From Pseudarthrobacter phenanthrenivorans Sphe3 (GTDB taxonomy: Bacteria; Actinomycetota; Actinomycetes; Actinomycetales; Micrococcaceae): a stretch of DNA of 64,000 bases. The notes beneath the pieces are model-generated. The model ran no database searches, was not told the origin of the DNA, and saw only the letters and a program-made list of their open reading frames with translations. A program made the translations under genes and the position numbers. The stretch lies in contig NC_015145.1 of NCBI RefSeq assembly GCF_000189535.1, positions 558,001-622,000 on the forward strand. Reading direction: 5' to 3'. Shown here piece after piece: positions 1 through 64,000 of this stretch (the first letter of the stretch is position 1; the number at the start of each line of letters is the position of its first letter).

Positions 1-94
1 AGTGGACACTAGAAGGCAGCGGTATGGACTGTCAAGGCGCACCTCAAGCGGAAAATTCCCGTTTTCTACACTGTGGACGGTACACTGGAAGCTA

Positions 95-107
95 TCCATA
101 TTATGGA
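95..107. promoter_or_regulatory. Candidate operator upstream of the IclR-type gene
   Basis: A 13-base palindrome, TCCATATTATGGA, is perfect around its central base. It lies 15 bases before the GTG start of the IclR-family gene. IclR regulators commonly bind short AT-rich palindromes of this kind near their own promoter, so autoregulation is a reasonable inference. No binding data are visible. Confidence 0.45.
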
Positions 108-122
108 CAAGATGGAGGAAAA

Positions 123-917
123 GTGAGCGGTTCTCCTGTGCAGGGCGCCCAAGTGGTCAGCCGCATCGCCGGATTGTTACGGCTGGTGGGGCGCAGTGCG
201 GACGGCATGTCGCTGGCTGGCCTGGTCCGCGAATCCGGACTCACCCGGCCCACAGTCCACCGGCTGCTTTCATCCCTCGCGTCGGAAGGCCTGCTGGACC
301 ACGATGCCGGCAGCGGGAACTGGGTGTTGGGGCCGGAAATCCTGTTGATGGGCTCGGTGGCGTCTGCCAGGTTTCCGCTTGAAGAGATAGCCCGGCCCAG
401 CCTCCACCGGCTTGCCGAGGCCACCGGTGAGAGCGCCTTCTTCTCCATCCGCCGCGGTTCGGAAACGGTGTGCCTGCTCCGGGAGGAGGGGAGCTTCCCC
501 GTCCGTTCCTTCGTGCTCCATGAGGGCGTCCGGTTCCCGCTCGGAGTGGCCTCAGCCGGGACCGCGATCATGGCCTTCCTGCCGGAGTCCGAGCAGGAAG
601 AGCTGTTGGGCAGTTGGCGGGAGCATGCCGGAGCCTTCGCGGCGGGCCATCCGGAGGAGCTGGTGCGTGCAAACCTGGCCCGGACGCGCCAGGCCGGCTA
701 CTCCGTCAATCCGGGACTGGTCCTCGAGGGCAGCTGGGGCATGGGCGCCGCGGTGTTCGACCCGTCCGGCCGTCCCGCCTGGGCCCTTTCACTCACGGGA
801 ATCGAGCCGCGCTTCAAGCCGGAAAGGCAGGAGGAACTCGGCAGCCTGCTGATGGCCGAAGCCCACCGGATCACCCAGCAACTCGGCGGCGCGGCGAAAG
901 GCGACCGGTCCCGCTGA
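123..917 (+). CDS. IclR family transcriptional regulator
   Basis: A 264-residue regulator. The N-terminus (about residues 8-65) is a winged helix: the stretch 'LAGLVRESGLTRPTVHRLL' is the classical IclR recognition helix region. The rest (about 80-255) matches the IclR effector-binding domain, with 'GVRFPLGVASAGTAIMAFLP' near the middle. I chose the GTG at 123 because GGAGGA lies a few bases upstream; the frame is open back to 24, but that extension does not resemble the family. The gene stands alone, ends in a strong hairpin, and has a palindrome just before its start. The first 122 bases show no gene, so any target operon lies outside the window. The effector cannot be told from the sequence. 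Confidence 0.9.
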   Translation: MSGSPVQGAQVVSRIAGLLRLVGRSADGMSLAGLVRESGLTRPTVHRLLSSLASEGLLDHDAGSGNWVLGPEILLMGSVASARFPLEEIARPSLHRLAEATGESAFFSIRRGSETVCLLREEGSFPVRSFVLHEGVRFPLGVASAGTAIMAFLPESEQEELLGSWREHAGAFAAGHPEELVRANLARTRQAGYSVNPGLVLEGSWGMGAAVFDPSGRPAWALSLTGIEPRFKPERQEELGSLLMAEAHRITQQLGGAAKGDRSR

Positions 918-942
918 GTCCGCCCACCTTTGCCAGGGAACG

Positions 943-982
943 ACGACGGCGCGCCGCCCCTTTCGGTGCGGCGCGCCGTCGT
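943..982. terminator. Bidirectional hairpin terminator between convergent genes
   Basis: A perfect 15-bp stem (943-957 with 968-982) with a 10-base loop lies between the IclR-type gene and the oppositely oriented nadE. The arms carry the ACGACGGC core also seen at 8475 and 12158. No long T run follows. Confidence 0.75.
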
Positions 983-1026
983 GCTTCCTGAAAGCGGGAA
1001 ATTCCAGCGGCGCCTAAGCCGGATTC

Positions 1027-1881
1027 CTACAGCCCCGCGCGCGGCTCTTCGGGGCCCTGGTGCTTCCACCAGGTATCGAAGATGGTGACCGGGACCGTGC
1101 GCTTGTGCCGGGTGCGCAGGTACTTCTCTTCGATCAGGTTGGCCACGGATTCCGGGACGTCCCGGCCCTCAAGGTAGTCGTCGATCTGGTCATAGCTCAG
1201 GCCCAGCTCGTCCTCATCGGTCCGCCCGGGCTTGTCATCGAGCAGGTCCGCCGTGGGCACCTTTTCCCAGACGCGGGCGGGCGCGCCCAGTTCGGCAAGC
1301 AGGGCACGGTTCTGCCGCTTGTTCAGCCCGAACAGCGGCAGGATGTCCGCGCCGCCGTCGCCGTATTTGGTGAAGAACCCCGTGACGGACTCGGCGCCGT
1401 GGTCCGTGCCGATTACCAGGTAGTTGTGCTCGCCCGCCAGGGCATACTGGGCAATCATGCGGGTGCGGGCCTTGGTGTTGCCCTTGTGGAAGTCGGAGAT
1501 TTCGCTGCCCACCGTCTTCTCGAACTCATCCTCGAAGCCGTCCACAGCGGCGGAGATGTTGAAGGTCCATTCCGTCTTGGGCTTGATGAAGTCCAGGGCG
1601 GCCTGCGCGTCCTCTTCGTCGTGCTGGACGCCATAGGGCAGCCGCACGGCCACGAAGTTGGCCTCCACGCCCTCCGCTTCCAGCTCTTCGACCGCAAGCT
1701 GGGCCAGCTTTCCGGCGAGCGACGAATCAAGGCCTCCGGAGATTCCCAGGACGAAGCCCTTGGTATGCGTCGCCTTGAGGTAGTCCTTCAGGAACGTGAC
1801 GCGCTTGCGCACCTCCCCGGCGGGATCGATCCGGGGCTGTACGCCCATTTCCTTGATGATGCTTGCCTGGAGTTCGCGCAT
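1027..1881 (-). CDS. nadE: NH3-dependent NAD+ synthetase
   Basis: A 284-residue protein that performs the last step of NAD biosynthesis: ATP-dependent amidation of deamido-NAD using ammonia. The N-type ATP pyrophosphatase P-loop '[13 protein letters not shown]' is at about residues 46-58, and '[20 protein letters not shown]' is the conserved NaAD/ATP region. There is no N-terminal glutaminase (nitrilase) domain, so this is the short ammonia-dependent type, close to the usual ~275 residues. The ATG at 1881 was chosen because the protein then begins '[14 protein letters not shown]', like characterised NadE. It is divergent from pyrE, with about 75 bases between starts. Confidence 0.95.
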
Positions 1882-1955
1882 GGTGATCAGCCTAGCCAGC
1901 GGTGTCAACAAGGCTCAAGCATCCACACCGGCCCGCCGCCACTAAACTGGAGTCC

Positions 1956-2540
1956 ATGACTTCGCCCAGTGACACTGCAGTGGATACTGCAGCCGCCCGT
2001 GCCCGACTGCTGGAACTGATCAAGGAACTCGCCGTGGTCCGCGGCAAGGTGATCCTCTCCAGCGGAGCTGAGGCTGACTACTACATCGACCTCCGCCGCA
2101 TCACCCTCCACCACGAGGCTTCCAAGCTGGTGGGACAGGTCATGCTGGCGCTGGCGGACGACGCCGGGATTGACTTTGAGTGCGCGGGTGGCCTGACCAT
2201 GGGTGCTGACCCGGTGGGTACCGCCGTGATGCACGCGGCCGCGGATGCCGGCCGGGCGGTGGACGCGTTTGTGGTCCGGAAGGCGCAGAAGTCCTACGGC
2301 ATGGGCCGCCAGGTGGAAGGGCCGTCCGTGGAGGGCCGCAAGGTGCTGGTCCTGGAGGATACGTCCACTACCGGCGGTTCCGCATTGACCGCAGTGGAGG
2401 GCGTCCGCAAGGCCGGGGGCAACGTAGTGGCCGTGGCCGTCATCGTGGACCGGGACACCGGTGCCAAGGAAAAGATCGAAGCCGAGACCGGTGTGCCGTA
2501 CCTGTTTGCCTTCGGCAAGGATGAGCTGGGCCTTTCCTAG
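1956..2540 (+). CDS. pyrE: Orotate phosphoribosyltransferase
   Basis: A 194-residue cytosolic enzyme that converts orotate and PRPP to OMP in pyrimidine synthesis. The PRPP-binding motif 'VLVLEDTSTTGGSA' lies at about residues 130-143, and the lysine-rich catalytic loop 'RKAQKSYGMG' comes before it. The ATG at 1956 gives a family-typical start; an upstream in-frame extension to 1902 overlaps the divergent nadE promoter and has no family resemblance. The gene is monocistronic and is followed by a perfect hairpin. Other pyr genes are not in the window. Confidence 0.95.
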   Translation: MTSPSDTAVDTAAARARLLELIKELAVVRGKVILSSGAEADYYIDLRRITLHHEASKLVGQVMLALADDAGIDFECAGGLTMGADPVGTAVMHAAADAGRAVDAFVVRKAQKSYGMGRQVEGPSVEGRKVLVLEDTSTTGGSALTAVEGVRKAGGNVVAVAVIVDRDTGAKEKIEAETGVPYLFAFGKDELGLS

Positions 2541-2578
2541 CGCCCGCTTGGGTGCGCCGGGCCCTTCTTCCGGGTCCT

Positions 2579-2615
2579 GCACCGCAGCCGTTGTCGGTTG
2601 AAACGGCTGCGGTGC
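2579..2615 (+). terminator. Hairpin terminator after pyrE
   Basis: A perfect 14-bp stem (2579-2592 with 2602-2615) closes a 9-base loop about 40 bases after the pyrE stop and before the GAF-ANTAR gene. Confidence 0.7.
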
Positions 2616-2690
2616 CGGCCTGCGGCATTGGACCCCGGGCGTGGGGCTGAACTATCATTTGCGATAACCCCATTTTCCCGTACGGAGAAC

Positions 2691-3464
2691 GTGCAGCATG
2701 CTCCCCCTGAAAAGCCCTTGACTCCCACCGACCAGGTCCAGAACCTCATCCTGGAAAGTGCCGACTTCGAGGACTTCCTTAACGAACTGGCCCGGTTCTC
2801 CGCCCACCAGATGGCCGGCGACGGTGACGACGCCCTCTGCGGGATCACGCTGCTTCGCGACCGGAAGGCCGCCACCATTGGCTGGAGCAGCGACTCCGCA
2901 CGGGAAGTGGACCAGATCCAGTACTCGCTCTCCCAAGGGCCCTGCCTCACTGCCGCCCAGGAGGAACGCGAGGTGCACGTACCGGACCTGGTCGAGGAAA
3001 ACCGGTGGGGCCCGGACTACGCGTCCGCGGTAGCTTCGCACGGGCTGCGGTCCGTTCTGTCCCTGCCCTTCCACCTGCAGGGGGACGCGAAGGCGGCGCT
3101 GAACCTTTACTCCGACGCTCCCCACAAATTCGACGAGCGTGCCACGGCAAGGGCCCGCGAGTTCACCCGGGAGATTTCGCAGGCACTGCGGCTGGCCGTC
3201 AGGTTCTCGCTCCACTCGGACAGTGCCACGAACCTGCGCGCAACGCTGGAGTCCCGCACGATCATCGACATCGCCATCGGCATCGTCATGGCGCAGAACC
3301 GGTGCAGCCAGGAGGCTGCAGTGGCTATCCTCACCGAGGCCTCCAGCAATACCAATACCAAGCTAAGGGATATTGCAAAGTCCCTCGTGGATTCGGTAGG
3401 CGGCCTGGGCACCCGCACCCACTTCCAGGAACCCGGACAGCGGCAGGCCGACCAGAGCGCATAG
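2691..3464 (+). CDS. GAF and ANTAR domain RNA-binding antiterminator
   Basis: A 257-residue cytosolic sensor. Residues of about 15-165 form a GAF domain ('ITLLRDRKAATIGWSS', 'SVLSLPFHLQGDAKAALNLY'). Residues of about 180-240 form an ANTAR domain with the typical helix 'SRTIIDIAIGIVMAQNRCS'. ANTAR domains bind paired RNA hairpins and suppress termination, so this is probably a post-transcriptional regulator that responds to a small ligand or redox signal. The GTG at 2691 has GGAGA just upstream; earlier in-frame starts run back through the pyrE terminator. A STAS-like gene follows after 104 bases. The signal and RNA targets are unknown. Confidence 0.85.
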   Translation: MQHAPPEKPLTPTDQVQNLILESADFEDFLNELARFSAHQMAGDGDDALCGITLLRDRKAATIGWSSDSAREVDQIQYSLSQGPCLTAAQEEREVHVPDLVEENRWGPDYASAVASHGLRSVLSLPFHLQGDAKAALNLYSDAPHKFDERATARAREFTREISQALRLAVRFSLHSDSATNLRATLESRTIIDIAIGIVMAQNRCSQEAAVAILTEASSNTNTKLRDIAKSLVDSVGGLGTRTHFQEPGQRQADQSA

Positions 3465-3568
3465 TAAGCTTCCTTCGTTGTTACTGGCGGGTTGTGCCGG
3501 GCTGCGAGGGGGAGTTACGCTTACCGAGGTTGAGCCGTCGGCCATAGACACCCTCTTTTGGAGTACCT

Positions 3569-4189
3569 ATGGACCGCGCATTAAATGCACTCGTGAACCT
3601 TGATGTCCCTGCTGACATCGTCCGGATTGATATCAGGGGAAGCCTTAACCACGTTTCCCGCCCCGAACTCGTCCACATCATTCGCCGCATCCGGCGGATG
3701 GGCATCCGCTCGCACATCCGCGTTGACCTGTCCCGTTCCGAGCTGGTGGAGTCTTCCGCCCTGGCGGGCCTTCGAAGTGACCTGAACGCCATTGATACCG
3801 GTACCTTGCCCGGGCTCTATGGCAGCCGTGTGTCACTGGTGCTCTCCCTGGGCGCTGAGGGCTGGGCCGCTGCAGAGACGAATGAACAGCCGTTGGCAAT
3901 CATTGACGGCCTCGCTGACATGTCCGACGACGGACAGGACTTCCCGGACGGGTTCCCCTTGTCGTCTGCCCGCCGGCTGGAAGAGCTGTGCGGCCGGCCC
4001 TTGGCGGAATACACCGATGCGGAGCTGCTGACCGCGAGCGATTCGATTTTCGCGCTGCTGGACAACCCCAAAGCCTTCGCTGGCTCGGACCTGCTGGGCC
4101 GGTACGACGACATTGGCCGTGAGATTCTGCGGCGCAGCCAGGAATCCGGCGTCCCGCTTCCCGCCGCCGAAGGCCAGGCCGCCAGCTGA
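3569..4189 (+). CDS. STAS-like hypothetical protein
   Basis: A 206-residue soluble protein. The first ~90 residues look like a STAS fold ('DIVRIDIRGSLNHVSRPEL', then 'HIRVDLSRSELVESSAL'), with a serine-rich helix at the place where anti-sigma antagonists are phosphorylated. The second half ('LAEYTDAELLTASDSIFALL') matches nothing I recognise. It follows the GAF-ANTAR gene in the same direction, suggesting a shared stress or signalling role. The STAS assignment is from pattern only and is weak. Confidence 0.6.
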   Translation: MDRALNALVNLDVPADIVRIDIRGSLNHVSRPELVHIIRRIRRMGIRSHIRVDLSRSELVESSALAGLRSDLNAIDTGTLPGLYGSRVSLVLSLGAEGWAAAETNEQPLAIIDGLADMSDDGQDFPDGFPLSSARRLEELCGRPLAEYTDAELLTASDSIFALLDNPKAFAGSDLLGRYDDIGREILRRSQESGVPLPAAEGQAAS

Positions 4190-4323
4190 ACCACAGCTGC
4201 CGCCATCATTGACGTGGTGTCACCCAATGGTTACACCACGCTGCTTGCGGCGGTATCTTGCCGTGTGCGTACGGTAGGGGTGTGCCGTATGAGGGGGAGG
4301 TAAGTCCGCAGGACCGGCGCGGG

Positions 4324-5322
4324 GTGTCGGGGGCCCGGCTGCTGGGGGAAGCTGCTGCCCTGAAACAGTTCTCCCGGCGGACATTCCTGACCGGAGCAGG
4401 TGCCTCCGGACTGCTGGCTGCGGACATGCTGCTGACCCGCCACGTGCAGTCCCAGCGGATGTCGGACCAGATCCTTCCGGTTCCTGACGACTTCGCCGAT
4501 GTGTACTACCCCGACGCGAGCTGGTTCCTGTTTCCCGGCTACAAGACCAGCTGGGAGGAAGCCCAGTGGATCCTCAACTCCCTCCGAGGGGCGCTGAACA
4601 AACGAGCGAGGCTGGCCGCCGTCGGCTACTCCAACCAGGGGCTGGACATTGACGGCATCGTGATCGCCGTCATCGAGTATGTCCGCGCGCAAAAGCTGAC
4701 CAAGCTGTTCTTCTACGGCCACAGCTTCGGCGGGATGGTGGCAACCCAGGTGGCCGCCCGACTGCTGGAGATCCATGGCGTGGAGGTGGAATTCATCGTG
4801 CTGGACTCCAGCCCCTACAGCAAGCACGACGTCCTGGACCAGAGCTGGTTCGACGGCGTCGTGTTCCTCTACGAGCGCGGCTTCCGGTTCCCCTCCACTC
4901 TCCGGGGAGGTTACGAACTGGGGGAGCGGGTGATCCACAAGGACGAGCGCAGCTGGCGGCAGATCCTTGACCAGACCCTCGAACAGCTGTCGCCGATTGC
5001 CCCGTCCAGCCTGCTGATCCAGTCCGAGTCAGCGTATATCTACCACTTTGACGGCAGCCGGTTCGCAGGCAAGCTGGGCAACGCCAAAATGGCCTACCTT
5101 GGCAATCCCCGGGACCGGACCGTCCGCTACCAGACGGCCGTTGAAGCCTGGGCCGTAGCGTTCAAGGCGAACATGGTGTCCAGCAGCCTCCACACCGAGG
5201 GCGCCCGCCCGGCACACGCCAGCCCCGGCTGGAACCCCGGTGTCTACCGGCCCATCCTGCAGGAACTGCTGGACGAGCACTTCCCGCTGCCGCGCGGCGG
5301 GTCCCGGGTCTCGGTGTTCTAG
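4324..5322 (+). CDS. TAT-exported alpha/beta hydrolase
   Basis: About 332 residues. The N-terminus carries a twin-arginine signal, 'SRRTFLTGAGASGLLAADM', with RR near residue 18, so export of a folded enzyme is likely. The mature part is an alpha/beta hydrolase: the nucleophile elbow 'YGHSFGGMV' (G-H-S-F-G) lies at about residue 130, and an acidic and a histidine partner are expected later ('LDSSPYSKHD', 'SSSLHTEG'). The start is uncertain: GTG 4324 gives a sensible signal length, but GTG 4282 and TTG 4258 are in frame. The substrate is unknown. It is convergent with, and almost touching, the HAD gene at 5327. Confidence 0.75.
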   Translation: MSGARLLGEAAALKQFSRRTFLTGAGASGLLAADMLLTRHVQSQRMSDQILPVPDDFADVYYPDASWFLFPGYKTSWEEAQWILNSLRGALNKRARLAAVGYSNQGLDIDGIVIAVIEYVRAQKLTKLFFYGHSFGGMVATQVAARLLEIHGVEVEFIVLDSSPYSKHDVLDQSWFDGVVFLYERGFRFPSTLRGGYELGERVIHKDERSWRQILDQTLEQLSPIAPSSLLIQSESAYIYHFDGSRFAGKLGNAKMAYLGNPRDRTVRYQTAVEAWAVAFKANMVSSSLHTEGARPAHASPGWNPGVYRPILQELLDEHFPLPRGGSRVSVF

Positions 5323-5326
5323 GCTC

Positions 5327-6154
5327 CTAGATCTGGTTCTTCAGGTCCGCCACCGAGTTCAGGACCTGGTTGGGCCGGAACGGGTAGGCGGCGATGTCGT
5401 CCTTGTGCGTAATGCCGCTGAGGACCAGGACCGTATGCAGGCCTGCTTCCATGCCCGCAATGATGTCCGTGTCCATCCGGTCCCCGATCATGGCCGTCGT
5501 CTCGGAGTGGGCGTCGATCTGGTTCATCGCGGAACGGAACATCATGGGGTTTGGCTTGCCCACGATGTACGGTTCCCGGCCCGTTGCCTTGGTGATCAGG
5601 GCCGCTATGGCCCCGGTGGCAGGCATGGGGCCGTCCTTTGACGGGCCTGTGGCATCGGGGTTGGTGGCAATGAAGCGGGCCCCGGCCAGGATCAGCCGGA
5701 TAGCCGTGGTGATTGCCTCGAAGGAATACGTGCGCGTCTCGCCAAGCACAACGAAGTCCGGATTCTGGTCGGTGAGGATGAAGCCTGCCTCGTGCAGCGC
5801 CGTCGTCAGTCCAGCCTCGCCGATGGTGTAGGCGCGGTTTCCGGACTCGGAGCGCACCTGGTCCTTGAGGAACTGCGCGGTGGCCAGGGCCGAAGTCCAG
5901 ATGTTTTCCTCGGGGACCTCCAGTCCGGAGGAACGCAGGCGGGCGGCAAGGTCCCTTGGGGTGAAGATGGAGTTGTTGGTCAGCACCAGGAAGCGCTTGG
6001 AGGTGTCCACCCAGCGCTGGATCAGTTCTGCTGCACCGGGAATGGGCTGGTTCTCATGGACCAGCACGCCGTCCATGTCCGTCAGCCAGCATTCGATCTC
6101 CTGGCCGCTGCGGTAAACCGCCGGGTTTCCTGTTACCTGGTCTGCTTCTGCCAC
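5327..6154 (-). CDS. HAD-IIA family phosphatase (NagD-like)
   Basis: A 275-residue cytosolic phosphatase. Motif I 'WLTDMDGVLVHENQP' holds the nucleophile aspartate and the D+2 acid. 'LVLTNNS' is motif II, and 'PNPMMFRSA' followed by 'AMIGDRMDTDIIAG' are motifs III and IV. The cap domain lies between motifs II and III, which is the IIA arrangement of NagD and p-nitrophenyl phosphatases. GTG 6154 is preferred because GGAGGT sits 4-5 bases upstream. The natural substrate is probably a nucleotide or sugar phosphate but cannot be specified. Confidence 0.88.
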   Translation of the reverse strand: MAEADQVTGNPAVYRSGQEIECWLTDMDGVLVHENQPIPGAAELIQRWVDTSKRFLVLTNNSIFTPRDLAARLRSSGLEVPEENIWTSALATAQFLKDQVRSESGNRAYTIGEAGLTTALHEAGFILTDQNPDFVVLGETRTYSFEAITTAIRLILAGARFIATNPDATGPSKDGPMPATGAIAALITKATGREPYIVGKPNPMMFRSAMNQIDAHSETTAMIGDRMDTDIIAGMEAGLHTVLVLSGITHKDDIAAYPFRPNQVLNSVADLKNQI

Positions 6155-6206
6155 GTCTACCTCCACCGGTGATGAATGCTCCAGTGGTCCAGTCTAGTGT
6201 TGAGGG

Positions 6207-6896
6207 GTGAACCAAACGCCCGGAACGGCATCCGACCCGCAGCAGCCCCAGCCCGAGGAGGCTGTGCACGAAAAGGCGGAGGTCGGCGTCGGGCCCTGGG
6301 AGGGCGAGCTGCCCGAAGGGGACCACTGGGACCCCGACCTCCTGGCCGACGGCGACCGCCGCAACGTGCTGGACAAGTACCGCTACTGGAAGCACGAGGC
6401 GATTGTGGCGGAGCTGGACTCCCGCCGGCACAATTTCCACGTCGCCATCGAAAACTGGCAGCACGACCTGAACATCGGCACGGTGGTGCGCACCGCCAAC
6501 GCGTTCCTCGCCAAGGAAGTGCACATCATCGGACGGCGACGGTGGAACCGGCGGGGTGCCATGGTCACCGACCGCTACCAGCACGTCCGCCACCACCCCA
6601 CCGTGGAGGACTTCGTGGCCTGGGCGCAGGGGGAGGGGCTGGCGATCATCGGCATCGACATCTTCCCGGACTCGGTGCCGCTGGAAACCTACGAGCTGCC
6701 CAGGGACTGCGTGCTGGTGTTCGGCCAGGAAGGCCCCGGCCTGACCCCCGAAGTGCACGCCGCCGCCGCCGCCACCTTGTCCATCGAGCAGTTCGGCTCC
6801 ACCAGGTCCATCAACGCCGCATCTGCAGCGGCCATCGCCATGCACGCCTGGATCCGCCGGCACGTTTTCAACCAGCATGTCCGCCCCGCGGGATGA
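6207..6896 (+). CDS. SpoU/TrmH family RNA methyltransferase
   Basis: A 229-residue SPOUT enzyme that uses SAM to methylate ribose 2'-OH in tRNA or rRNA. The three SpoU motifs are clear: 'NIGTVVRTANAF' (motif 1, catalytic Arg), 'VLVFGQEGPGLTPEV' (motif 2) and 'LSIEQFGSTRSINAASAAAI' (motif 3, knot). About 60 charged residues come before the fold and may touch RNA. It is divergent from the HAD gene, with 52 bases between starts. The start is GTG 6207. Which RNA position is modified cannot be read from the sequence. Confidence 0.88.
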   Translation: MNQTPGTASDPQQPQPEEAVHEKAEVGVGPWEGELPEGDHWDPDLLADGDRRNVLDKYRYWKHEAIVAELDSRRHNFHVAIENWQHDLNIGTVVRTANAFLAKEVHIIGRRRWNRRGAMVTDRYQHVRHHPTVEDFVAWAQGEGLAIIGIDIFPDSVPLETYELPRDCVLVFGQEGPGLTPEVHAAAAATLSIEQFGSTRSINAASAAAIAMHAWIRRHVFNQHVRPAG

Positions 6897-7015
6897 GCAA
6901 GCGGCGGGGCGTAACCCACAGCACTCCGCCGGCGGAAATGGCTAGGATGGTGCTAGCCGTAAGCGGTACTCCAAGGGTTACCAGCCCATAGACGAACCTC
7001 AGCATAGGAGTCAGC

Positions 7016-8035
<1,020 letters not shown>

Positions 8036-8037
8036 GA

Positions 8038-8460
8038 ATGTCAGACGAGTTCCGCAGGAACCTGATGGGCCCCGAGCCCACGCTCCTGCCTGCCGAGACC
8101 GAGGTCTACCAGCAGCTCGACGCGGGGCAGGAGGCCCTGGACCTCGTGGCCAAGCACCCCACGTCCTCGCTGTTGTGGGCCGTCCTGGCTGAAGAGGCAT
8201 GGGCTGAAGGGCGCACGATCGATTCCTACGCCTACTCGCGCGTGGGCTACCACCGCGGGCTGGACTCGTTGCGCCGCAACGGCTGGCGCGGGGTGGGCCC
8301 CATCCCTTGGGAGCACGAGCCCAATCGTGGCTTCCTGCGCGCCCTGTACTCGCTTGGCCGGGCGTCAGCCGCGATCGGCGAGGCGGAGGAGCCGGAGCGG
8401 ATCGAGAAGTTCCTGAACGACTCCGACCCCACCGCGAAGGCAGCCATCGAGGGCTCCTAG
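8038..8460 (+). CDS. DUF3151 domain protein
   Basis: A 140-residue soluble protein of the actinobacterial DUF3151 family ('LMGPEPTLLPAETEVYQQL', 'AEGRTIDSYAYSRVGYHRGL'). The repeated helix pattern looks TPR-like. It starts two bases after fbaA, an arrangement common in actinobacteria, and ends at a strong hairpin. No catalytic motif is visible and the function is unknown. The coupling to aldolase suggests a role tied to central carbon metabolism. Confidence 0.85.
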   Translation: MSDEFRRNLMGPEPTLLPAETEVYQQLDAGQEALDLVAKHPTSSLLWAVLAEEAWAEGRTIDSYAYSRVGYHRGLDSLRRNGWRGVGPIPWEHEPNRGFLRALYSLGRASAAIGEAEEPERIEKFLNDSDPTAKAAIEGS

Positions 8461-8474
8461 GGAGCGGGTGGGGA

Positions 8475-8522
8475 ACGACGACGGCCGGCACCTTTTTCGA
8501 AAAGGTGGCCGGCCGTCGTCGT
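8475..8522. terminator. Long hairpin terminator after fbaA-DUF3151
   Basis: A 22-bp stem with a single bulged base (arms 8475-8496 and 8500-8522) and a 3-base loop. The ACGACGACGGCCGGC arm and internal CCTTTT/AAAAGG make it a likely bidirectional terminator between convergent transcription units. Confidence 0.8.
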
Positions 8523-8541
8523 AATGCCTGGAAGTCGGGAG

Positions 8542-9174
8542 TCAGCTGGCTTTCTGCAGCCCCGTGCGGGCCATCGCGTCGGCGTAGGCCACGCGCATGG
8601 CCTCAAGGTATTCCTCCTGGCGGGCGGGGGAGCCGGCGAAGGCGCGGCCGCTCAGGGAACGCACTTTGTAGGTCTTCAGGCCGCGCCGCCAGAGCAGCGG
8701 GACTTCGGTCTTGAGCAGCAGGTTGGCCAGCCGGTTGGCTTCGGTCCCGTGGGCCACGATCACCGAGGCCCTCGGGACCAGCGCCAGGAACTTGAGCAGC
8801 GGCTTGAGGCCGGACTGGATCTGGTCCGGGGTGAACTTGCCGTTGGCCTCGCCGGGCACGTGCCACGGGTGGACGTTCCACGGCATGACGAACTCCGGGC
8901 GCAGGCCCAGCTTCCACTGGATACCGAGCATGCGGGTGGCGGCGTCGTGGTCGCCGGGGGTGATGAAACCTGACTTGTCCGCCTCGCCAATGTTGGAGTA
9001 GAGGCTGATGATGCGGCATTCCTCCACGTCGTGCATGGGGTCCACGTACGGCACCACAGTGCCGGGCTTTGCATCCTGCAGGGAATCGCACAGTTCATTG
9101 ACGGCGGCAACGTTGGGTTCGTAGCGGCGGCTCAGGAGTTGCTCATGGAAAGATTCGGGTGCCAGGGCTGTCAT
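8542..9174 (-). CDS. Uracil-DNA glycosylase-like protein
   Basis: About 210 residues. The central part 'LGLRPEFVMPWNVHPWHVPG' and the late 'SVIVAHGTEANRLANLLL' resemble the core beta strands of the UDG superfamily, where a strand-end Asn/Asp and a His are used. The canonical family 1 motif GQDPYH is absent, so this is not a classical Ung. The ATG at 9174 was chosen with AGGAG about 12 bases upstream. It is probably a base-excision repair protein; activity on uracil is inferred from the superfamily only. Confidence 0.6.
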   Translation of the reverse strand: MTALAPESFHEQLLSRRYEPNVAAVNELCDSLQDAKPGTVVPYVDPMHDVEECRIISLYSNIGEADKSGFITPGDHDAATRMLGIQWKLGLRPEFVMPWNVHPWHVPGEANGKFTPDQIQSGLKPLLKFLALVPRASVIVAHGTEANRLANLLLKTEVPLLWRRGLKTYKVRSLSGRAFAGSPARQEEYLEAMRVAYADAMARTGLQKAS

Positions 9175-9533
9175 GTAGGGCTGGTTCTCCTGCGGGGATT
9201 GATGGTGCGACCGCCGCTGAAAATGGGCGCACGACGGCACAGCTCATCAACGGCGGTTAGTTGGGGTGGGCCGATTCCTGGTCGGCCTTGCCCAGTTTAG
9301 CAAGCCCCGGGAAACGAAACGCCGGTGCCTTGCATCCAATCTCTGTCCCGGACCACCAAACGATGGCCGTGCAGGCTCCGAATCCTTACTTTCCGAAACG
9401 TAATAACTGACTGCGGGTTTCGGTCATGTTCGTTGACAGTCTCTGTTGAGGTTGGTTGGCTTTTGTCACAGCCCGCAATGGGGGACATGGCGGGCTGGTC
9501 CTGCCTATATGCACTCGAAAGAGGTAACGCACC
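9175..9533. other. Gene-free divergent intergenic region
   Basis: About 360 bases between the UDG-like gene and the M14 peptidase gene. No convincing coding sequence, hairpin or RNA is seen. It must hold both divergent promoters; TTGACA occurs at 9433-9438 on the plus strand but no good -10 sits at the right distance. Confidence 0.6.
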
Positions 9534-10595
9534 GTGAGAAAAACCCTGGCAACCTTCAGGACCCTGGCCGTAACCGGAGCCCTGGCCCTGGCAGTCGTGG
9601 CCGCGCCGGCACCCGCGATGGCCGTCGGCGAAGGCCCCAACTACGACGGCAACGGCCAGATCACCACATCGAAGCTTGCCACCTATGACCAGATGGTCTC
9701 GTTCCTCAAGGACCAGGACGCACGCCAGTCCGCCATGGAGCTCGAGGTCATCGGCCAGACCGTGAAAGGCCGGGACATCCACCTGGTCAAGTACATCTCG
9801 GACCCTGCCAAGCCCACCATCCTGTACCTGACGCAGCAGCACGGCAACGAGCAGCTCACCACGGAAGGCGCCCTGGAATTCGTCAAGCACCTCGGCACCG
9901 GAAAGTCAGCGGATATCCTCGACGGCGTGAACATCCTCATCGTGCCCATGCTCAACGCGGACGGCGCCATGGGGGACGTGAACTTCTCCCTGGAGGACTA
10001 CATCGCCAAGGGCGACCGCAACATGACCCGCTACAACGCGAATGAAGTGGACCTCAACCGCGACCACGTGGCCAAGATCCAGCCCGAAACCCAGGCCCTG
10101 CACGACAACGTGATGCGCAAGTACAACATCGACTACATGATCGACCTGCACCACCAGGGCACGCGCAGCCAGCGGGACGGGGAACTCGTCTCCGGCTCCA
10201 TCCTGTACCCCACCACGCCCAACGCTGATCCCGCCGTCGTGGAGAAGTCCAAGCAGTTGGGCGCCGTGGTGTTCGAGAACGTCGACTCCACCGGCTGGGG
10301 CCACCTGGGCAAGTACGTGGGCGGCAGCGCTGAAACCATCAGCCGCAACGGCATCGCCGTGGAGTACGGCATCTCAACCCTGCTGTTTGAAATGCGCGGC
10401 ATGTCGGACCACTACCTGGACGGCTACGCCCTTGGCCTTCGGAGCAACGGGTACCTGATCAAGCAGACGGTCACCACGCTGACCGCCACGGCAGCGGCCA
10501 TTGCTGACGGATCCATTGCCGACGCCGACACTTCCTTCTGGGACAGCCTCGCCACCCAGACCTCCCGCCCGGGCGAGGAAGCCGACGACGAGTAG
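9534..10595 (+). CDS. Secreted M14 family zinc carboxypeptidase
   Basis: A 353-residue exported metallopeptidase. Residues 1-32 are a Sec signal peptide ending in 'AAPAPAMA'. The M14 zinc ligands are H and E of 'TQQHGNEQLTTEG' (HxxE) and a later His in 'MIDLHHQGTRS'. 'STLLFEMRG' supplies the catalytic glutamate. 'VDLNRDH' fits the conserved substrate-binding Asn-Arg. It probably trims extracellular peptides. GTG 9534 is the start; AGAGGT lies just upstream. It ends at a 20-bp hairpin. Confidence 0.9.
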   Translation: MRKTLATFRTLAVTGALALAVVAAPAPAMAVGEGPNYDGNGQITTSKLATYDQMVSFLKDQDARQSAMELEVIGQTVKGRDIHLVKYISDPAKPTILYLTQQHGNEQLTTEGALEFVKHLGTGKSADILDGVNILIVPMLNADGAMGDVNFSLEDYIAKGDRNMTRYNANEVDLNRDHVAKIQPETQALHDNVMRKYNIDYMIDLHHQGTRSQRDGELVSGSILYPTTPNADPAVVEKSKQLGAVVFENVDSTGWGHLGKYVGGSAETISRNGIAVEYGISTLLFEMRGMSDHYLDGYALGLRSNGYLIKQTVTTLTATAAAIADGSIADADTSFWDSLATQTSRPGEEADDE

Positions 10596-10613
10596 CAGCA
10601 CGCGCTGATAAGT

Positions 10614-10668
10614 CCGCCGCGGTCCTTCCCTGCAGGAGTTCTTTACCCGCAGGGAAGGACCGCGGCGG
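10614..10668 (+). terminator. 20-bp perfect hairpin after the M14 peptidase
   Basis: Arms 10614-10633 and 10649-10668 are perfect reverse complements around a 15-base loop. There is no T run, so it acts as a terminator or as 3' end protection. Confidence 0.7.
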
Positions 10669-10854
10669 CGTTCAGGTGGGCGAAGCCGCCCATCGGCTAA
10701 ACTTGGGTGGTAAGAGCCCCGGAACTCTTGCGTCGCTGCGCCGTCCGCGGACCAGCGAAGGCCGGTACGTTCGGGGCATTCTCATGAACGGCGCTGCGCA
10801 GGACCGCCACACCGTGGCCGGACCGGGCAGCCCGAACGAATGGGGGAGGATCCC

Positions 10855-12144
10855 ATGCCAGCAATTGTGATCGTAGGAGCCCAGTGGGGCGACGAAGGTA
10901 AGGGCAAGGCCACCGACCTGCTGGGCGGCCGTGTTGACTACGTCGTCAAGCCGAACGGCGGCAACAACGCCGGGCACACCGTCGTCGTAGGCGGTGAAAA
11001 GTACGAACTCAAGCTGCTGCCGGCAGGCATTCTCAGCCCCAACGCAGTCCCCATCATTGGCAACGGCTGCGTGGTGAACCTCGAGGCCCTCTTCCAGGAA
11101 ATCGACGGACTGCAGGCCCGCGGCGCCGACACCTCAAAACTCCGCGTCTCCGCCAACGCACACCTGGTGGCCCCGTACCACCAGGTGCTGGACAAGGTCA
11201 CCGAACGTTTCCTCGGCAGCCGCGCCATCGGCACCACCGGCCGCGGCATTGGCCCCGCGTACATGGACAAGGTGGCCCGCCTGGGCATCCGCGTGCAGGA
11301 CGTCTTCGACGAATCCATCCTCCGCCAGAAGGTGGAAGGGTCGCTGCGCCAGAAGAACGAACTGCTGGTCAAGGTGTACAACCGCCGCAGCGTCCTGGTC
11401 GAGGAGATTGTGGAGTACTTCCTCTCCTTCGCGGAGCGGCTCCGCCCCCTGGTCATCGACAGCACGCTGGTCCTGAACTCGGCCCTTGACGAGGGCAAAG
11501 TCGTCCTGATGGAAGGCGGCCAGGCCACGTTCCTGGACGTGGACCACGGCACCTACCCCTTCGTGACCTCCTCCAACCCCACTGCCGGCGGCGCTTCGGT
11601 TGGCTCCGGCATCGGGCCCACCCGGATCTCCCGCTCCATCGGCATCATCAAGGCCTACACCACCCGCGTTGGTGCCGGGCCGTTCCCCACCGAACTCTTT
11701 GACGAGATGGGCGTGTACCTGCAGAAGACCGGCGGCGAATTCGGCGTCAACACGGGACGCCCGCGCCGCTGCGGCTGGTACGACGCCGTCCTGGCCCGCC
11801 ACGCCTCCCGCGTGAACGGCTTCACGGACTACTTCGTCACCAAGCTGGACGTGCTCACCGGCATCGAGCAGATTCCCGTCTGCGTGGCCTACGACGTTGA
11901 CGGTGTGCGGCACGACGAAATGCCCATGACGCAGACCGAGTTCCACCACGCCAAGCCCATCTTCGAGTACTTCGAGGGCTGGACCGAGGACATCACAGGC
12001 GCCCGCACCCTCGCTGACCTGCCGGAAAATGCGCGCAACTACGTCCTGGCCCTTGAAAAGCTGTCCGGGACGCGCTTCTCCGCCATTGGCGTGGGCCCCG
12101 ACCGGGACCAGACCATCGTGGTGAACGACCTCATCAACGACTGA
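10855..12144 (+). CDS. purA: Adenylosuccinate synthetase
   Basis: A 429-residue enzyme that joins IMP and aspartate using GTP, the first committed step to AMP. The N-terminal P-loop '[16 protein letters not shown]' and 'GNNAGHTVV' are diagnostic. '[11 protein letters not shown]' (about residues 123-133) binds IMP, and the C-terminal '[19 protein letters not shown]' holds the guanine-binding region. ATG 10855 follows a strong GGGGGAGGA site. The gene stands alone, with hairpins on both sides. The other purine genes in this window (purS, purQ, purL) are about 7 kb away on the other strand. Confidence 0.97.
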
Positions 12145-12157
12145 CTTCCTGGCAGCA

Positions 12158-12202
12158 ACGACTGCGGCGGGCGACCTTCCAAAGGTGGCCCGCCGCCGTC
12201 GT
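12158..12202 (+). terminator. Hairpin terminator after purA
   Basis: A stem of about 20 bp with one mismatch region (12158-12178 with 12182-12202) begins 13 bases after the purA stop. The outer arm ACGAC..GCGGCGGGC belongs to the same family as the hairpins at 943 and 8475. Confidence 0.75.
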
Positions 12203-12324
12203 AATTAGGTGCGGGCAGCAGCGCCGACGGCAATTTACACAGGGTTAACGCGGGCGGTCTTGTGGGGCTGCAGGAACGGCGGCGAGACTCGTTGGTACAC
12301 CCAGTGACCCGAGGAAGGATTGCC

Positions 12325-12756
12325 ATGGCCGGACAGTTTGAGGCATTTGTTGACTCTGATTCCTATTTCCGGTTCCGGCTTCTTGGCCCTGATGGCACCG
12401 AGGTGGCTGTTTCCGGCCCGTACCCGGACAAGGCTTCGCTCGCCGCCGGCATCGCTGCCGTCCGCGAATGCGCGGGCACCGGACTGGTTACAGATCTTTG
12501 CCCGGCCGAAACTGTCATCCGGCAGGTCCCGGAGCCTGCATCCGCCCCGGCACTGGTCGCGTCCGAAGCCCGGAGGGACTGCGGGGAGCAGCCGGCAGGC
12601 GGACCACCTTCGTCCTTGCCAAGGGGCCCCGGCGGCACGGAATCCGGCCCCGATGGGCCACAGCTGCTGCCCGCTGATGCCGGTCGAAAAAAGTTTTCAA
12701 ACTTTTTGCCCGTCCGCGTAACCCCTGGCGTACCTGCAGCGATTACCCCTATGTAG
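12325..12756 (+). CDS. YegP-like (DUF1508) protein with low-complexity tail
   Basis: A 143-residue protein. Residues 1-55 form one DUF1508/YegP repeat ('DSDSYFRFRLLGPDGTEVAV', then 'DKASLAAGIAAVRECAG'). Family members often carry two such repeats; here only one is present, followed by about 85 residues rich in Pro, Gly and Ala. ATG 12325 has GAGGAAGG 7 bases upstream. The function of the family is poorly known. The tail has no recognisable domain. Confidence 0.7.
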   Translation: MAGQFEAFVDSDSYFRFRLLGPDGTEVAVSGPYPDKASLAAGIAAVRECAGTGLVTDLCPAETVIRQVPEPASAPALVASEARRDCGEQPAGGPPSSLPRGPGGTESGPDGPQLLPADAGRKKFSNFLPVRVTPGVPAAITPM

Positions 12757-12943
12757 CGCCGGTCTGGAACTTGTCCCCCATCACGTTCCAGGCCGGCTCT
12801 TTCACTTTCCGGTGGCAGGTGCAGCTGTCATACCGGGCCGGCAGCTTTACGCGTGGCGGCCACGGGCGACGGTTACTGAAGGGTAAAGTGATGCGGGGCA
12901 ACGGCCTTCCGCAGGCCGGACAGTTGCCCTCGCCTACCCCTCC

Positions 12944-13516
12944 TTGACCGAAAGCACCACGTCTGTGACCGATGCACTGGCAGATGAGGCCCTGCGGGAC
13001 CAGCCCGCTGGTGCAGCTCACTTCAGCGTTGTCTACCGGACATATGCAGCACAGGTCCTGGGCTACCTCGCAGCCCGGGGAGTCGAGGATCCGGAGGCAG
13101 CCATGCAGGAAGTGTTCCTTTCGGTCCTGCCACGGCTTGATTCCGTGCAGGGGGGAGCCGCAGGACTCCGGACTTTTATTTTTTCGGTGGCGCACGCGCG
13201 GATAGTGGACGACTACCGGCGTCAAAGCCGCACCCCCGCCAAAGTTCCGTTCGAGCCGGACCTGGACCAGCGGGAAGACTCCTCCGCCGAGAAGGAAGCC
13301 CTGGAGCGGATTTCTCCCCAGGAGGTCCTGGGCCTGCTGGACGCCTTGCCCCAGGAACAGCGCGAGGTGCTGGGACTCCGCCTCGTGGCCGGACTGACGG
13401 TGGAACAGGCCGCGGAGGCCATGGGCAAGAGCGAGGGTGCAGTGAAGCAGCTCCAGCGCCGGGCGCTCCTCAAGCTCCGGGAAATTGCGGAAGTGAAGGA
13501 ATACCTGACGCCATGA
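12944..13516 (+). CDS. ECF-type RNA polymerase sigma factor
   Basis: A 190-residue sigma-70 family protein. Region 2 spans about residues 25-95 ('VYRTYAAQVLGYLAARGVED', 'TFIFSVAHARIVDDYRRQSR'). Region 4 spans about 125-180 ('LDALPQEQREVLGLRLVAGL', 'EAMGKSEGAVKQLQRRALLK'). No region 3 is present, as expected for ECF sigmas. It overlaps the next gene by 4 bases (ATGA), the usual arrangement for a sigma factor and its regulator. The start is unclear: TTG 12944 or GTG 12965, neither with a strong ribosome site. The regulon is unknown. Confidence 0.88.
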   Translation: MTESTTSVTDALADEALRDQPAGAAHFSVVYRTYAAQVLGYLAARGVEDPEAAMQEVFLSVLPRLDSVQGGAAGLRTFIFSVAHARIVDDYRRQSRTPAKVPFEPDLDQREDSSAEKEALERISPQEVLGLLDALPQEQREVLGLRLVAGLTVEQAAEAMGKSEGAVKQLQRRALLKLREIAEVKEYLTP

Positions 13517-14424
13517 CACCACAAGCGCACCACGCAGCCGTGGTGGACGAACTGCTCCTTGACGCCGGTTTCGCGCAGGATGCGGAGCTCCGGCGTGTCC
13601 TGCTGTCGGTGGGGTCGCTGGCGGACCTCCCTGTGCCTGCTCCATCGGGAGAGCTTGCTGCGCTGTTGGCCGGTTCAGCGGTGGTGACTGCTGCCCGGGC
13701 CGCCGGGCAGGCTGAAGGCAGCTCCGGTGACGAGCTGGCCAAGCGCCGCGGGCTCCGAACACACCGTCCCACCGTCATCGGACTGGCCCTGGCGGCAGGA
13801 ATGGGAATGGGCGTTGGCACTGTTGCGGCCAGCTCGTCGGGCCCTGTCCAGGCAGGCAGCCCCTCCATCCAGCACCTGCTCGAGGACTGGGCGCCTGCCT
13901 GGACCATCCGCACGCCCCACGCAGCGGCTCCGGGCTTCCTCCAGGCAGATAATGGCGACGGCGGTATCGGCGTCCGCGGTCACGGCGGCGAAGGCTTGGG
14001 CGGCAGCGAAGCGGCCGTTGCCGAAGATCCGCCCTTGACGCTGCAGCAGTCTCTCCGGTCCCGCCCGCTGCTGACACCCCAACCTGCTGGTCAAGGCCCG
14101 GTCCGGTCAGGGGAACCAGCCGTCGTTGGCGGCCAGGACGCAGGACGGGAATCAGCTGGGCAAGGCGGGGTGAAGGAACCGGCGAAGGGTGGAGCAGCGG
14201 CTGGGCTGGACCGGTCAGCGGAACCGGCCAAGCAGGACCAGTCCCTCCGGGCCGGAGAACGCGACGGCGAGAACCGCGCCGCGGCAGGGGAAACGGAACA
14301 GGATACTGCGCCCGCCGCGGAACTGTCGGCAGAATCAGCCCCGGAGGCTGGCGGCCAAGGGGCGGGCGGTGCAGGAGCCAATCCCGCGCCAGGGGCCAAA
14401 TGGTTGGAAAAGTTCGTTCGCTGA
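13513..14424 (+). CDS. Putative membrane-anchored partner of the ECF sigma factor
   Basis: A 303-residue protein translationally coupled to the sigma gene. The N-terminal ~85 residues are cytosolic and helical, one membrane segment follows ('TVIGLALAAGMGMGVGTVAA', about residues 92-115), and the rest (~190 residues) is low-complexity and rich in Ala, Gly, Glu and Pro, probably extracytoplasmic. Position and topology suit an anti-sigma factor. It lacks the HxxxCxxC zinc motif of ZAS anti-sigmas and I see no RskA-type domain. The role is inferred from context only. Confidence 0.7.
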   Translation: MTPQAHHAAVVDELLLDAGFAQDAELRRVLLSVGSLADLPVPAPSGELAALLAGSAVVTAARAAGQAEGSSGDELAKRRGLRTHRPTVIGLALAAGMGMGVGTVAASSSGPVQAGSPSIQHLLEDWAPAWTIRTPHAAAPGFLQADNGDGGIGVRGHGGEGLGGSEAAVAEDPPLTLQQSLRSRPLLTPQPAGQGPVRSGEPAVVGGQDAGRESAGQGGVKEPAKGGAAAGLDRSAEPAKQDQSLRAGERDGENRAAAGETEQDTAPAAELSAESAPEAGGQGAGGAGANPAPGAKWLEKFVR

Positions 14425-14484
14425 CCGAGGGCCTCCCGCTTGGCGTTGTGCCAGGGGCTCCATCCGGCCGCGTAGGCTGAACCA

Positions 14485-14910
14485 ATGGGCCACACTAACG
14501 ATCCTGCAGTCATTGAACGCCTGATGCTCACCAAGGGGCGCTGGGCCATTGTCGGCCTCACCACCAACGAATGGCGGGCGGCTTACGATACGTCACTCTT
14601 TATCCGTGACAGGCTTGGGATGGAAATCATTCCAGTAAACCTGCCCGGCGACGCGGTCCACGGCGAAACCGGGTACTCCAGCCTCCTGGACATTCCCGCT
14701 GCAAAGCAACCCATCGACGTCGTGGATTGCTTCGTCAACTCCCACAGGGTAGGACAGGTGGTGGACCAGGCCATTGCGGTGGGCGCAAAAGCGGTGTGGA
14801 TGCAGCTTGGGGTCGTGGACGAGGCTGCCGCCGAGAGGGCCAAAGCAGCCGGGCTGGATGTCGTGATGGACAGCTGCCCGGCCCAGGAGGCGTGGAAATA
14901 CAACCTCTGA
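14485..14910 (+). CDS. CoA-binding domain protein (YccU-like)
   Basis: A 141-residue Rossmann-fold protein of the CoA-binding family. 'RWAIVGLTTNEWRAAYD' is the first strand and glycine turn; 'VWMQLGVVDEAAAERAKAAG' and 'VVMDSCPAQEAW' are conserved late motifs. Such small proteins bind CoA or acyl-CoA but rarely have an assigned reaction. It is convergent with the oxygenase gene, whose ancestral stop would fall about 17 bases away. Confidence 0.85.
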   Translation: MGHTNDPAVIERLMLTKGRWAIVGLTTNEWRAAYDTSLFIRDRLGMEIIPVNLPGDAVHGETGYSSLLDIPAAKQPIDVVDCFVNSHRVGQVVDQAIAVGAKAVWMQLGVVDEAAAERAKAAGLDVVMDSCPAQEAWKYNL

Positions 14911-14961
14911 TACCCGCGCTGCAGCTTTAGCGCTTCAGCAGCTCCGGGTAGTGCCGCTCCG

Positions 14962-15954
14962 TTACGTCGGGGTGTGCCCGCATCCGGCCTTTGAGCATGT
15001 TGAGGCCGAAGAGGCCAGCAGGGGATTGGCGGGGTCGTCGGTAATGCCCCTGGCCGCCGCCTTCAGTTCGGGCGGCAGCGGCACCGGCTCAATCACTGCG
15101 TCAAGTCGGGGCGACCAGAAGAACGGGACGGAGTACCGGTCCACACCGGGCGGGGGCGCCTGGACGCGGTGGATGGTGGCGGCCAGGTAGCCTTCGGTGG
15201 CCACCTCCAGCATCTCGCCGAGGTTCACCACCAGCGCGCCGGGCATTGGCTCTACGGGAACCCAGGCGTCCGCTCCCGGGGGCAGCACTTCCAGCCCGCC
15301 CACGTCGTCCTGGAGCAGCAGCGTCACGAACCCGTAATCGGCATGCGATCCCACGCCCTGGTCACCGGCAGCCTCCACCACCCCGCCCACGTAGTGCACC
15401 AGCTTGCCCATCCACGCTGGCGACCCCTCGAACGGCTCGTCAAAGTAGTCCTCCGGCAGTTGAAGCGACACGGCAATGCCCCTGAGCAGCTCCATCCCCA
15501 CCTGCGACATCAGCTCTGCCCATTCCATGGCCGCCGGCTTGAGCTCGGGAAAGGAGTCATCCGGCCACAGGTTCGGGCCCTGCAGCAGCCAGTACGGCTC
15601 GTCCTCCGGATAGTCTTTGACCGGTTCGCGTTCCGGTGAATAGTCGATTTGCTCCCGTGCGTCCGCCCTGCCCTGGGTCACCTCTGTGCCCATTCGCGTG
15701 TAGCCGCGGAAGTGCGGTGAAAGGCGGTTGTCCAGCTTCATGCGCTCCTCAAGGGGCAGGTCGAAGAACCGCCGGATGACATCCAGGAGATGCCCGGCCT
15801 GCCCGGGTGAACCGCCGTAACCGGTGACCTGGAAGAAGCCCACACTGTGCGTGGCGTTCCGCAGTTGTTCTATGAAGTCCGGGCTGAATGAGCCATCGGC
15901 CTGCCGTGCCGTGGCCAGGTCCAGAACAGGTATGGCCCCCTGATCGCGTGACAT
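14962..15954 (-). CDS. Isopenicillin N synthase-like 2OG-Fe(II) dioxygenase, C-terminus frameshifted
   Basis: 330 residues as read. The N-terminal DIOX_N part ('IPVLDLATARQADGSFSPDF', 'VGFFQVTGYGG') and the jelly roll are present. The iron ligands H-x-D are in 'GVGSHADYGFVTLLLQDD' and the distal His and Arg in 'ATIHRVQAP' and 'DRYSVPFFWSP'. The product is a non-haem iron oxygenase of unknown substrate. The last 15 residues as read ('SASTCSKAGCGHTPT') look unnatural. One extra A at about 15009-15010 would restore the frame and give an ending 'FGLNMLKGRMRAHPDVTERH' followed by YPELLKR and a stop at 14927-14929. The missing base is either a sequencing error or a recent mutation; the catalytic core is intact. 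Confidence 0.85.
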   Translation of the reverse strand: MSRDQGAIPVLDLATARQADGSFSPDFIEQLRNATHSVGFFQVTGYGGSPGQAGHLLDVIRRFFDLPLEERMKLDNRLSPHFRGYTRMGTEVTQGRADAREQIDYSPEREPVKDYPEDEPYWLLQGPNLWPDDSFPELKPAAMEWAELMSQVGMELLRGIAVSLQLPEDYFDEPFEGSPAWMGKLVHYVGGVVEAAGDQGVGSHADYGFVTLLLQDDVGGLEVLPPGADAWVPVEPMPGALVVNLGEMLEVATEGYLAATIHRVQAPPPGVDRYSVPFFWSPRLDAVIEPVPLPPELKAAARGITDDPANPLLASSASTCSKAGCGHTPT

Positions 15955-15999
15955 TCTCGCAGACTAGCACCGGAGGCGCCGGCTTTATAGGCTTCCTGA

Positions 16000-16416
16000 A
16001 TGGACCCTGACGCATTGAGGAGGATCTGCCTCTCGTTCCCCGGGGCGTACGAGGATTATCCGTTCGGCCACGAAACCGCCGTATTCAAGGTCCGCGCCTC
16101 GATTTCCGGCGGTGCCGGTCAGGAGGGCAAGGTCTTTGCGCTGTCCTCGATGAGTCCGGACGGGTACGTGAACCTCAAGTGCGAGCCGGGACTCGCAGTC
16201 CAGTTGCGGGCTGCGCATCCCGAAATCACCGGCGCCTGGCACATGAACAAGACCCATTGGAACGGGGTACGGCTGGACGGGACGCTGCCGGAGGACATGA
16301 TCCGCGACATGGTGGAAGACTCCTACGACCTTGTGGTGGCGGGCCTCACCAGGAAGCAGCAGGAACAGCTGGGATGGGCGCGGCTGGCGGGATCGGGCGG
16401 CGGACCAGATGTCTGA
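16000..16416 (+). CDS. MmcQ/YjbR family DNA-binding-fold protein
   Basis: A 138-residue protein of the MmcQ/YjbR family. 'ICLSFPGAYEDYPFGHETAV', 'VFALSSMSPDGYVNLKCEP' and 'HMNKTHWNGVRLDG' are family signatures of a CyaY-like fold with a proposed DNA-binding face. Its start is about 45 bases from the divergent oxygenase start, so the two share a promoter region. Its end overlaps the DUF1990 start by 8 bases, heading a likely small operon (16000-17597). No catalytic role is known. Confidence 0.88.
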   Translation: MDPDALRRICLSFPGAYEDYPFGHETAVFKVRASISGGAGQEGKVFALSSMSPDGYVNLKCEPGLAVQLRAAHPEITGAWHMNKTHWNGVRLDGTLPEDMIRDMVEDSYDLVVAGLTRKQQEQLGWARLAGSGGGPDV

Positions 16417-16963
16417 CCAAGGGCGCGTCGACAGGCGGCTCAACTACCCCGATGTGGGCGGGACTGAGCGGGGCGCTGCCCCGGCCGGTTACCTGGTGGT
16501 GCGGAAGGAGGCTTTCCTTGGTGCCGGCATGGATGTGTACCGGCGGGTTGCCGCAGGAATCCTGGGCTGGGAGCTGCAGCGGCGGGCCGGTCTCAGGGTG
16601 AATGCCGATTCCCCCGTGGTGGCGCCGGGGGCGCGGGTGGTGAGCGGCTTCGGTGCCGGTCCATTCCGGCTGAACGCGCCGTGCCAGGTGGTGTGGGTCC
16701 GGGAGCCGGCACCCAACGGGATGCCGCAGTCCGCAGGATTCGGGTACGGAACGCTGCCGGGGCACCCCGCCCGGGGCGAGGAAGCCTTCGAGGTGGAGAT
16801 CAACGGGCACGGGGAGGTGTTCCTCCGGATCCATGCTTTCAGCCGGCCCGCCAACTGGTTTTACGCCGCCGGCGGCGTGATCACCCGGGCAGCCCAGCGC
16901 TACGTGACGTCCCGGTACATTGAAGGGGCACGTACTCTCGCATCGGAAGGAACATCCACGTGA
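16409..16963 (+). CDS. DUF1990 family protein
   Basis: A 184-residue protein of the DUF1990 family, typified by 'GWELQRRAGLRVNADSPVVA' and the late 'VEINGHGEVFLRIHAFSRPA'. The family is widespread in actinobacteria and plants and has a compact beta-rich fold of unknown function. ATG 16409 overlaps the upstream gene by 8 bases and the stop overlaps the next GTG by 4 bases, so translational coupling is likely. Earlier in-frame starts would overlap the upstream gene more deeply. Confidence 0.82.
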   Translation: MSDQGRVDRRLNYPDVGGTERGAAPAGYLVVRKEAFLGAGMDVYRRVAAGILGWELQRRAGLRVNADSPVVAPGARVVSGFGAGPFRLNAPCQVVWVREPAPNGMPQSAGFGYGTLPGHPARGEEAFEVEINGHGEVFLRIHAFSRPANWFYAAGGVITRAAQRYVTSRYIEGARTLASEGTST

Positions 16964-17277
16964 TCTTCATCGTCGTCAAGTTCAAGGTCAAGCCCGAATG
17001 GTCGGAGCGCTGGCTCGACCTGGTGGCCGACTTTACCCGGACCACCCGGGAGGAGCCGGGCAACCTGTGGTTCGACTGGTCCCGCAGCGTGGACGACCCC
17101 AACGAGTTCGTCCTGGTGGAGGCCTTCAAGGACGATGCCGCCGGAGACCACGTCAACAGCGCCCACTTCAAGCAGGCCATGGCAGACATGCCCCAGGCGC
17201 TCGCCGAAACCCCGCGGATCATCAGCCGCCAGTTCGACGGCGAGGGCTGGGACCGGATGGGTGAACTTACCATCTAG
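16960..17277 (+). CDS. Putative quinol monooxygenase (ABM family)
   Basis: A 105-residue ferredoxin-like alpha/beta protein of the antibiotic biosynthesis monooxygenase family ('IFIVVKFKVKPEWSERWLDL', 'EPGNLWFDWSRSVDDPNEFV', 'HFKQAMADMPQAL'). Such dimers oxidise quinols or act in small-molecule turnover without metal or flavin; YgiN is a known example. The GTG start overlaps the DUF1990 stop (GTGA). The substrate is not predictable. Confidence 0.85.
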   Translation: MIFIVVKFKVKPEWSERWLDLVADFTRTTREEPGNLWFDWSRSVDDPNEFVLVEAFKDDAAGDHVNSAHFKQAMADMPQALAETPRIISRQFDGEGWDRMGELTI

Positions 17278-17303
17278 TTCCGCCACCTCTGTAGGCTGGA
17301 ACC

Positions 17304-17597
17304 ATGTGGATCGGCTGGATCGAATTCGACATCCTCCTGGGCGACGTCCAAAGCCTGAAGGAAAAGCGCTCGGTCATCAGGCCCTTACTGGCCGAAATCA
17401 AGCGCCGCTTCGACGTTTCCGTTGCAGAGGTCGGTGACCACCCCCAGTACCGCCGTGCACAGGTCGGAGTTGGCCTGGTGGCAGCTGACCGGGCCCACCT
17501 CGTGGAGGTGCTGGACGCCGTCGAACGCTTTGTGGCCGCCCGGCCCGAGTTCGAACTGTTGAGCGCACGGCAGCGGGACCACCACAGCGAGGACTGA
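17304..17597 (+). CDS. DUF503 (YlxP-like) protein
   Basis: A 97-residue protein of the DUF503 family: 'MWIGWIEFDILLGDVQSLKE' followed by 'KRSVIRPLLAEIKRRFDVSV' and 'EVGDHPQYRRAQVGVGLVA'. YlxP relatives sit near ribosome-maturation genes in other bacteria; here it lies 26 bases after the monooxygenase and ends just before a palindrome. The function is unknown. Confidence 0.88.
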   Translation: MWIGWIEFDILLGDVQSLKEKRSVIRPLLAEIKRRFDVSVAEVGDHPQYRRAQVGVGLVAADRAHLVEVLDAVERFVAARPEFELLSARQRDHHSED

Positions 17598-17599
17598 CT

Positions 17600-17663
17600 C
17601 CATCGGTTGCTGAGTATTTGTCCTTTTGACCAGCGAAAACGACATCTGCTCAGCAGTCGATGG
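17600..17663. repeat. Palindromic repeat copy A (AACGACA-type)
   Basis: An imperfect inverted repeat: CCATCGGTTGCTGAG (17600-17614) faces CTCAGCAGTCGATGG (17649-17663), with TGTCCTTTTG and AAAACGACA inside. Its right arm (CAGCAGTCGATG) resembles that of copy B at 18547-18602. It lies directly after the DUF503 stop and may also terminate that operon. Confidence 0.6.
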
Positions 17664-17706
17664 GGGTTGTGGATAACTTCTGCCGCGGCGCTGGCGGCAC
17701 GGGTCG

Positions 17707-18543
17707 TTGGAAAGCCGCGGCAGGGGTATCCGAATGGAAGGCACGACGGCGGACCTCCCCTTGAGTGCCAGGGTGCGGCCCTTCATTCAGGTCAACGAGC
17801 GGTGTGCCGCTTCCCATCTGACCGCGGCGGAGCTTCATCGGCTGCCGCAGCGGCGGGACAACGAAAGCCTTGAGGCGTACCACCTCATCCGCCCTGAGGG
17901 CGCAGCCCACTTGGACCGGCCGCACGTCATCGTGCACAGAATGAAGCTCTACAGCGACGAGGTCACCACGGTCGATGGGATTCCTGTGACCACTCCGGAG
18001 CGCACGTGGCTTGAGATGGCGGAGATGCTGACGCTGGACGAGCTCGTGGTTATGGGGGACAGCTGCGTCCGGGTGCCTCGGGAGAATTTTGAGGGACGGG
18101 ACCTGCCGCTGTGCAGCATCACTGACCTCCAGCGCATGATCGACAGGCATAAAGGAAAGCGCGGACTGCGGAAAGCCAAGGAGGCCATCAGACTGGTCCG
18201 CGTCGGCTCCGACTCACCGCAGGAAACGCTGCTCCGGCTGGCCATGGTGCGGGCTGGGTTGCCGGAACCCGAGCTGAACGTTCCCATCATTTTGGAGGAC
18301 GGGACACGGCACCATGAGCCAGACCTCTCCTACCGGAAGTACCGGATCGGGATTGAGTACGAGGGCGAACACCACGGCGAGGAGCGACAGATCGTGCGGG
18401 ACATAGACAGGTCAGAGCGCTACGCAGCCCTGGGCTGGACTGAAATCAGGATCTCCAAGCGCCACATGCTCAACGATGCGAAGCCTGCGGTCGCCAAAAT
18501 CCGGGCGGCGCTGATCCAGGCAGGCTGGCGGCGCGGCTCTTAA
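17707..18543 (+). CDS. DUF559/Vsr-like endonuclease-fold protein
   Basis: About 270-278 residues. The C-terminal ~110 residues look like the DUF559/very-short-patch-repair nuclease fold: 'RHHEPDLSYRKYRIGIEYEG' supplies the Glu/Asp cluster, then 'EHHGEERQIVRDIDRSERYA' and 'GWTEIRISKRHM'. The middle ('VTTVDGIPVTTPERTWLEMA') is the linker seen in actinobacterial proteins of this type, whose N-terminus is often an AbiEi-like winged helix; here that part appears short. Starts at TTG 17707 and ATG 17734 are both possible. The gene is bracketed by two related palindromes. The biological role is unknown; DNA cleavage is inferred. Confidence 0.7.
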   Translation: MESRGRGIRMEGTTADLPLSARVRPFIQVNERCAASHLTAAELHRLPQRRDNESLEAYHLIRPEGAAHLDRPHVIVHRMKLYSDEVTTVDGIPVTTPERTWLEMAEMLTLDELVVMGDSCVRVPRENFEGRDLPLCSITDLQRMIDRHKGKRGLRKAKEAIRLVRVGSDSPQETLLRLAMVRAGLPEPELNVPIILEDGTRHHEPDLSYRKYRIGIEYEGEHHGEERQIVRDIDRSERYAALGWTEIRISKRHMLNDAKPAVAKIRAALIQAGWRRGS

Positions 18544-18546
18544 AAA

Positions 18547-18602
18547 CGATTGCTCCATAGTTGTCGTTCTGAGCCTTCAAAACGACAAGTACGGAGCAAT
18601 CG
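18547..18602. repeat. Palindromic repeat copy B (AACGACA-type)
   Basis: The outer arms CGATTGCTCC and GGAGCAATCG are perfect (10 bp) and the inner arms TTGTCGTT and AACGACAA are perfect (8 bp). It begins 3 bases after the stop of the endonuclease-like gene and ends 23 bases before the convergent purL stop, so it can also work as a bidirectional terminator. Confidence 0.75.
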
Positions 18603-18624
18603 ATGAGGGTGGCGGTGGGGAGGA

Positions 18625-20934
18625 TCAGCCGAAGTACTTCGGCAGGGTCCCTTCGTGGGCTTCGCGGAGGGCGTCCAGGGACAGGCTCTCCACGCCGTTG
18701 ATTTCCAGGGTGCCGCTGGCCGCGTCCACCACGCCGATGCGGGTGTGGGCGAAGCCGCGGGCGGTGCACATGTCCGTGAAGCGGACTTCCTCGGAGCGGG
18801 GAACCCCTACAACGGCACGGCCCTGCGACTCGGAGAAGAGCGCCGTGAACAGGTCCACACCGTCGCGGTCCAGGACGTCCTGCAACGCGATCCGGGCGCC
18901 CACGCCGTAGCGCAGCGCAGATTCCACCAGGGCAGCCGCGAGGCCGCCTTCGGAAAGGTCGTGCGCGGAATCGATCATGCCGTCGCGCGAGGCGTTGATC
19001 AGGATCTCGCCCAGGGCACGCTCAGCCTCCAGATCGACCTTCGGCGGCTGTCCGCCCAAGTGGCCGCGCATGTTGGCCCATTCGGACCCGTCCAGCTCTG
19101 CGCCGGTGGTACCGAGCAGGTAGATGGCCTGGCCGTCCTCACGCCAACCCGACGGGGTACGCCGGGCAACGTCGTCGAGCTTGCCCAGGACCGCCACCAC
19201 GGGGGAGGGGTGGATCGGGGTGGTGCCCGTCTGGTTGTAGAGCGAGACGTTGCCGCCGGTGACGGGGATGCCCAGCACCATGCAGGCGTCGGACAGGCCG
19301 CGGATGGCTTCGGCGAGCTGCCACATGACGTCCGGATCCTCGGGGGAACCGAAGTTCAGGCAGTCGCTGACGGCCATCGGGATGGCACCGGCGGTGGCAA
19401 CGTTCCGGTACGCCTCGGCCAGGGCCAGCTGGGCGCCGTGGTACGGGTCCAGGTAGGTGTAGCGGCCGTTGGCGTCGGTGGCCAGGGCAACGCCCAGGCC
19501 GGATTCCTCATCCACGCGGACCACGCCGGCGTCGTCGGGGAACGCCATGGAGGTGTTGCCGCCCACGTAGCGGTCGTACTGGTCGGTGATCCAGGACTTG
19601 GAGCACATGTTCGGCGATGCCACGAGTTCGGTGACAGCGGCAGCCAGCTCAGCGGGAGCGGCCGGGCGGCCGGCGTCCTGCACGGAACCGGTGAAGGTGT
19701 CGGCCTGGACAGCGTCCTGCCACTCGGGCCGGGCATACGGGCGGTCGTAGACCGGGCCGTCGTGCGCCACGGTGCGGGGATCGACGTCGACAATCACGTC
19801 GCCTTCCCAGGTGATGATGAGGCGGCCGGTATCGGTCACCTCGCCCAGCCAGGAGTACTCCACGGCCCACTTGTCCATGACGGCCTCGAACGCTTCCACG
19901 TTCTCCGGCGTGACAACGGCCATCATGCGTTCCTGCGACTCGGACATCAGGATTTCGCCCGGGGTCAGCGTGGGGTCGCGCAGCAGGACGGAGGTCAGCT
20001 CAACCTGCATGCCGCCGTCGCCGTTGGAGGCAAGTTCGGACGTGGCGCAGGAGATGCCTGCCGCGCCGAGGTCCTGGATGCCTTCCACCAGGGAGCCCTT
20101 GAACAGCTCCAGGCAGCACTCGATCAGGACCTTCTCGGCGAACGGGTCGCCCACCTGGACGGCGGGGCGCTTGGAGGGCTTGGTGTCGTCGAAGGACTCC
20201 GAGGCCAGCACGGACGCGCCGCCGATGCCGTCACCGCCGGTGCGCGCGCCGAACAGGACCACCTTGTTGCCCTTGCCGGAAGCGTTGGCCAGGCGGATGT
20301 CCTCATGGCGCATGACGCCCACGGCGAGGGCATTGACCAGCGGGTTGCCCTGGTACACGGAGTCGAACACCATTTCGCCGCCGATGTTCGGCAGGCCAAG
20401 GGAGTTGCCGTAACCGCCGATGCCGGCCACTGCACCGTGCATGACGCGCGCGGTGTCCGGGTGGTCGATGGCACCGAAGCGCAGCGGGTCCATCACGGCC
20501 ACCGGGCGGGCGCCCATGGAGATGATGTCGCGGACAATGCCGCCGATGCCGGTCGCCGCACCCTGATAGGGCTCAACGAACGACGGCGAGTTGTGCGATT
20601 CGATCTTGAAGGTCACGGCCCAGCCGTCCCCCAGGTTGGTCACGCCGGCGTTTTCGCCGATGCCCACCAGCATGTCCTTCTTCATTTCCTCGGTGACCTT
20701 CTGGCCGAACTGGCGCAGGTGGTTCTTGGAGGACTTGTAGGAGCAGTGCTCGCTCCACATGACGGAGTACATGGCCAGTTCGGCGCCGGTGGGGCGGCGG
20801 CCCAGGACCTTGACGATCTCGTCGAACTCGTTCTGCTTCAGGCCCAGTTCGGCCCAGGGCAGCTCGGTGTCCGGAGTCTCCGCGGCGTGCTCAACGGTGT
20901 CGATGTTGAACTTCTTGGTGGTTTCCGTGGTCAC
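18625..20934 (-). CDS. purL: Phosphoribosylformylglycinamidine synthase subunit PurL
   Basis: A 769-residue small-type PurL, the synthetase subunit that converts FGAR to FGAM with ATP and ammonia supplied by PurQ. The N-terminal '[20 protein letters not shown]' is the PurM-like signature; '[20 protein letters not shown]' and '[16 protein letters not shown]' line the active site. Two tandem PurM-like halves fill the chain; there is no fused glutaminase. Its start overlaps purQ by 4 bases. It is the last gene of purS-purQ-purL and ends against palindrome copy B. Confidence 0.97.
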
Positions 20935-21704
20935 TTGTCGCCTCCCACAATCTTGGTCAGTACGGAGGTGAAGAAGCCGAGGCCGTCGGTGTCGGACCCG
21001 CCGATGCCGTCCAGCGATTCCGGGCCGAAACCGGGTTCCACAGCGTGCTCGGGGTGCGGCATGAGGCCCACCACGTTGCCGGCGGCGTTGGAGATGCCGG
21101 CAATGTCGCGGCGGGAGCCGTTCGGGTTGAAACCTACGTAGCGGAACACCACGCGGCCCTCGGCCTCAAGGGCGTCCAGGGTCTTCTCGTCCGCGATGTA
21201 CTGGCCGTCCTGGTTCTTCAGCGGGATGGTGATCTCCTGGCCCGCTTCGTAGTCCACAGTCCACGCCGTGTTGCTGTTTTCGACGCGGAGCAGCTGGTCG
21301 CGGCACAGGAACTTCAGGTGGTCGTTCTTGATCATCGAACCGGGCAGCAGGTGCGACTCCGTGAGGATCTGGAAGCCGTTGCAGATGCCCAGCACCGGGA
21401 GCTTCGCGTCGCTGTTGGCGGCGTCGATGATCCTGGACATCAGCGGGGCGAAACGGGCGATGGCACCGGCACGGAGGTAGTCGCCGTAGGAGAAGCCGCC
21501 GGGAATGATCACGGCGTCCACGTCGCCAAGTGCGGAATCGCCGTGCCAGAGTTCGACGGCGGTGCCGCCGGCGAGGCGGACGGCCCGGGCGGCGTCGCGG
21601 TCATCAAGGGTCCCGGGGAAGGTGACGACGCCGATCCGCGCCCCGGCAAGCCGTGGGGTGGCGGCGACGGCGGCAGCCTCGCCGATCAGGGGAAGTTCAG
21701 TCAT
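20931..21704 (-). CDS. purQ: Phosphoribosylformylglycinamidine synthase glutaminase subunit PurQ
   Basis: A 257-residue class I glutaminase that feeds ammonia to PurL. The nucleophile Cys is in '[14 protein letters not shown]', and the His-Glu pair is in '[12 protein letters not shown]'. '[20 protein letters not shown]' is the oxyanion region. About 20 extra N-terminal residues come before the usual start of the fold ('[17 protein letters not shown]'). It lies one base downstream of purS and overlaps purL by 4 bases. Confidence 0.97.
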
Positions 21705-21705
21705 G

Positions 21706-21957
21706 TCAGGCCTCGACGACCTCGATGTTGACGACGTCCTCGATCACAGGGTTGGACAGCAGCGTCTCCGCCGCGTCCCGGGCCTGGGCAAGGATGTCCT
21801 CGGTCACCTCGCCGTCGACCGTCAGTTCGAAACGCTTGCCCTGGCGGACTGCGCTGAAGCTGGTGAAGCCCAGGCGGGGGAGAGCGCCGACGATCGCCTT
21901 CCCCTGCGGGTCCAGAATCTCGGGCTTGGGCATGACGTCAACAACGATCCGGGGCAT
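21706..21957 (-). CDS. purS: Phosphoribosylformylglycinamidine synthase subunit PurS
   Basis: An 83-residue third subunit that bridges PurQ and PurL and opens the ammonia channel. '[20 protein letters not shown]' begins the family, and '[13 protein letters not shown]' ends it. ATG 21957 has AGGAG upstream; the longer frame back to 22053 is not family-like. It is the promoter-proximal gene of purS-purQ-purL. The ~270-base upstream region shows no obvious riboswitch. Confidence 0.95.
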
Positions 21958-22227
21958 CCGGCAACTCCTGTGCGTGAGCTTGGGTAAGGGCGCAGCGGAG
22001 TGGTGCCGTCTCACGCCGTACCGGCGTGTTGGGGGACACGCTGCAATAAACATTGTGGACGGGCGCTCCGCGAGCTTGCTAGTCCATTCTACCGGCCTGA
22101 ACGCCCCAGCCTGTATTCGGCTGTTTCCGGGCGCCAGCGCGGTACCCGCGCCCCTGCCCTGAGCGTCGGCGGCAGCTGTCGGCGCGGGGTTCTGGAGTTG
22201 GGCGTGTCGGCTTACTAGGATTGCTGA

Positions 22228-22413
22228 ATGGCTGAGAAATCGAAATCCGTGCTTCTGCCCATGGTCGCCGCAGCAGTGTTCGCCGGGCTGGGCCGGATGG
22301 TGCTGCAGAAGATCAAAGCAGACCGCTTCGCCCGGGAGAACAAGGTGGCGGGACCCGTGGACGAAAAGACCCGGCAGTGGATCAGCGAGGTAGTCCGCAC
22401 GCCACGGCAGTAG
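22228..22413 (+). CDS. Small single-pass membrane protein
   Basis: 61 residues. 'VLLPMVAAAVFAGLGRMVLQ' near the N-terminus can span the membrane, followed by a charged tail 'KIKADRFARENKVAG'. It is divergent from the purS operon and is followed by an intrinsic terminator, which supports a real transcript. There is no recognised family. Confidence 0.55.
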   Translation: MAEKSKSVLLPMVAAAVFAGLGRMVLQKIKADRFARENKVAGPVDEKTRQWISEVVRTPRQ

Positions 22414-22446
22414 GCTGCCCGCGGCATCAGCAGCAGTGGTCTGCGG

Positions 22447-22469
22447 GGCGTCCTGAGGGGCGCCTTTTT
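22447..22469 (+). terminator. Intrinsic terminator after the small membrane protein
   Basis: A 7-bp stem with one G-T pair (22447-22453 with 22458-22464), a TGAG tetraloop and a following TTTTT run make a standard rho-independent terminator. Confidence 0.65.
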
Positions 22470-22668
22470 CTTGTCCGCGTGCTCTTCATCCCTCACGTTT
22501 GACTGGCAAAAAATTCCTTTTTGTGTCCTATGTCATATTCGGCTATCAGTCTGTACCCTATGAATCGGCTGGTCTCACGGAATGACAAGATCTGTAATTT
22601 CGCGTGCCGAGCCGTGTCGTTTCTGGCCCCCCATCTGGCTGGGCCGGTACATCGTGAAAGGGTTGCAC

Positions 22669-25600
22669 GTGAGATCTACTGGAAAGAGCCCCATGCGGGC
22701 CGGGGGATTCCGGAAGGCGGCGGCGCTGGCCGTGGGCTTGCCGCTTCTCCTCACCTCGATGGCTATGAGTCCCGCTACCGCGGCGCCGGCCGGACAGGAC
22801 AACGCGGTGACCGCCAAGGACGCCGCGCCTGCAGAATTCAAGGCCGGCCGCTACATCGTGGTCCTTGCCGGAGCGGCGGCAGCATCCTATGAGGGCGGAA
22901 CTGCCGGGCTCGGTGCAACGAAGCCGCAGAACGGGCGGAAGCTGGACGCGGGCAGCCCCAACTTCAAGGCCTACGACGCACACCTTCGCAAGCAGCAACG
23001 CGATGTTGCCGCCAGCCAGGGCGTAACTCCGGGCAAGCAGTTCACCGCCGCCCTTAACGGCTTCACGGCAGAACTGACCGCAGTCCAGGCCATGGAGCTG
23101 TCCAAGGACGAGCGCGTGCTGGTGGTGGCACCGGACGTGGAAAACAAGCCTGACTACACCACTACGGACTTCCTCAAGCTGACAGGCCCCGACGGCGTCT
23201 GGGCCAAGCAGTTCGGCGGGGAGGCTAACGCCGGCAAGGGCGTGGTGGTGGGCGTCATCGATTCCGGCTACGCACCGGACAACCCCTTCCTCCAGGGCGA
23301 GCCGGTCCAGCTGCTCTCGGGTAAGGCGCAGGTGGGTGTCCCCTACCGCACCGCAGAGGGCCGGATCGCCATGCTCAAGGCCGACGGCACCACGTTCGAA
23401 GGTGAATGCCAGAAGGGTGAAGGGTCAGGAGCCTCGTTCGATGGATCCCTCTGCAACTCCAAGGTGGTAAGCGCCAGGTATTTTGCCGACACCTTCCTCC
23501 AGTACGTGGCGCCGGAGAACCGAGCGCCGGAGGAACTGATCTCTCCGGTTGACGTCGGCAGCCACGGCACGCATACCGCCACCACGGCGGCCGGCAACGC
23601 CAACGTGGAGCAGGTAATTGACGGTGCGGGCTTCGGCAAGAGCTCCGGCGTGGCTCCGGCCGCCAAGGTTGCCGTCTACAAAGTCTGCTGGGAGGACACC
23701 AACCCCAACACCGGCGGTTGCTACTCCTCTGCCTCTGTTGAAGCCGTCGAAGTCGGGATCAAGGACGGCGTGGACGTCCTGAACTACTCCATCTCGGGCA
23801 ACAACAACAACACCACCGACCCTGTGGCCCTGGCGTTCCTCAACGCTGCTGCGGCAGGGGTGTTCGTTTCCGCTTCCGCGGGCAACTCCGGACCCACCGT
23901 CTCCACCGTCAACCACGCCTCACCGTGGCTGACGACTGTTGCCGCCTCCACGTTCCCCAGTGACCTGCTGGGCACTGTCAAGGTCTCGGATGGATCCCTG
24001 TACCGCGGCGCCTCAATCATGAAGTCCGAAGTGGCTGATAAGCCCGTGATCGTGGCCGCCGCAGCAGCCGCAGCGGGAGTGGCCAACCCCAACTTGTGCG
24101 CTCCGGGGTCGCTGGATGCCGCCAAGGTGGCAGGCAAAGTGGTTGTCTGCGACCGCGGCGTGGTGGACCGGACGGCCAAGAGCCAGGAAGTCCAGGACAA
24201 GGGCGGCGTGGGCATGATCCTGGTGAACCTGACCAGCAGTTCCGAAGATGCCGACAATCACGTGCTCCCCACAGTCCACGTCAATGCACCCAAGAGCCTC
24301 GAGCTGAAGTCCAAGCTGGAAGCGAACCCGGCCCTGACGGTCAGTCTGGTTAAGGGCGACCTGACCGGCCTGCCGCAGTCCCCGGCGCCGCAGATCGCAG
24401 GGTTCTCGTCCCGTGGGCCCACCCTCGCCGCCGGCGGGGACCTGCTGAAGCCGGACGTTGCGGCTCCGGGTGTCAACGTCCTGGCGGGCGTCTCCACCAT
24501 CGGCAACAACGGGGACCAGTTCGGCTTCATGTCCGGCACGTCCATGGCTGCACCCCACATCGCAGGATTCGGCGCCCTGGTGCTCAGCAAGCAGCCCGCC
24601 TGGTCTCCGGCCATGGTGAAGTCGGCCATGATGACCACCGCGTACCCGCTGGTGAACGCTGACGGGTCGCCGAACGTGGATCCCTTCCAGGGCGGCGCCG
24701 GCCACATTGACTCAACCCGGGTCCTTGATCCGGGCCTGGTCTACAACTCGGGCATCAAGGACTGGCTCGGTTTCCTCAACGGACAGGGCGTCGAGACCGG
24801 AGCTCCGCAGGCAGGCACGATTGCTGCCCGGGACCTGAACGTCCCCTCCATCGCTCTCGGCAGCCTCGTTGGAGAAGTCCAGGTCAAGCGCCAGCTAACG
24901 GCCCTTGTCCCGGGAATGTACCGGCCGGAAGTAAACATGCCGGGCTTCGACGTTCAGGTTGAACCTCAGTCGCTGAACTTCGCCAAGGCAGGCCAGACCC
25001 GCGAAGTCACCCTGACCATCCGGAACGTCAGCGCCCCGGTGGGCAAGTTCAGCACGGGCACCCTGACGTGGAAGGGTCCCCGCACTGTGAGCTCGCCCAT
25101 CGCCATCCGGCCTGTGGACGCCCAGATCGCGCCGTCGTTCTCGTTCAGCTCTGCGACCGGCAGCGGCAGCGGGACGATCGAACTGGTGTCGGGTTCGGAC
25201 AGTCCGATCAACGTAGGGGTCGAGGGGCTGGCACCGTTGAGCCAGACGGCCATCACCAAGACTCCCGGCGAATTTGCAACCCGTAACGACGCCCACAACG
25301 CGGTGCTGCAGGTGACGGTTCCGCAGGGAGCGTCATTCGCCCGACTGGGCGTCCAGGCGCAATCGGACGACGTCGACTGGGACATGGTGGTCTACGCACC
25401 GAACGGGTCGGGCGGCTTGACGGCAAAGCAGGTTGCCACGGCTTCGGCCAGCGAGTTCCTGGACCTGGAGGCGCCCCGCGCCGGAACGTACTACATCGTG
25501 GTCAACCTCTACTCGACCCCTGACAACGGGGCAGCGAGTGCGTCCGTGCAGGCAGTGACGTTCGCAGGCGACGCCGGAAACCTCAAGGTGGAGCCGAACC

Positions 25601-25797
25601 CGATCGTGGCACCCAACGGCGCGGCCACCTCGGCCACGCTGTCCTGGACCGGACTCTCCCAGGGCGCCTACCTGTCCCGGCTGAGCCTGGGCGGCAACGG
25701 CATCAGGACCTGGGTCAACGTCCAGGTGGGGGACGCGCCGGCTGCCCCGGCGGGATCCCCGCAGGTGGCGTTTGCGGACGCAGTCCCAGCGGCCTAG
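22669..25797 (+). CDS. Secreted subtilisin-like S8 serine protease with PA insert
   Basis: A 1042-residue exported protease. The signal peptide ends near 'MSPATAAPAG' (~residue 39). An I9 propeptide follows ('RYIVVLAGAAAASYE', 'FTAALNGFTAELTAVQAME'). The catalytic triad is Asp198 in 'VGVIDSGYAPD', His299 in 'GSHGTHTATTAAGN' and Ser625 in 'SGTSMAAPHIAGF'. A protease-associated domain is inserted between His and Ser ('VVCDRGVVDRTAKSQEVQDK', 'HVLPTVHV'). The C-terminal ~330 residues are beta-rich Fn3-like modules. GTG 22669 has GAAAGGG upstream. It ends in a hairpin, beyond which SSI-type inhibitor genes lie on the other strand. Confidence 0.93.
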   Translation: MRSTGKSPMRAGGFRKAAALAVGLPLLLTSMAMSPATAAPAGQDNAVTAKDAAPAEFKAGRYIVVLAGAAAASYEGGTAGLGATKPQNGRKLDAGSPNFKAYDAHLRKQQRDVAASQGVTPGKQFTAALNGFTAELTAVQAMELSKDERVLVVAPDVENKPDYTTTDFLKLTGPDGVWAKQFGGEANAGKGVVVGVIDSGYAPDNPFLQGEPVQLLSGKAQVGVPYRTAEGRIAMLKADGTTFEGECQKGEGSGASFDGSLCNSKVVSARYFADTFLQYVAPENRAPEELISPVDVGSHGTHTATTAAGNANVEQVIDGAGFGKSSGVAPAAKVAVYKVCWEDTNPNTGGCYSSASVEAVEVGIKDGVDVLNYSISGNNNNTTDPVALAFLNAAAAGVFVSASAGNSGPTVSTVNHASPWLTTVAASTFPSDLLGTVKVSDGSLYRGASIMKSEVADKPVIVAAAAAAAGVANPNLCAPGSLDAAKVAGKVVVCDRGVVDRTAKSQEVQDKGGVGMILVNLTSSSEDADNHVLPTVHVNAPKSLELKSKLEANPALTVSLVKGDLTGLPQSPAPQIAGFSSRGPTLAAGGDLLKPDVAAPGVNVLAGVSTIGNNGDQFGFMSGTSMAAPHIAGFGALVLSKQPAWSPAMVKSAMMTTAYPLVNADGSPNVDPFQGGAGHIDSTRVLDPGLVYNSGIKDWLGFLNGQGVETGAPQAGTIAARDLNVPSIALGSLVGEVQVKRQLTALVPGMYRPEVNMPGFDVQVEPQSLNFAKAGQTREVTLTIRNVSAPVGKFSTGTLTWKGPRTVSSPIAIRPVDAQIAPSFSFSSATGSGSGTIELVSGSDSPINVGVEGLAPLSQTAITKTPGEFATRNDAHNAVLQVTVPQGASFARLGVQAQSDDVDWDMVVYAPNGSGGLTAKQVATASASEFLDLEAPRAGTYYIVVNLYSTPDNGAASASVQAVTFAGDAGNLKVEPNPIVAPNGAATSATLSWTGLSQGAYLSRLSLGGNGIRTWVNVQVGDAPAAPAGSPQVAFADAVPAA

Positions 25798-25821
25798 CAG
25801 CCTGATGTTCTAGAGGGAACA

Positions 25822-25856
25822 CAGGATCCCGGATGGTTGAACCGTCCGGGATCCTG
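25822..25856. terminator. Hairpin terminator between the S8 protease and inhibitor operon
   Basis: A 15-bp stem (25822-25836 with 25842-25856, one G-T pair) with a TTGAA loop. It lies between the convergent protease gene and the SSI-like gene and can serve both. Confidence 0.75.
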
Positions 25857-25894
25857 CTGTTTCTGCGGCCAAAGTGGCAGCAGCACGTGAAGCC

Positions 25895-26242
25895 CTACAC
25901 GGCGCCGAAAGCCCCGCCTGCGCTGCCAAGTAAAGGGGCCATGGCTTTCCAGCGGGAGATTTCGCAGCCGTCGGTCCTGGTGAAGACGGATTCAACCGGA
26001 CGCCCATGGAACGTCCCGGTGACCACAGCTACCTGCGGTCCCCCGTATTGCTGGGTGCACAGCCTGGGCGGCCCGGGCTTGGGGAAGAAGATGTCCTCGC
26101 CGTACCTTTCAACGGCTGCCAAGGCGGCGCCGGGATCCGTTACCGTTGTTTCGGCCTGGATAGCCTTGCCGTCCGCCACCAGCCGGAACACCCGCTCGGG
26201 TGCATCCGGATCTTCCCTCAGCCTGACGGTGAGGTCGATCAT
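25895..26242 (-). CDS. Small SSI-like (subtilisin inhibitor fold) protein without signal peptide
   Basis: 115 residues. The C-terminal half ('LCTQQYGGPQ', 'GRPVESVFTRTDGCEIS') is clearly related to the last half of the lipoprotein encoded at 27149-27784 and to the Streptomyces subtilisin inhibitor pattern (Cys, reactive loop, conserved Tyr, later Cys). Only the second disulfide pair is present; the first pair of SSI is lost. No signal peptide is visible from ATG 26242, so it may stay in the cytosol, which would be odd for an inhibitor. It overlaps the upstream glycosylase-type gene by 4 bases. Inhibitory activity is unproven. Confidence 0.65.
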   Translation of the reverse strand: MIDLTVRLREDPDAPERVFRLVADGKAIQAETTVTDPGAALAAVERYGEDIFFPKPGPPRLCTQQYGGPQVAVVTGTFHGRPVESVFTRTDGCEISRWKAMAPLLGSAGGAFGAV

Positions 26243-27189
26243 CCGGGGACCGTCCCGGAAAGCGGCTCCAACCATGCGGCCAGATTCTCCCGAAGGGCTG
26301 CCGCCTCGGCCGCGAAGGAGCGCTGGTGCTCTACGTATGCGGCCTTGCCCTGTGGCGTCTCAATGGGAATCGCGGGATAGCCCCATTCGGCAAGGTCGTA
26401 AGGGGATGCCTGCATGTCCATCGCACGGATCCGCCAGGACAGTTCAAAGCAGTCCATGACCAACTCGCTGGGCAGGGCCGGCAGCAGCTTGTAGGCCCAT
26501 TTGTACAGGTCCATGTTGGCGTGGAGGCAGCCGGGCTGTTCCAGGTGCCGCTGGGAGTCGCGGCTGGGGGTGTGTTCATTCAGCGGTGCGGCATCAGGGG
26601 TGTAGAAACGGAACGCGTCGAAGTGGGTGCAGCGGATCCGGTTGTCCTCCACCACTTTGTCCGTTCCGGCCGAACCCAACCGCAGCTGAAGATATTCGTG
26701 GCGCAGGTCGAACCTGTCCTGGTGGTACACCATTGCCCACTCGTGCAGTCCGAAGCAGCCGAACTGCGCGGGCCGTGCGGCGGTTCCCCGCAGGATGATG
26801 CCGGCAAAGGCAACCGCGTCGTTGCGGTCGGCGAGGAAGGCGTTCCGGTCAAAGGTGACAGCGGTACTTCCCGGCGCCAACCCCAGGGAGGCCAGCTCGC
26901 CGTCGTCGAGCCTTCTGTAATGCTTCCAGCCGCTCCGTGCGGCTGCTTCCGTCCCCAACAGGACGACGCCGGCCCCCGGGTGCCAGCGCCGGAGCTGGCC
27001 TGGCTTCTGGGTGTAGTAGGTGAAAAGGAAGTCCTCCACAGGGTGCTTTTTGCCGGCAGACCTGCGGGCCAGGTAGGGGTCGGCGTATCGGCTGACGCGC
27101 AGTTGGTGGGCCCTCTCCAGTGCCTGCCAGTCATCCGCCGCCAGGAGCCTAAGCTCCACCGGCTGCCCCAAGAACGTCCTTCGCAGCAT
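26239..27189 (-). CDS. 3-methyladenine DNA glycosylase-type protein
   Basis: About 316 residues. It matches an actinobacterial family generally annotated as 3-methyladenine DNA glycosylase: 'KHPVEDFLFTYYTQKPGQLR', 'RRWHPGAGVVLLG', 'CFGLHEWAMVYHQ', 'GCLHANMDLYKWAYKLLP'. I see no HhH-GPD or Tag-type zinc motif, so the enzymatic claim rests on annotation tradition. ATG 27189 lies inside the end of the upstream lipoprotein gene (41-base overlap); GTG 27159 is an alternative. It is sandwiched between two SSI-like genes in one operon. Confidence 0.65.
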   Translation of the reverse strand: MLRRTFLGQPVELRLLAADDWQALERAHQLRVSRYADPYLARRSAGKKHPVEDFLFTYYTQKPGQLRRWHPGAGVVLLGTEAAARSGWKHYRRLDDGELASLGLAPGSTAVTFDRNAFLADRNDAVAFAGIILRGTAARPAQFGCFGLHEWAMVYHQDRFDLRHEYLQLRLGSAGTDKVVEDNRIRCTHFDAFRFYTPDAAPLNEHTPSRDSQRHLEQPGCLHANMDLYKWAYKLLPALPSELVMDCFELSWRIRAMDMQASPYDLAEWGYPAIPIETPQGKAAYVEHQRSFAAEAAALRENLAAWLEPLSGTVPG

Positions 27190-27784
27190 CCCAGGCGCTG
27201 ATCTCGCACCCATTCGTCCGCGAAAAGGCCGCGTCCACCGGGACGCCGTCCACGATGCCGCTCACGGTGGCCTTCTGCGGTCCGCCGTACTGCTCGGTGC
27301 ACACCTTGTCCGTCGCGGGGGCGGATGGGGCCAGCAGCCCCGCGTTTTCCTTGAGGGCAGCGCACGCGGCATCCGCGGCAGGGTGCTCGCTTTCGGCCAC
27401 TGGAACGCCACCGGCGCAGACCAGGGTGTAGTTGACCTCCGGTTCCCCCTCGGCAGGAGTAACGGTGATGGCCAGCTCGGCGTTGCCCTGGCCCGGACCT
27501 GATGGCACGGCTGAAGGTTCCGGGGCGGGAGCCGGGACCGAGGTTTCAGCATCCGGCGGGAGCGTACCGGTTGGGGTGCCTGCGGAGCCGGTAGGAGTAG
27601 CCGTGGAAGGAGCCGATGTTTCACCGGAGGGGCTACCGCCGCTCTGCCCGGGAGAACACGCCGAGAGCAGGCTGGCAGCCAACAGCACGGCAAGCGCGTG
27701 GAACCTCGTTGTGTGCCCCGCGTCCAGCAGCGCGCGCGAACGCTTCAGGGACATCGTGGTCATGGACCGTGGCCTGTCCTTCAT
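27149..27784 (-). CDS. SSI-family subtilisin inhibitor-like lipoprotein
   Basis: 211 residues. A signal peptide ends in the lipobox 'LLSAC' (~residues 39-43), so the protein should be lipid-anchored outside the membrane. About 65 residues rich in Pro, Ser and Thr act as a stalk. The C-terminal ~110 residues follow the SSI plan: four cysteines in 'YTLVCAGG', 'AADAACAAL', 'VCTEQYGGP' and 'RTNGCEIS', matching the two disulfides of Streptomyces subtilisin inhibitor. By alignment the reactive P1 residue would be Glu (or neighbour), unusual for a subtilisin inhibitor. The start may be ATG 27784 or ATG 27763. It is second in the MarR-led operon. Confidence 0.75.
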   Translation of the reverse strand: MKDRPRSMTTMSLKRSRALLDAGHTTRFHALAVLLAASLLSACSPGQSGGSPSGETSAPSTATPTGSAGTPTGTLPPDAETSVPAPAPEPSAVPSGPGQGNAELAITVTPAEGEPEVNYTLVCAGGVPVAESEHPAADAACAALKENAGLLAPSAPATDKVCTEQYGGPQKATVSGIVDGVPVDAAFSRTNGCEISAWDAAKDVLGAAGGA

Positions 27785-27793
27785 CCTTGTAGT

Positions 27794-28276
27794 CTACTGC
27801 GGGTCCGCATTTTGCCCGTCGGCGGCGGTGGCCGCGATGAGGCCCATCATGGAGGCGTGGAGTTCGCTGACCTGGGTGCGGGTCAACCCAAGCCGTTCCA
27901 TCATGGTGCCGGGAACAGCGAGGGCCTCCTTGCGGAGCGCCGCGCCTGCCGGGGTCAAGTCGACGGCGAGGGCGCGCTCATTGCCGTCCACGCGCCGTCG
28001 TGTAATCAGGCCGGCTCCCTCCAGTCGCCGGAGGAGCGGCGAGATGGTGGCCGGTTCCTGGGCCAGGGCTTCGCTGATGTTCCGCACCGTACGGGGACTC
28101 GCTTCCCACAGGCACAGCATCACGAGGTACTGGGGGTGGGTCAGGTTCAGCTTTTCCAGTACCGGCTTATAGGCCCCCACCACGCTGCGGGCGGCAACCG
28201 TCAGCGCGAAACACAGTTGGTGTTCCAGGAGCAGGTCATCTTCCTGCCCCGCCTCCACCGTGGCTGCCGTGTCCAT
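27794..28276 (-). CDS. MarR family transcriptional regulator
   Basis: A 160-residue winged-helix repressor. 'NLTHPQYLVMLCLWEASPRT' and 'ISEALAQEPATISPLLRRLE' form the recognition region, and 'GLITRRRVDGNERALAVDLT' the wing, close to the OhrR/MarR group. One N-terminal Cys ('EHQLCFALTVAARS') sits where OhrR-type peroxide sensors have their reactive cysteine, so redox sensing is possible. ATG 28276 has GGAGG upstream. A 21-base near-palindrome lies 18 bases upstream. The gene heads a four-gene operon with the SSI-like and glycosylase-type genes. Confidence 0.88.
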   Translation of the reverse strand: MDTAATVEAGQEDDLLLEHQLCFALTVAARSVVGAYKPVLEKLNLTHPQYLVMLCLWEASPRTVRNISEALAQEPATISPLLRRLEGAGLITRRRVDGNERALAVDLTPAGAALRKEALAVPGTMMERLGLTRTQVSELHASMMGLIAATAADGQNADPQ

Positions 28277-28293
28277 GCGTCCTCCAATTGTTA

Positions 28294-28314
28294 GTACACT
28301 AATCATTAGCGTAC
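28294..28314. promoter_or_regulatory. MarR-type operator
   Basis: GTACACTAATCATTAGCGTAC is a 21-base near-perfect palindrome (one mismatched pair plus the centre). It lies between the MarR gene and the divergent small gene at 28354, so binding could control both directions. OhrR/MarR operators of similar length and AT core are known. Confidence 0.6.
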
Positions 28315-28353
28315 ACTTCTATCAGGATTCATGTCAGGTAAGGAGCCGGGTTC

Positions 28354-28596
28354 ATGGGCAAGGCCAACGCAAAGCGCAAGGAAAATGGTTCGCAGCGGTT
28401 CATGCGGGCTACGGGCAAGCTGCGGGCCATCTTCGGCCCCGCCAACCGGTCCTCCCTGGTCCACGACATGACGGAAGAAAACCGTCGGCTGCTGGCCCAG
28501 CGTGAGGCGGAAACCCAGCAGTGGGAGACCATCACCCGGCCGGACGGCAGCACCTACGTGGTGCCCAGGAACCCGGAGGACAGGTCGCTCCGCTGA
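28354..28596 (+). CDS. Small basic protein of unknown function (paralog of 28714-28929)
   Basis: 80 residues, rich in Lys and Arg at the N-terminus ('MGKANAKRKENGSQR'). The core 'KLRAIFGPANRSS' is shared with the next small gene ('KLRFFFGPATRLD'), and both end in a short segment with 'DGSTYVVPRNPED' versus 'SSGHHYAVRREDL'. No known domain. It is divergent from the MarR operon across a palindromic operator and is followed by a hairpin. Confidence 0.65.
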   Translation: MGKANAKRKENGSQRFMRATGKLRAIFGPANRSSLVHDMTEENRRLLAQREAETQQWETITRPDGSTYVVPRNPEDRSLR

Positions 28597-28613
28597 GCCT
28601 GCCAACCGCCCTG

Positions 28614-28640
28614 CTGCCGGGAGCCTTTTCCTCCCGGCAG
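28614..28640 (+). terminator. Hairpin after the first small paralog
   Basis: A perfect 10-bp stem (28614-28623 with 28631-28640) with a CCTTTTC loop, 18 bases after the stop. No T run. Confidence 0.6.
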
Positions 28641-28713
28641 GCATAAAATAAGGGCACTGGCTCCCGCAGGAGGCGGGTCGCTTTCCCCGATATGCGGGAA
28701 GGGGGTGGAAACA

Positions 28714-28929
28714 GTGGCGCATGTAGTCGACCGGTTCATGAGCCTCACCGACAAGTTACGGTTCTTCTTCGGCCCGGCAACCCGGCTGGACCCCGACACG
28801 CCCGTGGTGCATAAGCATGATGCCTTCGAGCAGGCCTCGGAGGAGGATTTGTCGCACTTCGTGGTGGAAACCGACTCGAGCGGGCACCATTACGCTGTAC
28901 GCCGCGAAGACCTCGACAGGCAAGGCTGA
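28714..28929 (+). CDS. Small protein of unknown function (paralog of 28354-28596)
   Basis: 71 residues from GTG 28714 (a start at 28705 is also possible; GGGAAGGGGG lies upstream). It shares 'KLRFFFGPATR' and a C-terminal beta-like segment with the preceding small protein but is acidic rather than basic, with Glu/Asp-rich 'DAFEQASEEDLSHFVVETDS'. No known family. It is separated from its paralog by a hairpin and followed by a strong terminator. Confidence 0.6.
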   Translation: MAHVVDRFMSLTDKLRFFFGPATRLDPDTPVVHKHDAFEQASEEDLSHFVVETDSSGHHYAVRREDLDRQG

Positions 28930-28967
28930 ACAGGCAGCAGCTGCTGTGGGCGTTCTGCAGGCAGCAC

Positions 28968-29015
28968 GCAAAAAGCCGGGTTCCTTCCAGCAACGGATGG
29001 GACCCGGCTTTTTGC
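28968..29015. terminator. Bidirectional terminator between convergent small gene and lysC
   Basis: A 17-bp stem (28968-28984 with 28999-29015, one G-T pair). Its ends carry AAAAA and TTTTT, so it can serve as an intrinsic terminator in both directions. Confidence 0.85.
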
Positions 29016-29022
29016 CGCCCGT

Positions 29023-30381
29023 CTAGCGGCCGGTGCCGCCGTAGACCGTGGCTTCGCTCTCGCTGTCCAGGTCGAAGGCCTTGTGGATGACGCGCACAGC
29101 CTCGTCCAGCAGGTCCGCGTGGGTCACGACGGAGATGCGGATCTCGGAGGTGGAGATCATGTTGATGTTGATGCCGGCGTCGGACAGTGCCTTGAAGAAC
29201 GTTGCCGAGACGCCGGGGTGGGAGCGCATGCCCGCCCCGATCAGTGACAGCTTGCCGATCTGCTCGTTGTACTCGATGCTCTCGAACCCGATCTGGTCCT
29301 GGGCTGCGTGAAGGGCCGCCAGGGCGTCGGCACCTTCCACGATGGGCAGGGTGAAGGAGATGTCCGTGCGGCCCGTTCCGTGGGTGGAGACGTTCTGGAC
29401 GATCATGTCGATGTTCGAGTGGGCGTCGGCGATGACCTGGAAGATTGCCGCGGCCTTGCCGGGGATATCAGGAACGCCCACAACGGTGACCTTGGCTTCG
29501 GAACGGTCGTGCGCGACGCCGGAGATGATTGGCTGCTCCAAGGCAACTCCCTCTTGTGTGGTGATCTTGTCTTCGGCACTGGGGATGACCCAGGTGCCTT
29601 CGTGCTGGCTGAATGAGGAACGGACGTGCAGCGGGACGCCGAACCTGCGGGCGTACTCCACGCAGCGCAGGTGCAGGATCTTGGCGCCTGAGGCCGCGAG
29701 TTCCAGCATTTCCTCGCTGGAGATCCGGTCGATCTTCTGGGCGGAGGGAACCACGCGGGGATCGGCCGTGTAGATGCCGTCCACGTCCGTGTAGATCTCG
29801 CAGACATCCGCCTCCAGCGCCGCCGCCAGGGCTACGGCCGTGGTGTCCGATCCGCCCCTGCCCAAGGTGGTGATCTCGTTGGTGGCGCGGCTCATGCCTT
29901 GGAAGCCGGCGACGATGGCGATGTTGCCTTTGTCCAGCGCCGTGCGGATGCGGTGGGGGTCCACGTCGATAATCCGGGCCTTGCCGTGGATGCCGTCGGT
30001 GATCATGCCGGCCTGCGATCCGGTGAAGGACTGGGCGGAGGCGCCCAGCTTGTTGATGGCCATGGCCAGGAGCGCCATGGAGATCCGCTCGCCGGCGGAC
30101 AGGAGCATGTCCATTTCACGGGCGGGTGCGGAGTCGGTCACCTGCGCGGCCAGATCAAGGAGTTCGTCAGTGGTGTCGCCCATGGCAGAGACCACCACCA
30201 CTACCTCGTTGCCGGCGCGCTGCGCGTCCACCACACGCTTGGCTACGCGCTTGACGCCGTCCGCATCCGCGACGGAGGACCCGCCAAACTTCTGCACGAT
30301 GAGCTGCTTGGTCACCGCGGGGCCGTTGGACAGCTCCTGCGGCTGGGTTGCGTTGTGCACTTCGGTAGTGGGCGTACTCAT
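29023..30381 (-). CDS. lysC: Aspartate kinase
   Basis: A 452-residue enzyme that phosphorylates aspartate, the entry to Lys, Thr, Met and diaminopimelate synthesis. The kinase domain has '[20 protein letters not shown]' and '[20 protein letters not shown]'. Two ACT domains follow ('[20 protein letters not shown]' and '[19 protein letters not shown]'), the site of Lys/Thr feedback control. About 25 extra N-terminal residues are variable. In many actinobacteria asd follows lysC; here a terminator follows, so asd must be elsewhere. Confidence 0.96.
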
Positions 30382-30618
30382 GCGCGTACCTTCATTGGAT
30401 CAATTGGAGCCCGGCCGGACAGCCGTAATGCTGTGGTGGCCTGACGCTGGGAATTAACGCCAGTGTGGCGTGACTTCTCATCCCAGTTTATCGCCGCGGG
30501 CAGCCCGGGGTTGAATTGTGACCATTTTCAGCTCCTGGAAGCGCCTCCCGCAGCACCGCAGGGGCGTACGCTCGGACAGTCAGAAGGCATACGACTGTGG
30601 GGGACAGGTGCTCAATAC

Positions 30619-31584
30619 ATGGCAATGATTTTCGAGGTTCCGGAAGATTCCGCCGGCCCGGATGCGGGCGATGGCATAACGGCGCGGGGCGTCAGCCGAA
30701 GTTTCGGTGCCGTGCGCGCGGTGGAACATATGGATTTCCACGCGCCGGCGGGCAAGGTCACCGCCCTGATCGGCCCCAACGGGGCGGGCAAGACGACACT
30801 GCTGCTGATGCTGGCGTCACTGCTGGCCCCGGACCACGGCACCATCACAGTGGGCGGACTCGACCCACTCCGCCACCGCGCTGAAGTCCGGCGGCGCCTG
30901 GGCTGGATGCCGGACACGCTGGGCGTCTGGGAGTCCCTGACTGCACGGGAGATTCTGGGGCAGATGGCCCGCTTCTACCGGCTGCCGGTCCGGGGCATCG
31001 ACCAACGGGTCGCTGGCATGCTGGAACGGGTCCGGCTTGCGGATCTCGCGGACCAGCCTGCCCGGGTGCTGTCCCGCGGCCAGCAACAGCGGCTCAGCCT
31101 CGCCCGGGCATTGATCCATGATCCTGCTGTCCTGCTCCTGGACGAGCCGGCGTCCGGCCTGGATCCGGGATCCCGGGTGGAGCTCCGCGTCATGTTGAGG
31201 CAGTTGGCAGCGGAGGGCAAGGCGGTGGTGGTCTCTTCCCACGTCCTCAGTGAACTTGACGAGATCGCCGACGGCGCGGTGTTCGTTAACAAGGGCCGTA
31301 CTGTCCGGCAGCAGAGCACCGATGAGGCGGCCGCCGCAGGTCGCCGCTATGCCATCGCCTCCTCAGATCCTGCCGCCCTGGCCGCGAAGCTTGCCGGGAT
31401 GGGGCTGGCCTTCCGAGCCGAGGACGGGCGCCGCCCGGGCGTGAGCCTCATGCTTGGCAGCGACGGCGATGCGGAGCGCCTCTTGCGTGAACTGGTGCTG
31501 GCAGGCGTTGGAATTACTTCCTTTGCCCCCGCCACCGGCGCCCTTGAAGAGACCTACATGAACCTTGAGGGGGAGCGGCAATGA
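30619..31584 (+). CDS. ABC transporter ATP-binding protein
   Basis: A 321-residue ATPase subunit. Walker A 'GPNGAGKTTLLL' is at about residue 51, the ABC signature 'VLSRGQQQRLSLARAL' at about 150, and Walker B 'AVLLLDEPASGLDP' at about 170, followed by the H-loop 'VVVSSHVLSELDE'. A ~90-residue C-terminal extension is typical of drug or antibiotic exporters of the CcmA/NatA type. ATG 30619 has GGGGGACAGG upstream. It overlaps the permease gene by 4 bases. Confidence 0.92.
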   Translation: MAMIFEVPEDSAGPDAGDGITARGVSRSFGAVRAVEHMDFHAPAGKVTALIGPNGAGKTTLLLMLASLLAPDHGTITVGGLDPLRHRAEVRRRLGWMPDTLGVWESLTAREILGQMARFYRLPVRGIDQRVAGMLERVRLADLADQPARVLSRGQQQRLSLARALIHDPAVLLLDEPASGLDPGSRVELRVMLRQLAAEGKAVVVSSHVLSELDEIADGAVFVNKGRTVRQQSTDEAAAAGRRYAIASSDPAALAAKLAGMGLAFRAEDGRRPGVSLMLGSDGDAERLLRELVLAGVGITSFAPATGALEETYMNLEGERQ

Positions 31585-32711
31585 GCCAAACGGAAAGTCT
31601 GCAGGCGTCGCCAGCAGGAGGGGCCTCCCGCGCCTATGCGGCGGGGATCAGGGACGTCGTGGTCCTGGAACTGAAGCAGCGGCTGCGTTCGCGCGGCTGG
31701 TACATCATGCTCGCCATCTGGTTCGTCCTCACCGGGGTGGTCACGTGGCTGACCTGGGCGAGCTGGGACGCCTCCCAGGCCGCGCAGCGGGCGTACGGCG
31801 GCTACGTTCCGCCGGGAGCCTCAGGTCCTGGTTCCATAATTTTCGAAGTTGTACTGGCGTTTGTCCTGCTGTTCGCGCTGCTGGTGGCGCCCGCCCTGTC
31901 TGCCAACGCCATCACCGGTGACCGCGCCGGCGGCACCCTGGCGGTTTTGCAGGTGACCTTGCTCGAGCCCGGCCAGATCCTTTGGGGCAAGTTCTTTGCG
32001 GCCTGGGCCGCCGCTTTGGCGTTCCTGGTGGCCAGTGCCCCGTTCCTTGTGATCGGTGTGGCACTTGGCGGGATGACCGCCGGCCACGTGCTGGTGGCGC
32101 TGCTGATGCTCGCTGTGGAAGTGGGCATTGTGTGTGCCTTGGGCGTGGGGATCTCGGCGCTGGCCGGCCGGCCGCTGTTCTCCATCGTGGTGACTTACCT
32201 TGCCGTGGCGGGCCTGGTGTTCGGCACGCTGATTTCTTTCGGGCTTGGTGCCGGCCTGGCCCAGGGTACTGTCACGGCCAACTACCCGCAGTACAGGCAG
32301 TACATGCTGCAGGAGTCGGGGCCGTTCGAGCCTGCCTACACCTGCTCGGGTCCGCTCCGGGAACAACCGGCTGTCCGCACCGAACGGGTGGCCTGGCTGC
32401 TGGGCATGAACCCCTTTGTGGTGGTGGCGGACGCCATCCCGTACCGGGACCGCGCCAACCAGCTGCAATTCTCTTCGATCGGCGCGATTGAGGGGATCAG
32501 CCAGGCTGCACGGCAGGCCATGGCCGGGCCCGACGGGACGGTCCCGTGTGCCAACGGCGTGGTCCAGCCGGCCTACCTGGGCCAGAAGACCCCGCTGTGG
32601 CCGCTGGGCCTTGGGCTTCAGCTGGTCCTGGCCTCCCTGCTGATGTGGCTCGGCTGGCGGGCGCTCCGGACGCCGGCGCACAGGCTGGCACGGGGTGTGC
32701 GCATCGCGTAG
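31581..32711 (+). CDS. ABC transporter permease, subunit 1
   Basis: A 376-residue membrane protein with about six hydrophobic segments ('YIMLAIWFVLTGVVTWLTWA', 'FEVVLAFVLLFALLVAPALS', 'LVALLMLAVEVGIVCALGVG', 'IVVTYLAVAGLVFGTLISFG' and others), like ABC-2 type exporters. A large extracytoplasmic loop before the last segment carries two Cys, 'PAYTCSG' and 'DGTVPCANG'. It starts at ATGA inside the ATPase stop. The downstream gene encodes a paralog. Confidence 0.88.
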   Translation: MSQTESLQASPAGGASRAYAAGIRDVVVLELKQRLRSRGWYIMLAIWFVLTGVVTWLTWASWDASQAAQRAYGGYVPPGASGPGSIIFEVVLAFVLLFALLVAPALSANAITGDRAGGTLAVLQVTLLEPGQILWGKFFAAWAAALAFLVASAPFLVIGVALGGMTAGHVLVALLMLAVEVGIVCALGVGISALAGRPLFSIVVTYLAVAGLVFGTLISFGLGAGLAQGTVTANYPQYRQYMLQESGPFEPAYTCSGPLREQPAVRTERVAWLLGMNPFVVVADAIPYRDRANQLQFSSIGAIEGISQAARQAMAGPDGTVPCANGVVQPAYLGQKTPLWPLGLGLQLVLASLLMWLGWRALRTPAHRLARGVRIA

Positions 32712-32816
32712 CCGGGCTCTGGACAGCCCCGGTGGGTTGAGCCACGATTGGACTAGCCGGCGCGCACGCCGGTTCCGCCGGGGCTGGGGCCTGTCGATGG
32801 AAGGCGGGGTTTCCTC

Positions 32817-33938
32817 GTGGTCGACGACGACCAGCCCTTTGCACGCCCCGCGCCTGAGCCCGTATATGAGCCGATTGGCAGGGGCGCCGGGAGCGCCCCT
32901 TGGGAGGATGACGACGACGGGGTCCCGGAACCGGTGCCTGGCGTCCGGTTAAGTGCCGGGCTGGTGCTGTTGGGCCCTATCCGCACTCTCGGCAGCGTCC
33001 GGTTCTGGACGTTGGCCGCGGGCACCACCTTGGGGACATGGGCTGCAGCAGCCGCCGCTGTGATGGTGCTGGCGCCCATCGACCGGCAAAGCGACTGGTT
33101 CGACGCCGCACTGCTTGTCTACGCCCTCGCCGCAACACTGCTCCCCGCAGCGGCGGCCTTCCTGGCCGTGCACTGGGGGATGGCTTGCTATGAACGCTGT
33201 GTGGCTTCCCCGGAACGGGAGGTCATCGGTGCCATCCGTCCTGCGCTGCTGGCCACGGCAGTTCGTGGACTGGCCCTGGCGGCACTCGTCTTCTGCGTCC
33301 TGCAGCTGCAGGCGCTGCTTGCCGGAGCGCCGAATGCTGTAGCGGTGGCCGCAGCGGGCGTCGTGGCCGTGGAAGGCCTCGTGTTTGGGGCCATGGGAGT
33401 GGGAATCATGGCGGCAGTGCGTGATGGGAGGCGCGGACGCGCTGCCGGTTGGGCGCTGGCGGGGGTCATGGTGGCTGGCTCCGCTGGTGCCGCTGCGGCG
33501 ATGGTGCCTTGGGTGCGTGCGGTGGAACCCGTGACGGTAGCCGTCAACGTGCAATGGGGCCCGGGCGGAACCCGGGTGGCGTACCAGTGCTCTTCCGTCG
33601 GGGCGGGGGTGGCCGAGGTCCATCACACGGAGCGCATCATGTGGCTGGCTGCCGCCAGCCCCTCTGTTGTTTTACTGGCACTGGGAACTGAAGCTGATCC
33701 TGCGGGTGCTGTTCTTGGCTGGGTACCGGCTGCATTGCAGGAGGCTGCGGACGGAACCCAGGTGCCCTGCGTCCACGGCGAACCGCGGGCCAAGGATGCG
33801 CCCGGGACGCCGCTGGCACTGGTGGGCGTTGGGTTCCAGGTCCTCGTGGCTGGAGCCCTGCTTGCCGCCGGGCGGACCAGGGCGGCGCGGATCATGCCAG
33901 GGCGTTCCGGCGGCCCTCGAAAGCGCGGCCCAGCGTAA
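32817..33938 (+). CDS. ABC permease-like membrane protein, subunit 2 (paralog of subunit 1)
   Basis: 373 residues. An acidic cytosolic N-terminus ('[18 protein letters not shown]') is followed by about six membrane segments. The last ~130 residues align with permease subunit 1: 'VAYQCSS' with 'PAYTCSG', 'HHTERIMWL' with 'VRTERVAWL', '[10 protein letters not shown]' with 'DGTVPCANG', and a final hydrophobic helix. So it is probably the second permease of the same transporter. GTG 32817 has GGAAGGCGGGG upstream. Its 3' end overlaps convergent recR by 47 bases. Confidence 0.75.
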
Positions 33939-34491
33939 CCTCGTCCGCGTACTCCAAGTCTCCGCCCACCGGCAGGCCCGAGGCAAGCCGGGTCACAGTG
34001 ATGCCGATGGTCTTAAGCATCCGGGCCAGATAGGTGGCAGTGGCTTCGCCCTCAAGGTTCGGGTCCGTGGCGATGATGACTTCCTGGATGGCGCCGTCGT
34101 TGAGCCGGGTCAGCAGTTCCCGGATCCGCAACTGCTCCGGACCGATGCCGGCGATGGGGTTGATGGCCCCGCCCAGCACGTGGTACCGGCCACGGAAGGA
34201 CCGGGTGCGCTCCACGGCCAGGACATCCTTGGATTCCTCCACCACGCAGATGACTGCAGGGTCACGGCGGGGGTCGCGGCAGATGTTGCACAGTTCCTGC
34301 TCGGTGACGTTGCCGCACACAGTGCAGAACTTGACCCGCTCCTTGACTGTGGTGATGGCCTCCACCAGCCGCTTCATGTCCTGCGGGTCGGCTTCAAGTA
34401 TGTGGAACGCCAGCCGCTGAGCGGATTTGGGGCCCACCCCCGGAAGGCGGCCGAGCTCATCAATCAGCTCCTGGACTGCACCTTCGTACAC
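33892..34491 (-). CDS. recR: Recombination mediator protein RecR
   Basis: A 199-residue RecFOR pathway protein that helps load RecA on gapped DNA. The helix-hairpin-helix '[17 protein letters not shown]' is at the N-terminus, a four-Cys zinc finger follows ('[19 protein letters not shown]'), then the Toprim domain ('[16 protein letters not shown]' region, '[20 protein letters not shown]'). It lies 78 bases downstream of dnaX, as in many bacteria. Confidence 0.96.
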
Positions 34492-34572
34492 GTTTTCCTC
34501 TTTAGCTTGGTGTGGATTGCTGCAAAGCAGTGGATCGCCGGCCGCCGACGCGGTTGGCGGCCAGGATGCCGG

Positions 34573-37500
34573 TCAGTAACGCGGGGCGAGGGGACTCCCG
34601 TCCGGCGAACGCTCCTCGATCAGCTTCCCGCCCAGAATACGCTCCACCGCGGCCCGCCCGAACACACCGGACTCTTCGATGGTCTCGTCGTCGGCGCTCG
34701 GGATGTCCTGGACGTAGGTGGCGGCGGCCGTCACGGCCCTCGCGGGAGCCTTGGCACGGCCCGCTTCTGCTTCCGGGCTGTTGGACAAGCGCTGGTAGAG
34801 GCTCTGCCGTGTTTCAGCCGCTGCGGAAGCGGCGGGGTCGGCTTTTGCCGGAACTGCCGTGACGGCCCGCGGGGCAGCAGGAGCGGACGCAGCCGCGGAA
34901 GCCGCTGGCCGTCCCGCTTGGGTTGCGGGCCCGACGGCGTGACCAGTCTGGCTCGGAGCAGCCGCGGGAGCGGACATAGCCGAGGCCATGGCAAACTCGG
35001 GTTCGCGCGCCGGCTCCGGCGACGCAACACCCGGTACGGGAGCGCCAGGCCCGGGGCGCCCGCCATCCGACGATGGCGCAGCCGCTGCGGCAGTGGCCAA
35101 TCCCCAATCCGGCTCGGCCCGGGAGCCCGGCGCTGTGACTGGAATGGAAGGCGGAACCTGCGCGGCCGCGGGTTCGTAGCGCGGCGCAGGAACCGGTGCG
35201 GCGGGAGTTTCGTCCGGCAACGCTGCGGTTGCGGTCCTGCCTACATTGCTTTCCTCACCGACCACCCAGACGCCGGGCGCCTGTTCGACGGCCCGGGTCC
35301 ACGGATCGTGCGGGGCACCGGCTGGCCGCCCGCCCGCCCTGCCGGAGCCAGCGGGCTCGGCGTTCCCTGAAGGTGCAGGGTCAGCTTGCTGGACCTCTGG
35401 CTGGGACTGGGACTTTGGCTGTGGCTGGGACTGGGGCCGCAGCTGGGGCGAGGGGTCCCAGTCCATGGGAGGTTCTTCGTCCAGCGGGGGAGCATCCTCG
35501 TCCCGGGCCGGACCCCAATCGTCGTCGGAGTACGAGTAGTCACCCGCAGGCGCGAAGGCCGCTGGAGCCGGCACCGCCGCGGCCGAGGCTGGAACGGTGG
35601 AGGCAGGCTGTGCTTCAGGGCGCAACTGGCCAACCCCGGCTGCCAGGTCCCGGTGTGCTGCGGCAGGTACTGAGGCAGGGACTGCGGCGTGGTCCACACG
35701 GGCCTCCGCGCTGGCCTGCCGCGGCTGGCCGACGTGGTCCTGGGCTGACCCGGGATCCTGCCGCTGCTGCACCGCAGGGTCTGCCGGGCTGCCCTCCCTC
35801 CGGGCTGCGTTGGATCCGGTTGCGACGCCGGGCTGCCGGGCTCCGACGCCGGGCTGCTGGGCAGCATCATCGGGCGAAGGAGCCGGCGCGGGAGCGAGCC
35901 CCCAAGCGACGTCAGCCGACGTTGCGGGGGCTGCCGGACTGGCGGGCACTTTTGGGTTTGGGTCAGAGCTCGTTTGCGTGGATGCGCCGTTGGCAGTGGC
36001 ATTGATCTGACAGTCGATGCCTACCGTTTTGTGAATGGCCTGCCGCAGGTTCTCCGAGTGGTCTGCCCGGCCGAAGGCACCAGCAAGTCCAGACGTGGTG
36101 AAGGCAAGCGTGAGGATCTGGCCGTCGAAGGCGGCAACCTGGGCATTGGGTTCAACGAGGGCCCAGGTGCTGCGCTTGATTTTGGAGAGCGTCTGGAGGA
36201 CGTCCGGCCAGGCCCGGCGCAGGACTTCAACATCACCCATGACGCCAGGTGCGGGTACAGCTGCCGTTCCGGGCGCTGTTCCCGTCGACGGGACGGGTGG
36301 TCCGGCCGACTGGGCCGATGTTCCCGAAGGCGGTGCCGTGGACTGCCGGGCGGCGGGAGCCTGCGCCGCGCCGGATGCAGCGCGGGACTGCTGTTCCATC
36401 CCCCCGTGGGCCTCCTTCCGGCGCGGCGCCCCCGAGTCATGGTCCCGGGCCGCTGAAGGGACCGGGGATGCGGCAGAGGGCCGGTTTCCGGCGGATTCGT
36501 CCACAGGCCAGTCATCTGTGCTCACCCGGGGAGCCGTGAGCGGGGCACGGGTTCCGTCAGCTGCGGAGGATGCGTCCCGGGCAGCCGTCGGAGCGGCATG
36601 CGGCGCAGAAACCGGAGGCACCGCAGGAGATGCCGGGCCGGGCTGGGCACGTTGGGCAAGAGTCGGCGCCTCGGCAGCAGCCGGCCCATGGGCCGTCGAC
36701 GCCGGCGAAGCACCCGGGGCAGGCGAAGCATTCTGGGCAGCGGATACCGTTGAAGCGGCACCAGGTGCCTTCACGTGCTGGACATCTCCCGCAGCAGCGG
36801 CTGCAGGAACAGGGGCTGCAGGGACGGGGGCAGAGACAGCGGGGCCAGTGGTCCCGTCAGGCTGTGGGGGAGCCGGGGGGCGCTCTCCCGCCCGTCGCTC
36901 CAGTGAACCCGCAGGGGCGGCACTGGCTGCGGCGGCGCCGGCCGGGGCGGTACCCGCTGCGGCACCGGCTGGGGCGGCGGGAGCACCGACGTCGTTCCCT
37001 GCGTAGTTGAGCCGGCGTTCAACGCGGTCGATCCGTGCTGCGATGCCGCGTTCGTTCTGTTCGGAACTGGGCAGCAGGATCCGGGCGCACAGCAGCTCGA
37101 GGTGCAGCCGCGGCGACGTGGCGCCGGTCATTTCGGTCAGCGCCGTGTTGGTCACATCTGCGGCGCGGGAGAGCTCGGCCGCACCCAGGTTGTGGGCCTG
37201 GTTCTGCAGGCGGGCAATCTGGTCCGCGGGCATGCCGCGAAGAATGGTCTGGGCGCTCTCCGGCATGGCCTGGACGATGATGAGGTCGCGGAAACGCTCC
37301 AGCAGGTCCTCCACGAACCGCCGGGGATCGTGGCCGGTCTGGATTACCCGGTCCACGGCACGGAAAACGGTGGCGGCATCGGAAGCGGCCACCGCCTCCA
37401 CCACATCATCAAGCAGGGAGGCGTGCGTGTAGCCCAGGAGCGCGACGGCCAGTTCGTAATCCAGGCCGTTCGGCCCGGCGCCCGCCATCAACTGGTCCAG

Positions 37501-38169
37501 GACGGAAAGGGAATCCCGCACAGAGCCGCCGCCGGCACGGATCACCAGCGACAGGACCCCGGGCGCCACCGGGACGTTCTCCTGGTTGCACAGAAGCTCC
37601 AAGTAGGCCATCAGGGGTTCCGGCGGCACCAGCCGGAAGGGGTAATGGTGGGTGCGGGAGCGGATTGTCCCGATGACCTTGTCCGGTTCGGTGGTGGCGA
37701 AGATGAACTTGATGTGTTCCGGCGGCTCTTCAACGATCTTCAGCAGGGCGTTGAACCCGGCGGACGTGACCATGTGGGCCTCGTCAATGATGAAGATCTT
37801 GTAGCGGTCCCGTACTGGAGCGTAAGTGGCGCGCTCGCGGAGGTCCCGTGCGTCGTCCACGCCCCCGTGGCTTGCAGCGTCGATCTCGATGACGTCCAGG
37901 GACCCGGACCCGCCGCGGGCCAGCTCGATGCAGCTGGGGCAGGTGCCGCAGGGGGTGTCGGTGGGGCCTTGGGCGCAGTTGAGGCAGCGGGCCAGGATCC
38001 GGGCAGAGGTGGTCTTACCGCAACCCCTGGGGCCGGAGAAAAGGTAGGCGTGGTTGACGCGGTTTTTCCTGAGGGCTGTCATCAGGGGACCGGTGACATG
38101 TTCCTGCCCGATAACATCCGCGAACGAATCCGGACGGTATCTGCGGTAAAGGGCGGTAGTAACTGTCAC
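34573..38169 (-). CDS. dnaX: DNA polymerase III subunits gamma/tau with very long low-complexity region
   Basis: A 1198-residue clamp-loader ATPase. The first ~370 residues are the conserved AAA+ part: 'RRYRPDSFADVIGQEHV', Walker A 'FSGPRGCGKTTSARILARCL', a zinc module 'CLNCAQGPTDTPCGTCPSCI', and 'DEAHMVTSAGFNALLKIVEE'. A small domain with 'VEVLRRAWPDVLQTLSKIKR' and 'TWALVEPNAQVAAFDGQILT' occurs further on. The rest is Ala/Pro/Ser/Gln-rich and probably disordered, far longer than E. coli tau (643 residues). GTG 38169 was chosen because the protein then starts 'TVTTALYRRYRP'. Confidence 0.95.
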   Translation of the reverse strand: MTVTTALYRRYRPDSFADVIGQEHVTGPLMTALRKNRVNHAYLFSGPRGCGKTTSARILARCLNCAQGPTDTPCGTCPSCIELARGGSGSLDVIEIDAASHGGVDDARDLRERATYAPVRDRYKIFIIDEAHMVTSAGFNALLKIVEEPPEHIKFIFATTEPDKVIGTIRSRTHHYPFRLVPPEPLMAYLELLCNQENVPVAPGVLSLVIRAGGGSVRDSLSVLDQLMAGAGPNGLDYELAVALLGYTHASLLDDVVEAVAASDAATVFRAVDRVIQTGHDPRRFVEDLLERFRDLIIVQAMPESAQTILRGMPADQIARLQNQAHNLGAAELSRAADVTNTALTEMTGATSPRLHLELLCARILLPSSEQNERGIAARIDRVERRLNYAGNDVGAPAAPAGAAAGTAPAGAAAASAAPAGSLERRAGERPPAPPQPDGTTGPAVSAPVPAAPVPAAAAAGDVQHVKAPGAASTVSAAQNASPAPGASPASTAHGPAAAEAPTLAQRAQPGPASPAVPPVSAPHAAPTAARDASSAADGTRAPLTAPRVSTDDWPVDESAGNRPSAASPVPSAARDHDSGAPRRKEAHGGMEQQSRAASGAAQAPAARQSTAPPSGTSAQSAGPPVPSTGTAPGTAAVPAPGVMGDVEVLRRAWPDVLQTLSKIKRSTWALVEPNAQVAAFDGQILTLAFTTSGLAGAFGRADHSENLRQAIHKTVGIDCQINATANGASTQTSSDPNPKVPASPAAPATSADVAWGLAPAPAPSPDDAAQQPGVGARQPGVATGSNAARREGSPADPAVQQRQDPGSAQDHVGQPRQASAEARVDHAAVPASVPAAAHRDLAAGVGQLRPEAQPASTVPASAAAVPAPAAFAPAGDYSYSDDDWGPARDEDAPPLDEEPPMDWDPSPQLRPQSQPQPKSQSQPEVQQADPAPSGNAEPAGSGRAGGRPAGAPHDPWTRAVEQAPGVWVVGEESNVGRTATAALPDETPAAPVPAPRYEPAAAQVPPSIPVTAPGSRAEPDWGLATAAAAAPSSDGGRPGPGAPVPGVASPEPAREPEFAMASAMSAPAAAPSQTGHAVGPATQAGRPAASAAASAPAAPRAVTAVPAKADPAASAAAETRQSLYQRLSNSPEAEAGRAKAPARAVTAAATYVQDIPSADDETIEESGVFGRAAVERILGGKLIEERSPDGSPLAPRY

Positions 38170-38225
38170 AGAGAAAACCCTACCAATCCGGGCTGACATC
38201 CTGCCGCCCTGTGGGGGAATAGTAA

Positions 38226-38318
38226 AGACCCCCCATGCACCCGCCAGAGCCCATTTACCCTTGCTACCTTCCGGTCCTGGGGGAGTTCAACAGGATGACG
38301 CCACATGAGGGGCCGTCA
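38226..38318 (-). ncRNA. ffs: Signal recognition particle 4.5S-type RNA
   Basis: On the minus strand the sequence contains the conserved SRP domain IV: GTTGAACTCCCCCAGG followed by ACCGGAAGGTAGCAAGGGTA, which forms the GGAA tetraloop and internal loop bound by Ffh. The ends (CCCCTCATG and GCATGGGGGG) pair to close the hairpin, giving about 90 nt of the small bacterial type. It lies just upstream of dnaX on the same strand, a frequent actinobacterial arrangement. The exact ends are estimated. Confidence 0.9.
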
Positions 38319-38362
38319 GATACTTTACCCGAACTTCCGGCGCGACTCGAATCGGTCCGGCG

Positions 38363-38686
38363 TCAGCGCCAGCCGTCCACCGGCCAGCTCATGAAAGCCG
38401 GTTCTTCATAGGGGTGCGCGGCCCGCAACGCGGCAACCACGGCTCCCAGGAATGGCTGTTCCACGACGCATTCGATCCTGTCCTCTGCGGCCTCTTCCGG
38501 TTCCCCCACCCGCCCCAGGTATGGTTCCGCGCCTTCCTGCGGGGTGAAACGGCCTGTCCCTGGGGTGACGAAAGAGCAGTGCGAGTACTTCCCGATGCGG
38601 CCGGCCCCGGCATCCCCGATGGCTGCCAGAACCTGATCTGTGTGGCTTCGGGGCACGTATGCCACCAGCGCGTGCAGTTCGTTCAT
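38363..38686 (-). CDS. NIF3/YqfO-like C-terminal domain protein
   Basis: A 107-residue stand-alone version of the YqfO/CutA-like insert domain of NIF3 proteins: 'LVAYVPRSHTDQVLAAIGDA', 'GRIGKYSHCSFVTPGTGRF', 'HPYEEPAFMSWPV'. The last motif is the family's signature. No catalytic role is established; such proteins may bind metals. Starts at ATG 38686 or 38695 are both possible. Confidence 0.82.
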   Translation of the reverse strand: MNELHALVAYVPRSHTDQVLAAIGDAGAGRIGKYSHCSFVTPGTGRFTPQEGAEPYLGRVGEPEEAAEDRIECVVEQPFLGAVVAALRAAHPYEEPAFMSWPVDGWR

Positions 38687-39012
38687 GCGTTCCATGGTGC
38701 AGGAATAAAGGCAGTAAACGCAGGAATCCGTTGCTTATCCCGCCACCGCCCGGGATCATGGATATATACACCGATTGGGGCAATCTCAAGGTTGTGAGCC
38801 GCGGGGCCTGAATGAACGGGGCTGGACCCGACAGTTCAACGGTGGTCCGCTGGAATGGGCGCGTTGGGGGCGTCCATTTCGTGGTTAAGCAGCAGGACTG
38901 CCTGCCTGGAGCCCACCCGCCGGAAGGCCCTCCTCGACGCACTGGGCACGCCAATTGGGCGATGCGGAAAAGATCAGGTAATCTAGTATCTGCTTTTGAT
39001 TCAGAAGCAGCT
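38687..39012. other. Intergenic region upstream of tRNA-Ser
   Basis: About 325 bases with no credible gene. A short open frame on the plus strand (38812-39027) runs into the tRNA and looks random. A promoter for the tRNA is visible at 38955-38984. The small inverted repeat CTGCTT/AAGCAG just before the tRNA may help processing. Confidence 0.55.
38955..38984 (+). promoter_or_regulatory. Promoter of tRNA-Ser
   Basis: TTGGGC at 38955-38960 and TAATCT at 38979-38984 are separated by 18 bases, a plausible sigma-70 type promoter about 28 bases before the mature tRNA 5' end. Confidence 0.5.
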
Positions 39013-39100
39013 GGAGAATTCGCCTAGCGGCCTATGGCGCACGCCTGGAACGCGTGTTGGGTTAACGCCCTCGGGGGTTCAAATCCCCCATTCTCCGCCA
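39013..39100 (+). tRNA. tRNA-Ser (anticodon GGA)
   Basis: The acceptor stem GGAGAAT (39013-39019) pairs with ATTCTCC (39090-39096), with discriminator G and CCA at 39098-39100. The anticodon stem CACGC/GCGTG encloses CTGGAAC, giving anticodon GGA at 39047-39049. A long variable arm is present, as in class II tRNAs, and GGTTCAAAT marks the T loop. The last 14 bases up to 39099 are duplicated at 40287-40300, beyond an IS481-type element, so the final A of CCA may come from the insertion. Confidence 0.95.
39086..39099. repeat. Direct repeat, left copy (tRNA-Ser 3' end)
   Basis: CCCCATTCTCCGCC, the T-arm/acceptor end of tRNA-Ser, is repeated exactly at 40287-40300. The two copies bracket the degenerate IS481-type element. 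Confidence 0.85.
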
Positions 39101-39122
39101 TTGTGGTGAGTCGAGACATCCT

Positions 39123-40222
39123 TCACGGATGAGTCGAGTCATCGGTAACACCCCGGTCTTCGGACCGGGGTGTTTTTCTTTGCCCCTGTTTTCTGGGTTG
39201 GTAGTTCCGGGTGGGGTCGATGGTGAGTTCGCGGATGATCTCGCCGGTGGTTGCGTCGCTGATGGTGACGTCGTTGTCGTGGATGAGCATCAGGACGTGT
39301 TTGCGGGCGTAGGCGCGGCCGATGCCGATGTGGCGGAGTTGGCCTGCGTGGCGGAGGGTGAGTTTCCCGAACTGGTCGACGCGGTCGATGCGCCGACGCC
39401 AGTGATCTCCTTGTTTGGATCCGGTCGGTGATGCTTTGGGTATCGCGGTGTAGGCCGCGGCCGGGGTGCGGCGGTCCAGGGCCCGGTGGGGGCGTTCGTG
39501 GTTGTAGATGTGCCGGAACTTTTCCAGCTGTTCGTTCAGGTCTTGAAGGGTGTGGGCCCGGGGTTGGCCGGTGAGCCAGCGTTTGAGGGTCTGGTGGAAA
39601 CGTTCGATTTTTCCTTGGGTCTGCGGGTGGTTCGGGGCGCCGTTCTTTTGGGTGATGCCCAGGGCGTGGAGATGGTGTTCGAAGGCGTTCCTGCCGCCTT
39701 TCCCGCCCGCGAGGCGGGTGGTGTAGACCATGCCGTTGTCGGTCAGTGTCGAGGCCGGTAGCCGAGGAAGTTCAGGATCTCGATGTCGGTTCCGTCGGCC
39801 AGGGCCCAGTGGGTGAAGTCGGATTGCCAGGTTTCGTTGGGCTGGTGTGCTTCGAAGCGGTGCAGTGAGGCTTTGGGCCGTTTCTTCGGATCCGGAGTGA
39901 TCATTCCTTTGGTGTGCAGGAGCCGGCGGATCGTGGACGTTGACGGCGCGGGTACTCCTTCTTGTTCGAGGTGCCAGGCGATCGTCACGGGCCCGGCGTC
40001 CAGGCCGGCGGTTTGCAGTTCCTGCCGCAGGGTAAGGATCCGGGCGGCTACCGTTTCGATGGTGCGGCGCGGGTTGCTGAGGGGGCGTTTGGATCGGGGT
40101 TCGACGGCGGCGATACCTCCGGCGGACTCGCGTCGGAGGAGCTCGTGGACCCAGCGGCGGCTGACTCCATACCGGCGGGCAGCTTCCGTAACCCTGCCGG
40201 TGTGAACGATGTCCCGACTCAC
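39123..40222 (-). pseudogene. IS481 family transposase, internally deleted and frameshifted
   Basis: The N-terminal piece (39743-40222) starts 'MSRDIVHTGRVTEAARRYG', with a helix-turn-helix and the first catalytic Asp in 'NETWQSDFTHWALADG'. It breaks off after 'EILNFLGYRPRH'. The C-terminal piece begins in another frame near 39750 with 'ASTLTDNGMVYTTR' (second Asp) and continues with the catalytic Glu in 'NHPQTQGKIERFHQTLKRWL'. Comparison of the two suggests about 30-35 codons plus a shift lost at about 39752. A functional enzyme is unlikely. Confidence 0.85.
39148..39180 (+). terminator. UUCG-loop intrinsic terminator at the IS end
   Basis: An 11-bp perfect stem (39148-39158 with 39163-39173), a TTCG tetraloop and TTTTTCTTT after it make a textbook terminator on the plus strand, about 50 bases after the tRNA-Ser 3' end and inside the inserted element. 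Confidence 0.88.
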
Positions 40223-40286
40223 CGGTGCAGTGTCAACTGGGAACGATGTCCCGACTCATGTGAGAACTATGTCGTGAAACTAGACA

Positions 40287-40300
40287 CCCCATTCTCCGCC
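40287..40300. repeat. Direct repeat, right copy of the tRNA-Ser 3' end
   Basis: An exact 14-base match to 39086-39099. The base after the match is G rather than the A of CCA. It marks the right border of the insertion. Confidence 0.85.
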
Positions 40301-40304
40301 GGTC

Positions 40305-40346
40305 AAGAACCCGGCTCCGGTAACACCCGGAGCCGGGTTCTTTCGT
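40305..40346 (+). terminator. Likely original tRNA-Ser terminator, now displaced
   Basis: A perfect 16-bp stem (40305-40320 with 40328-40343) followed by TTTCGTTT. It sits only a few bases after the duplicated tRNA end, so before the insertion it was probably the terminator of tRNA-Ser. It also faces the convergent DUF2236 gene. Confidence 0.8.
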
Positions 40347-40375
40347 TTCGGGGGCCTAACCTCCCGGGACTGGGG

Positions 40376-41302
40376 TCAGGTGCCCCGGTCGGCGTCAACA
40401 ATGCCCAGCCGGCGCAGCCGTTCCCTGGCGGCCAGTTCGCTGGGGCCCCTGGGACCCAGGGCAAGGCGTACGACGCCGAGTACCGCCTTCGTTGCGAACC
40501 TCACCGGCAGGGGCTGGGGGCCAAGCCGTGGAACAGTGAGTCCAAGCATCGTGCGGTATCTGGGCTCCAGGCTGTAGACGGCGCCGGCGAACAGGATCCG
40601 GTAGCCGGGCCGGAGCATCCGGTTCAACGGCGGGTTCCGGATGAACTCCACTGTCTCTGCCACCCGGGCGTCCACACGAAGCTCTCCGCTTTCGTACCAG
40701 TGGTCGAGTTGCCGGTGCATGTCCGCCTCCGTGAGGGGCGGGTCCTCCACGCCCATCAGGCGCCCGGTCTGGGCCCACTCCCGGACGTACGCGTCCGGTC
40801 CGCCAGGGATGGAGCCGCCCCAGATTTTGTGGGCGGTAAGGAACGCATCCGTGAAGGCCAGGTGGATCCAGCCGGCAAGTTCAGGGTCGTTGGCACTGTA
40901 GTCGCGCAGGGCTCCGCGGTTGTCGCTGTACCTGCCCTGCACTGCATCATGCAGCCGGCGCACCCGGGATGAAGCGTGCTCAGCGGCATCCCTGGACCCA
41001 TATGTCACGGTGAAGATCCAGCGGATGGTGTTGGCCAGCCGGGCCAGGGGATCTTCGCGGAAGTTTGAATGCTCATGGACGCCGGCCAGGGCGCCGGGGT
41101 GCAGGGACTGCATGAGCAACGTGCGGATTCCGGCCACGATGGGTGACATGGAGCCGTGCACCGCCCACACCGCGGAACCGGGCAGGTGGTATCCCGGGTC
41201 GTCGCCCTTCGCGAGGTCGAGCTGCCATTGCGGAACGCCCTCGGAACCGTTGCTGAAGGTACGGACCAGGCTTTTCTTCATGGGGGCCAGGAAGTTCTTC
41301 AT
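40376..41302 (-). CDS. DUF2236 (MpaB-type) oxygenase-like protein
   Basis: A 308-residue protein of the DUF2236/latex-clearing and MpaB family. Conserved histidines are in '[20 protein letters not shown]' and '[14 protein letters not shown]', where the family coordinates haem or iron, and '[14 protein letters not shown]' comes between. '[20 protein letters not shown]' and '[11 protein letters not shown]' are typical of the C-terminal part. ATG 41302 follows GGGAGG; an earlier start would add an unrelated Cys-rich stretch. The substrate is unknown. Confidence 0.8.
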
Positions 41303-41476
41303 GATGGACGTCCTCCCGGGAGAACTTGGGTGCTTGAGCCAATCGTAAGCACAACGTCCGCAGCTGCAGGACGGTGCCCCTGCCACCGCAGGCGGCGTAG
41401 GGGGAATGGCGGGCATCCGCAAAAAACCCGCAGAGTGCGGCTGCAGGGTTCACAGGATCCCGGGGCTTGTGGTCAC

Positions 41477-43078
41477 ATGGGAAATACCGTCAAGACAGCG
41501 TGCGGTTGGCCACGGCCGGGAGTCAGTCTATTGGGCAATCACGGAGGATCCGGCAAGGACAAAGGCAGCGGGGTCAGCCGTGCCTCCGCCGGCCGCGCCG
41601 TTGCCGCCACGGGGGCCTTGGCCGTCTCCCTGTGGGCCCTCAACCTCTCCGGCGGCGCCGAGGGACCCCTGGCGCCAGCCGTCCCCGCTGCCACGCCGGG
41701 CAGTGCCGCCGCCGTATCCGCTGCCGCCGGCGCAGGACGGCAGAGCCGGGCACCCTCTGAAGGGCCGCCGTCGGGCACGGTGGCAGCAGCCGCCCTGCCC
41801 CCTGTCATCCTGACCGATCCCCTGGTGTCGGTGTCCTTTCCGCGTCCTGCCATCGGCACCGTTGGCAGGGACGTCCGAGTGCCGCTCACCGTTGGGCTGA
41901 CTGGTTTCGGCCGGCCGCCGGCAGGGCACCTGATGGCGCCCCTGGGGTTGCTGAATCCCAGTTCCCCTTATGGCTTCCGGATCAGTCCCCTGTCAGGGGA
42001 AGCCGGTGACTTCCACTTGGGGCAGGACTACGCCGCCCCCTGCGGCACCGAGGTGTACGCCGCCGACTCGGGTGTTGTCCGTGCGGCGGGGTGGCATCCG
42101 TGGGGTGGCGGCAACCGCGTGGAAATCGATCACGGCAACGGCCTGATCACAACCTATAACCACTTGGAAACCATCGGCGTCAGCAGCGGGGACACAGTCT
42201 ATGCGGGCCAGGCGGTTGCCCGGGTGGGATCCTCGGGGTGGTCCACCGGATGCCACCTGCATTTTGAAACTATCCTGGACGGCCGGCACGCCAGCCCCGC
42301 GAACTGGGTGCTGATACCGGCCCATCCACTCGGCGCCCTGCCCGTGAACCTGCGGACGTACGTGCCGGGCGGCAACGCTCCGGCCACTGGACCCGTCCTG
42401 TGGACCATCCCGGCCGGGCCCGGCGGCGCGTTCCCGCCGCCTGGGAACCAGGCATCAGCAGGAACGACGACGGCGGCCCCGCCTGCCGCTTCGCCCGCGG
42501 CTTCCACGCCCGCGCCAACACCGCCACCGACCCCGACGCCGCCGGCTGAGCCGTCGCCGACGCCAACACCAACGCCGTCGCCCACTGAACCGTCCGAACC
42601 GGCTGAGCCCTCGCCTACGCCGACCCCGACGCCGACCCCGACGCCAACGCCAACGCCAACGCCGTCGCCCACTGAACCGTCCGAACCGGCTGAGCCTGCG
42701 CCGTCGCCGACCCCGTCGCCGACCCCGACCCCGACGCCGATTGAGCCGTCCGAACCGGCTGAGCCTGCGCCGTCGCCCAGCCCAACGCCGACGCCGACTG
42801 AGCCCGCACCAGCGCCATCCCCGACTGCGCCAACACCCTCGCCCACCGATCCGTCCGATCCGGCGGAGCCCGCGCCAACAGCGACACCCGAGCCGGCTAC
42901 GGCTGCACCTGCAGAGCCGGGCACCTGCCCCGCGGAACCATCCCAGGAAACTCCAAGCCCGGACCAGTACGTTGGTTCACCGGCAACGAATTCCACGCAT
43001 GAACAACTTTCCGAGGACGCAGCCTGTGACACCCTTGTACCCGATCCCACTGACCCTGAACGACGGAACCGCGACTGA
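41477..43078 (+). CDS. Secreted M23 peptidase with PTP-rich tail
   Basis: About 533 residues from ATG 41477. A charged N-terminus and a hydrophobic stretch ('[20 protein letters not shown]') give a signal anchor or signal peptide. The LytM/M23 domain (about residues 170-290) has the zinc ligands H and D in '[20 protein letters not shown]' and H-x-H in '[14 protein letters not shown]'. M23 enzymes cut peptidoglycan cross-bridges. About 190 C-terminal residues are Pro/Thr/Glu repeats, a wall-spanning stalk. The end overlaps the glutathione peroxidase start by about 50 bases. The start is uncertain. Confidence 0.82.
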
Positions 43079-43511
43079 TTTCGGCAGGTTCGAGGGCAAA
43101 GTGGTGCTGGTGGTCAACGTGGCGTCCAACTGTGGTTTTACGCCGCAGTACGCGGGGCTCGAGGCACTGTACGAAAAGTTCAGGGACCGCGGGTTTGAGG
43201 TCCTGGGCGTCCCCTGCAACCAGTTCGCGGGGCAGGAGCCCGGAAGTGACAGCGACATCGCCGAGTTCTGCGAGCGGAACTTCGGTGTGACGTTCGCCCT
43301 CACGGTCAAGGCCGACGTCCGCGGCAGGAACCAGCACCCGCTCTACGGGGAGCTCACCAAGTTTAAGACCGGGCTGCTTCCCGGACTGGTCAAGTGGAAC
43401 TTCGAAAAGTTCCTGGTCAGCCGGCACGGCGAGGTGGTGGGCCGCTTCGCTCCCACCGTGGAGCCGGACTCGGCAGAGATCATCGACGCGATCGAAAAAG
43501 AACTCGGCTGA
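43026..43511 (+). CDS. Glutathione peroxidase family (thioredoxin-type peroxidase)
   Basis: A 161-residue peroxidase. The peroxidatic Cys is in '[20 protein letters not shown]', Gln in '[15 protein letters not shown]', and Trp-Asn in '[12 protein letters not shown]', the family's catalytic set. As actinobacteria lack glutathione, thioredoxin or mycothiol is the likely reductant. GTG 43026 has GAGGA upstream; ATG 42999 is in frame. The gene begins inside the coding end of the M23 peptidase, so the two are cotranscribed. Confidence 0.92.
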
Positions 43512-43674
43512 AAACCGGCGCTTTGCCGAACGGGGCAGTGCAAAAGCGCAGTTCTTTTATTTTTTTCCACATCAGCTCCGGCGATTTACCCACAGTTTGC
43601 CAAATGTCTGATTGGATAAACATTACTGAAGGGTACAAGGGAAGCGCCGTTTCCCACCGACCACAGAGGCAGCA

Positions 43675-44604
43675 ATGGAGCACATCGAGGCCGAGCATCC
43701 CCGGCCACGCCATTTCCTACTCCACCTGAGCGATCCCCACCTGACGGGAGGTCCGAACCCCCTCTACGGCGTTGTTGACAGCGAAGCGCGGCTCATCCAG
43801 CTCTTCGACGAAGTCAAAGCGTCCGGGGCCAGGCCGGAGGCCGTCATCTTCACCGGCGACCTCGCAGACAAGGGTGACCCCGAAGCCTACGTCAAACTGC
43901 GGGCCATCGTTGAGCCCGCGTGCGAGGAACTCGGCGCGGAGGTCATCTGGGCCATGGGGAACCACGACAACCGGGCTAACTTCCGCACTGGCCTATTGGA
44001 CGAACCCGCCAATGACGCCCCCGTGGACAAGAGCTACTTCATCAACGGACTGCGCGTCATCACCATGGACACGTCCGTCCCCGGTTTCCACCATGGCGAG
44101 CTCAGCGACTCCCAGCTGGACTGGCTGACCCGTCAGCTGGACACGCCGGCCCCGGATGGCACCATCCTGGCGCTGCACCATCCGCCCGTACCGTCCGTCC
44201 TGGATCTTTCCGTCCTTGTTGAACTGCGGGACCAGGCCTCGCTGGAAGCGGTGGTCCGCAATTCGGACGTCCGCACCATCCTCGCCGGCCACCTGCACTA
44301 TTCGACGACGGCGAGCTTCGCCGGCATCCCCGTGTCCGTGGCCTCAGCCAGTTGCTATACCCAGGACCTCAACGTTCCCGTTGGCGGCACCAGAGGACAG
44401 GACGGCGGGCAAGCCTTCAACCTGGTCCACGTGTACGAGCACACGATCGTGCACTCGGTGGTTCCCATGGGCAGGTCGACGACGGTAGGGGAGTACGTCT
44501 CCCCGGAAGAGACAAAGCATCGGCTGGCCGCCGCCGGGATCCGGATACCGGAAACTGCCAAACCCCGGAGCAGCGCGAAGATAGGCCTGCCCACCAGCCA
44601 CTGA
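43675..44604 (+). CDS. Calcineurin-like metallophosphoesterase (CpdA type)
   Basis: A 309-residue phosphodiesterase. All metal motifs are present: '[12 protein letters not shown]' (DxH), '[12 protein letters not shown]' (GD), '[12 protein letters not shown]' (GNHD), 'LALHHPPVP' (H) and '[11 protein letters not shown]' (GHxH). It is close to cyclic-AMP phosphodiesterase CpdA and the cyclic nucleotide class III group, but could act on other phosphodiesters. No signal peptide is seen. It ends at a strong terminator. Confidence 0.9.
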
Positions 44605-44627
44605 CGTCAGTGATGCTCAAGACATGA

Positions 44628-44664
44628 AAGGTCCGTGCCGCCCAGCGGCACGGACCTTCATTTT
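44628..44664. terminator. Intrinsic terminator between phosphoesterase and Stealth genes
   Basis: A 14-bp perfect stem (44628-44641 with 44645-44658) with a 3-base loop, then CATTTTTC on the plus strand. It lies between convergent genes. Confidence 0.85.
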
Positions 44665-44685
44665 TCGCTCTTGTATTCCCGCAGC

Positions 44686-46365
44686 CTATTTTTCCCAGGG
44701 CGCCTTGATGGGGAAGTACTTCTCCAGGAAGTCCGTGACAAGTTTGGCTCGCTCGTCGGCGTCCACCTCCGGGAAACTTCCGTCATTCAGGCAGAAGAAG
44801 TCCATGTTCCGCTTGGCCAGCAGCTTGGGCAGGTACTTGAGCCCGGCCCGCATGGTGGTGTCCACGTAGCGGACCTTCGCCGCGGTCTGGGTTACCGCAC
44901 GGCCGGTAAGCAGGGCGTAGTAGTGGTAAAAGGAGTTGGTGACGGAGATGTTGTCCGCCGCCCGGAACCGGCTCGCCGCCGTCTTCCGGAATTCCTCCGG
45001 GAACTCGCGCTCCATCCGGGCCACGACGCTGCGGCGCAGGGGGGCCGCACTGTGCTCGAGGTGGCGGGTGGTGATCCGCCCGAACCGGTTCCACAGCAGC
45101 TTGCGGTTAACCCGCGCCGCGTTTTCGAAACCGCTGCGCTCTGCCGCGTTCTCACCCAGTCCAATGCGGGTTTCCGCCTCGATGAACTTGGTGATGCCGC
45201 CCGGGGTGAAGAACATGTCCGGACTGACCGGCCGGCCGAAGAACATGTCGTCGTTGGAGTACAGGAAGTGCTCGGAGAGGCCTTCGATGTTGTGAAGCTG
45301 GCACTCCACCGCCTGGGAGTTGTGCGTGGGAAGCACGGAGGGGTCGGAGAAGAACTCCTCACTGCGGACGATGGTCACCGACGGATGTTCGGCCAGCCAC
45401 TCCGGGGCCGGTGAATCCGTGGCGATGAAGATCCGGCGGATCCAGGGAGCGAACATGTACACGGACCGGAGTGCGTACTTGAGTTCGTTGATCTGCCGGA
45501 AACGGGCCTCGTGGTCATCGCCTTCGCCCAGGACCACGTCCTTCTGCTGCGCCCGCCTGGCGGCGATGTATTCGGGGGAGCTTCCGTCCACCCACGAGAA
45601 GACCAGGTCGATGTCGAAGCTGATGTCGCTGGCATGGTCAGCGAACATGTTCTCGATGGTGGGCCACGTGTGGCCGTAACGCTCAACAGTGCCGCGGACG
45701 GCATCCTGGCGGAGCAGGGTCCGGCGGGTGAGCGAGTTCTCGATGGGCAGGATGATCTCATCGCCCTTGAAGGACCACAGCTCAATCTGGACACCCGCTG
45801 AAGCGCCGAACTCGAAGCCGCCGGTGGGTTCCACGCGGGGCCGGTACAGGCGGAAGATGCGCGCCTGCCGGTTGGAGGAGAGCTCGCCGTCCGCGACCAG
45901 GAATGAAGTTTTCTTCTTGGCATCCACGGTCATGGAATAGAAAGGCTCGTCCCGGCAGGCTTCCACCATGGCAGCCCGCAGTTTCTTCCGGTCTTTCCAG
46001 TCCAAGGCAATGACTGGCCGGTCATTGTTCCCCCTCACCAGCAGGTATTCCAGGCCCGCGTTGGCCAGCACATTGCGTACGAACAGGAGGTCCTCCACCA
46101 TGGCCTGGTAGGGAGTCCTGTTGTGGTTGATCAGCGCAATGCGGCCCTTATGCGTGATGACATCAGGGCGGGGGTTCAGCCGCTGCTCAGCTTCGGGTGA
46201 AGTGATCTCCGCGTGAAATTGTTCCTCTACGGATGCCTGGCCGCCGTAGTAGACCTCGTCTTGAACCGGTGCTTCTGTAATGGTTGTCTCCGTGCTGGAT
46301 GATTTATCGTGTCTTCTTGCATGATAGCCCTGCCCGGGAAACGGGGAGTTTCCAGGCAGGGGCAA
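44686..46365 (-). CDS. Stealth family polysaccharide phosphotransferase
   Basis: About 559 residues. The Stealth regions are evident: CR1 'DIDLVFSWVDGSSPEY' (~residue 255), CR2 'INELKYALRSVYMFAPWIRR' through 'HFLYSNDDMFFGRPV' (~295-405), CR3 around 'VTNSFYHYYALLTGRAV', and CR4 'NMDFFCLNDGSF'. The family transfers hexose-1-phosphate in capsule or teichoic-like polymers (for example CpsY, SacB). The first ~230 residues are a poorly known domain. The start is uncertain: TTG 46365 is the only early start and no ribosome site is obvious. No other polymer genes flank it. Confidence 0.88.
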   Translation of the reverse strand: MPLPGNSPFPGQGYHARRHDKSSSTETTITEAPVQDEVYYGGQASVEEQFHAEITSPEAEQRLNPRPDVITHKGRIALINHNRTPYQAMVEDLLFVRNVLANAGLEYLLVRGNNDRPVIALDWKDRKKLRAAMVEACRDEPFYSMTVDAKKKTSFLVADGELSSNRQARIFRLYRPRVEPTGGFEFGASAGVQIELWSFKGDEIILPIENSLTRRTLLRQDAVRGTVERYGHTWPTIENMFADHASDISFDIDLVFSWVDGSSPEYIAARRAQQKDVVLGEGDDHEARFRQINELKYALRSVYMFAPWIRRIFIATDSPAPEWLAEHPSVTIVRSEEFFSDPSVLPTHNSQAVECQLHNIEGLSEHFLYSNDDMFFGRPVSPDMFFTPGGITKFIEAETRIGLGENAAERSGFENAARVNRKLLWNRFGRITTRHLEHSAAPLRRSVVARMEREFPEEFRKTAASRFRAADNISVTNSFYHYYALLTGRAVTQTAAKVRYVDTTMRAGLKYLPKLLAKRNMDFFCLNDGSFPEVDADERAKLVTDFLEKYFPIKAPWEK

Positions 46366-46394
46366 CGCCCGGACAGATCGTGCCCGGCAGGGGC

Positions 46395-47324
46395 TTAGAT
46401 GCCCAGCGCCTCGCGCCAGCTGCGCAGGAAAGCGCCGCCGGCGTCGTCGTGGATCACGGAGGCGTCAAGCCCCAGGTCCCCGGCCGTCAGGATCTCATAG
46501 GGCTTGACCGGAACGCCGTCCGCCGGGCGGACGTCCACGTGCTTGACCGCATGGTCATTGTGGTGAAGCCAGTCCGCCATTGCATAGTCGGTGCGTGAAT
46601 CACCCACGGTCCGCCACGCCTCCGGGGTGATGCCCTGTGCGGCGAGCAGCTCCACCGCACGGCTGGCGCCCAGGTCCTTGCCCAGCCGTACCGACTCGAT
46701 GTCCGTGGAGATGATGGTGGGATCCACGCGGTAGTCAACCTCGTCGTCGGAATTCGGCGCGTGATGGTCCAGCCGCACCACGCCCAGCCCGTGGCGGCCC
46801 ATCAGGTCCATGGCGTCGGCGTCGAACAGCTTCTGCTCGGCCAGGTAGTCCTCGCTGGGCACGTCGATGTGCTGCTCCACGGAAACCATGGCCCGCTTGG
46901 TCTCATCAAAGAACATGTGGGCGGCATAGTCCTCGGCCACCATGCGCCGGATGTCGTCCCCGTAAGCGGCGGGCACGGCGAGTTCACGGTCCACGTGGAT
47001 GGGGCCCGGCCCCGCTGCGGTGTAGCTGAACCACACGGCACCTTTTTCGCAGACGGCGTGGATGATGGTGCCCGCAGGAATTCCGGCGGCGATCATGGGT
47101 TCCATGACCTGTTCGCGGATGAAGGCGTCCGAGCGTCCGGTGTTGAAAACGACGGGAATGCCGGCCGCGGCGAGGGCCACCAGGTCATCGATGATTTCCC
47201 GCTTCACGTCGCGGGTGACCGGGCTTGCCACGGGGCCGTCCACATCGAGCAGGAGCGCCAGCGGCGGCGTGGCCGGGGCGTGGGCCCCAGGTGCGGATAC
47301 GGCAGGGGACTCGGATGCTGTCAT
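46395..47324 (-). CDS. HAD family hydrolase
   Basis: A 309-residue phosphatase-like protein. Motif I 'LALLLDVDGPVASPVTRDVK' has D-x-D, 'VVFNTGRSDAF' is motif II, and 'RTVGDSRTDYAMADWLHH' is motif IV; Lys in 'SVRLGKDLGASRA' is a candidate for motif III. A cap is inserted between motifs II and III (sucrose-phosphatase/Cof-like layout). It lies just upstream of the Stealth gene in the same direction (about 30 bases), so the two may be cotranscribed. The substrate is unknown. Confidence 0.82.
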   Translation of the reverse strand: MTASESPAVSAPGAHAPATPPLALLLDVDGPVASPVTRDVKREIIDDLVALAAAGIPVVFNTGRSDAFIREQVMEPMIAAGIPAGTIIHAVCEKGAVWFSYTAAGPGPIHVDRELAVPAAYGDDIRRMVAEDYAAHMFFDETKRAMVSVEQHIDVPSEDYLAEQKLFDADAMDLMGRHGLGVVRLDHHAPNSDDEVDYRVDPTIISTDIESVRLGKDLGASRAVELLAAQGITPEAWRTVGDSRTDYAMADWLHHNDHAVKHVDVRPADGVPVKPYEILTAGDLGLDASVIHDDAGGAFLRSWREALGI

Positions 47325-47471
47325 GCGTCTATTCTCTCAGCCGCGCCCTGCAGGCCTGCGCCGGGCAAGGGATGGTCACGGTATGTGACAGATGGTCACT
47401 GTTTGGCCACAACCTGCAGGAGGCGCGGCCGGGCGCTTTCGCTCCGCGGGCAGGATGCCTAGTGTGGCAAG

Positions 47472-47771
47472 GTGATATTCAAAGCTGTGGGCGAGGGCCG
47501 CCCTTACCCCGAGCACGGTTACACGACGCCCAAGGAATGGGCATCGCTTCCGCCCCGTCCGGTGCGGCTGGACGAGCTGGTGACCACCAAGCGCACCCTG
47601 GACCTCGAGGCCCTGCTCGCTGAAGATTCCACTTTCTTTGGTGATCTTTTCCCGCACGTGGTGCAGTACCAGGGGACCCTGTACCTGGAGGACGGGCTGC
47701 ACAGGGCCGTCCGGACGGCCCTGCACCAGCGCACCGCGATCCACGCCCGTGTCCTGGTGATAGATGGCTAG
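47472..47771 (+). CDS. Small conserved actinobacterial protein (VapB-annotated family)
   Basis: 99 residues. 'MIFKAVGEGRPYPEHGYTTP' and 'RPVRLDELVTTKRTLDLEAL' followed by 'LAEDSTFFGDLFPHVVQYQG' mark a family conserved across actinobacteria, in my memory often labelled VapB-type antitoxin although no toxin partner is next to it. Its end overlaps the LytR C-terminal gene start by 8 bases, a pairing I recall from other genomes. No antitoxin function is supported here. GTG 47472 is the start. Confidence 0.72.
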   Translation: MIFKAVGEGRPYPEHGYTTPKEWASLPPRPVRLDELVTTKRTLDLEALLAEDSTFFGDLFPHVVQYQGTLYLEDGLHRAVRTALHQRTAIHARVLVIDG

Positions 47772-48438
47772 GAAGCGGGAGCAGGACGCCAGCGTCCTCC
47801 ATGGCCACCACGTTGTCACCGGGCAGGAGCTGCGGGCCACGTTCGAAGCGGCGCGCGACGCCGATGACACCGCCCGCGTCCGGCGCCGGGCCCTGCACGG
47901 AATTGTCCTGGTCCTCCTCATTGGCCTGATCGTGGCCGGCATCATCACCGCCCTGGCCGTCATCAACGGGCAGCTGAAAATCCCTGCCGCAGCCCCTGCC
48001 GAGGAGGCCGTCTCCACCTGCCCGGCCGCAACCTTCGATTACACCCCGAACGACCAGGTCAACCTCAACGTCTACAACTCCACCAGCAGGCCCGGCCTGG
48101 CACGTTCGGTCGCGGACGAGTTCCTGGCCAGGAAGTTCGTGGTGGGGGCAGTTTCCAATATCGACGCCGGCTACCGCGGCGTTGCCGCCGTGATTTCCGG
48201 GGCAGCCGGCCAGTCCGCCGCGTTCACGGTCCAGCGGAACCTGCCGGGCTCGGACTACTTCCAGGACGGCAGGACGGACGGCAGCGTCGATGTGGTCCTT
48301 GCCCAGGACTACAAGGCGCTGACCCCGCCGGAGCTTGTTGACCAGACGCCCGGAAAGTTGAGTTGTCCCCGCGAAAGCCGACGCATTGCGGACGACGACA
48401 AATGGCCGGTCATCCCGTCGGCCGCGCCGACTCGCTGA
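47764..48438 (+). CDS. LytR C-terminal domain membrane protein
   Basis: 224 residues. One membrane helix ('GIVLVLLIGLIVAGIITALA', about residues 46-65) is preceded by a charged cytosolic head. The outer part (about 95-190) is a LytR_C domain: 'QVNLNVYNSTSRPGLARSVA' and 'EFLARKFVVGAVSNI'. This domain occurs beside LytR-CpsA-Psr enzymes that attach polymers to the cell wall, but the catalytic LCP domain is absent. It overlaps the preceding small gene by 8 bases. Confidence 0.88.
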   Translation: MARKREQDASVLHGHHVVTGQELRATFEAARDADDTARVRRRALHGIVLVLLIGLIVAGIITALAVINGQLKIPAAAPAEEAVSTCPAATFDYTPNDQVNLNVYNSTSRPGLARSVADEFLARKFVVGAVSNIDAGYRGVAAVISGAAGQSAAFTVQRNLPGSDYFQDGRTDGSVDVVLAQDYKALTPPELVDQTPGKLSCPRESRRIADDDKWPVIPSAAPTR

Positions 48439-48458
48439 ACCGCCGGCCTAACGGCAAT

Positions 48459-49109
48459 TCAGCCAGCCACCGCGGGAAGCGGGCTGAGCCGCACGGGGCG
48501 GCCGTCGTCGTCGAACCTGGCGCCGGCGCCCTGCTGGATGAAGCGCACCGTCCTGGCCACGCGCGCCTCCAGTTCTTCGGGCTCGTCGCTGCCCCGCGCC
48601 GCACTGGAGGACAGGGTGCCCAGGATCAGCTGCGCCTGCTGGTCGATGTCCGCGGCAGGCAGGTACCCCTGCTCCATCCCGTCCCGCAGGATTCCCTGCA
48701 GCAGGACGCTCAGCTCGCCCACGTGATCGGCCAGTTTGGCAAAGGACGACGGCGACAGCACGGCTCCCATGGCAGGGCCCGGCGGGAGGTGGCGGCGGCT
48801 GAGGTCCACCACTTGGGCGCGGACGTACAGGGCCAGCCGGTCCACCGGGTTGTCCAGGCGTGCCAGGGACTCCCGCAGCTCGGAGAGGAACTTCGCGGTT
48901 TCCACGAGCGCATAGGAGATCAGCAGCTCTTCGATGTCCGCGTAGTAGTTGTAGACGGCGGTCCGGCCCACCCCGGCGTGCCGAGCCACATCCGTCATGG
49001 TCAGGCCGGGGAGGCCGTGGGAGAAAAGGAGTTCGCCGAAGGCCGTGAGGATGCGACGCTGGGTGTCTGCTCGTTGCTCGGCGTTGCTGGCCGCTGAAAT
49101 CCTTGGCAT
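48459..49109 (-). CDS. TetR family transcriptional regulator
   Basis: A 216-residue repressor. The N-terminal helix-turn-helix is 'RILTAFGELLFSHGLPGLTM' and 'TDVARHAGVGRTAVYNYYAD'. The C-terminal ligand domain is not conserved enough to suggest an effector. A short inverted repeat (GACAC/GTGTC) lies directly before the start. The neighbouring DsbA-like gene at 49158 lies 48 bases upstream on the same strand and may be regulated with it. Confidence 0.88.
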   Translation of the reverse strand: MPRISAASNAEQRADTQRRILTAFGELLFSHGLPGLTMTDVARHAGVGRTAVYNYYADIEELLISYALVETAKFLSELRESLARLDNPVDRLALYVRAQVVDLSRRHLPPGPAMGAVLSPSSFAKLADHVGELSVLLQGILRDGMEQGYLPAADIDQQAQLILGTLSSSAARGSDEPEELEARVARTVRFIQQGAGARFDDDGRPVRLSPLPAVAG

Positions 49110-49112
49110 GTA

Positions 49113-49133
49113 GACACTTTACCGCGATGTGTC
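49113..49133. promoter_or_regulatory. Candidate TetR operator
   Basis: GACAC (49113-49117) and GTGTC (49129-49133) form a short inverted repeat with 11 bases between, immediately upstream of the TetR start codon. Repressors of this family usually bind such sites over their own promoter. The arms are short, so confidence is modest. Confidence 0.35.
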
Positions 49134-49157
49134 AGTAAAAGCCCCCGTTTGTGCCGC

Positions 49158-49856
49158 CTAGACCTGGCAGCCGTCCGGTCCGCAGGCGTCGCCATCCGTG
49201 GAGTTGACCAGCACCAGCGGATTGGCTTCCTGCCAGGCCTGGTTGAGGGCGGCTGTGAAGGTTTCAGCGGGCTGGGCCCCGGACAGCCCATACTTCCGGT
49301 CGATGACGAAGAACGGGACGCCGCTGATGCCCAGGGACCGGGCCTCCTGGATATCGGAACGGACCTCGGCGGCGAACTTGTCGGTGGTGAACAGCTCGTC
49401 CAGCTCGGCGCGGTCGATGCCCAGGTCCTGGCCAAGGGACGTGAGGTACTCCCGGCTGCCGATGTCCTTGCCGTGTTCGAAGTGGTCGCTCAGCAGGCGC
49501 TCCTTGGCGGCGTCCTGTTGCCCGTGCGCCGCGGCGAGGTGGATCAGGCGGTGGGCGTTGAAACTGTTGGCCACCACTACCGAGTCGAAGCGGTAGTTAA
49601 GGCCCTCGGCCTTGGCCTGCTCGGCCACATGGTGGAACATTTGCGAAACCTGCTGCGCCGGCAGGCCCTTGCGGCTGCTCAGGTACTCCAGTTCCGTTCC
49701 GTCGTAGTGTTCGGGAAGGGTGGGGTCCAGCTGGTAGCTTCGCCAGGCCACCTCCACGGAATCACGGTGCGGGAAGGCGGCAAGGGCAGTTTCGAAGCGG
49801 CGCTTGCCAATAAAGCACCAGGGGCAGGCGACGTCCGACCAGATTTCAATCTTCAT
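49158..49856 (-). CDS. DsbA family oxidoreductase (FrnE-like)
   Basis: A 232-residue thioredoxin-fold protein of the FrnE/2-hydroxychromene isomerase-like DsbA group. The active site CxxC is in 'IEIWSDVACPWCFIGKRRF' (residues ~11-14). 'GLNYRFDSVVVANSFNAHRL' and 'GVPFFVIDRKYGLSGAQPAE' are family motifs, the last with the cis-Pro. No signal peptide is present, so it acts in the cytosol, perhaps in redox stress. A C-terminal 'CGPDGCQV' adds a second Cys pair. ATG 49856 was chosen as the family-typical start. Confidence 0.92.
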   Translation of the reverse strand: MKIEIWSDVACPWCFIGKRRFETALAAFPHRDSVEVAWRSYQLDPTLPEHYDGTELEYLSSRKGLPAQQVSQMFHHVAEQAKAEGLNYRFDSVVVANSFNAHRLIHLAAAHGQQDAAKERLLSDHFEHGKDIGSREYLTSLGQDLGIDRAELDELFTTDKFAAEVRSDIQEARSLGISGVPFFVIDRKYGLSGAQPAETFTAALNQAWQEANPLVLVNSTDGDACGPDGCQV

Positions 49857-50085
49857 GTCCAAGGAAACAGCGCCCCCGCGGCCTCCATTCCGGCACCCGG
49901 TATGAGGTATCCCACAGTTGGGTCTTGTCGGGTGCCGGTATCTGGGCAATAGTCGGAGTGTGGGCTAAGCAGAGGCCCTGTGGGGTGAACACTCCCAACA
50001 GCGCGCGGACCGGGAAATGGTTTCGCGGAGTTAGCTGCCCGGCCCACTGGGGGAGCCCGGCCTGTCATTTTCCTGGAGGTCAGGG

Positions 50086-51147
50086 ATGCGGATAGGACTG
50101 GTTGCCGGACCGTGGATTACGGTCCCGCCCGTTACGTACGGTGGAACAGAAAGAGTAGTGGACAGCCTTGCCAGGGGTTTCGCCGCCGCCGGGCACGAAG
50201 TGCTGCTGGCGGCGCCCTCGGACAGCACCTGCCCCGTGCCCAGGGTGCACGGCATGCGGCCTTCTGTCCCCGGCGAGCTGAGCCTCACCCTGGCGGAACT
50301 CAGCCAGGTGACACGGGCCTACGCTGGGCTCGACGACGTGGACATCATCCACGACCACACCATGGCTGGCCCGCTGTACCTGGGGCGGCCGGAACATATC
50401 CCGGTAGTAACCACGGTCCATGGTTCGCTCCACGTCCAGGCGCAGGACGTGTACCAGGCCATCGCCCGGCGGGCGGCGGTGATCGCGATTTCCCGGGACC
50501 AGAGCTCACAGGCGCCGCACGTCCCCATCAGCCGCGTGATCCACCACGGGATGAACGTCGCGTCGGTGCCGGTGGGTTCAGGCAGCGGAGGCTACCTCTG
50601 CTTCGTGGGCAGGGCCTGCCCGGACAAGGGGCTGCTGGAGGCGGTGACGATCGCCCGGGAAGCGGGAATACCGTTGAGGATCGCGGTGAAGATGCGCGAG
50701 GAGGAAGAGGTCCGCTATTTCCGCGACGTCATCGAACCCATCCTGGGTCCGAACGAGGACTTCGTCGGAGAAGTGGATGATGCCGCCAAATACAAGTTGA
50801 TGGGTGAAGCTATCGCCTTCCTCAACCCGATCCAGTGGCACGAACCGTTCGGGTTGGTCATGATCGAGGCGCTGGCCGCCGGAACTCCCGTTGTTGGCAC
50901 GAGCATCGGTTCGGCGCCGGAAATCATTGAGCATGGACGCACCGGATTCCTTGGACCCACCGACCAGCTGGCCGGCTTCGTCCAGGAGGCGGCAGCCCTG
51001 GACCGGGCAGCGTGCCGGAAGGCTGCGGAGGAGAAATTCAGCGAGGAACGGATGGTGGCGGACCACCTCCAGCTGTTCACGGAGCTTCTTGAAGGGAGTG
51101 TGCCCGCAGGGGTTCCGGATGCGGTCCGGTTGCACCAGAATCTTTAA
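50086..51147 (+). CDS. GT4 family glycosyltransferase
   Basis: A 353-residue GT-B enzyme. The N-terminal Gly-rich loop 'GPWITVPPVTYGGTERVVDS' binds the acceptor side, and 'HEPFGLVMIEALAAGTPVVG' carries the E-x7-E donor-binding motif near residue 260. 'GYLCFVGRACPDKGLLEAVT' begins the second Rossmann domain. It lies 59 bases upstream of the debranching-type enzyme gene, pointing to a shared role in a glucan or glycoconjugate. The donor and acceptor are unknown. Confidence 0.88.
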   Translation: MRIGLVAGPWITVPPVTYGGTERVVDSLARGFAAAGHEVLLAAPSDSTCPVPRVHGMRPSVPGELSLTLAELSQVTRAYAGLDDVDIIHDHTMAGPLYLGRPEHIPVVTTVHGSLHVQAQDVYQAIARRAAVIAISRDQSSQAPHVPISRVIHHGMNVASVPVGSGSGGYLCFVGRACPDKGLLEAVTIAREAGIPLRIAVKMREEEEVRYFRDVIEPILGPNEDFVGEVDDAAKYKLMGEAIAFLNPIQWHEPFGLVMIEALAAGTPVVGTSIGSAPEIIEHGRTGFLGPTDQLAGFVQEAAALDRAACRKAAEEKFSEERMVADHLQLFTELLEGSVPAGVPDAVRLHQNL

Positions 51148-51206
51148 GGGGCGGGCGGCCTGCCGATCCCCGGCAGGATCCCGTAGCTGAGAGAAGGAGT
51201 CCGTCC

Positions 51207-53357
51207 ATGACCGCGTGGAATGCCGATACCGAGGCTGCCGCATCCGAATCCGGTTCGATGACGGTGGTGGAGGGATCCTCGTTCTGTATTTCTTCCGGGA
51301 CCGGCGATATCAGTTCCGACGGCGGCACCAACGGTGCGTTCTTCCAGGACACGCGGATTATTTCCCACTGGGTGCTCAGGATCAACGGCGCCCTGCGTGA
51401 GCCGCTGGCAGCCCAGCGGCCCAGGCCTTTCGAAGCCACGTTCGTAGGCAGGGCCAAATGGCCGGGCGGCCGGTTCGACAGCCCCCTGGTGGTCCGGCAG
51501 AACCGCCATATCGGTCCGGGCCTGCAGGATGACATCACGCTGGAAAACTATTCGGCAGAGTCCGTGGATTGCGACATCGAACTCCTGGTGGACGCGGACC
51601 AGGCCGATCTTTTCGATGTTAAGGTGGGCCGCACCTCGCCGAACCCGAGCACTGTCCGCACTGTCCGTGACGGCCAGCTTGTCATCGAGAATTCCCACAA
51701 CGGGCAGCAGCGCGGAACTGCCGTCCGCGCCCGCGGCGCCGAGGTCAGCACGGATGGGCTCCGCTTCCGGGCAACCATACCGCCCCGGGGGAAGTGGGCC
51801 ACCAGCGTCATTGTGGTTCCGCTGATCAACGGCGAAGCACCGGCCGAAGCATTCAGCGAGGACGGCCTGCCGCACCACCGCGAGGGTGCCCGCCGGCACC
51901 GGCACTGGGAACAGAACGTTCCGCTGATCACGGTAACGGACAGCAACCTCCAGACGCTCCTTAACCGCAGCCAGAGTGACCTGGGGTCCTTGCGGATATT
52001 CGATCCGCACCATCCTGAGCGGGCGGCGGTGGCAGCGGGCGCCCCCTGGTTCATGGCACTGTTCGGCCGCGACTCCATCCTGTCGTCCTATATGAGCCTC
52101 ATGGTGGACCCGAAGCTGGCAGCCGGGACCCTGCAGACGCTGGCCAGCCTCCAGGGGACGAAAGTGGACACGGACACCGAGGAAGAACCCGGCCGGATCC
52201 CGCATGAGGTGCGCTTGGGGGTCACTGCCGGCCTGGCGTTGGGCGGCACCGCCTACTACGGCACCGCCGACGCCACCCCGCTGTTCGCTGCCCTGGTAGG
52301 TGAGCTCAGCAGGTGGGGGCTGTCAAAGGACATCGTTGAACCGTTGCTGCCCCATGTTGACCGTGCCCTGGAGTGGATCGGGAATTACGGCGACCGTGAC
52401 GGCGACGGCTTTGCTGAGTACCTCCGGCCCAATGACCACGGCCTGGTCAACCAGGGCTGGAAGGACTCGTGGGACGGCATCAACTTCGCCGACGGGACCA
52501 TGGCCGAGGCACCGATTGCCCTTTGCGAGGTCCAGTCCTACGTCTATTCCGCTTACGTGGGCCGGTCCCTCCTCGCCCGCTGGACCGGTGAGCGGGAGCT
52601 GGAACAGCATTGGGAGCAGCGCGCCGCGGAGCTGAAGGTTGCCTTCAACGAGAAGTTCTGGCTGCCGGACAAGGGCTACTTCGCCGTCGCCCTTGACAAG
52701 GACAAGCGCCCCGTGGACGCCTGCACCTCAAATATGGGGCACTGCCTGTGGAACGGCATTGTGGACGAGGATAAAGCGGCCTCCGTGGTGGAACACCTGA
52801 TGTCACCACAAATGTTCACCGGCTGGGGTATCCGGACGTTGGCCTCGGACATGGGCGCCTACAACCCGGTGAGCTACCACAACGGTTCCGTGTGGCCCCA
52901 TGACTCTGCGCTGGTGGCTACCGGGCTGATGCGGTACGGGTTCGTTGAGGAGGCACGCCGGGTTGCCACCGGAATTTTCGACGCCGCGGAGCATTTTGAC
53001 GGCAGGCTGCCCGAGCTGTTTTGCGGCTTTGATCGAGGCGAGTTTTCGGGACCGGTGCCGTATCCAACCGCCTGCTCACCGCAGGCTTGGGCTGCGGCCG
53101 CCCCTGTTCAGTTGGTCCGCGCCCTGCTCCGCTTCGATCCCGTTTTTACCCGCGGCGTGGTGCACCTGGCGCCGATCCTGCCGGAGGACGTGGGGGATTT
53201 CCAGGCCGAGAACGTGCTGCTGGACACGTCCCGCATCACCATCAGGGCCCATGGGACCCACGGCACCATCGACGGGCTCCCGCCCGGCCTCAAGCTTGTG
53301 GGCGACCCCCGGCCGCCGCTGGCGTATCCGCCCACGGGCGTGTGGCAGGGAGCGTAG
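51207..53357 (+). CDS. Amylo-alpha-1,6-glucosidase / glycogen debranching-type protein
   Basis: 716 residues. The first ~230 form the bacterial debranching N-terminal domain ('EGSSFCISSGTGDISSDGGT', 'FFQDTRIISHWVLRINGALR'). The rest is an (alpha/alpha)6 barrel: 'APWFMALFGRDSILSSYMSL', 'EEEPGRIPHEVRLG', 'NQGWKDSWDGINFADG', 'TSNMGHCLWNGIVDEDKA'. Members remove alpha-1,6 branches or act on related alpha-glucans, but many are uncharacterised. It follows the GT4 gene directly, with GAGAAGGAG before the ATG at 51207. Confidence 0.88.
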   Translation: MTAWNADTEAAASESGSMTVVEGSSFCISSGTGDISSDGGTNGAFFQDTRIISHWVLRINGALREPLAAQRPRPFEATFVGRAKWPGGRFDSPLVVRQNRHIGPGLQDDITLENYSAESVDCDIELLVDADQADLFDVKVGRTSPNPSTVRTVRDGQLVIENSHNGQQRGTAVRARGAEVSTDGLRFRATIPPRGKWATSVIVVPLINGEAPAEAFSEDGLPHHREGARRHRHWEQNVPLITVTDSNLQTLLNRSQSDLGSLRIFDPHHPERAAVAAGAPWFMALFGRDSILSSYMSLMVDPKLAAGTLQTLASLQGTKVDTDTEEEPGRIPHEVRLGVTAGLALGGTAYYGTADATPLFAALVGELSRWGLSKDIVEPLLPHVDRALEWIGNYGDRDGDGFAEYLRPNDHGLVNQGWKDSWDGINFADGTMAEAPIALCEVQSYVYSAYVGRSLLARWTGERELEQHWEQRAAELKVAFNEKFWLPDKGYFAVALDKDKRPVDACTSNMGHCLWNGIVDEDKAASVVEHLMSPQMFTGWGIRTLASDMGAYNPVSYHNGSVWPHDSALVATGLMRYGFVEEARRVATGIFDAAEHFDGRLPELFCGFDRGEFSGPVPYPTACSPQAWAAAAPVQLVRALLRFDPVFTRGVVHLAPILPEDVGDFQAENVLLDTSRITIRAHGTHGTIDGLPPGLKLVGDPRPPLAYPPTGVWQGA

Positions 53358-53397
53358 GCCTCCAAGCAGCGGGACATCCCAGAGGCGGGAGGGGCCG

Positions 53398-53931
53398 TCA
53401 GGGAAGGGGCTGCTCCAAGACAAAGTCGTGCTCCACGGTGCTGCCGAGCTGGAAGGACTTGGTGCCCACCTTCCGGAAGCCTGACTTCTCGTAGAAGCGG
53501 ATGGCCCGGGCGTTCTGGCTGTTGACCCCCAGCCAGACGCCGGCACCCCCTGAGGCGGCGGCGGCCTGCAGGCTGGCGCGCATGAGTTCGGCAGCCGCGC
53601 CCAAGCCGTGGTGCTCCGGGTGGACGTAGCACTTGCTCAGCTCCACCGATGGCGCCAGCGTCAGCACCGAGACCACATCCGGGTCTGTTGCAGGGCGGTT
53701 GACCAGCAGGCTGTACCCGAGCAGCCCATCCCCGGCATCGATCACCAGGATGGTGGCGCCGGGGTCGTCCAGGTAGCTGCGGAAGTGCCGTTCGCTGAGG
53801 GTGTTCTCCAGGTGCGCCGCAATGTCGCCAGGCGACGCGGACGGCGGGCACGCCAGCGGAAAGGTGACGGCCGCCAGGGCAGCCAGCGCCCCGGCGTCGT
53901 CCGTTGTTGCCTTTCTGATGGAGGAGGTCAT
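53398..53931 (-). CDS. GNAT family N-acetyltransferase
   Basis: A 177-residue acetyl-CoA-dependent acetyltransferase. The acetyl-CoA loop is in 'CYVHPEHHGLGAAAELMRAS' and the late strand in 'LGVNSQNARAIRFYEKSGF'. ATG 53931 was chosen; the longer frame upstream runs inside the neighbouring isomerase gene. It lies 28 bases downstream of the isomerase-epimerase gene and could be the last gene of that operon. The substrate is unknown. Confidence 0.88.
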   Translation of the reverse strand: MTSSIRKATTDDAGALAALAAVTFPLACPPSASPGDIAAHLENTLSERHFRSYLDDPGATILVIDAGDGLLGYSLLVNRPATDPDVVSVLTLAPSVELSKCYVHPEHHGLGAAAELMRASLQAAAASGGAGVWLGVNSQNARAIRFYEKSGFRKVGTKSFQLGSTVEHDFVLEQPLP

Positions 53932-53959
53932 GCAGGGATTGTACGTGCCGGCCTTGGGG

Positions 53960-54955
53960 TTACTGCTTGAACGCGGCGTCGAAGGAGGTGTTCGACGGCG
54001 GAAAGTCGAACTTCTTGAGCGCGGCGAGGGCTTCGGGCGCGCCGTGGAGACGGTCCATGCCGGCGTCCTCCCACTCGATGCTGATGGGGCCGTCGTAGCC
54101 GATGGCGGACAGGGCGCGGAAGGATGCCTCCCAAGGGACGTCGCCACGGCCCGCCGAGACGAAGTCCCAGCCCCGGCGCGGATCGCCCCAGGCCAGGTGC
54201 GAGCCGAGGACGGTGTTCCGGCCGGTCTGGCGGACCTTGGTGTCCTTGCAGTCCACGTGGTAGATCCGGTCCTTGAAATCCCAGATAAAGGAGACGGGGT
54301 CAATGCCCTGCCACATCATGTGGGACGGGTCCCAGTTCAGCCCGAACGCCTCGCGGTGCCCGATCGCCTCCAGGGTGCGGACGGTGGTCCAGTAGTCGTA
54401 GGCGATCTCGGACGGGTGGACTTCGTGGGCGAAGCGGACGCCGCACTCATCAAAGACGTCCAGGATGGGGTTCCACCGGTCGGCGAAGTCCTGGTAGCCG
54501 GCGTCGATCACCTTTTCCGGGACGGGCGGGAACATGGCCACGTACTGCCAGATGGAGGAGCCAGTGAACCCGACGACGGTGTCCACGCCCAGTGCCTTGG
54601 CGAGCCGTGCCGTGTGCTTCATTTCCTGGGCGGCCCTTTGGCGGACGCCTTCGGGATCGCCGTCACCCCAGACCTTCGCGCCGACGATGGCCTGGTGGCG
54701 GAAGTCGATGGGGTCATCGCAGACGGCCTGGCCCTTGAGGTGGTTGGAGATGGCCCACACCTTCAGGTTGTACTTCTCCAGGATTTCCAGTTTGGAGTCG
54801 ACGTACCCCGGCTCGTCCCAGCGCCAGGCGTCCAGATGGTCGCCGGACACCGCGATCTCGAGTCCGTCGTAACCCCAGCGGGAGGCCAGTTTTGCTACCT
54901 CTTCGAAGGGCAGGTCCGCCCACTGGCCGGTGAACAGGGTATAGGGGCGGGGCAT
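53960..54955 (-). CDS. Sugar phosphate isomerase/epimerase-like protein (AP-endonuclease 2 fold)
   Basis: A 331-residue TIM-barrel protein of the xylose isomerase-like/AP endonuclease 2 family. Metal-binding acids and His are visible in 'GVRFAHEVHPSEIAYDYWTT', 'LNWDPSHMMWQGIDP', 'IYHVDCKDTKVRQTG' and 'GPISIEWEDAGMDR'. The N-terminus 'MPRPYTLFTGQWADLPFEEV' leads into 'GYDGLEIAVSGDHLDAWRWD'. It lies one base after the dehydrogenase gene. Relatives include IolE-type dehydratases and keto-glycoside lyases. The exact reaction is unknown. Confidence 0.88.
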   Translation of the reverse strand: MPRPYTLFTGQWADLPFEEVAKLASRWGYDGLEIAVSGDHLDAWRWDEPGYVDSKLEILEKYNLKVWAISNHLKGQAVCDDPIDFRHQAIVGAKVWGDGDPEGVRQRAAQEMKHTARLAKALGVDTVVGFTGSSIWQYVAMFPPVPEKVIDAGYQDFADRWNPILDVFDECGVRFAHEVHPSEIAYDYWTTVRTLEAIGHREAFGLNWDPSHMMWQGIDPVSFIWDFKDRIYHVDCKDTKVRQTGRNTVLGSHLAWGDPRRGWDFVSAGRGDVPWEASFRALSAIGYDGPISIEWEDAGMDRLHGAPEALAALKKFDFPPSNTSFDAAFKQ

Positions 54956-54956
54956 G

Positions 54957-56159
54957 TCAGGCTCCTTCGGTCTGGGCAGGGGCAGCGACGGTGGCTGAGG
55001 ACTGTGCGGCTGGCTGCAGCTGGATAGTTGAACTGTGGGCGGCGGCGGATTCCTCCACGGCGGCCAGGACGCGCTGGACTTCCAGGCCGTCCTCGAACGA
55101 CGGCGAGGGCTCGGCGCCGGCGTCGATAGCCAGCAGGAAGTCGCGGATTTCGTGGGTGAAGGTGTGTTCCCAACCGATGGTGTGGCCCTGCGGCCACCAG
55201 GCATCCAGGTAGGGGTGTTCCGGTTCCGTGACGACGATCCGGCGGAACCCCTGTTCCCGGGCCGGGGCGCTGGAGTCCAGGAATGCCAGCTCGTTGAGGT
55301 TTTCCAGGTCGAAGCGCAGGGCGCCCTTGTCGCCGTAGACCTCGATCTGCAGGGAGTTCTTGCGGCCGGTGGCAACCCTGGATGCCTCCACTGAGGCGAT
55401 TGCCCCGGAGGCGAGGGCCAGCGTTGCCCATGCGGCGTCGTCGACCGTGACCTCTTCCAGCCCGTCGGCACCCGGCCGCCGGTCAACGAACGTCTGCAGA
55501 CGGCCGGAGACTTCCGTGACCTGCTCCCCGAGCAGGAACAGGACCTGGTCGATGGCGTGGCTGGCGATGTCGCCCAGCGCGCCGGAGCCGGCCGTTTCCT
55601 TTTTCAGCCGCCAGGTCATGGGCGCCTGGTCATCCGCGAGCCAGTCCTGCAGGTAGGCCGCGCGGACCTGCCGGACAGATCCCAGCCTGCCCTCGCTGAT
55701 CAGTTCCTTGGCCAGGGCCAGGGCCGGGACGCGGCGGTAGTTGAATCCCACCATGGACTGGACGCCCCTGGTCCTGGCTTCCTGGGCTGCAGTGGTCATG
55801 GCTTCGGCCTCTGCCAGGGTGTTGGCAAGCGGCTTTTCCAGCAGCACATGCTTGCCGGCTTCAAGGGCTGCCGTGGCGATCTCGGCGTGCATCCACCCTG
55901 GCGCGCAGATGTCCACCACATGGATGTCGTCCCGGTCCAGGACCGTCCGCCAGTCGGTGGCCGTTTCGGACCAGCCGTACCTGGCTGCAGCTTCGGAGAC
56001 CGCCGCGGCATCACGGCCCACCAGGACCTTCTGCTCAAAGGCAGGGACGTCGAAGAAACTGGCCACGTTCCGCCAGGCGTTCGAGTGGGCCTTGCCCATG
56101 AAGGCGTAGCCGATCATGGCCACGCCCAGCGGCGGCCGGTTTGCAGGCTCCATGCTCAT
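54957..56159 (-). CDS. Gfo/Idh/MocA family sugar dehydrogenase (first)
   Basis: A 400-residue NAD(P)-dependent oxidoreductase. The dinucleotide fold begins 'GVAMIGYAFMGKAHSNAWRN', 'LLEKPLANTLAEAEAM' holds the catalytic Lys of the EKP motif, and 'GSGALGDIASHAIDQVLFLL' has the active-site Asp/His. 'MVGFNYRRVPALALAKELI' and 'AAYLQDWLADDQAPMTWRLK' resemble levoglucosan dehydrogenase-type enzymes. It probably oxidises a sugar or glycoside hydroxyl. It overlaps the upstream gene by 4 bases and is followed after one base by the isomerase gene. Confidence 0.9.
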   Translation of the reverse strand: MSMEPANRPPLGVAMIGYAFMGKAHSNAWRNVASFFDVPAFEQKVLVGRDAAAVSEAAARYGWSETATDWRTVLDRDDIHVVDICAPGWMHAEIATAALEAGKHVLLEKPLANTLAEAEAMTTAAQEARTRGVQSMVGFNYRRVPALALAKELISEGRLGSVRQVRAAYLQDWLADDQAPMTWRLKKETAGSGALGDIASHAIDQVLFLLGEQVTEVSGRLQTFVDRRPGADGLEEVTVDDAAWATLALASGAIASVEASRVATGRKNSLQIEVYGDKGALRFDLENLNELAFLDSSAPAREQGFRRIVVTEPEHPYLDAWWPQGHTIGWEHTFTHEIRDFLLAIDAGAEPSPSFEDGLEVQRVLAAVEESAAAHSSTIQLQPAAQSSATVAAPAQTEGA

Positions 56160-57298
56160 GCCCCCTCCTCCAGTGTCAGCGTCTCGGGCGCCCAGTCTTC
56201 GGGGAGCGGCGCGGAGGCCGGTGCGGAGCTTTCAACGTCCACGAAGGTGCCCGAATCCATGGATTCCGAGATGGAGACCATGGCGTCCAGTACGTGGTAG
56301 GCCAGGTTGCCGGTGGCGCGGTGGAGGGTCCCGGCGCGCAGCGACCTTGCCATGTCCAGGACGCCCATGCCGCGCCCGTTCGCCGGGCCGGTGGCGGGGA
56401 TGGTGGTCCAGTCCTCGTCTCCTGCGCGCCAGAGCCTGACGTCGCCGTCGAAGTTGTTGGGATCCGGCAGGGAGAGGGTGGCCTCGGTGCCGGTGATCTC
56501 CACGAACCCCATCCGGGTGCGGGGGGATTCGAAGGAGAAGACGCTGTGGGAGGACGCGCCGGACTCGAACTGCGCCATGGCGGAGACGTGGGTGGGCACC
56601 TCCACGGTGAATTCCTCGCCGGCCTTGGGTCCGGAACCGATCACGCGGACATCCTTCGCCTTGGACCCGACAGCGGCCACCTTCCGGATGGAGCCGAAGG
56701 CCTGGACCAGCGTGGTCAGGTAATAGGGCCCCATGTCGAAGAGCGGGCCCGCACCGTACTGGAACAGGAAGGCCGGGTTGGGGTGCCAGGACTCCGGCCC
56801 GGGCGTCTGGAACGTGGTCATCCCGGTCAGTGGCGTGCCGATGTCGCCGCGCTGGATCAGCCGCAGCGCGGTCTGGAGTCCGGCGCCCAGGAAGGTGTCG
56901 GGAGCGCAGCCCAGGCGTATGCCCGCGGTATCGGCGGTCTTGAGCAGGCCCAGCCCGGATTCGCGGTCCAGCGAAAACGGCTTCTCCGTCCACACGTGCT
57001 TGCCGGCGTTGACGGCAGCGGTGGCCACCTCAACATGGGCTGCGGGGATGGTCAGGTTGACGATGATTTCGACGTCGGGATGGTTCAGTGCCTTCTCCAC
57101 CCCGCCCCATTCTGGGATGCCGTACTCCTTCGCCCGCGCCTCGGCGGCCTCCTCGAAGAGATCGGCGATGACGTGGACCTTGAGGTCCGGGAAGGTGGTG
57201 AGGTTGTCCAGGTACTGCTTGCTGATGTTGCCCGCGCCGACGACGCCGACGCCGACCCGGCCCTTGCGGAGCGACCGTGTGGATGCGGGGGTGCTCAT
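56156..57298 (-). CDS. Gfo/Idh/MocA family oxidoreductase (second)
   Basis: A 380-residue paralogous dehydrogenase. The NAD fold 'RVGVGVVGAGNISKQYLDNL' and the EKP motif in 'AGKHVWTEKPFSLDRESGLG' are clear; 'GAGPLFDMGPYYLTTLVQAF' holds the Asp-Met-Gly-x-Tyr active site rather than the DIASHxID pattern of the neighbour, so it belongs to a different subfamily. The two dehydrogenases probably act at different steps or different sugar positions. It overlaps both neighbours by 4 bases. Confidence 0.9.
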   Translation of the reverse strand: MSTPASTRSLRKGRVGVGVVGAGNISKQYLDNLTTFPDLKVHVIADLFEEAAEARAKEYGIPEWGGVEKALNHPDVEIIVNLTIPAAHVEVATAAVNAGKHVWTEKPFSLDRESGLGLLKTADTAGIRLGCAPDTFLGAGLQTALRLIQRGDIGTPLTGMTTFQTPGPESWHPNPAFLFQYGAGPLFDMGPYYLTTLVQAFGSIRKVAAVGSKAKDVRVIGSGPKAGEEFTVEVPTHVSAMAQFESGASSHSVFSFESPRTRMGFVEITGTEATLSLPDPNNFDGDVRLWRAGDEDWTTIPATGPANGRGMGVLDMARSLRAGTLHRATGNLAYHVLDAMVSISESMDSGTFVDVESSAPASAPLPEDWAPETLTLEEGA

Positions 57299-58041
57299 GC
57301 CTTGATTCCTTCGCCTGCGGCCGTCAGGAACGACAGGCTCTCGTTGATGCCTTCAAAGATGTCTCCGGCGTAGTCGTCGAATTCCACCACGCCCACCTCC
57401 AGCGACTTGGCGGCGGCGATGACGTCAAGGACCGGAAGCTTGCCCTGGCCTGCCGGCTGCTGTGCCTTGGTGTCCGTGGTCAGCGGTCCGTCCTTGATGT
57501 GGATGAGCTTCACCCGGTCGCCGAGCCTGGTGAGGATGTCCACCGGGTCCTGGCCGCCTACGGCAACCCAGTAGGTGTCCACTTCCAGCACGAGTTCCGG
57601 GTCGAGCAGGTCGGCGAAGTACTCCAGCGCGGTCCTGCCCTCGATGGTGGACTCAAGCTCCCACTGGTGGTTGTGATAGCCCACCCGGATACCGTACCCG
57701 GCCCCCTTTTTGGCGGCAGCGTTCAGCTGGGCGGCCGTTTCCTGGATGTCTTCGGCCGACTGCCAGCGCTCTGCCGGGATGAAGGGGTCGATCACGGTGG
57801 TGATACCCAGTTCCTTGGCGGCGGCGAAGATCCCGTCCTGGTCCTGGCTCAACAGGGGCGCGTGGCCCGAGGGTGCCGTGAGCCCGTTTTCCTTCAGGGC
57901 TGCACCGAGTTCCTTGGCCATGGCCACGAAGTTGTAGGGCTCCACCTGCGTGAAGCCGATTTCCGCAACCCTGCGGATGGTCCCCTTCAGGTCTTCCTGG
58001 ACGGCGTTCCGCAGGGTATAAAGCTGGATTGAGTAGGACAA
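57295..58041 (-). CDS. Sugar phosphate isomerase/epimerase-like protein, operon leader
   Basis: A 248-residue AP-endonuclase-2-fold TIM barrel. 'LSYSIQLYTLRNAVQEDLKG' is the first strand, 'GYHNHQWELES' and 'LVLEVDTYWVAVGGQDPVDI' carry metal ligands, and 'KLIHIKDGPL' the next acid. It is much shorter than the other isomerase-like gene in the operon. TTG 58041 is preferred: GGGAGA lies just upstream and the family begins here; an ATG-like frame further upstream adds 23 unrelated residues. It is the first gene after the shared regulatory region. Confidence 0.88.
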   Translation of the reverse strand: MSYSIQLYTLRNAVQEDLKGTIRRVAEIGFTQVEPYNFVAMAKELGAALKENGLTAPSGHAPLLSQDQDGIFAAAKELGITTVIDPFIPAERWQSAEDIQETAAQLNAAAKKGAGYGIRVGYHNHQWELESTIEGRTALEYFADLLDPELVLEVDTYWVAVGGQDPVDILTRLGDRVKLIHIKDGPLTTDTKAQQPAGQGKLPVLDVIAAAKSLEVGVVEFDDYAGDIFEGINESLSFLTAAGEGIKA

Positions 58042-58108
58042 GATGTCTCCCGGTCGCTGGGGCGTGTGCTGACTGCTGTGATCTGGGTCTACCTGCAAAG
58101 CTAGGGGC

Positions 58109-58134
58109 ACTTTTGCCGGGCGTCAAGCAAAAGT
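58109..58134. promoter_or_regulatory. Candidate ROK operator 1
   Basis: The perfect 8-base arms ACTTTTGC (58109-58116) and GCAAAAGT (58127-58134) are separated by 10 bases, between the divergent isomerase and ROK starts. Confidence 0.5.
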
Positions 58135-58143
58135 TGCCGCCGT

Positions 58144-58174
58144 GACATAAATAAGTGCATCTGCTATCTATGTC
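58144..58174. promoter_or_regulatory. Candidate ROK operator 2
   Basis: GACATAAATA (58144-58153) and TATCTATGTC (58165-58174) form 10-base arms with one mismatch and 11 bases between. The site ends 3 bases before the ROK start codon, so a bound repressor would block its own expression. Confidence 0.5.
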
Positions 58175-58177
58175 TCT

Positions 58178-59404
58178 ATGACTAAGACAGCCGGTCAGCG
58201 GACCGCTCCCGAACCGCCGGGAGTACAGGGCCGGGCCGGAGACATCTTCCAACTCCTCCGGGACGGCAAGGCCCGTACCCGGGCCGAGCTTGCCGGGACC
58301 ACCGGCCTTGCACGGTCTACCGTTGCCGCCAGGATCGACGCCCTGATCGCGTCGGGACTTGTTGGTCCCGCAGGTGAGGCCAGCTCCAGCGGCGGGAGGC
58401 CGCCGTCGCGCTTTGCCTTTAAACCGGCCGCCCGGGTGGTGCTGGCCGTGGACGTTGGGGCAACCCACGTGGCCGTGGCCGTCACGGACCTGGGCGGCGC
58501 CATCCTCGCTGAACACCGCCTGGCCCAGCAGGTGGCGGACGGGCCGGAGAAGGTCCTGGGACTCGTGACAGGGCAAGCAGCAGACCTGCTGGCGGCGGCG
58601 TCGCGGGACCCTGCGGATCTCGCCGGAGTGGGGATCGGACTTCCAGGGCCGGTGGAGCATGACTCGGGACGGCCGGTCAAGCCGCCCATCATGCCGGGCT
58701 GGGACGGCTTCGACGTGGTCCGGTTCGTCCAGCGTTCACTGCCTGTCCCCGTGCTGGTGGACAATGACGTCAACATCATGGCGCTCGGGGAGCGTTCGGC
58801 GTACTGGCCGGATGAGGACAACCTGCTGTTCGTGAAGGTTGCCACCGGCATCGGTGCGGGCATCATCAGCAGCGGTGAACTGCAGCGGGGCGCCAACGGC
58901 ACTGCCGGGGACCTGGGCCACGTGCGGGTCCCCCGCGGGGACGACGTGCTGTGCCGCTGCGGGAACTACGGGTGCCTGGAAGCACTCGCCTCAGGGCCGG
59001 CGATCGCGGCCGCCCTCCGGCAGAAGGGACTGGACGCTGCGCAGGGGGCGGACGTGCTTGATCTTGTGGCACACGGCAACCCGCACGCCATCCAGGCCCT
59101 CCGCCAGGCCGGCCGTGACCTGGGGGATGTGCTGGCCACTGTGGTGAACCTCCTGAACCCCTCGGTCATCGTCGTCGGCGGCAGCATCGGGGACTCGGGG
59201 GAACACCTCGTGGCAGGTGTCCGGGAGGTGGTCTACCGGCGCTCGCTGCCCCTGGCCACGTCCCAGCTCCGGATCGGATTGTCCAGGGCGGGGGACAGGG
59301 CGGCCCTCTTCGGGGCCAGCCAGCTGGTCACCCGGCACGTCCTGTCACCGGCCGCCATCGAGGCAACCCTGCAGCCGGCCGCCGGAATTTCCGCTACGGC
59401 GTAA
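58178..59404 (+). CDS. ROK family transcriptional repressor
   Basis: A 408-residue ROK regulator. The winged helix 'TRAELAGTTGLARSTVAARI' is at about residues 33-60. The ROK domain has 'VLAVDVGATHVAVAVTDLGG' (nucleotide loop), 'VPVLVDNDVNIMALGERSAY' (catalytic-type Asp) and the zinc motif 'CRCGNYGCLEALAS'. Kinase-type residues remain, but with the DNA-binding head the protein is most likely a sugar-responsive repressor like NagC or XylR. It is divergent from the dehydrogenase-isomerase operon, with two palindromes between, and overlaps the convergent dehydrogenase by 11 bases. Confidence 0.93.
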   Translation: MTKTAGQRTAPEPPGVQGRAGDIFQLLRDGKARTRAELAGTTGLARSTVAARIDALIASGLVGPAGEASSSGGRPPSRFAFKPAARVVLAVDVGATHVAVAVTDLGGAILAEHRLAQQVADGPEKVLGLVTGQAADLLAAASRDPADLAGVGIGLPGPVEHDSGRPVKPPIMPGWDGFDVVRFVQRSLPVPVLVDNDVNIMALGERSAYWPDEDNLLFVKVATGIGAGIISSGELQRGANGTAGDLGHVRVPRGDDVLCRCGNYGCLEALASGPAIAAALRQKGLDAAQGADVLDLVAHGNPHAIQALRQAGRDLGDVLATVVNLLNPSVIVVGGSIGDSGEHLVAGVREVVYRRSLPLATSQLRIGLSRAGDRAALFGASQLVTRHVLSPAAIEATLQPAAGISATA

Positions 59405-60353
59405 TGACCCTGACGGGTGTGCCTGCCAGCCATGCCGTGACGTCTTCGAACGCCCCGCCATAGAACTGCCGGTAGCTCTCCCGCGTGACGTAGCCGAGGT
59501 GCGGCGAAAGCACCGTGTTGGGGGCGGCAAGGAGCGGATGCCCGGCCTGCAGTGGTTCCTGGTCGAACACATCCAGTGCCGCCCCGCGGATCCAGCCCTC
59601 GGTGAGCGCCTTCAGCAGGGCATCCTGGTCCACCAGCGGGCCCCTCGCGGTGTTAACCAGGATGCCCTCGGGCCCCAGCAGCCGCAGCTCCTGCTCGCCA
59701 ACGGTGTTTTCGGAGCGCTCGGACAGCCTGAGGTGCAGGGTGGCCACGTCCGAGAGCCGGAACAACTCTTCCTTGGATACCCGCCGGGCACCGGCTTCCT
59801 CCGCGGCCTCAGCTGTCAGGTTCTGGCTCCAGGCCAATACCTCCATCCCGAACGCCTGGCCGTAACCGGCAATCCTCCGCCCGATCTTTCCGAGTCCCAC
59901 GATGCCCAGGGTCTTTCCGGCCAGCTCGAAGCCCACGGTGGTCTGCCAGGTGCCTGCGCGGAGGGAGTTCTCTTCGGCCGGCACGTTGCGGGCGATGGCC
60001 AGCAGCAGCGCCCAGGTCAACTCGGGGGCGGCAGTGGGCGAACCCGGAGTGCCGCACACCGTAATGCCCTGCTCGGCGGCGGCGGCAACATCAATGGAAG
60101 CATTCGCCATCCCGGTGGTGACCAGGAGCTGGAGGGCAGGAAGCTTCGCCAGCACCTCCCGCGGAAAGGCGGTCCGTTCCCGCATGGCAATGACCATGGT
60201 CACATCCGCCAGTGCTGACACCAGGGCCTCAGCCGTGGGGAAGGGTTCACGGAAGGTGGCCACGGTAACGCCCTCCGCCTCCAGTGCTGCCCAATCGGCG
60301 AAGCCATGGGCCACGTCCTGGTAGTCATCAAGGATGGCGAGGCGGTGCTGCAT
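59394..60353 (-). CDS. D-2-hydroxyacid dehydrogenase family protein
   Basis: A 319-residue NAD-dependent dehydrogenase. The Rossmann motif 'GKTLGIVGLGKIGRRIAGYG' sits in the middle, the substrate Arg in 'ILVNTARGPLVDQDALL', Glu in 'AALDVFDQEPLQAGHPLL', and the catalytic His in 'TVLSPHLGYVTRESYRQFYG'. It reduces 2-keto acids or oxidises D-2-hydroxyacids; the substrate is unknown. Convergent with ROK and not clearly part of the sugar operon. Confidence 0.92.
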   Translation of the reverse strand: MQHRLAILDDYQDVAHGFADWAALEAEGVTVATFREPFPTAEALVSALADVTMVIAMRERTAFPREVLAKLPALQLLVTTGMANASIDVAAAAEQGITVCGTPGSPTAAPELTWALLLAIARNVPAEENSLRAGTWQTTVGFELAGKTLGIVGLGKIGRRIAGYGQAFGMEVLAWSQNLTAEAAEEAGARRVSKEELFRLSDVATLHLRLSERSENTVGEQELRLLGPEGILVNTARGPLVDQDALLKALTEGWIRGAALDVFDQEPLQAGHPLLAAPNTVLSPHLGYVTRESYRQFYGGAFEDVTAWLAGTPVRVITP

Positions 60354-60495
60354 GGCGGTGTCCTTCGTCCCGGGATTCCTGGCGTGACCTCATCGTAAGG
60401 CAGGGCGTCTTCCGGTTGCGCGGAAGACCCGGGTATGGAAGCGGCATGATAGCAATGGGAGTGATGAAACTCCTGCTCCCACTGTTCTCCGCCGC

Positions 60496-61689
60496 ATGAG
60501 CGGCCGGTTGTCCTCCCGGATTCCCAAAAGTTGGGTGCTGCTGGCCTGTATTGGCCTGCTGGCGTTGAACCTCCGGGGCCCGTTTGTGGCGGTGGCGCCG
60601 GTTGTGGGCCCCATGCAGGCCGATCTTCAGTTCTCACCCGCCATGCTGGGGCTGCTGACCAGCATCCCGGTGCTGTGCTTTTCCCTGGCTGCGCCCTTGG
60701 CCTCCCTGGCCGCACGGAAGTTCGGTGCTGAGTTTGCCGTAACGCTGACCATCCTCGGCGTGCTGGCCGGGGTGCTCCTCCGATCCGCCGGCGGCCCTGC
60801 CCTGGTCATGGGCGGCACTGTGGTCATCGGCCTGGCCATCACCATCGGCAACATTGCCGTTCCGCTGATCATCCGGCGCGACTTTGCGCCCGCCCGCCAG
60901 GGAACGGCCATGGGCATCTACACTGCCGCCCTGAACATCGGTTCGTTCCTCACCTCAGTGGTGACAGCGCCGCTTGCTGCCGTGGCGGGCTGGCAGTTTG
61001 CCCTGGGGTCGGTGGCGGTGCTTGCTGTGGCGGCCATAGTTTTCTGGACCCTGGCTGTGGGAGCGCGGCGGGCGTTCCTCATAGCGCCCGACGACGGAAC
61101 GGGCACCCGCCTGCCACCGGTCGCCGGCGCGAGGTGGACCACCGCGGGCCTGACGGCCGGCTTTGCCGGGCAGGCATTCTCCTACTACGGGGTGACGGCC
61201 TGGCTGCCCACGTTCCTCTCCGACGAACTCGGACTGAGCCCTTCCGGGGCGGGCGCGGGGTCTTCCCTGTTCCAGATCCTTGCCATCGCCGGCGGGCTGG
61301 GGGTTCCGCTGGCGGCCCGGCTGGCGAGCACGACGACGGTTGCCGTCACCCTGGGCGTGATGTGGCTGACCGTCCCTGTGGGCCTGCTCCTGGCACCGCA
61401 GTGGTGGTGGATGTGGTCCTCCGTAGGCGGAGTGGCGCAGGGCGGCGGAATCACGTTGATTTTTATTGCCATCATCAAAGTCGCCCGGGACCAGGCCTCT
61501 GCAGGGCGGATGTCCGCTGTGGTGCAGGGCGTTGGCTACGCCATTGGCGCGGCGGCCCCGCCGCTGCTGGGCCTGGTGCACGATACGTCGGGGTCCTGGA
61601 CTCCGGCGCTCCTGGTCGTCCTCGCCTCAGTGTTGACCTTCTTCCTCGCCACCACCCTCGCCGTGCGAAGGGTGCCGAAAGGCCGCTAA
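60496..61689 (+). CDS. MFS transporter, CynX/NimT (cyanate porter) family
   Basis: A 397-residue polytopic membrane protein with about 12 membrane helices. The N-terminal 'LALNLRGPFVAVAPVVGPMQ' and 'MLGLLTSIPVLCFSLAAPLA' are hallmarks of the cyanate permease (CP) family, as in CynX and NimT. It likely exchanges a small anion or drug. No cyanase gene lies nearby. It is divergent from the hydroxyacid dehydrogenase and ends before a cluster of palindromes. Confidence 0.9.
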   Translation: MSGRLSSRIPKSWVLLACIGLLALNLRGPFVAVAPVVGPMQADLQFSPAMLGLLTSIPVLCFSLAAPLASLAARKFGAEFAVTLTILGVLAGVLLRSAGGPALVMGGTVVIGLAITIGNIAVPLIIRRDFAPARQGTAMGIYTAALNIGSFLTSVVTAPLAAVAGWQFALGSVAVLAVAAIVFWTLAVGARRAFLIAPDDGTGTRLPPVAGARWTTAGLTAGFAGQAFSYYGVTAWLPTFLSDELGLSPSGAGAGSSLFQILAIAGGLGVPLAARLASTTTVAVTLGVMWLTVPVGLLLAPQWWWMWSSVGGVAQGGGITLIFIAIIKVARDQASAGRMSAVVQGVGYAIGAAAPPLLGLVHDTSGSWTPALLVVLASVLTFFLATTLAVRRVPKGR

Positions 61690-61727
61690 GCCAGGCGCCG
61701 CCGTCGTACCTTCCCGCCGCCTTCCAA

Positions 61728-61826
61728 CGCTCTCTCACTTAACGTCGCAAAAACACGATCGCTCTCTCACTGCCACAGGGATAGTGAGAGAGCGATCCGG
61801 ATTTTCCTGCGTTAAGTGAGAGAGCG
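61728..61826. repeat. Nested palindrome cluster with four GCTCTCTCAC motifs
   Basis: The outer arms CGCTCTCTCACTTAACG (61728-61744) and its perfect complement (61810-61826, 17 bp) enclose a second perfect 14-bp inverted repeat (61757-61770 with 61784-61797), GATCGCTCTCTCAC. So the GCTCTCTCAC motif occurs four times. It sits between the convergent MFS and aceB genes and would act as a terminator in either direction. Confidence 0.85.
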
Positions 61827-61919
61827 TCGGCGGGTGGTGCTCCGCCGCCGGGCCGGCCCTCCGGATTTCGGAGGGGCCTGTTGCGAAAGGGCGTGCCGGC
61901 CCGGCGAACGGAATTCTGG

Positions 61920-63572
<1,653 letters not shown>

Positions 63573-63602
63573 TGGAGTTCTCCTGGTGCAAGGCCCAACT
63601 GG

Positions 63603-63650
63603 GTAGCGCTAAGTGTCGTTTTGACCCTCCAAAACGACACTTGGCGCTAC
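63603..63650. repeat. Palindromic repeat copy C (AACGACA-type) between aceA and aceB
   Basis: A 20-bp stem with one mismatch (63603-63622 with 63631-63650) around an 8-base loop. The inner arms GTGTCGTTTT and AAAACGACAC match the AACGACA core of the palindromes at 17600 and 18547. Confidence 0.8.
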
Positions 63651-63663
63651 TTACTTGGGGAAA

Positions 63664-64000
63664 TTAGTGGAACTGGCCCTCTTCGGTCGATCCGACCAGT
63701 GCGAGGGTGGATGCGTTCGGGTTGAGCGCGGTGGAGATGGTGTCGAAGTAGCCGGTGCCGACTTCGCGCTGGTGCTTGGTTGCGGTGTAGCCGCGGGACT
63801 CGGAGGCGAATTCCTTTTCCTGCAGCTCGACGTAGGCGCTCATGCCTTCCCGGGCGTAGCCGTGGGCGAGGTCGAACATCGAGTAGTTCAGGGCGTGGAA
63901 GCCGGCCAGGGTGATGAACTGGAACGTGAAGCCCATGGCGCCGAGTTCACGCTGGAACTTGGCGATGGTGGCGTCGTCCAGGTGCTTGCGCCAGTTGAAC
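63664..64000 (-). CDS. aceA: Isocitrate lyase, C-terminal part (runs off the window)
   Basis: The last ~112 residues of isocitrate lyase, which splits isocitrate to glyoxylate and succinate. '[20 protein letters not shown]' and '[20 protein letters not shown]' with '[20 protein letters not shown]' are the conserved C-terminus, ending '...STEEGQFH'. The rest of the gene, including the catalytic Cys loop, lies beyond the window edge. It is upstream of aceB on the same strand; the hairpin between them may modulate relative expression. Confidence 0.95.

Follow-up and report, generated by a model that had tools for sequence, protein, structure and literature searches.

The four-step logic of oxidation, elimination, hydration and reduction has been reconstituted for the Lgd system of Bacillus smithii, as described in the sections of PMC7676230 on that pathway, and the same logic, including a Gfo reductase, was proposed for an operon of Agrobacterium tumefaciens (PMC10628242, in the part that deals with this operon). 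The chemistry is already established, and the gene combination presented here is a variant of it. The soil bacterium Pseudarthrobacter phenanthrenivorans Sphe3 is the source strain of the dehydrogenase LGDH, which acts on levoglucosan, a sugar that forms when wood burns; according to the passages of PMC10066097 that concern it, lgdA-lgdB1 are present and lgdB2 and lgdC are unidentified, and these passages ask whether other enzymes complete the levoglucosan pathway of Sphe3.

We analyzed a window of 64,000 nucleotides from this strain (NC_015145.1, positions 558,001 to 622,000 of the forward strand), in which four minus-strand open reading frames form an operon in the order TIM2 (57295-58041; 248 aa, TTG start), DH2 (56156-57298; 380 aa), DH1 (54957-56159; 400 aa) and TIM1 (53960-54955; 331 aa), divergent from a ROK-family repressor gene (58178-59404, plus strand; PF00480 E 6e-62 and a winged helix). 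The initial annotation had described two Gfo/Idh/MocA genes and two TIM-fold genes with junctions of one to four bases facing a ROK gene, and coordinates, overlaps and Pfam domains confirm this: TIM2 and DH2 as well as DH2 and DH1 overlap by 4 bases, DH1 and TIM1 lie 1 base apart, PF01261 is found in TIM1 and TIM2, and PF01408 together with a GFO_IDH_MocA C-terminal domain is found in DH1 and DH2. One operon hence unites two dehydrogenases with an eliminase-like and a hydratase-like TIM barrel. Among 40 family loci, hand-chosen from 55 genomes that carry TIM2, TIM2-DH2 is followed by DH1 and TIM1 in 21, and because the same gene order recurs in related genomes, the grouping goes beyond chance. 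The gene caller was crude, and these and all further neighborhood counts rest on tblastn tables, in which the Gfo, TIM and importer labels are best matches above 55 bits to our own, uncurated reference set. The gene at 53398-53931 (minus strand) encodes a GNAT acetyltransferase (PF00583) outside the conserved set, labeled behind TIM1 in only one of the family loci (L040).

We consider it likely that this operon mediates the non-hydrolytic, NAD-balanced release of glucose from an O-beta-glucoside, the sugar freed probably being glucose. DH2 would use NAD+ to oxidize the glycoside at C3; TIM2, a TIM barrel of the Mn type, would then take the C2 proton and expel the aglycone, leaving 2-hydroxy-3-keto-glucal, which TIM1 would hydrate to 3-keto-glucose; DH1 would finally reduce 3-keto-glucose to glucose and thereby regenerate NAD+. 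The ROK protein would repress the operon via a 26-base inverted repeat over its promoter. Homology, fold, residues, gene order and the conservation of this repeat support the proposal, and from them we infer every reaction, the order of the dehydrogenases and the sharing of enzymes between pathways.

The first gene, TIM2, is predicted to encode a 3-keto-beta-glucoside beta-eliminase (1,2-lyase), since it matches such lyases in fold and in its metal and base residues. Of the solved structures, AtOGE (8bvk; about 30% identity) matches its sequence best, and the top solved folds in the fold comparison are 3-keto-beta-glucopyranoside-1,2-lyases; in one fold list, AtOGE itself is tied in Z score with IolE proteins, a tie that weighs against our best explanation. 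H123, H125, D155 and H181 of TIM2 align in sequence with His132, His134, Asp163 and His189 of AtOGE, which are given as metal ligands and base in the relevant part of PMC10628242. All four are invariant in 109/109 matches, a count that, like those below for TIM1, DH1 and DH2, includes a few places fetched twice. Glu233, the fourth and weak ligand of AtOGE, falls beyond the TIM2 alignment, and E220 is our guess for its counterpart. Identity to the characterized lyases is low (22-30% in fold alignments), which likewise counts against it.

TIM1, a member of the SCO6571/2zds family (2zds, E 1e-165), resembles a 2-hydroxy-3-keto-glucal hydratase, its predicted function; it matches the hydratase 8ro4 over residues 18-318 (E 8e-36), although it has no close characterized relative, a point against our best explanation. 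The PF01261 residues E178, H180, D209, H212, H233 and E294 are kept in all 84 matches. The earlier proposal that an unphosphorylated substrate is oxidized at C3 and the keto-glycoside then cleaved by elimination agrees well with the likeness of TIM2 to lyases and of TIM1 to a hydratase. The predicted function is further supported by TIM1 orthologues in other operons that yield 2-hydroxy-3-keto-glucal: in the levoglucosan operons of L027 and L096 they adjoin LgdA and LgdB1, and elsewhere they stand behind CGD-type eliminases in L024 and L032, and lie within 5 kb of LgdA in four of the eight LgdA genomes found among 149 family genomes, in a survey that scored up to 12 candidates per genome. A TIM1 match is present in 87 of these 149 genomes, including 55/55 of those that bear TIM2 (hypergeometric 2e-18, shared descent ignored). 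In G144, one of these 55, the TIM1 match is interrupted by two stops. In 16 of 20 TIM1-centered loci, hand-chosen among 107 TIM1 places, DH1 and TIM1 are found with a ribose-type importer and neither TIM2 nor DH2, so that the pair may have its own substrate; this, too, speaks against our best explanation.

The two dehydrogenases differ in their kinship. The solved relatives of DH2 are all distant (4gqa, E 4e-19), and it keeps K106, D188 and Y192 in 126/126 matches, the tyrosine replacing the usual histidine. In a tree of 61 hand-picked rows it forms its own clade, whose long branch meets GfoQ, which makes its deep position unsure. DH1, in which the motifs FNYRR, AYLQDW and SGALGDIASHAID are all located, matches 4h3v (E 7e-139) and the levoglucosan dehydrogenase LGDH (6a3f, E 2e-86); it is 42-44% identical to LgdA proteins and groups with LgdA as a sister clade (support 99/96), outside the GfoR/LgdC clade. 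An LgdC-type role of DH1 would hence be a functional replacement, and clade membership is not claimed.

Gene neighborhoods suggest that DH2, the usual partner of TIM2, is the oxidant and DH1 the 3-keto-glucose reductase. TIM2 lies directly upstream of DH2 in 40/40 loci fetched with TIM2 and in 73 of 80 fetched with DH2, and is missing there from the other seven, these 80 being the best of at least 580, some of them cut by contig ends and partly overlapping with the 40 family loci. The next labeled dehydrogenase after TIM2-DH2 is DH1 in 27 of the 40 family loci and in 19 of the same best 80 of at least 580 DH2 loci, and an LgdC-like GfoR in three and nine, respectively; GfoR is called LgdC-like from its operon position (L027 and L096) and from E95/H185 in L027. 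The DH1 slot is thus taken by such a reductase in several relatives, and Deinococcus aquaticus holds TIM2, DH2 and TIM1 together with an LgdC-like gene. In L024, DH1 follows genes for a GMC oxidase and a CGD-type eliminase.

The same pathway could also run with the roles swapped, DH1 oxidizing the glycoside at C3 and DH2 reducing 3-keto-glucose, given the kinship of DH1 to LgdA, which is an oxidant; DH1 moreover keeps its Lys/Asp/His set in 70/70 matches. Deinococcus aetherius points in this direction as well: its locus combines TIM2, TIM1 and a DH2 relative with a GMC oxidase, no DH1 or LgdC-like gene is seen within 19 kb, and the DH2 relative, as the sole Gfo enzyme in the stretch seen, fits a reductase. 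L023, where a DH2 relative (44%) lies beside DH1 and TIM1 without TIM2, likewise counts against our best explanation, as do the seven of the best 80 DH2 loci that lack TIM2 upstream. The tracking of the eliminase by DH2, the alternation of DH1 with LgdC-like GfoR and the position of DH1 in L024 all argue against the swap, which we regard as a serious but rather improbable alternative, and they cast doubt on a first step by the levoglucosan-dehydrogenase-like enzyme, at which the initial annotation had hinted.

The remaining alternatives fare considerably worse. Two dehydrogenases could flank a 3-keto-glucoside epimerase, so that the glycoside would be changed and not broken; the layout of two dehydrogenases and a TIM barrel is like that of ycjS-ycjR-ycjQ in E. 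coli, and YcjR (6wn6) appears in the TIM2 fold list, yet we deem this interconversion very improbable. Slightly less credible still is a cyclitol operon of the inositol type, with dehydrogenation and inosose dehydration, an option raised before: all four proteins fall far below the NCBIfam cut-offs, with 46.6 (TIM1) and 44.9 (TIM2) against 290 bits for IolE and 132.5 (DH1) and 67.1 (DH2) against 355 bits for IolG. That the operon is the levoglucosan operon itself can practically be dismissed, since DH1, despite its resemblance to levoglucosan dehydrogenase, reaches 346.1 bits against the 650-bit cut-off of NF052479 (LevoglcsnDh), and the true levoglucosan dehydrogenase gene of this genome lies elsewhere (C1:1125496-1126665; 390/390 identical to 6a3f, 749.4 bits), adjoined by LgdB1 and importer genes.

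Returning to glucose release from an O-beta-glucoside, its regulation would involve a conserved 26-base inverted repeat with perfect 8-base arms (ACTTTTGC-N10-GCAAAAGT, 58109-58134), the probable operator to which the ROK protein is predicted to bind. Of 36 upstream stretches of related loci (6 of the 40 loci were dropped, their TIM2 frame being unlabeled), 22 carry the repeat with no more than 3 mismatches, and 58109-58134 is the sole place in the genome with 0 mismatches; in shuffle controls (100 per stretch) the lowest values were 2 to 5 mismatches, and the lowest value for L051 equaled the observed 2. A candidate operon promoter, TTGACG-N17-TAGCTT (58098-58126, minus strand), was read by eye and not reported by the promoter scan; its TTGAC element falls within the operator. 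A ROK gene is present in 34/40 related loci. With respect to uptake, the lack of a transporter, noted initially, holds for the operon itself and fails for its surroundings. An MFS gene of the CynX/NimT type (60496-61689, plus strand; TIGR00896 202.9 bits against a cut-off of 406), which is non-core, is a possible, unproven uptake gene; in L037, L038 and L054 a relative of it is the next gene after the ROK gene, and a solute-binding protein and permease gene lie near the operon in 22/40 related loci, 18 of them at more than 40% identity to importer references. As a whole, the initial interpretation is partly supported.

Since the intermediates of TIM1 and DH1 are common to all such pathways, both enzymes could serve other front ends as well, among them the levoglucosan dehydrogenase and the eliminase whose genes lie at another place in the genome. 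We tentatively speculate, with somewhat less than even confidence, that these Actinobacteria use plug-in modules, where one back end (TIM1 with DH1 or an LgdC-like reductase) is joined, also in trans, by interchangeable oxidant-eliminase front ends: DH2-TIM2 for O-beta-glucosides, LgdA-LgdB1 for levoglucosan, and GMC oxidase-CGD for C-glycosides. The hydratase and reductase reported missing from the levoglucosan pathway of Sphe3 would then come from the present operon or from its two paralogues. TIM1 and DH1 are testable candidates for both steps. The operon also suggests a rule for annotating proteins labeled as "sugar phosphate isomerases" (PF01261) or as "oxidoreductases" (Gfo/Idh/MocA), according to which front-end pairs follow the substrate and back-end pairs are common.

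Compared with known systems, lgdA-lgdB1-lgdB2-lgdC of B. smithii S-2701M likewise combines two Gfo/Idh/MocA and two TIM-barrel-type proteins in a four-step chemistry and differs in its 1,6-anhydro sugar substrate, its ABC importer genes and its LacI regulator (PMC7676230, in the sections on this cluster); the predicted Sphe3 eliminase belongs, in contrast, to the AtOGE/AL1 type, and DH2 is set apart by a clade of its own and by Tyr for His. Levoglucosan dehydrogenase 6a3f belongs to the sister clade of DH1, which stays under the family cut-off and sits in a different operon. The C-glycoside deglycosylation operons (CGD alpha/beta; PMC8563793, in the part describing them) have TIM1 downstream in common and, in this genome, also DH1; CGD has a beta subunit (same part of PMC8563793), whereas three beta references gave no match in positions 48001-64000 of the window. 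AL1 (8tcd) and BT1 (8tct), 3-keto-beta-glucopyranoside-1,2-lyases by their PDB titles, are Alistipes and Bacteroides enzymes with 22-30% identity to TIM2. In the GlycDH-AtOGE-AtHYD-Gfo operon of A. tumefaciens, AtOGE is closest to TIM2, and TIM1 is like the solved hydratase 8ro4; its oxidant is the flavoenzyme GlycDH (PMC10628242, in the part on this enzyme), whereas an NAD-type Gfo enzyme is predicted to fill this role in the Sphe3 operon.

The conserved set comprises four minus-strand genes: TIM2 (57295-58041), a predicted 3-keto-beta-glucoside beta-eliminase; the Gfo/Idh/MocA dehydrogenases DH2 (56156-57298) and DH1 (54957-56159); and, last, TIM1 (53960-54955), a predicted 2-hydroxy-3-keto-glucal hydratase. 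Junctions of 4 bases join TIM2 to DH2 and DH2 to DH1, and a 1-base junction joins DH1 to TIM1. A ROK gene diverges on the plus strand (58178-59404), and a GNAT gene (53398-53931), starting 28 bases past TIM1, lies outside the conserved set. The operon also adjoins a gene on the opposite strand (51207-53357) for a glycogen-debranching-like protein (GDE_N_bis and MGH1-like domains, Pfam); none of the other gene-labelled related loci has a labelled relative of it.

We compared 40 loci fetched around TIM2 and the best 80 of at least 580 fetched by DH2, two partly overlapping sets. TIM2 stands immediately 5' of DH2 in 40/40 and 73/80 of these, respectively, and 8/40 and 50/80 have no further labelled dehydrogenase and no TIM1 behind DH2, some loci ending at contig ends. 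Because TIM2 abuts DH2 in most loci, often without DH1 or TIM1 behind, TIM2-DH2 looks like one unit; the oxidant must fit the substrate just as the eliminase must. What follows the pair varies: DH1 with TIM1 (21/40; 19 of the best 80), DH1 without TIM1 (6/40), the LgdC-like enzyme GfoR with TIM1 (3/40; 8 of the best 80) or without it (1 of the best 80), or TIM1 alone (2/40; 2 of the best 80). GfoR is also the second dehydrogenase of two levoglucosan operons, and in the Arthrobacter agilis one it carries Glu95 and His185, the residues that PMC10066097 gives for LgdC.

This exchange of DH1 for an LgdC-like enzyme argues, at the level of sequence and gene order, that DH1 is the 3-keto-glucose reductase, and DH1 also lies downstream of a GMC oxidase and a C-glycoside deglycosidase (CGD)-type eliminase elsewhere in the Sphe3 genome. 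The opposite order, in which DH1 does not have this role, appears rather unlikely to us. It draws on the tree, where levoglucosan dehydrogenase (LgdA) is the sister of DH1 (support 99/96); on D. aetherius, where a GMC oxidase, TIM2, a DH2 relative and TIM1 occur with DH1 and LgdC-like genes absent from the stretch covered; and on a third paralogous set (L023:7562-14952), in which DH1, TIM1 and a DH2 relative (44%) stand without TIM2 beside probable importer genes and a LacI-like gene. Lys109, Asp197 and His201 of DH1 recur in 70/70 matches, and Lys106, Asp188 and Tyr192 of DH2 in 126/126; Tyr192 is reminiscent of glucose-fructose oxidoreductase. The fold of DH2 favours neither assignment of the two dehydrogenases.

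TIM1 matches S. coelicolor SCO6571 (2zds, E 1e-165), titled merely "putative DNA-binding protein", and 8ro4, a named 2-hydroxy-3-keto-glucal hydratase (E 8e-36), so that by sequence it looks like a hydratase. Its orthologues accompany three different kinds of eliminase. On the A. agilis plasmid (83% identical) and in genome G037, TIM1 belongs to levoglucosan operons with the eliminase LgdB1, LgdA and an LgdC-like gene; in Novosphingobium (73%) and Sphe3 (78%) the genes ahead of it encode a GMC-family oxidase and a CGD-like pair. The Sphe3 operon (L024:2549-10076, C1 about 174548-182075), of the C-glycoside type, holds the GMC oxidase (match to the GMC oxidoreductase 7qf8, E 0), CGD alpha and beta (matches to AgCarC2, 7dnm chain A, 3e-223; chain B, 6e-82) and a further copy each of DH1 and TIM1. 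An additional relative of CGD alpha lies at C1:168286-169278. Sixteen of 20 TIM1-fetched loci (L077-L090, L093, L094) combine DH1 and TIM1 with an importer of the ribose type and lack both TIM2 and DH2. An additional TIM-barrel-like gene, TIMy by best-hit label only, near TIM1 in L054, L057, L078, L084, L091, L093, L113 and L152, could be yet another eliminase.

At cut-offs of E 1e-25 and E 1e-60, TIM2 was present in 55 and TIM1 in 87 of 149 family genomes, and every genome with TIM2 also had TIM1 (hypergeometric value 2e-18, shared descent ignored); by genus the figures are 16/32 and 22/32. The two lie within 10 kb in 41 of the 55. One TIM2 match (G104:C1:580764-581491), split into two pieces that overlap but lie in different frames, is a frameshift or assembly error.

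TIM1 and DH1 are candidates for the levoglucosan hydratase and reductase of Sphe3, which PMC10066097 reports as not identified. That paper assigns levoglucosan dehydrogenase to this strain as 6A3I, 6a3f being one entry of it, and the genome's enzyme is identical to 6a3f (390/390 residues). Its locus (L025:4855-10669, C1 about 1120854-1126668) holds importer genes, LgdB1 and LgdA, with no TIM1-like or LgdC-like gene labelled beside them. LgdA (E 1e-160 or better) occurs in 8/149 family genomes, all with TIM1: by coordinates TIM1 lies within 5 kb of LgdA in four (G121, G084, G037, G108), and the remaining four (G000, which is Sphe3, G039, G018, G078) carry the window-type operon. The TIM1-type genes of levoglucosan operons may be the LgdB3 of PMC10066097.

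Regarding control, a perfect inverted repeat, ACTTTTGC-N10-GCAAAAGT, lies at 58109-58134 and recurs with up to three mismatches in 22 of 36 upstream stretches; 100 letter shuffles per stretch gave best matches averaging 6.6-7.2 mismatches (lowest 2 to 5). Some of the 14 stretches missing it have inserted importer genes, some LacI control. The genome has a single mismatch-free copy of the repeat, which suggests that the ROK protein is a local repressor. The initial annotation called the operon transporter-less, which holds here and fails as a general trait: 22/40 TIM2 loci carry solute-binding protein and permease genes (18 of the 22 more than 40% identical to importer references), positioned beyond the ROK gene, ahead of TIM2 or within the operon. 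The absence of a transporter is therefore a local feature. A CynX/NimT-like MFS gene occurs in 6/40.

Fold and sequence point to beta-glucosides as the substrate class. Additional hints to the substrate come from ThuA genes (PF06283, trehalose utilisation), which occur in 7/40 loci, from GH5-type genes in 4/40, and from GH3 genes that adjoin the Deinococcus copies. ThuA with an adjoining Gfo gene near the operon (L039, L041, L045, L047, L050, L059, L060) hints at disaccharide substrates.

No description of this gene set was found in the minority of listed papers that were consulted. The chemistry itself is already known: PMC7676230 reports its reconstitution for B. smithii, PMC10628242 proposes it for A. 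tumefaciens, and the operon is a variant of this known kind.
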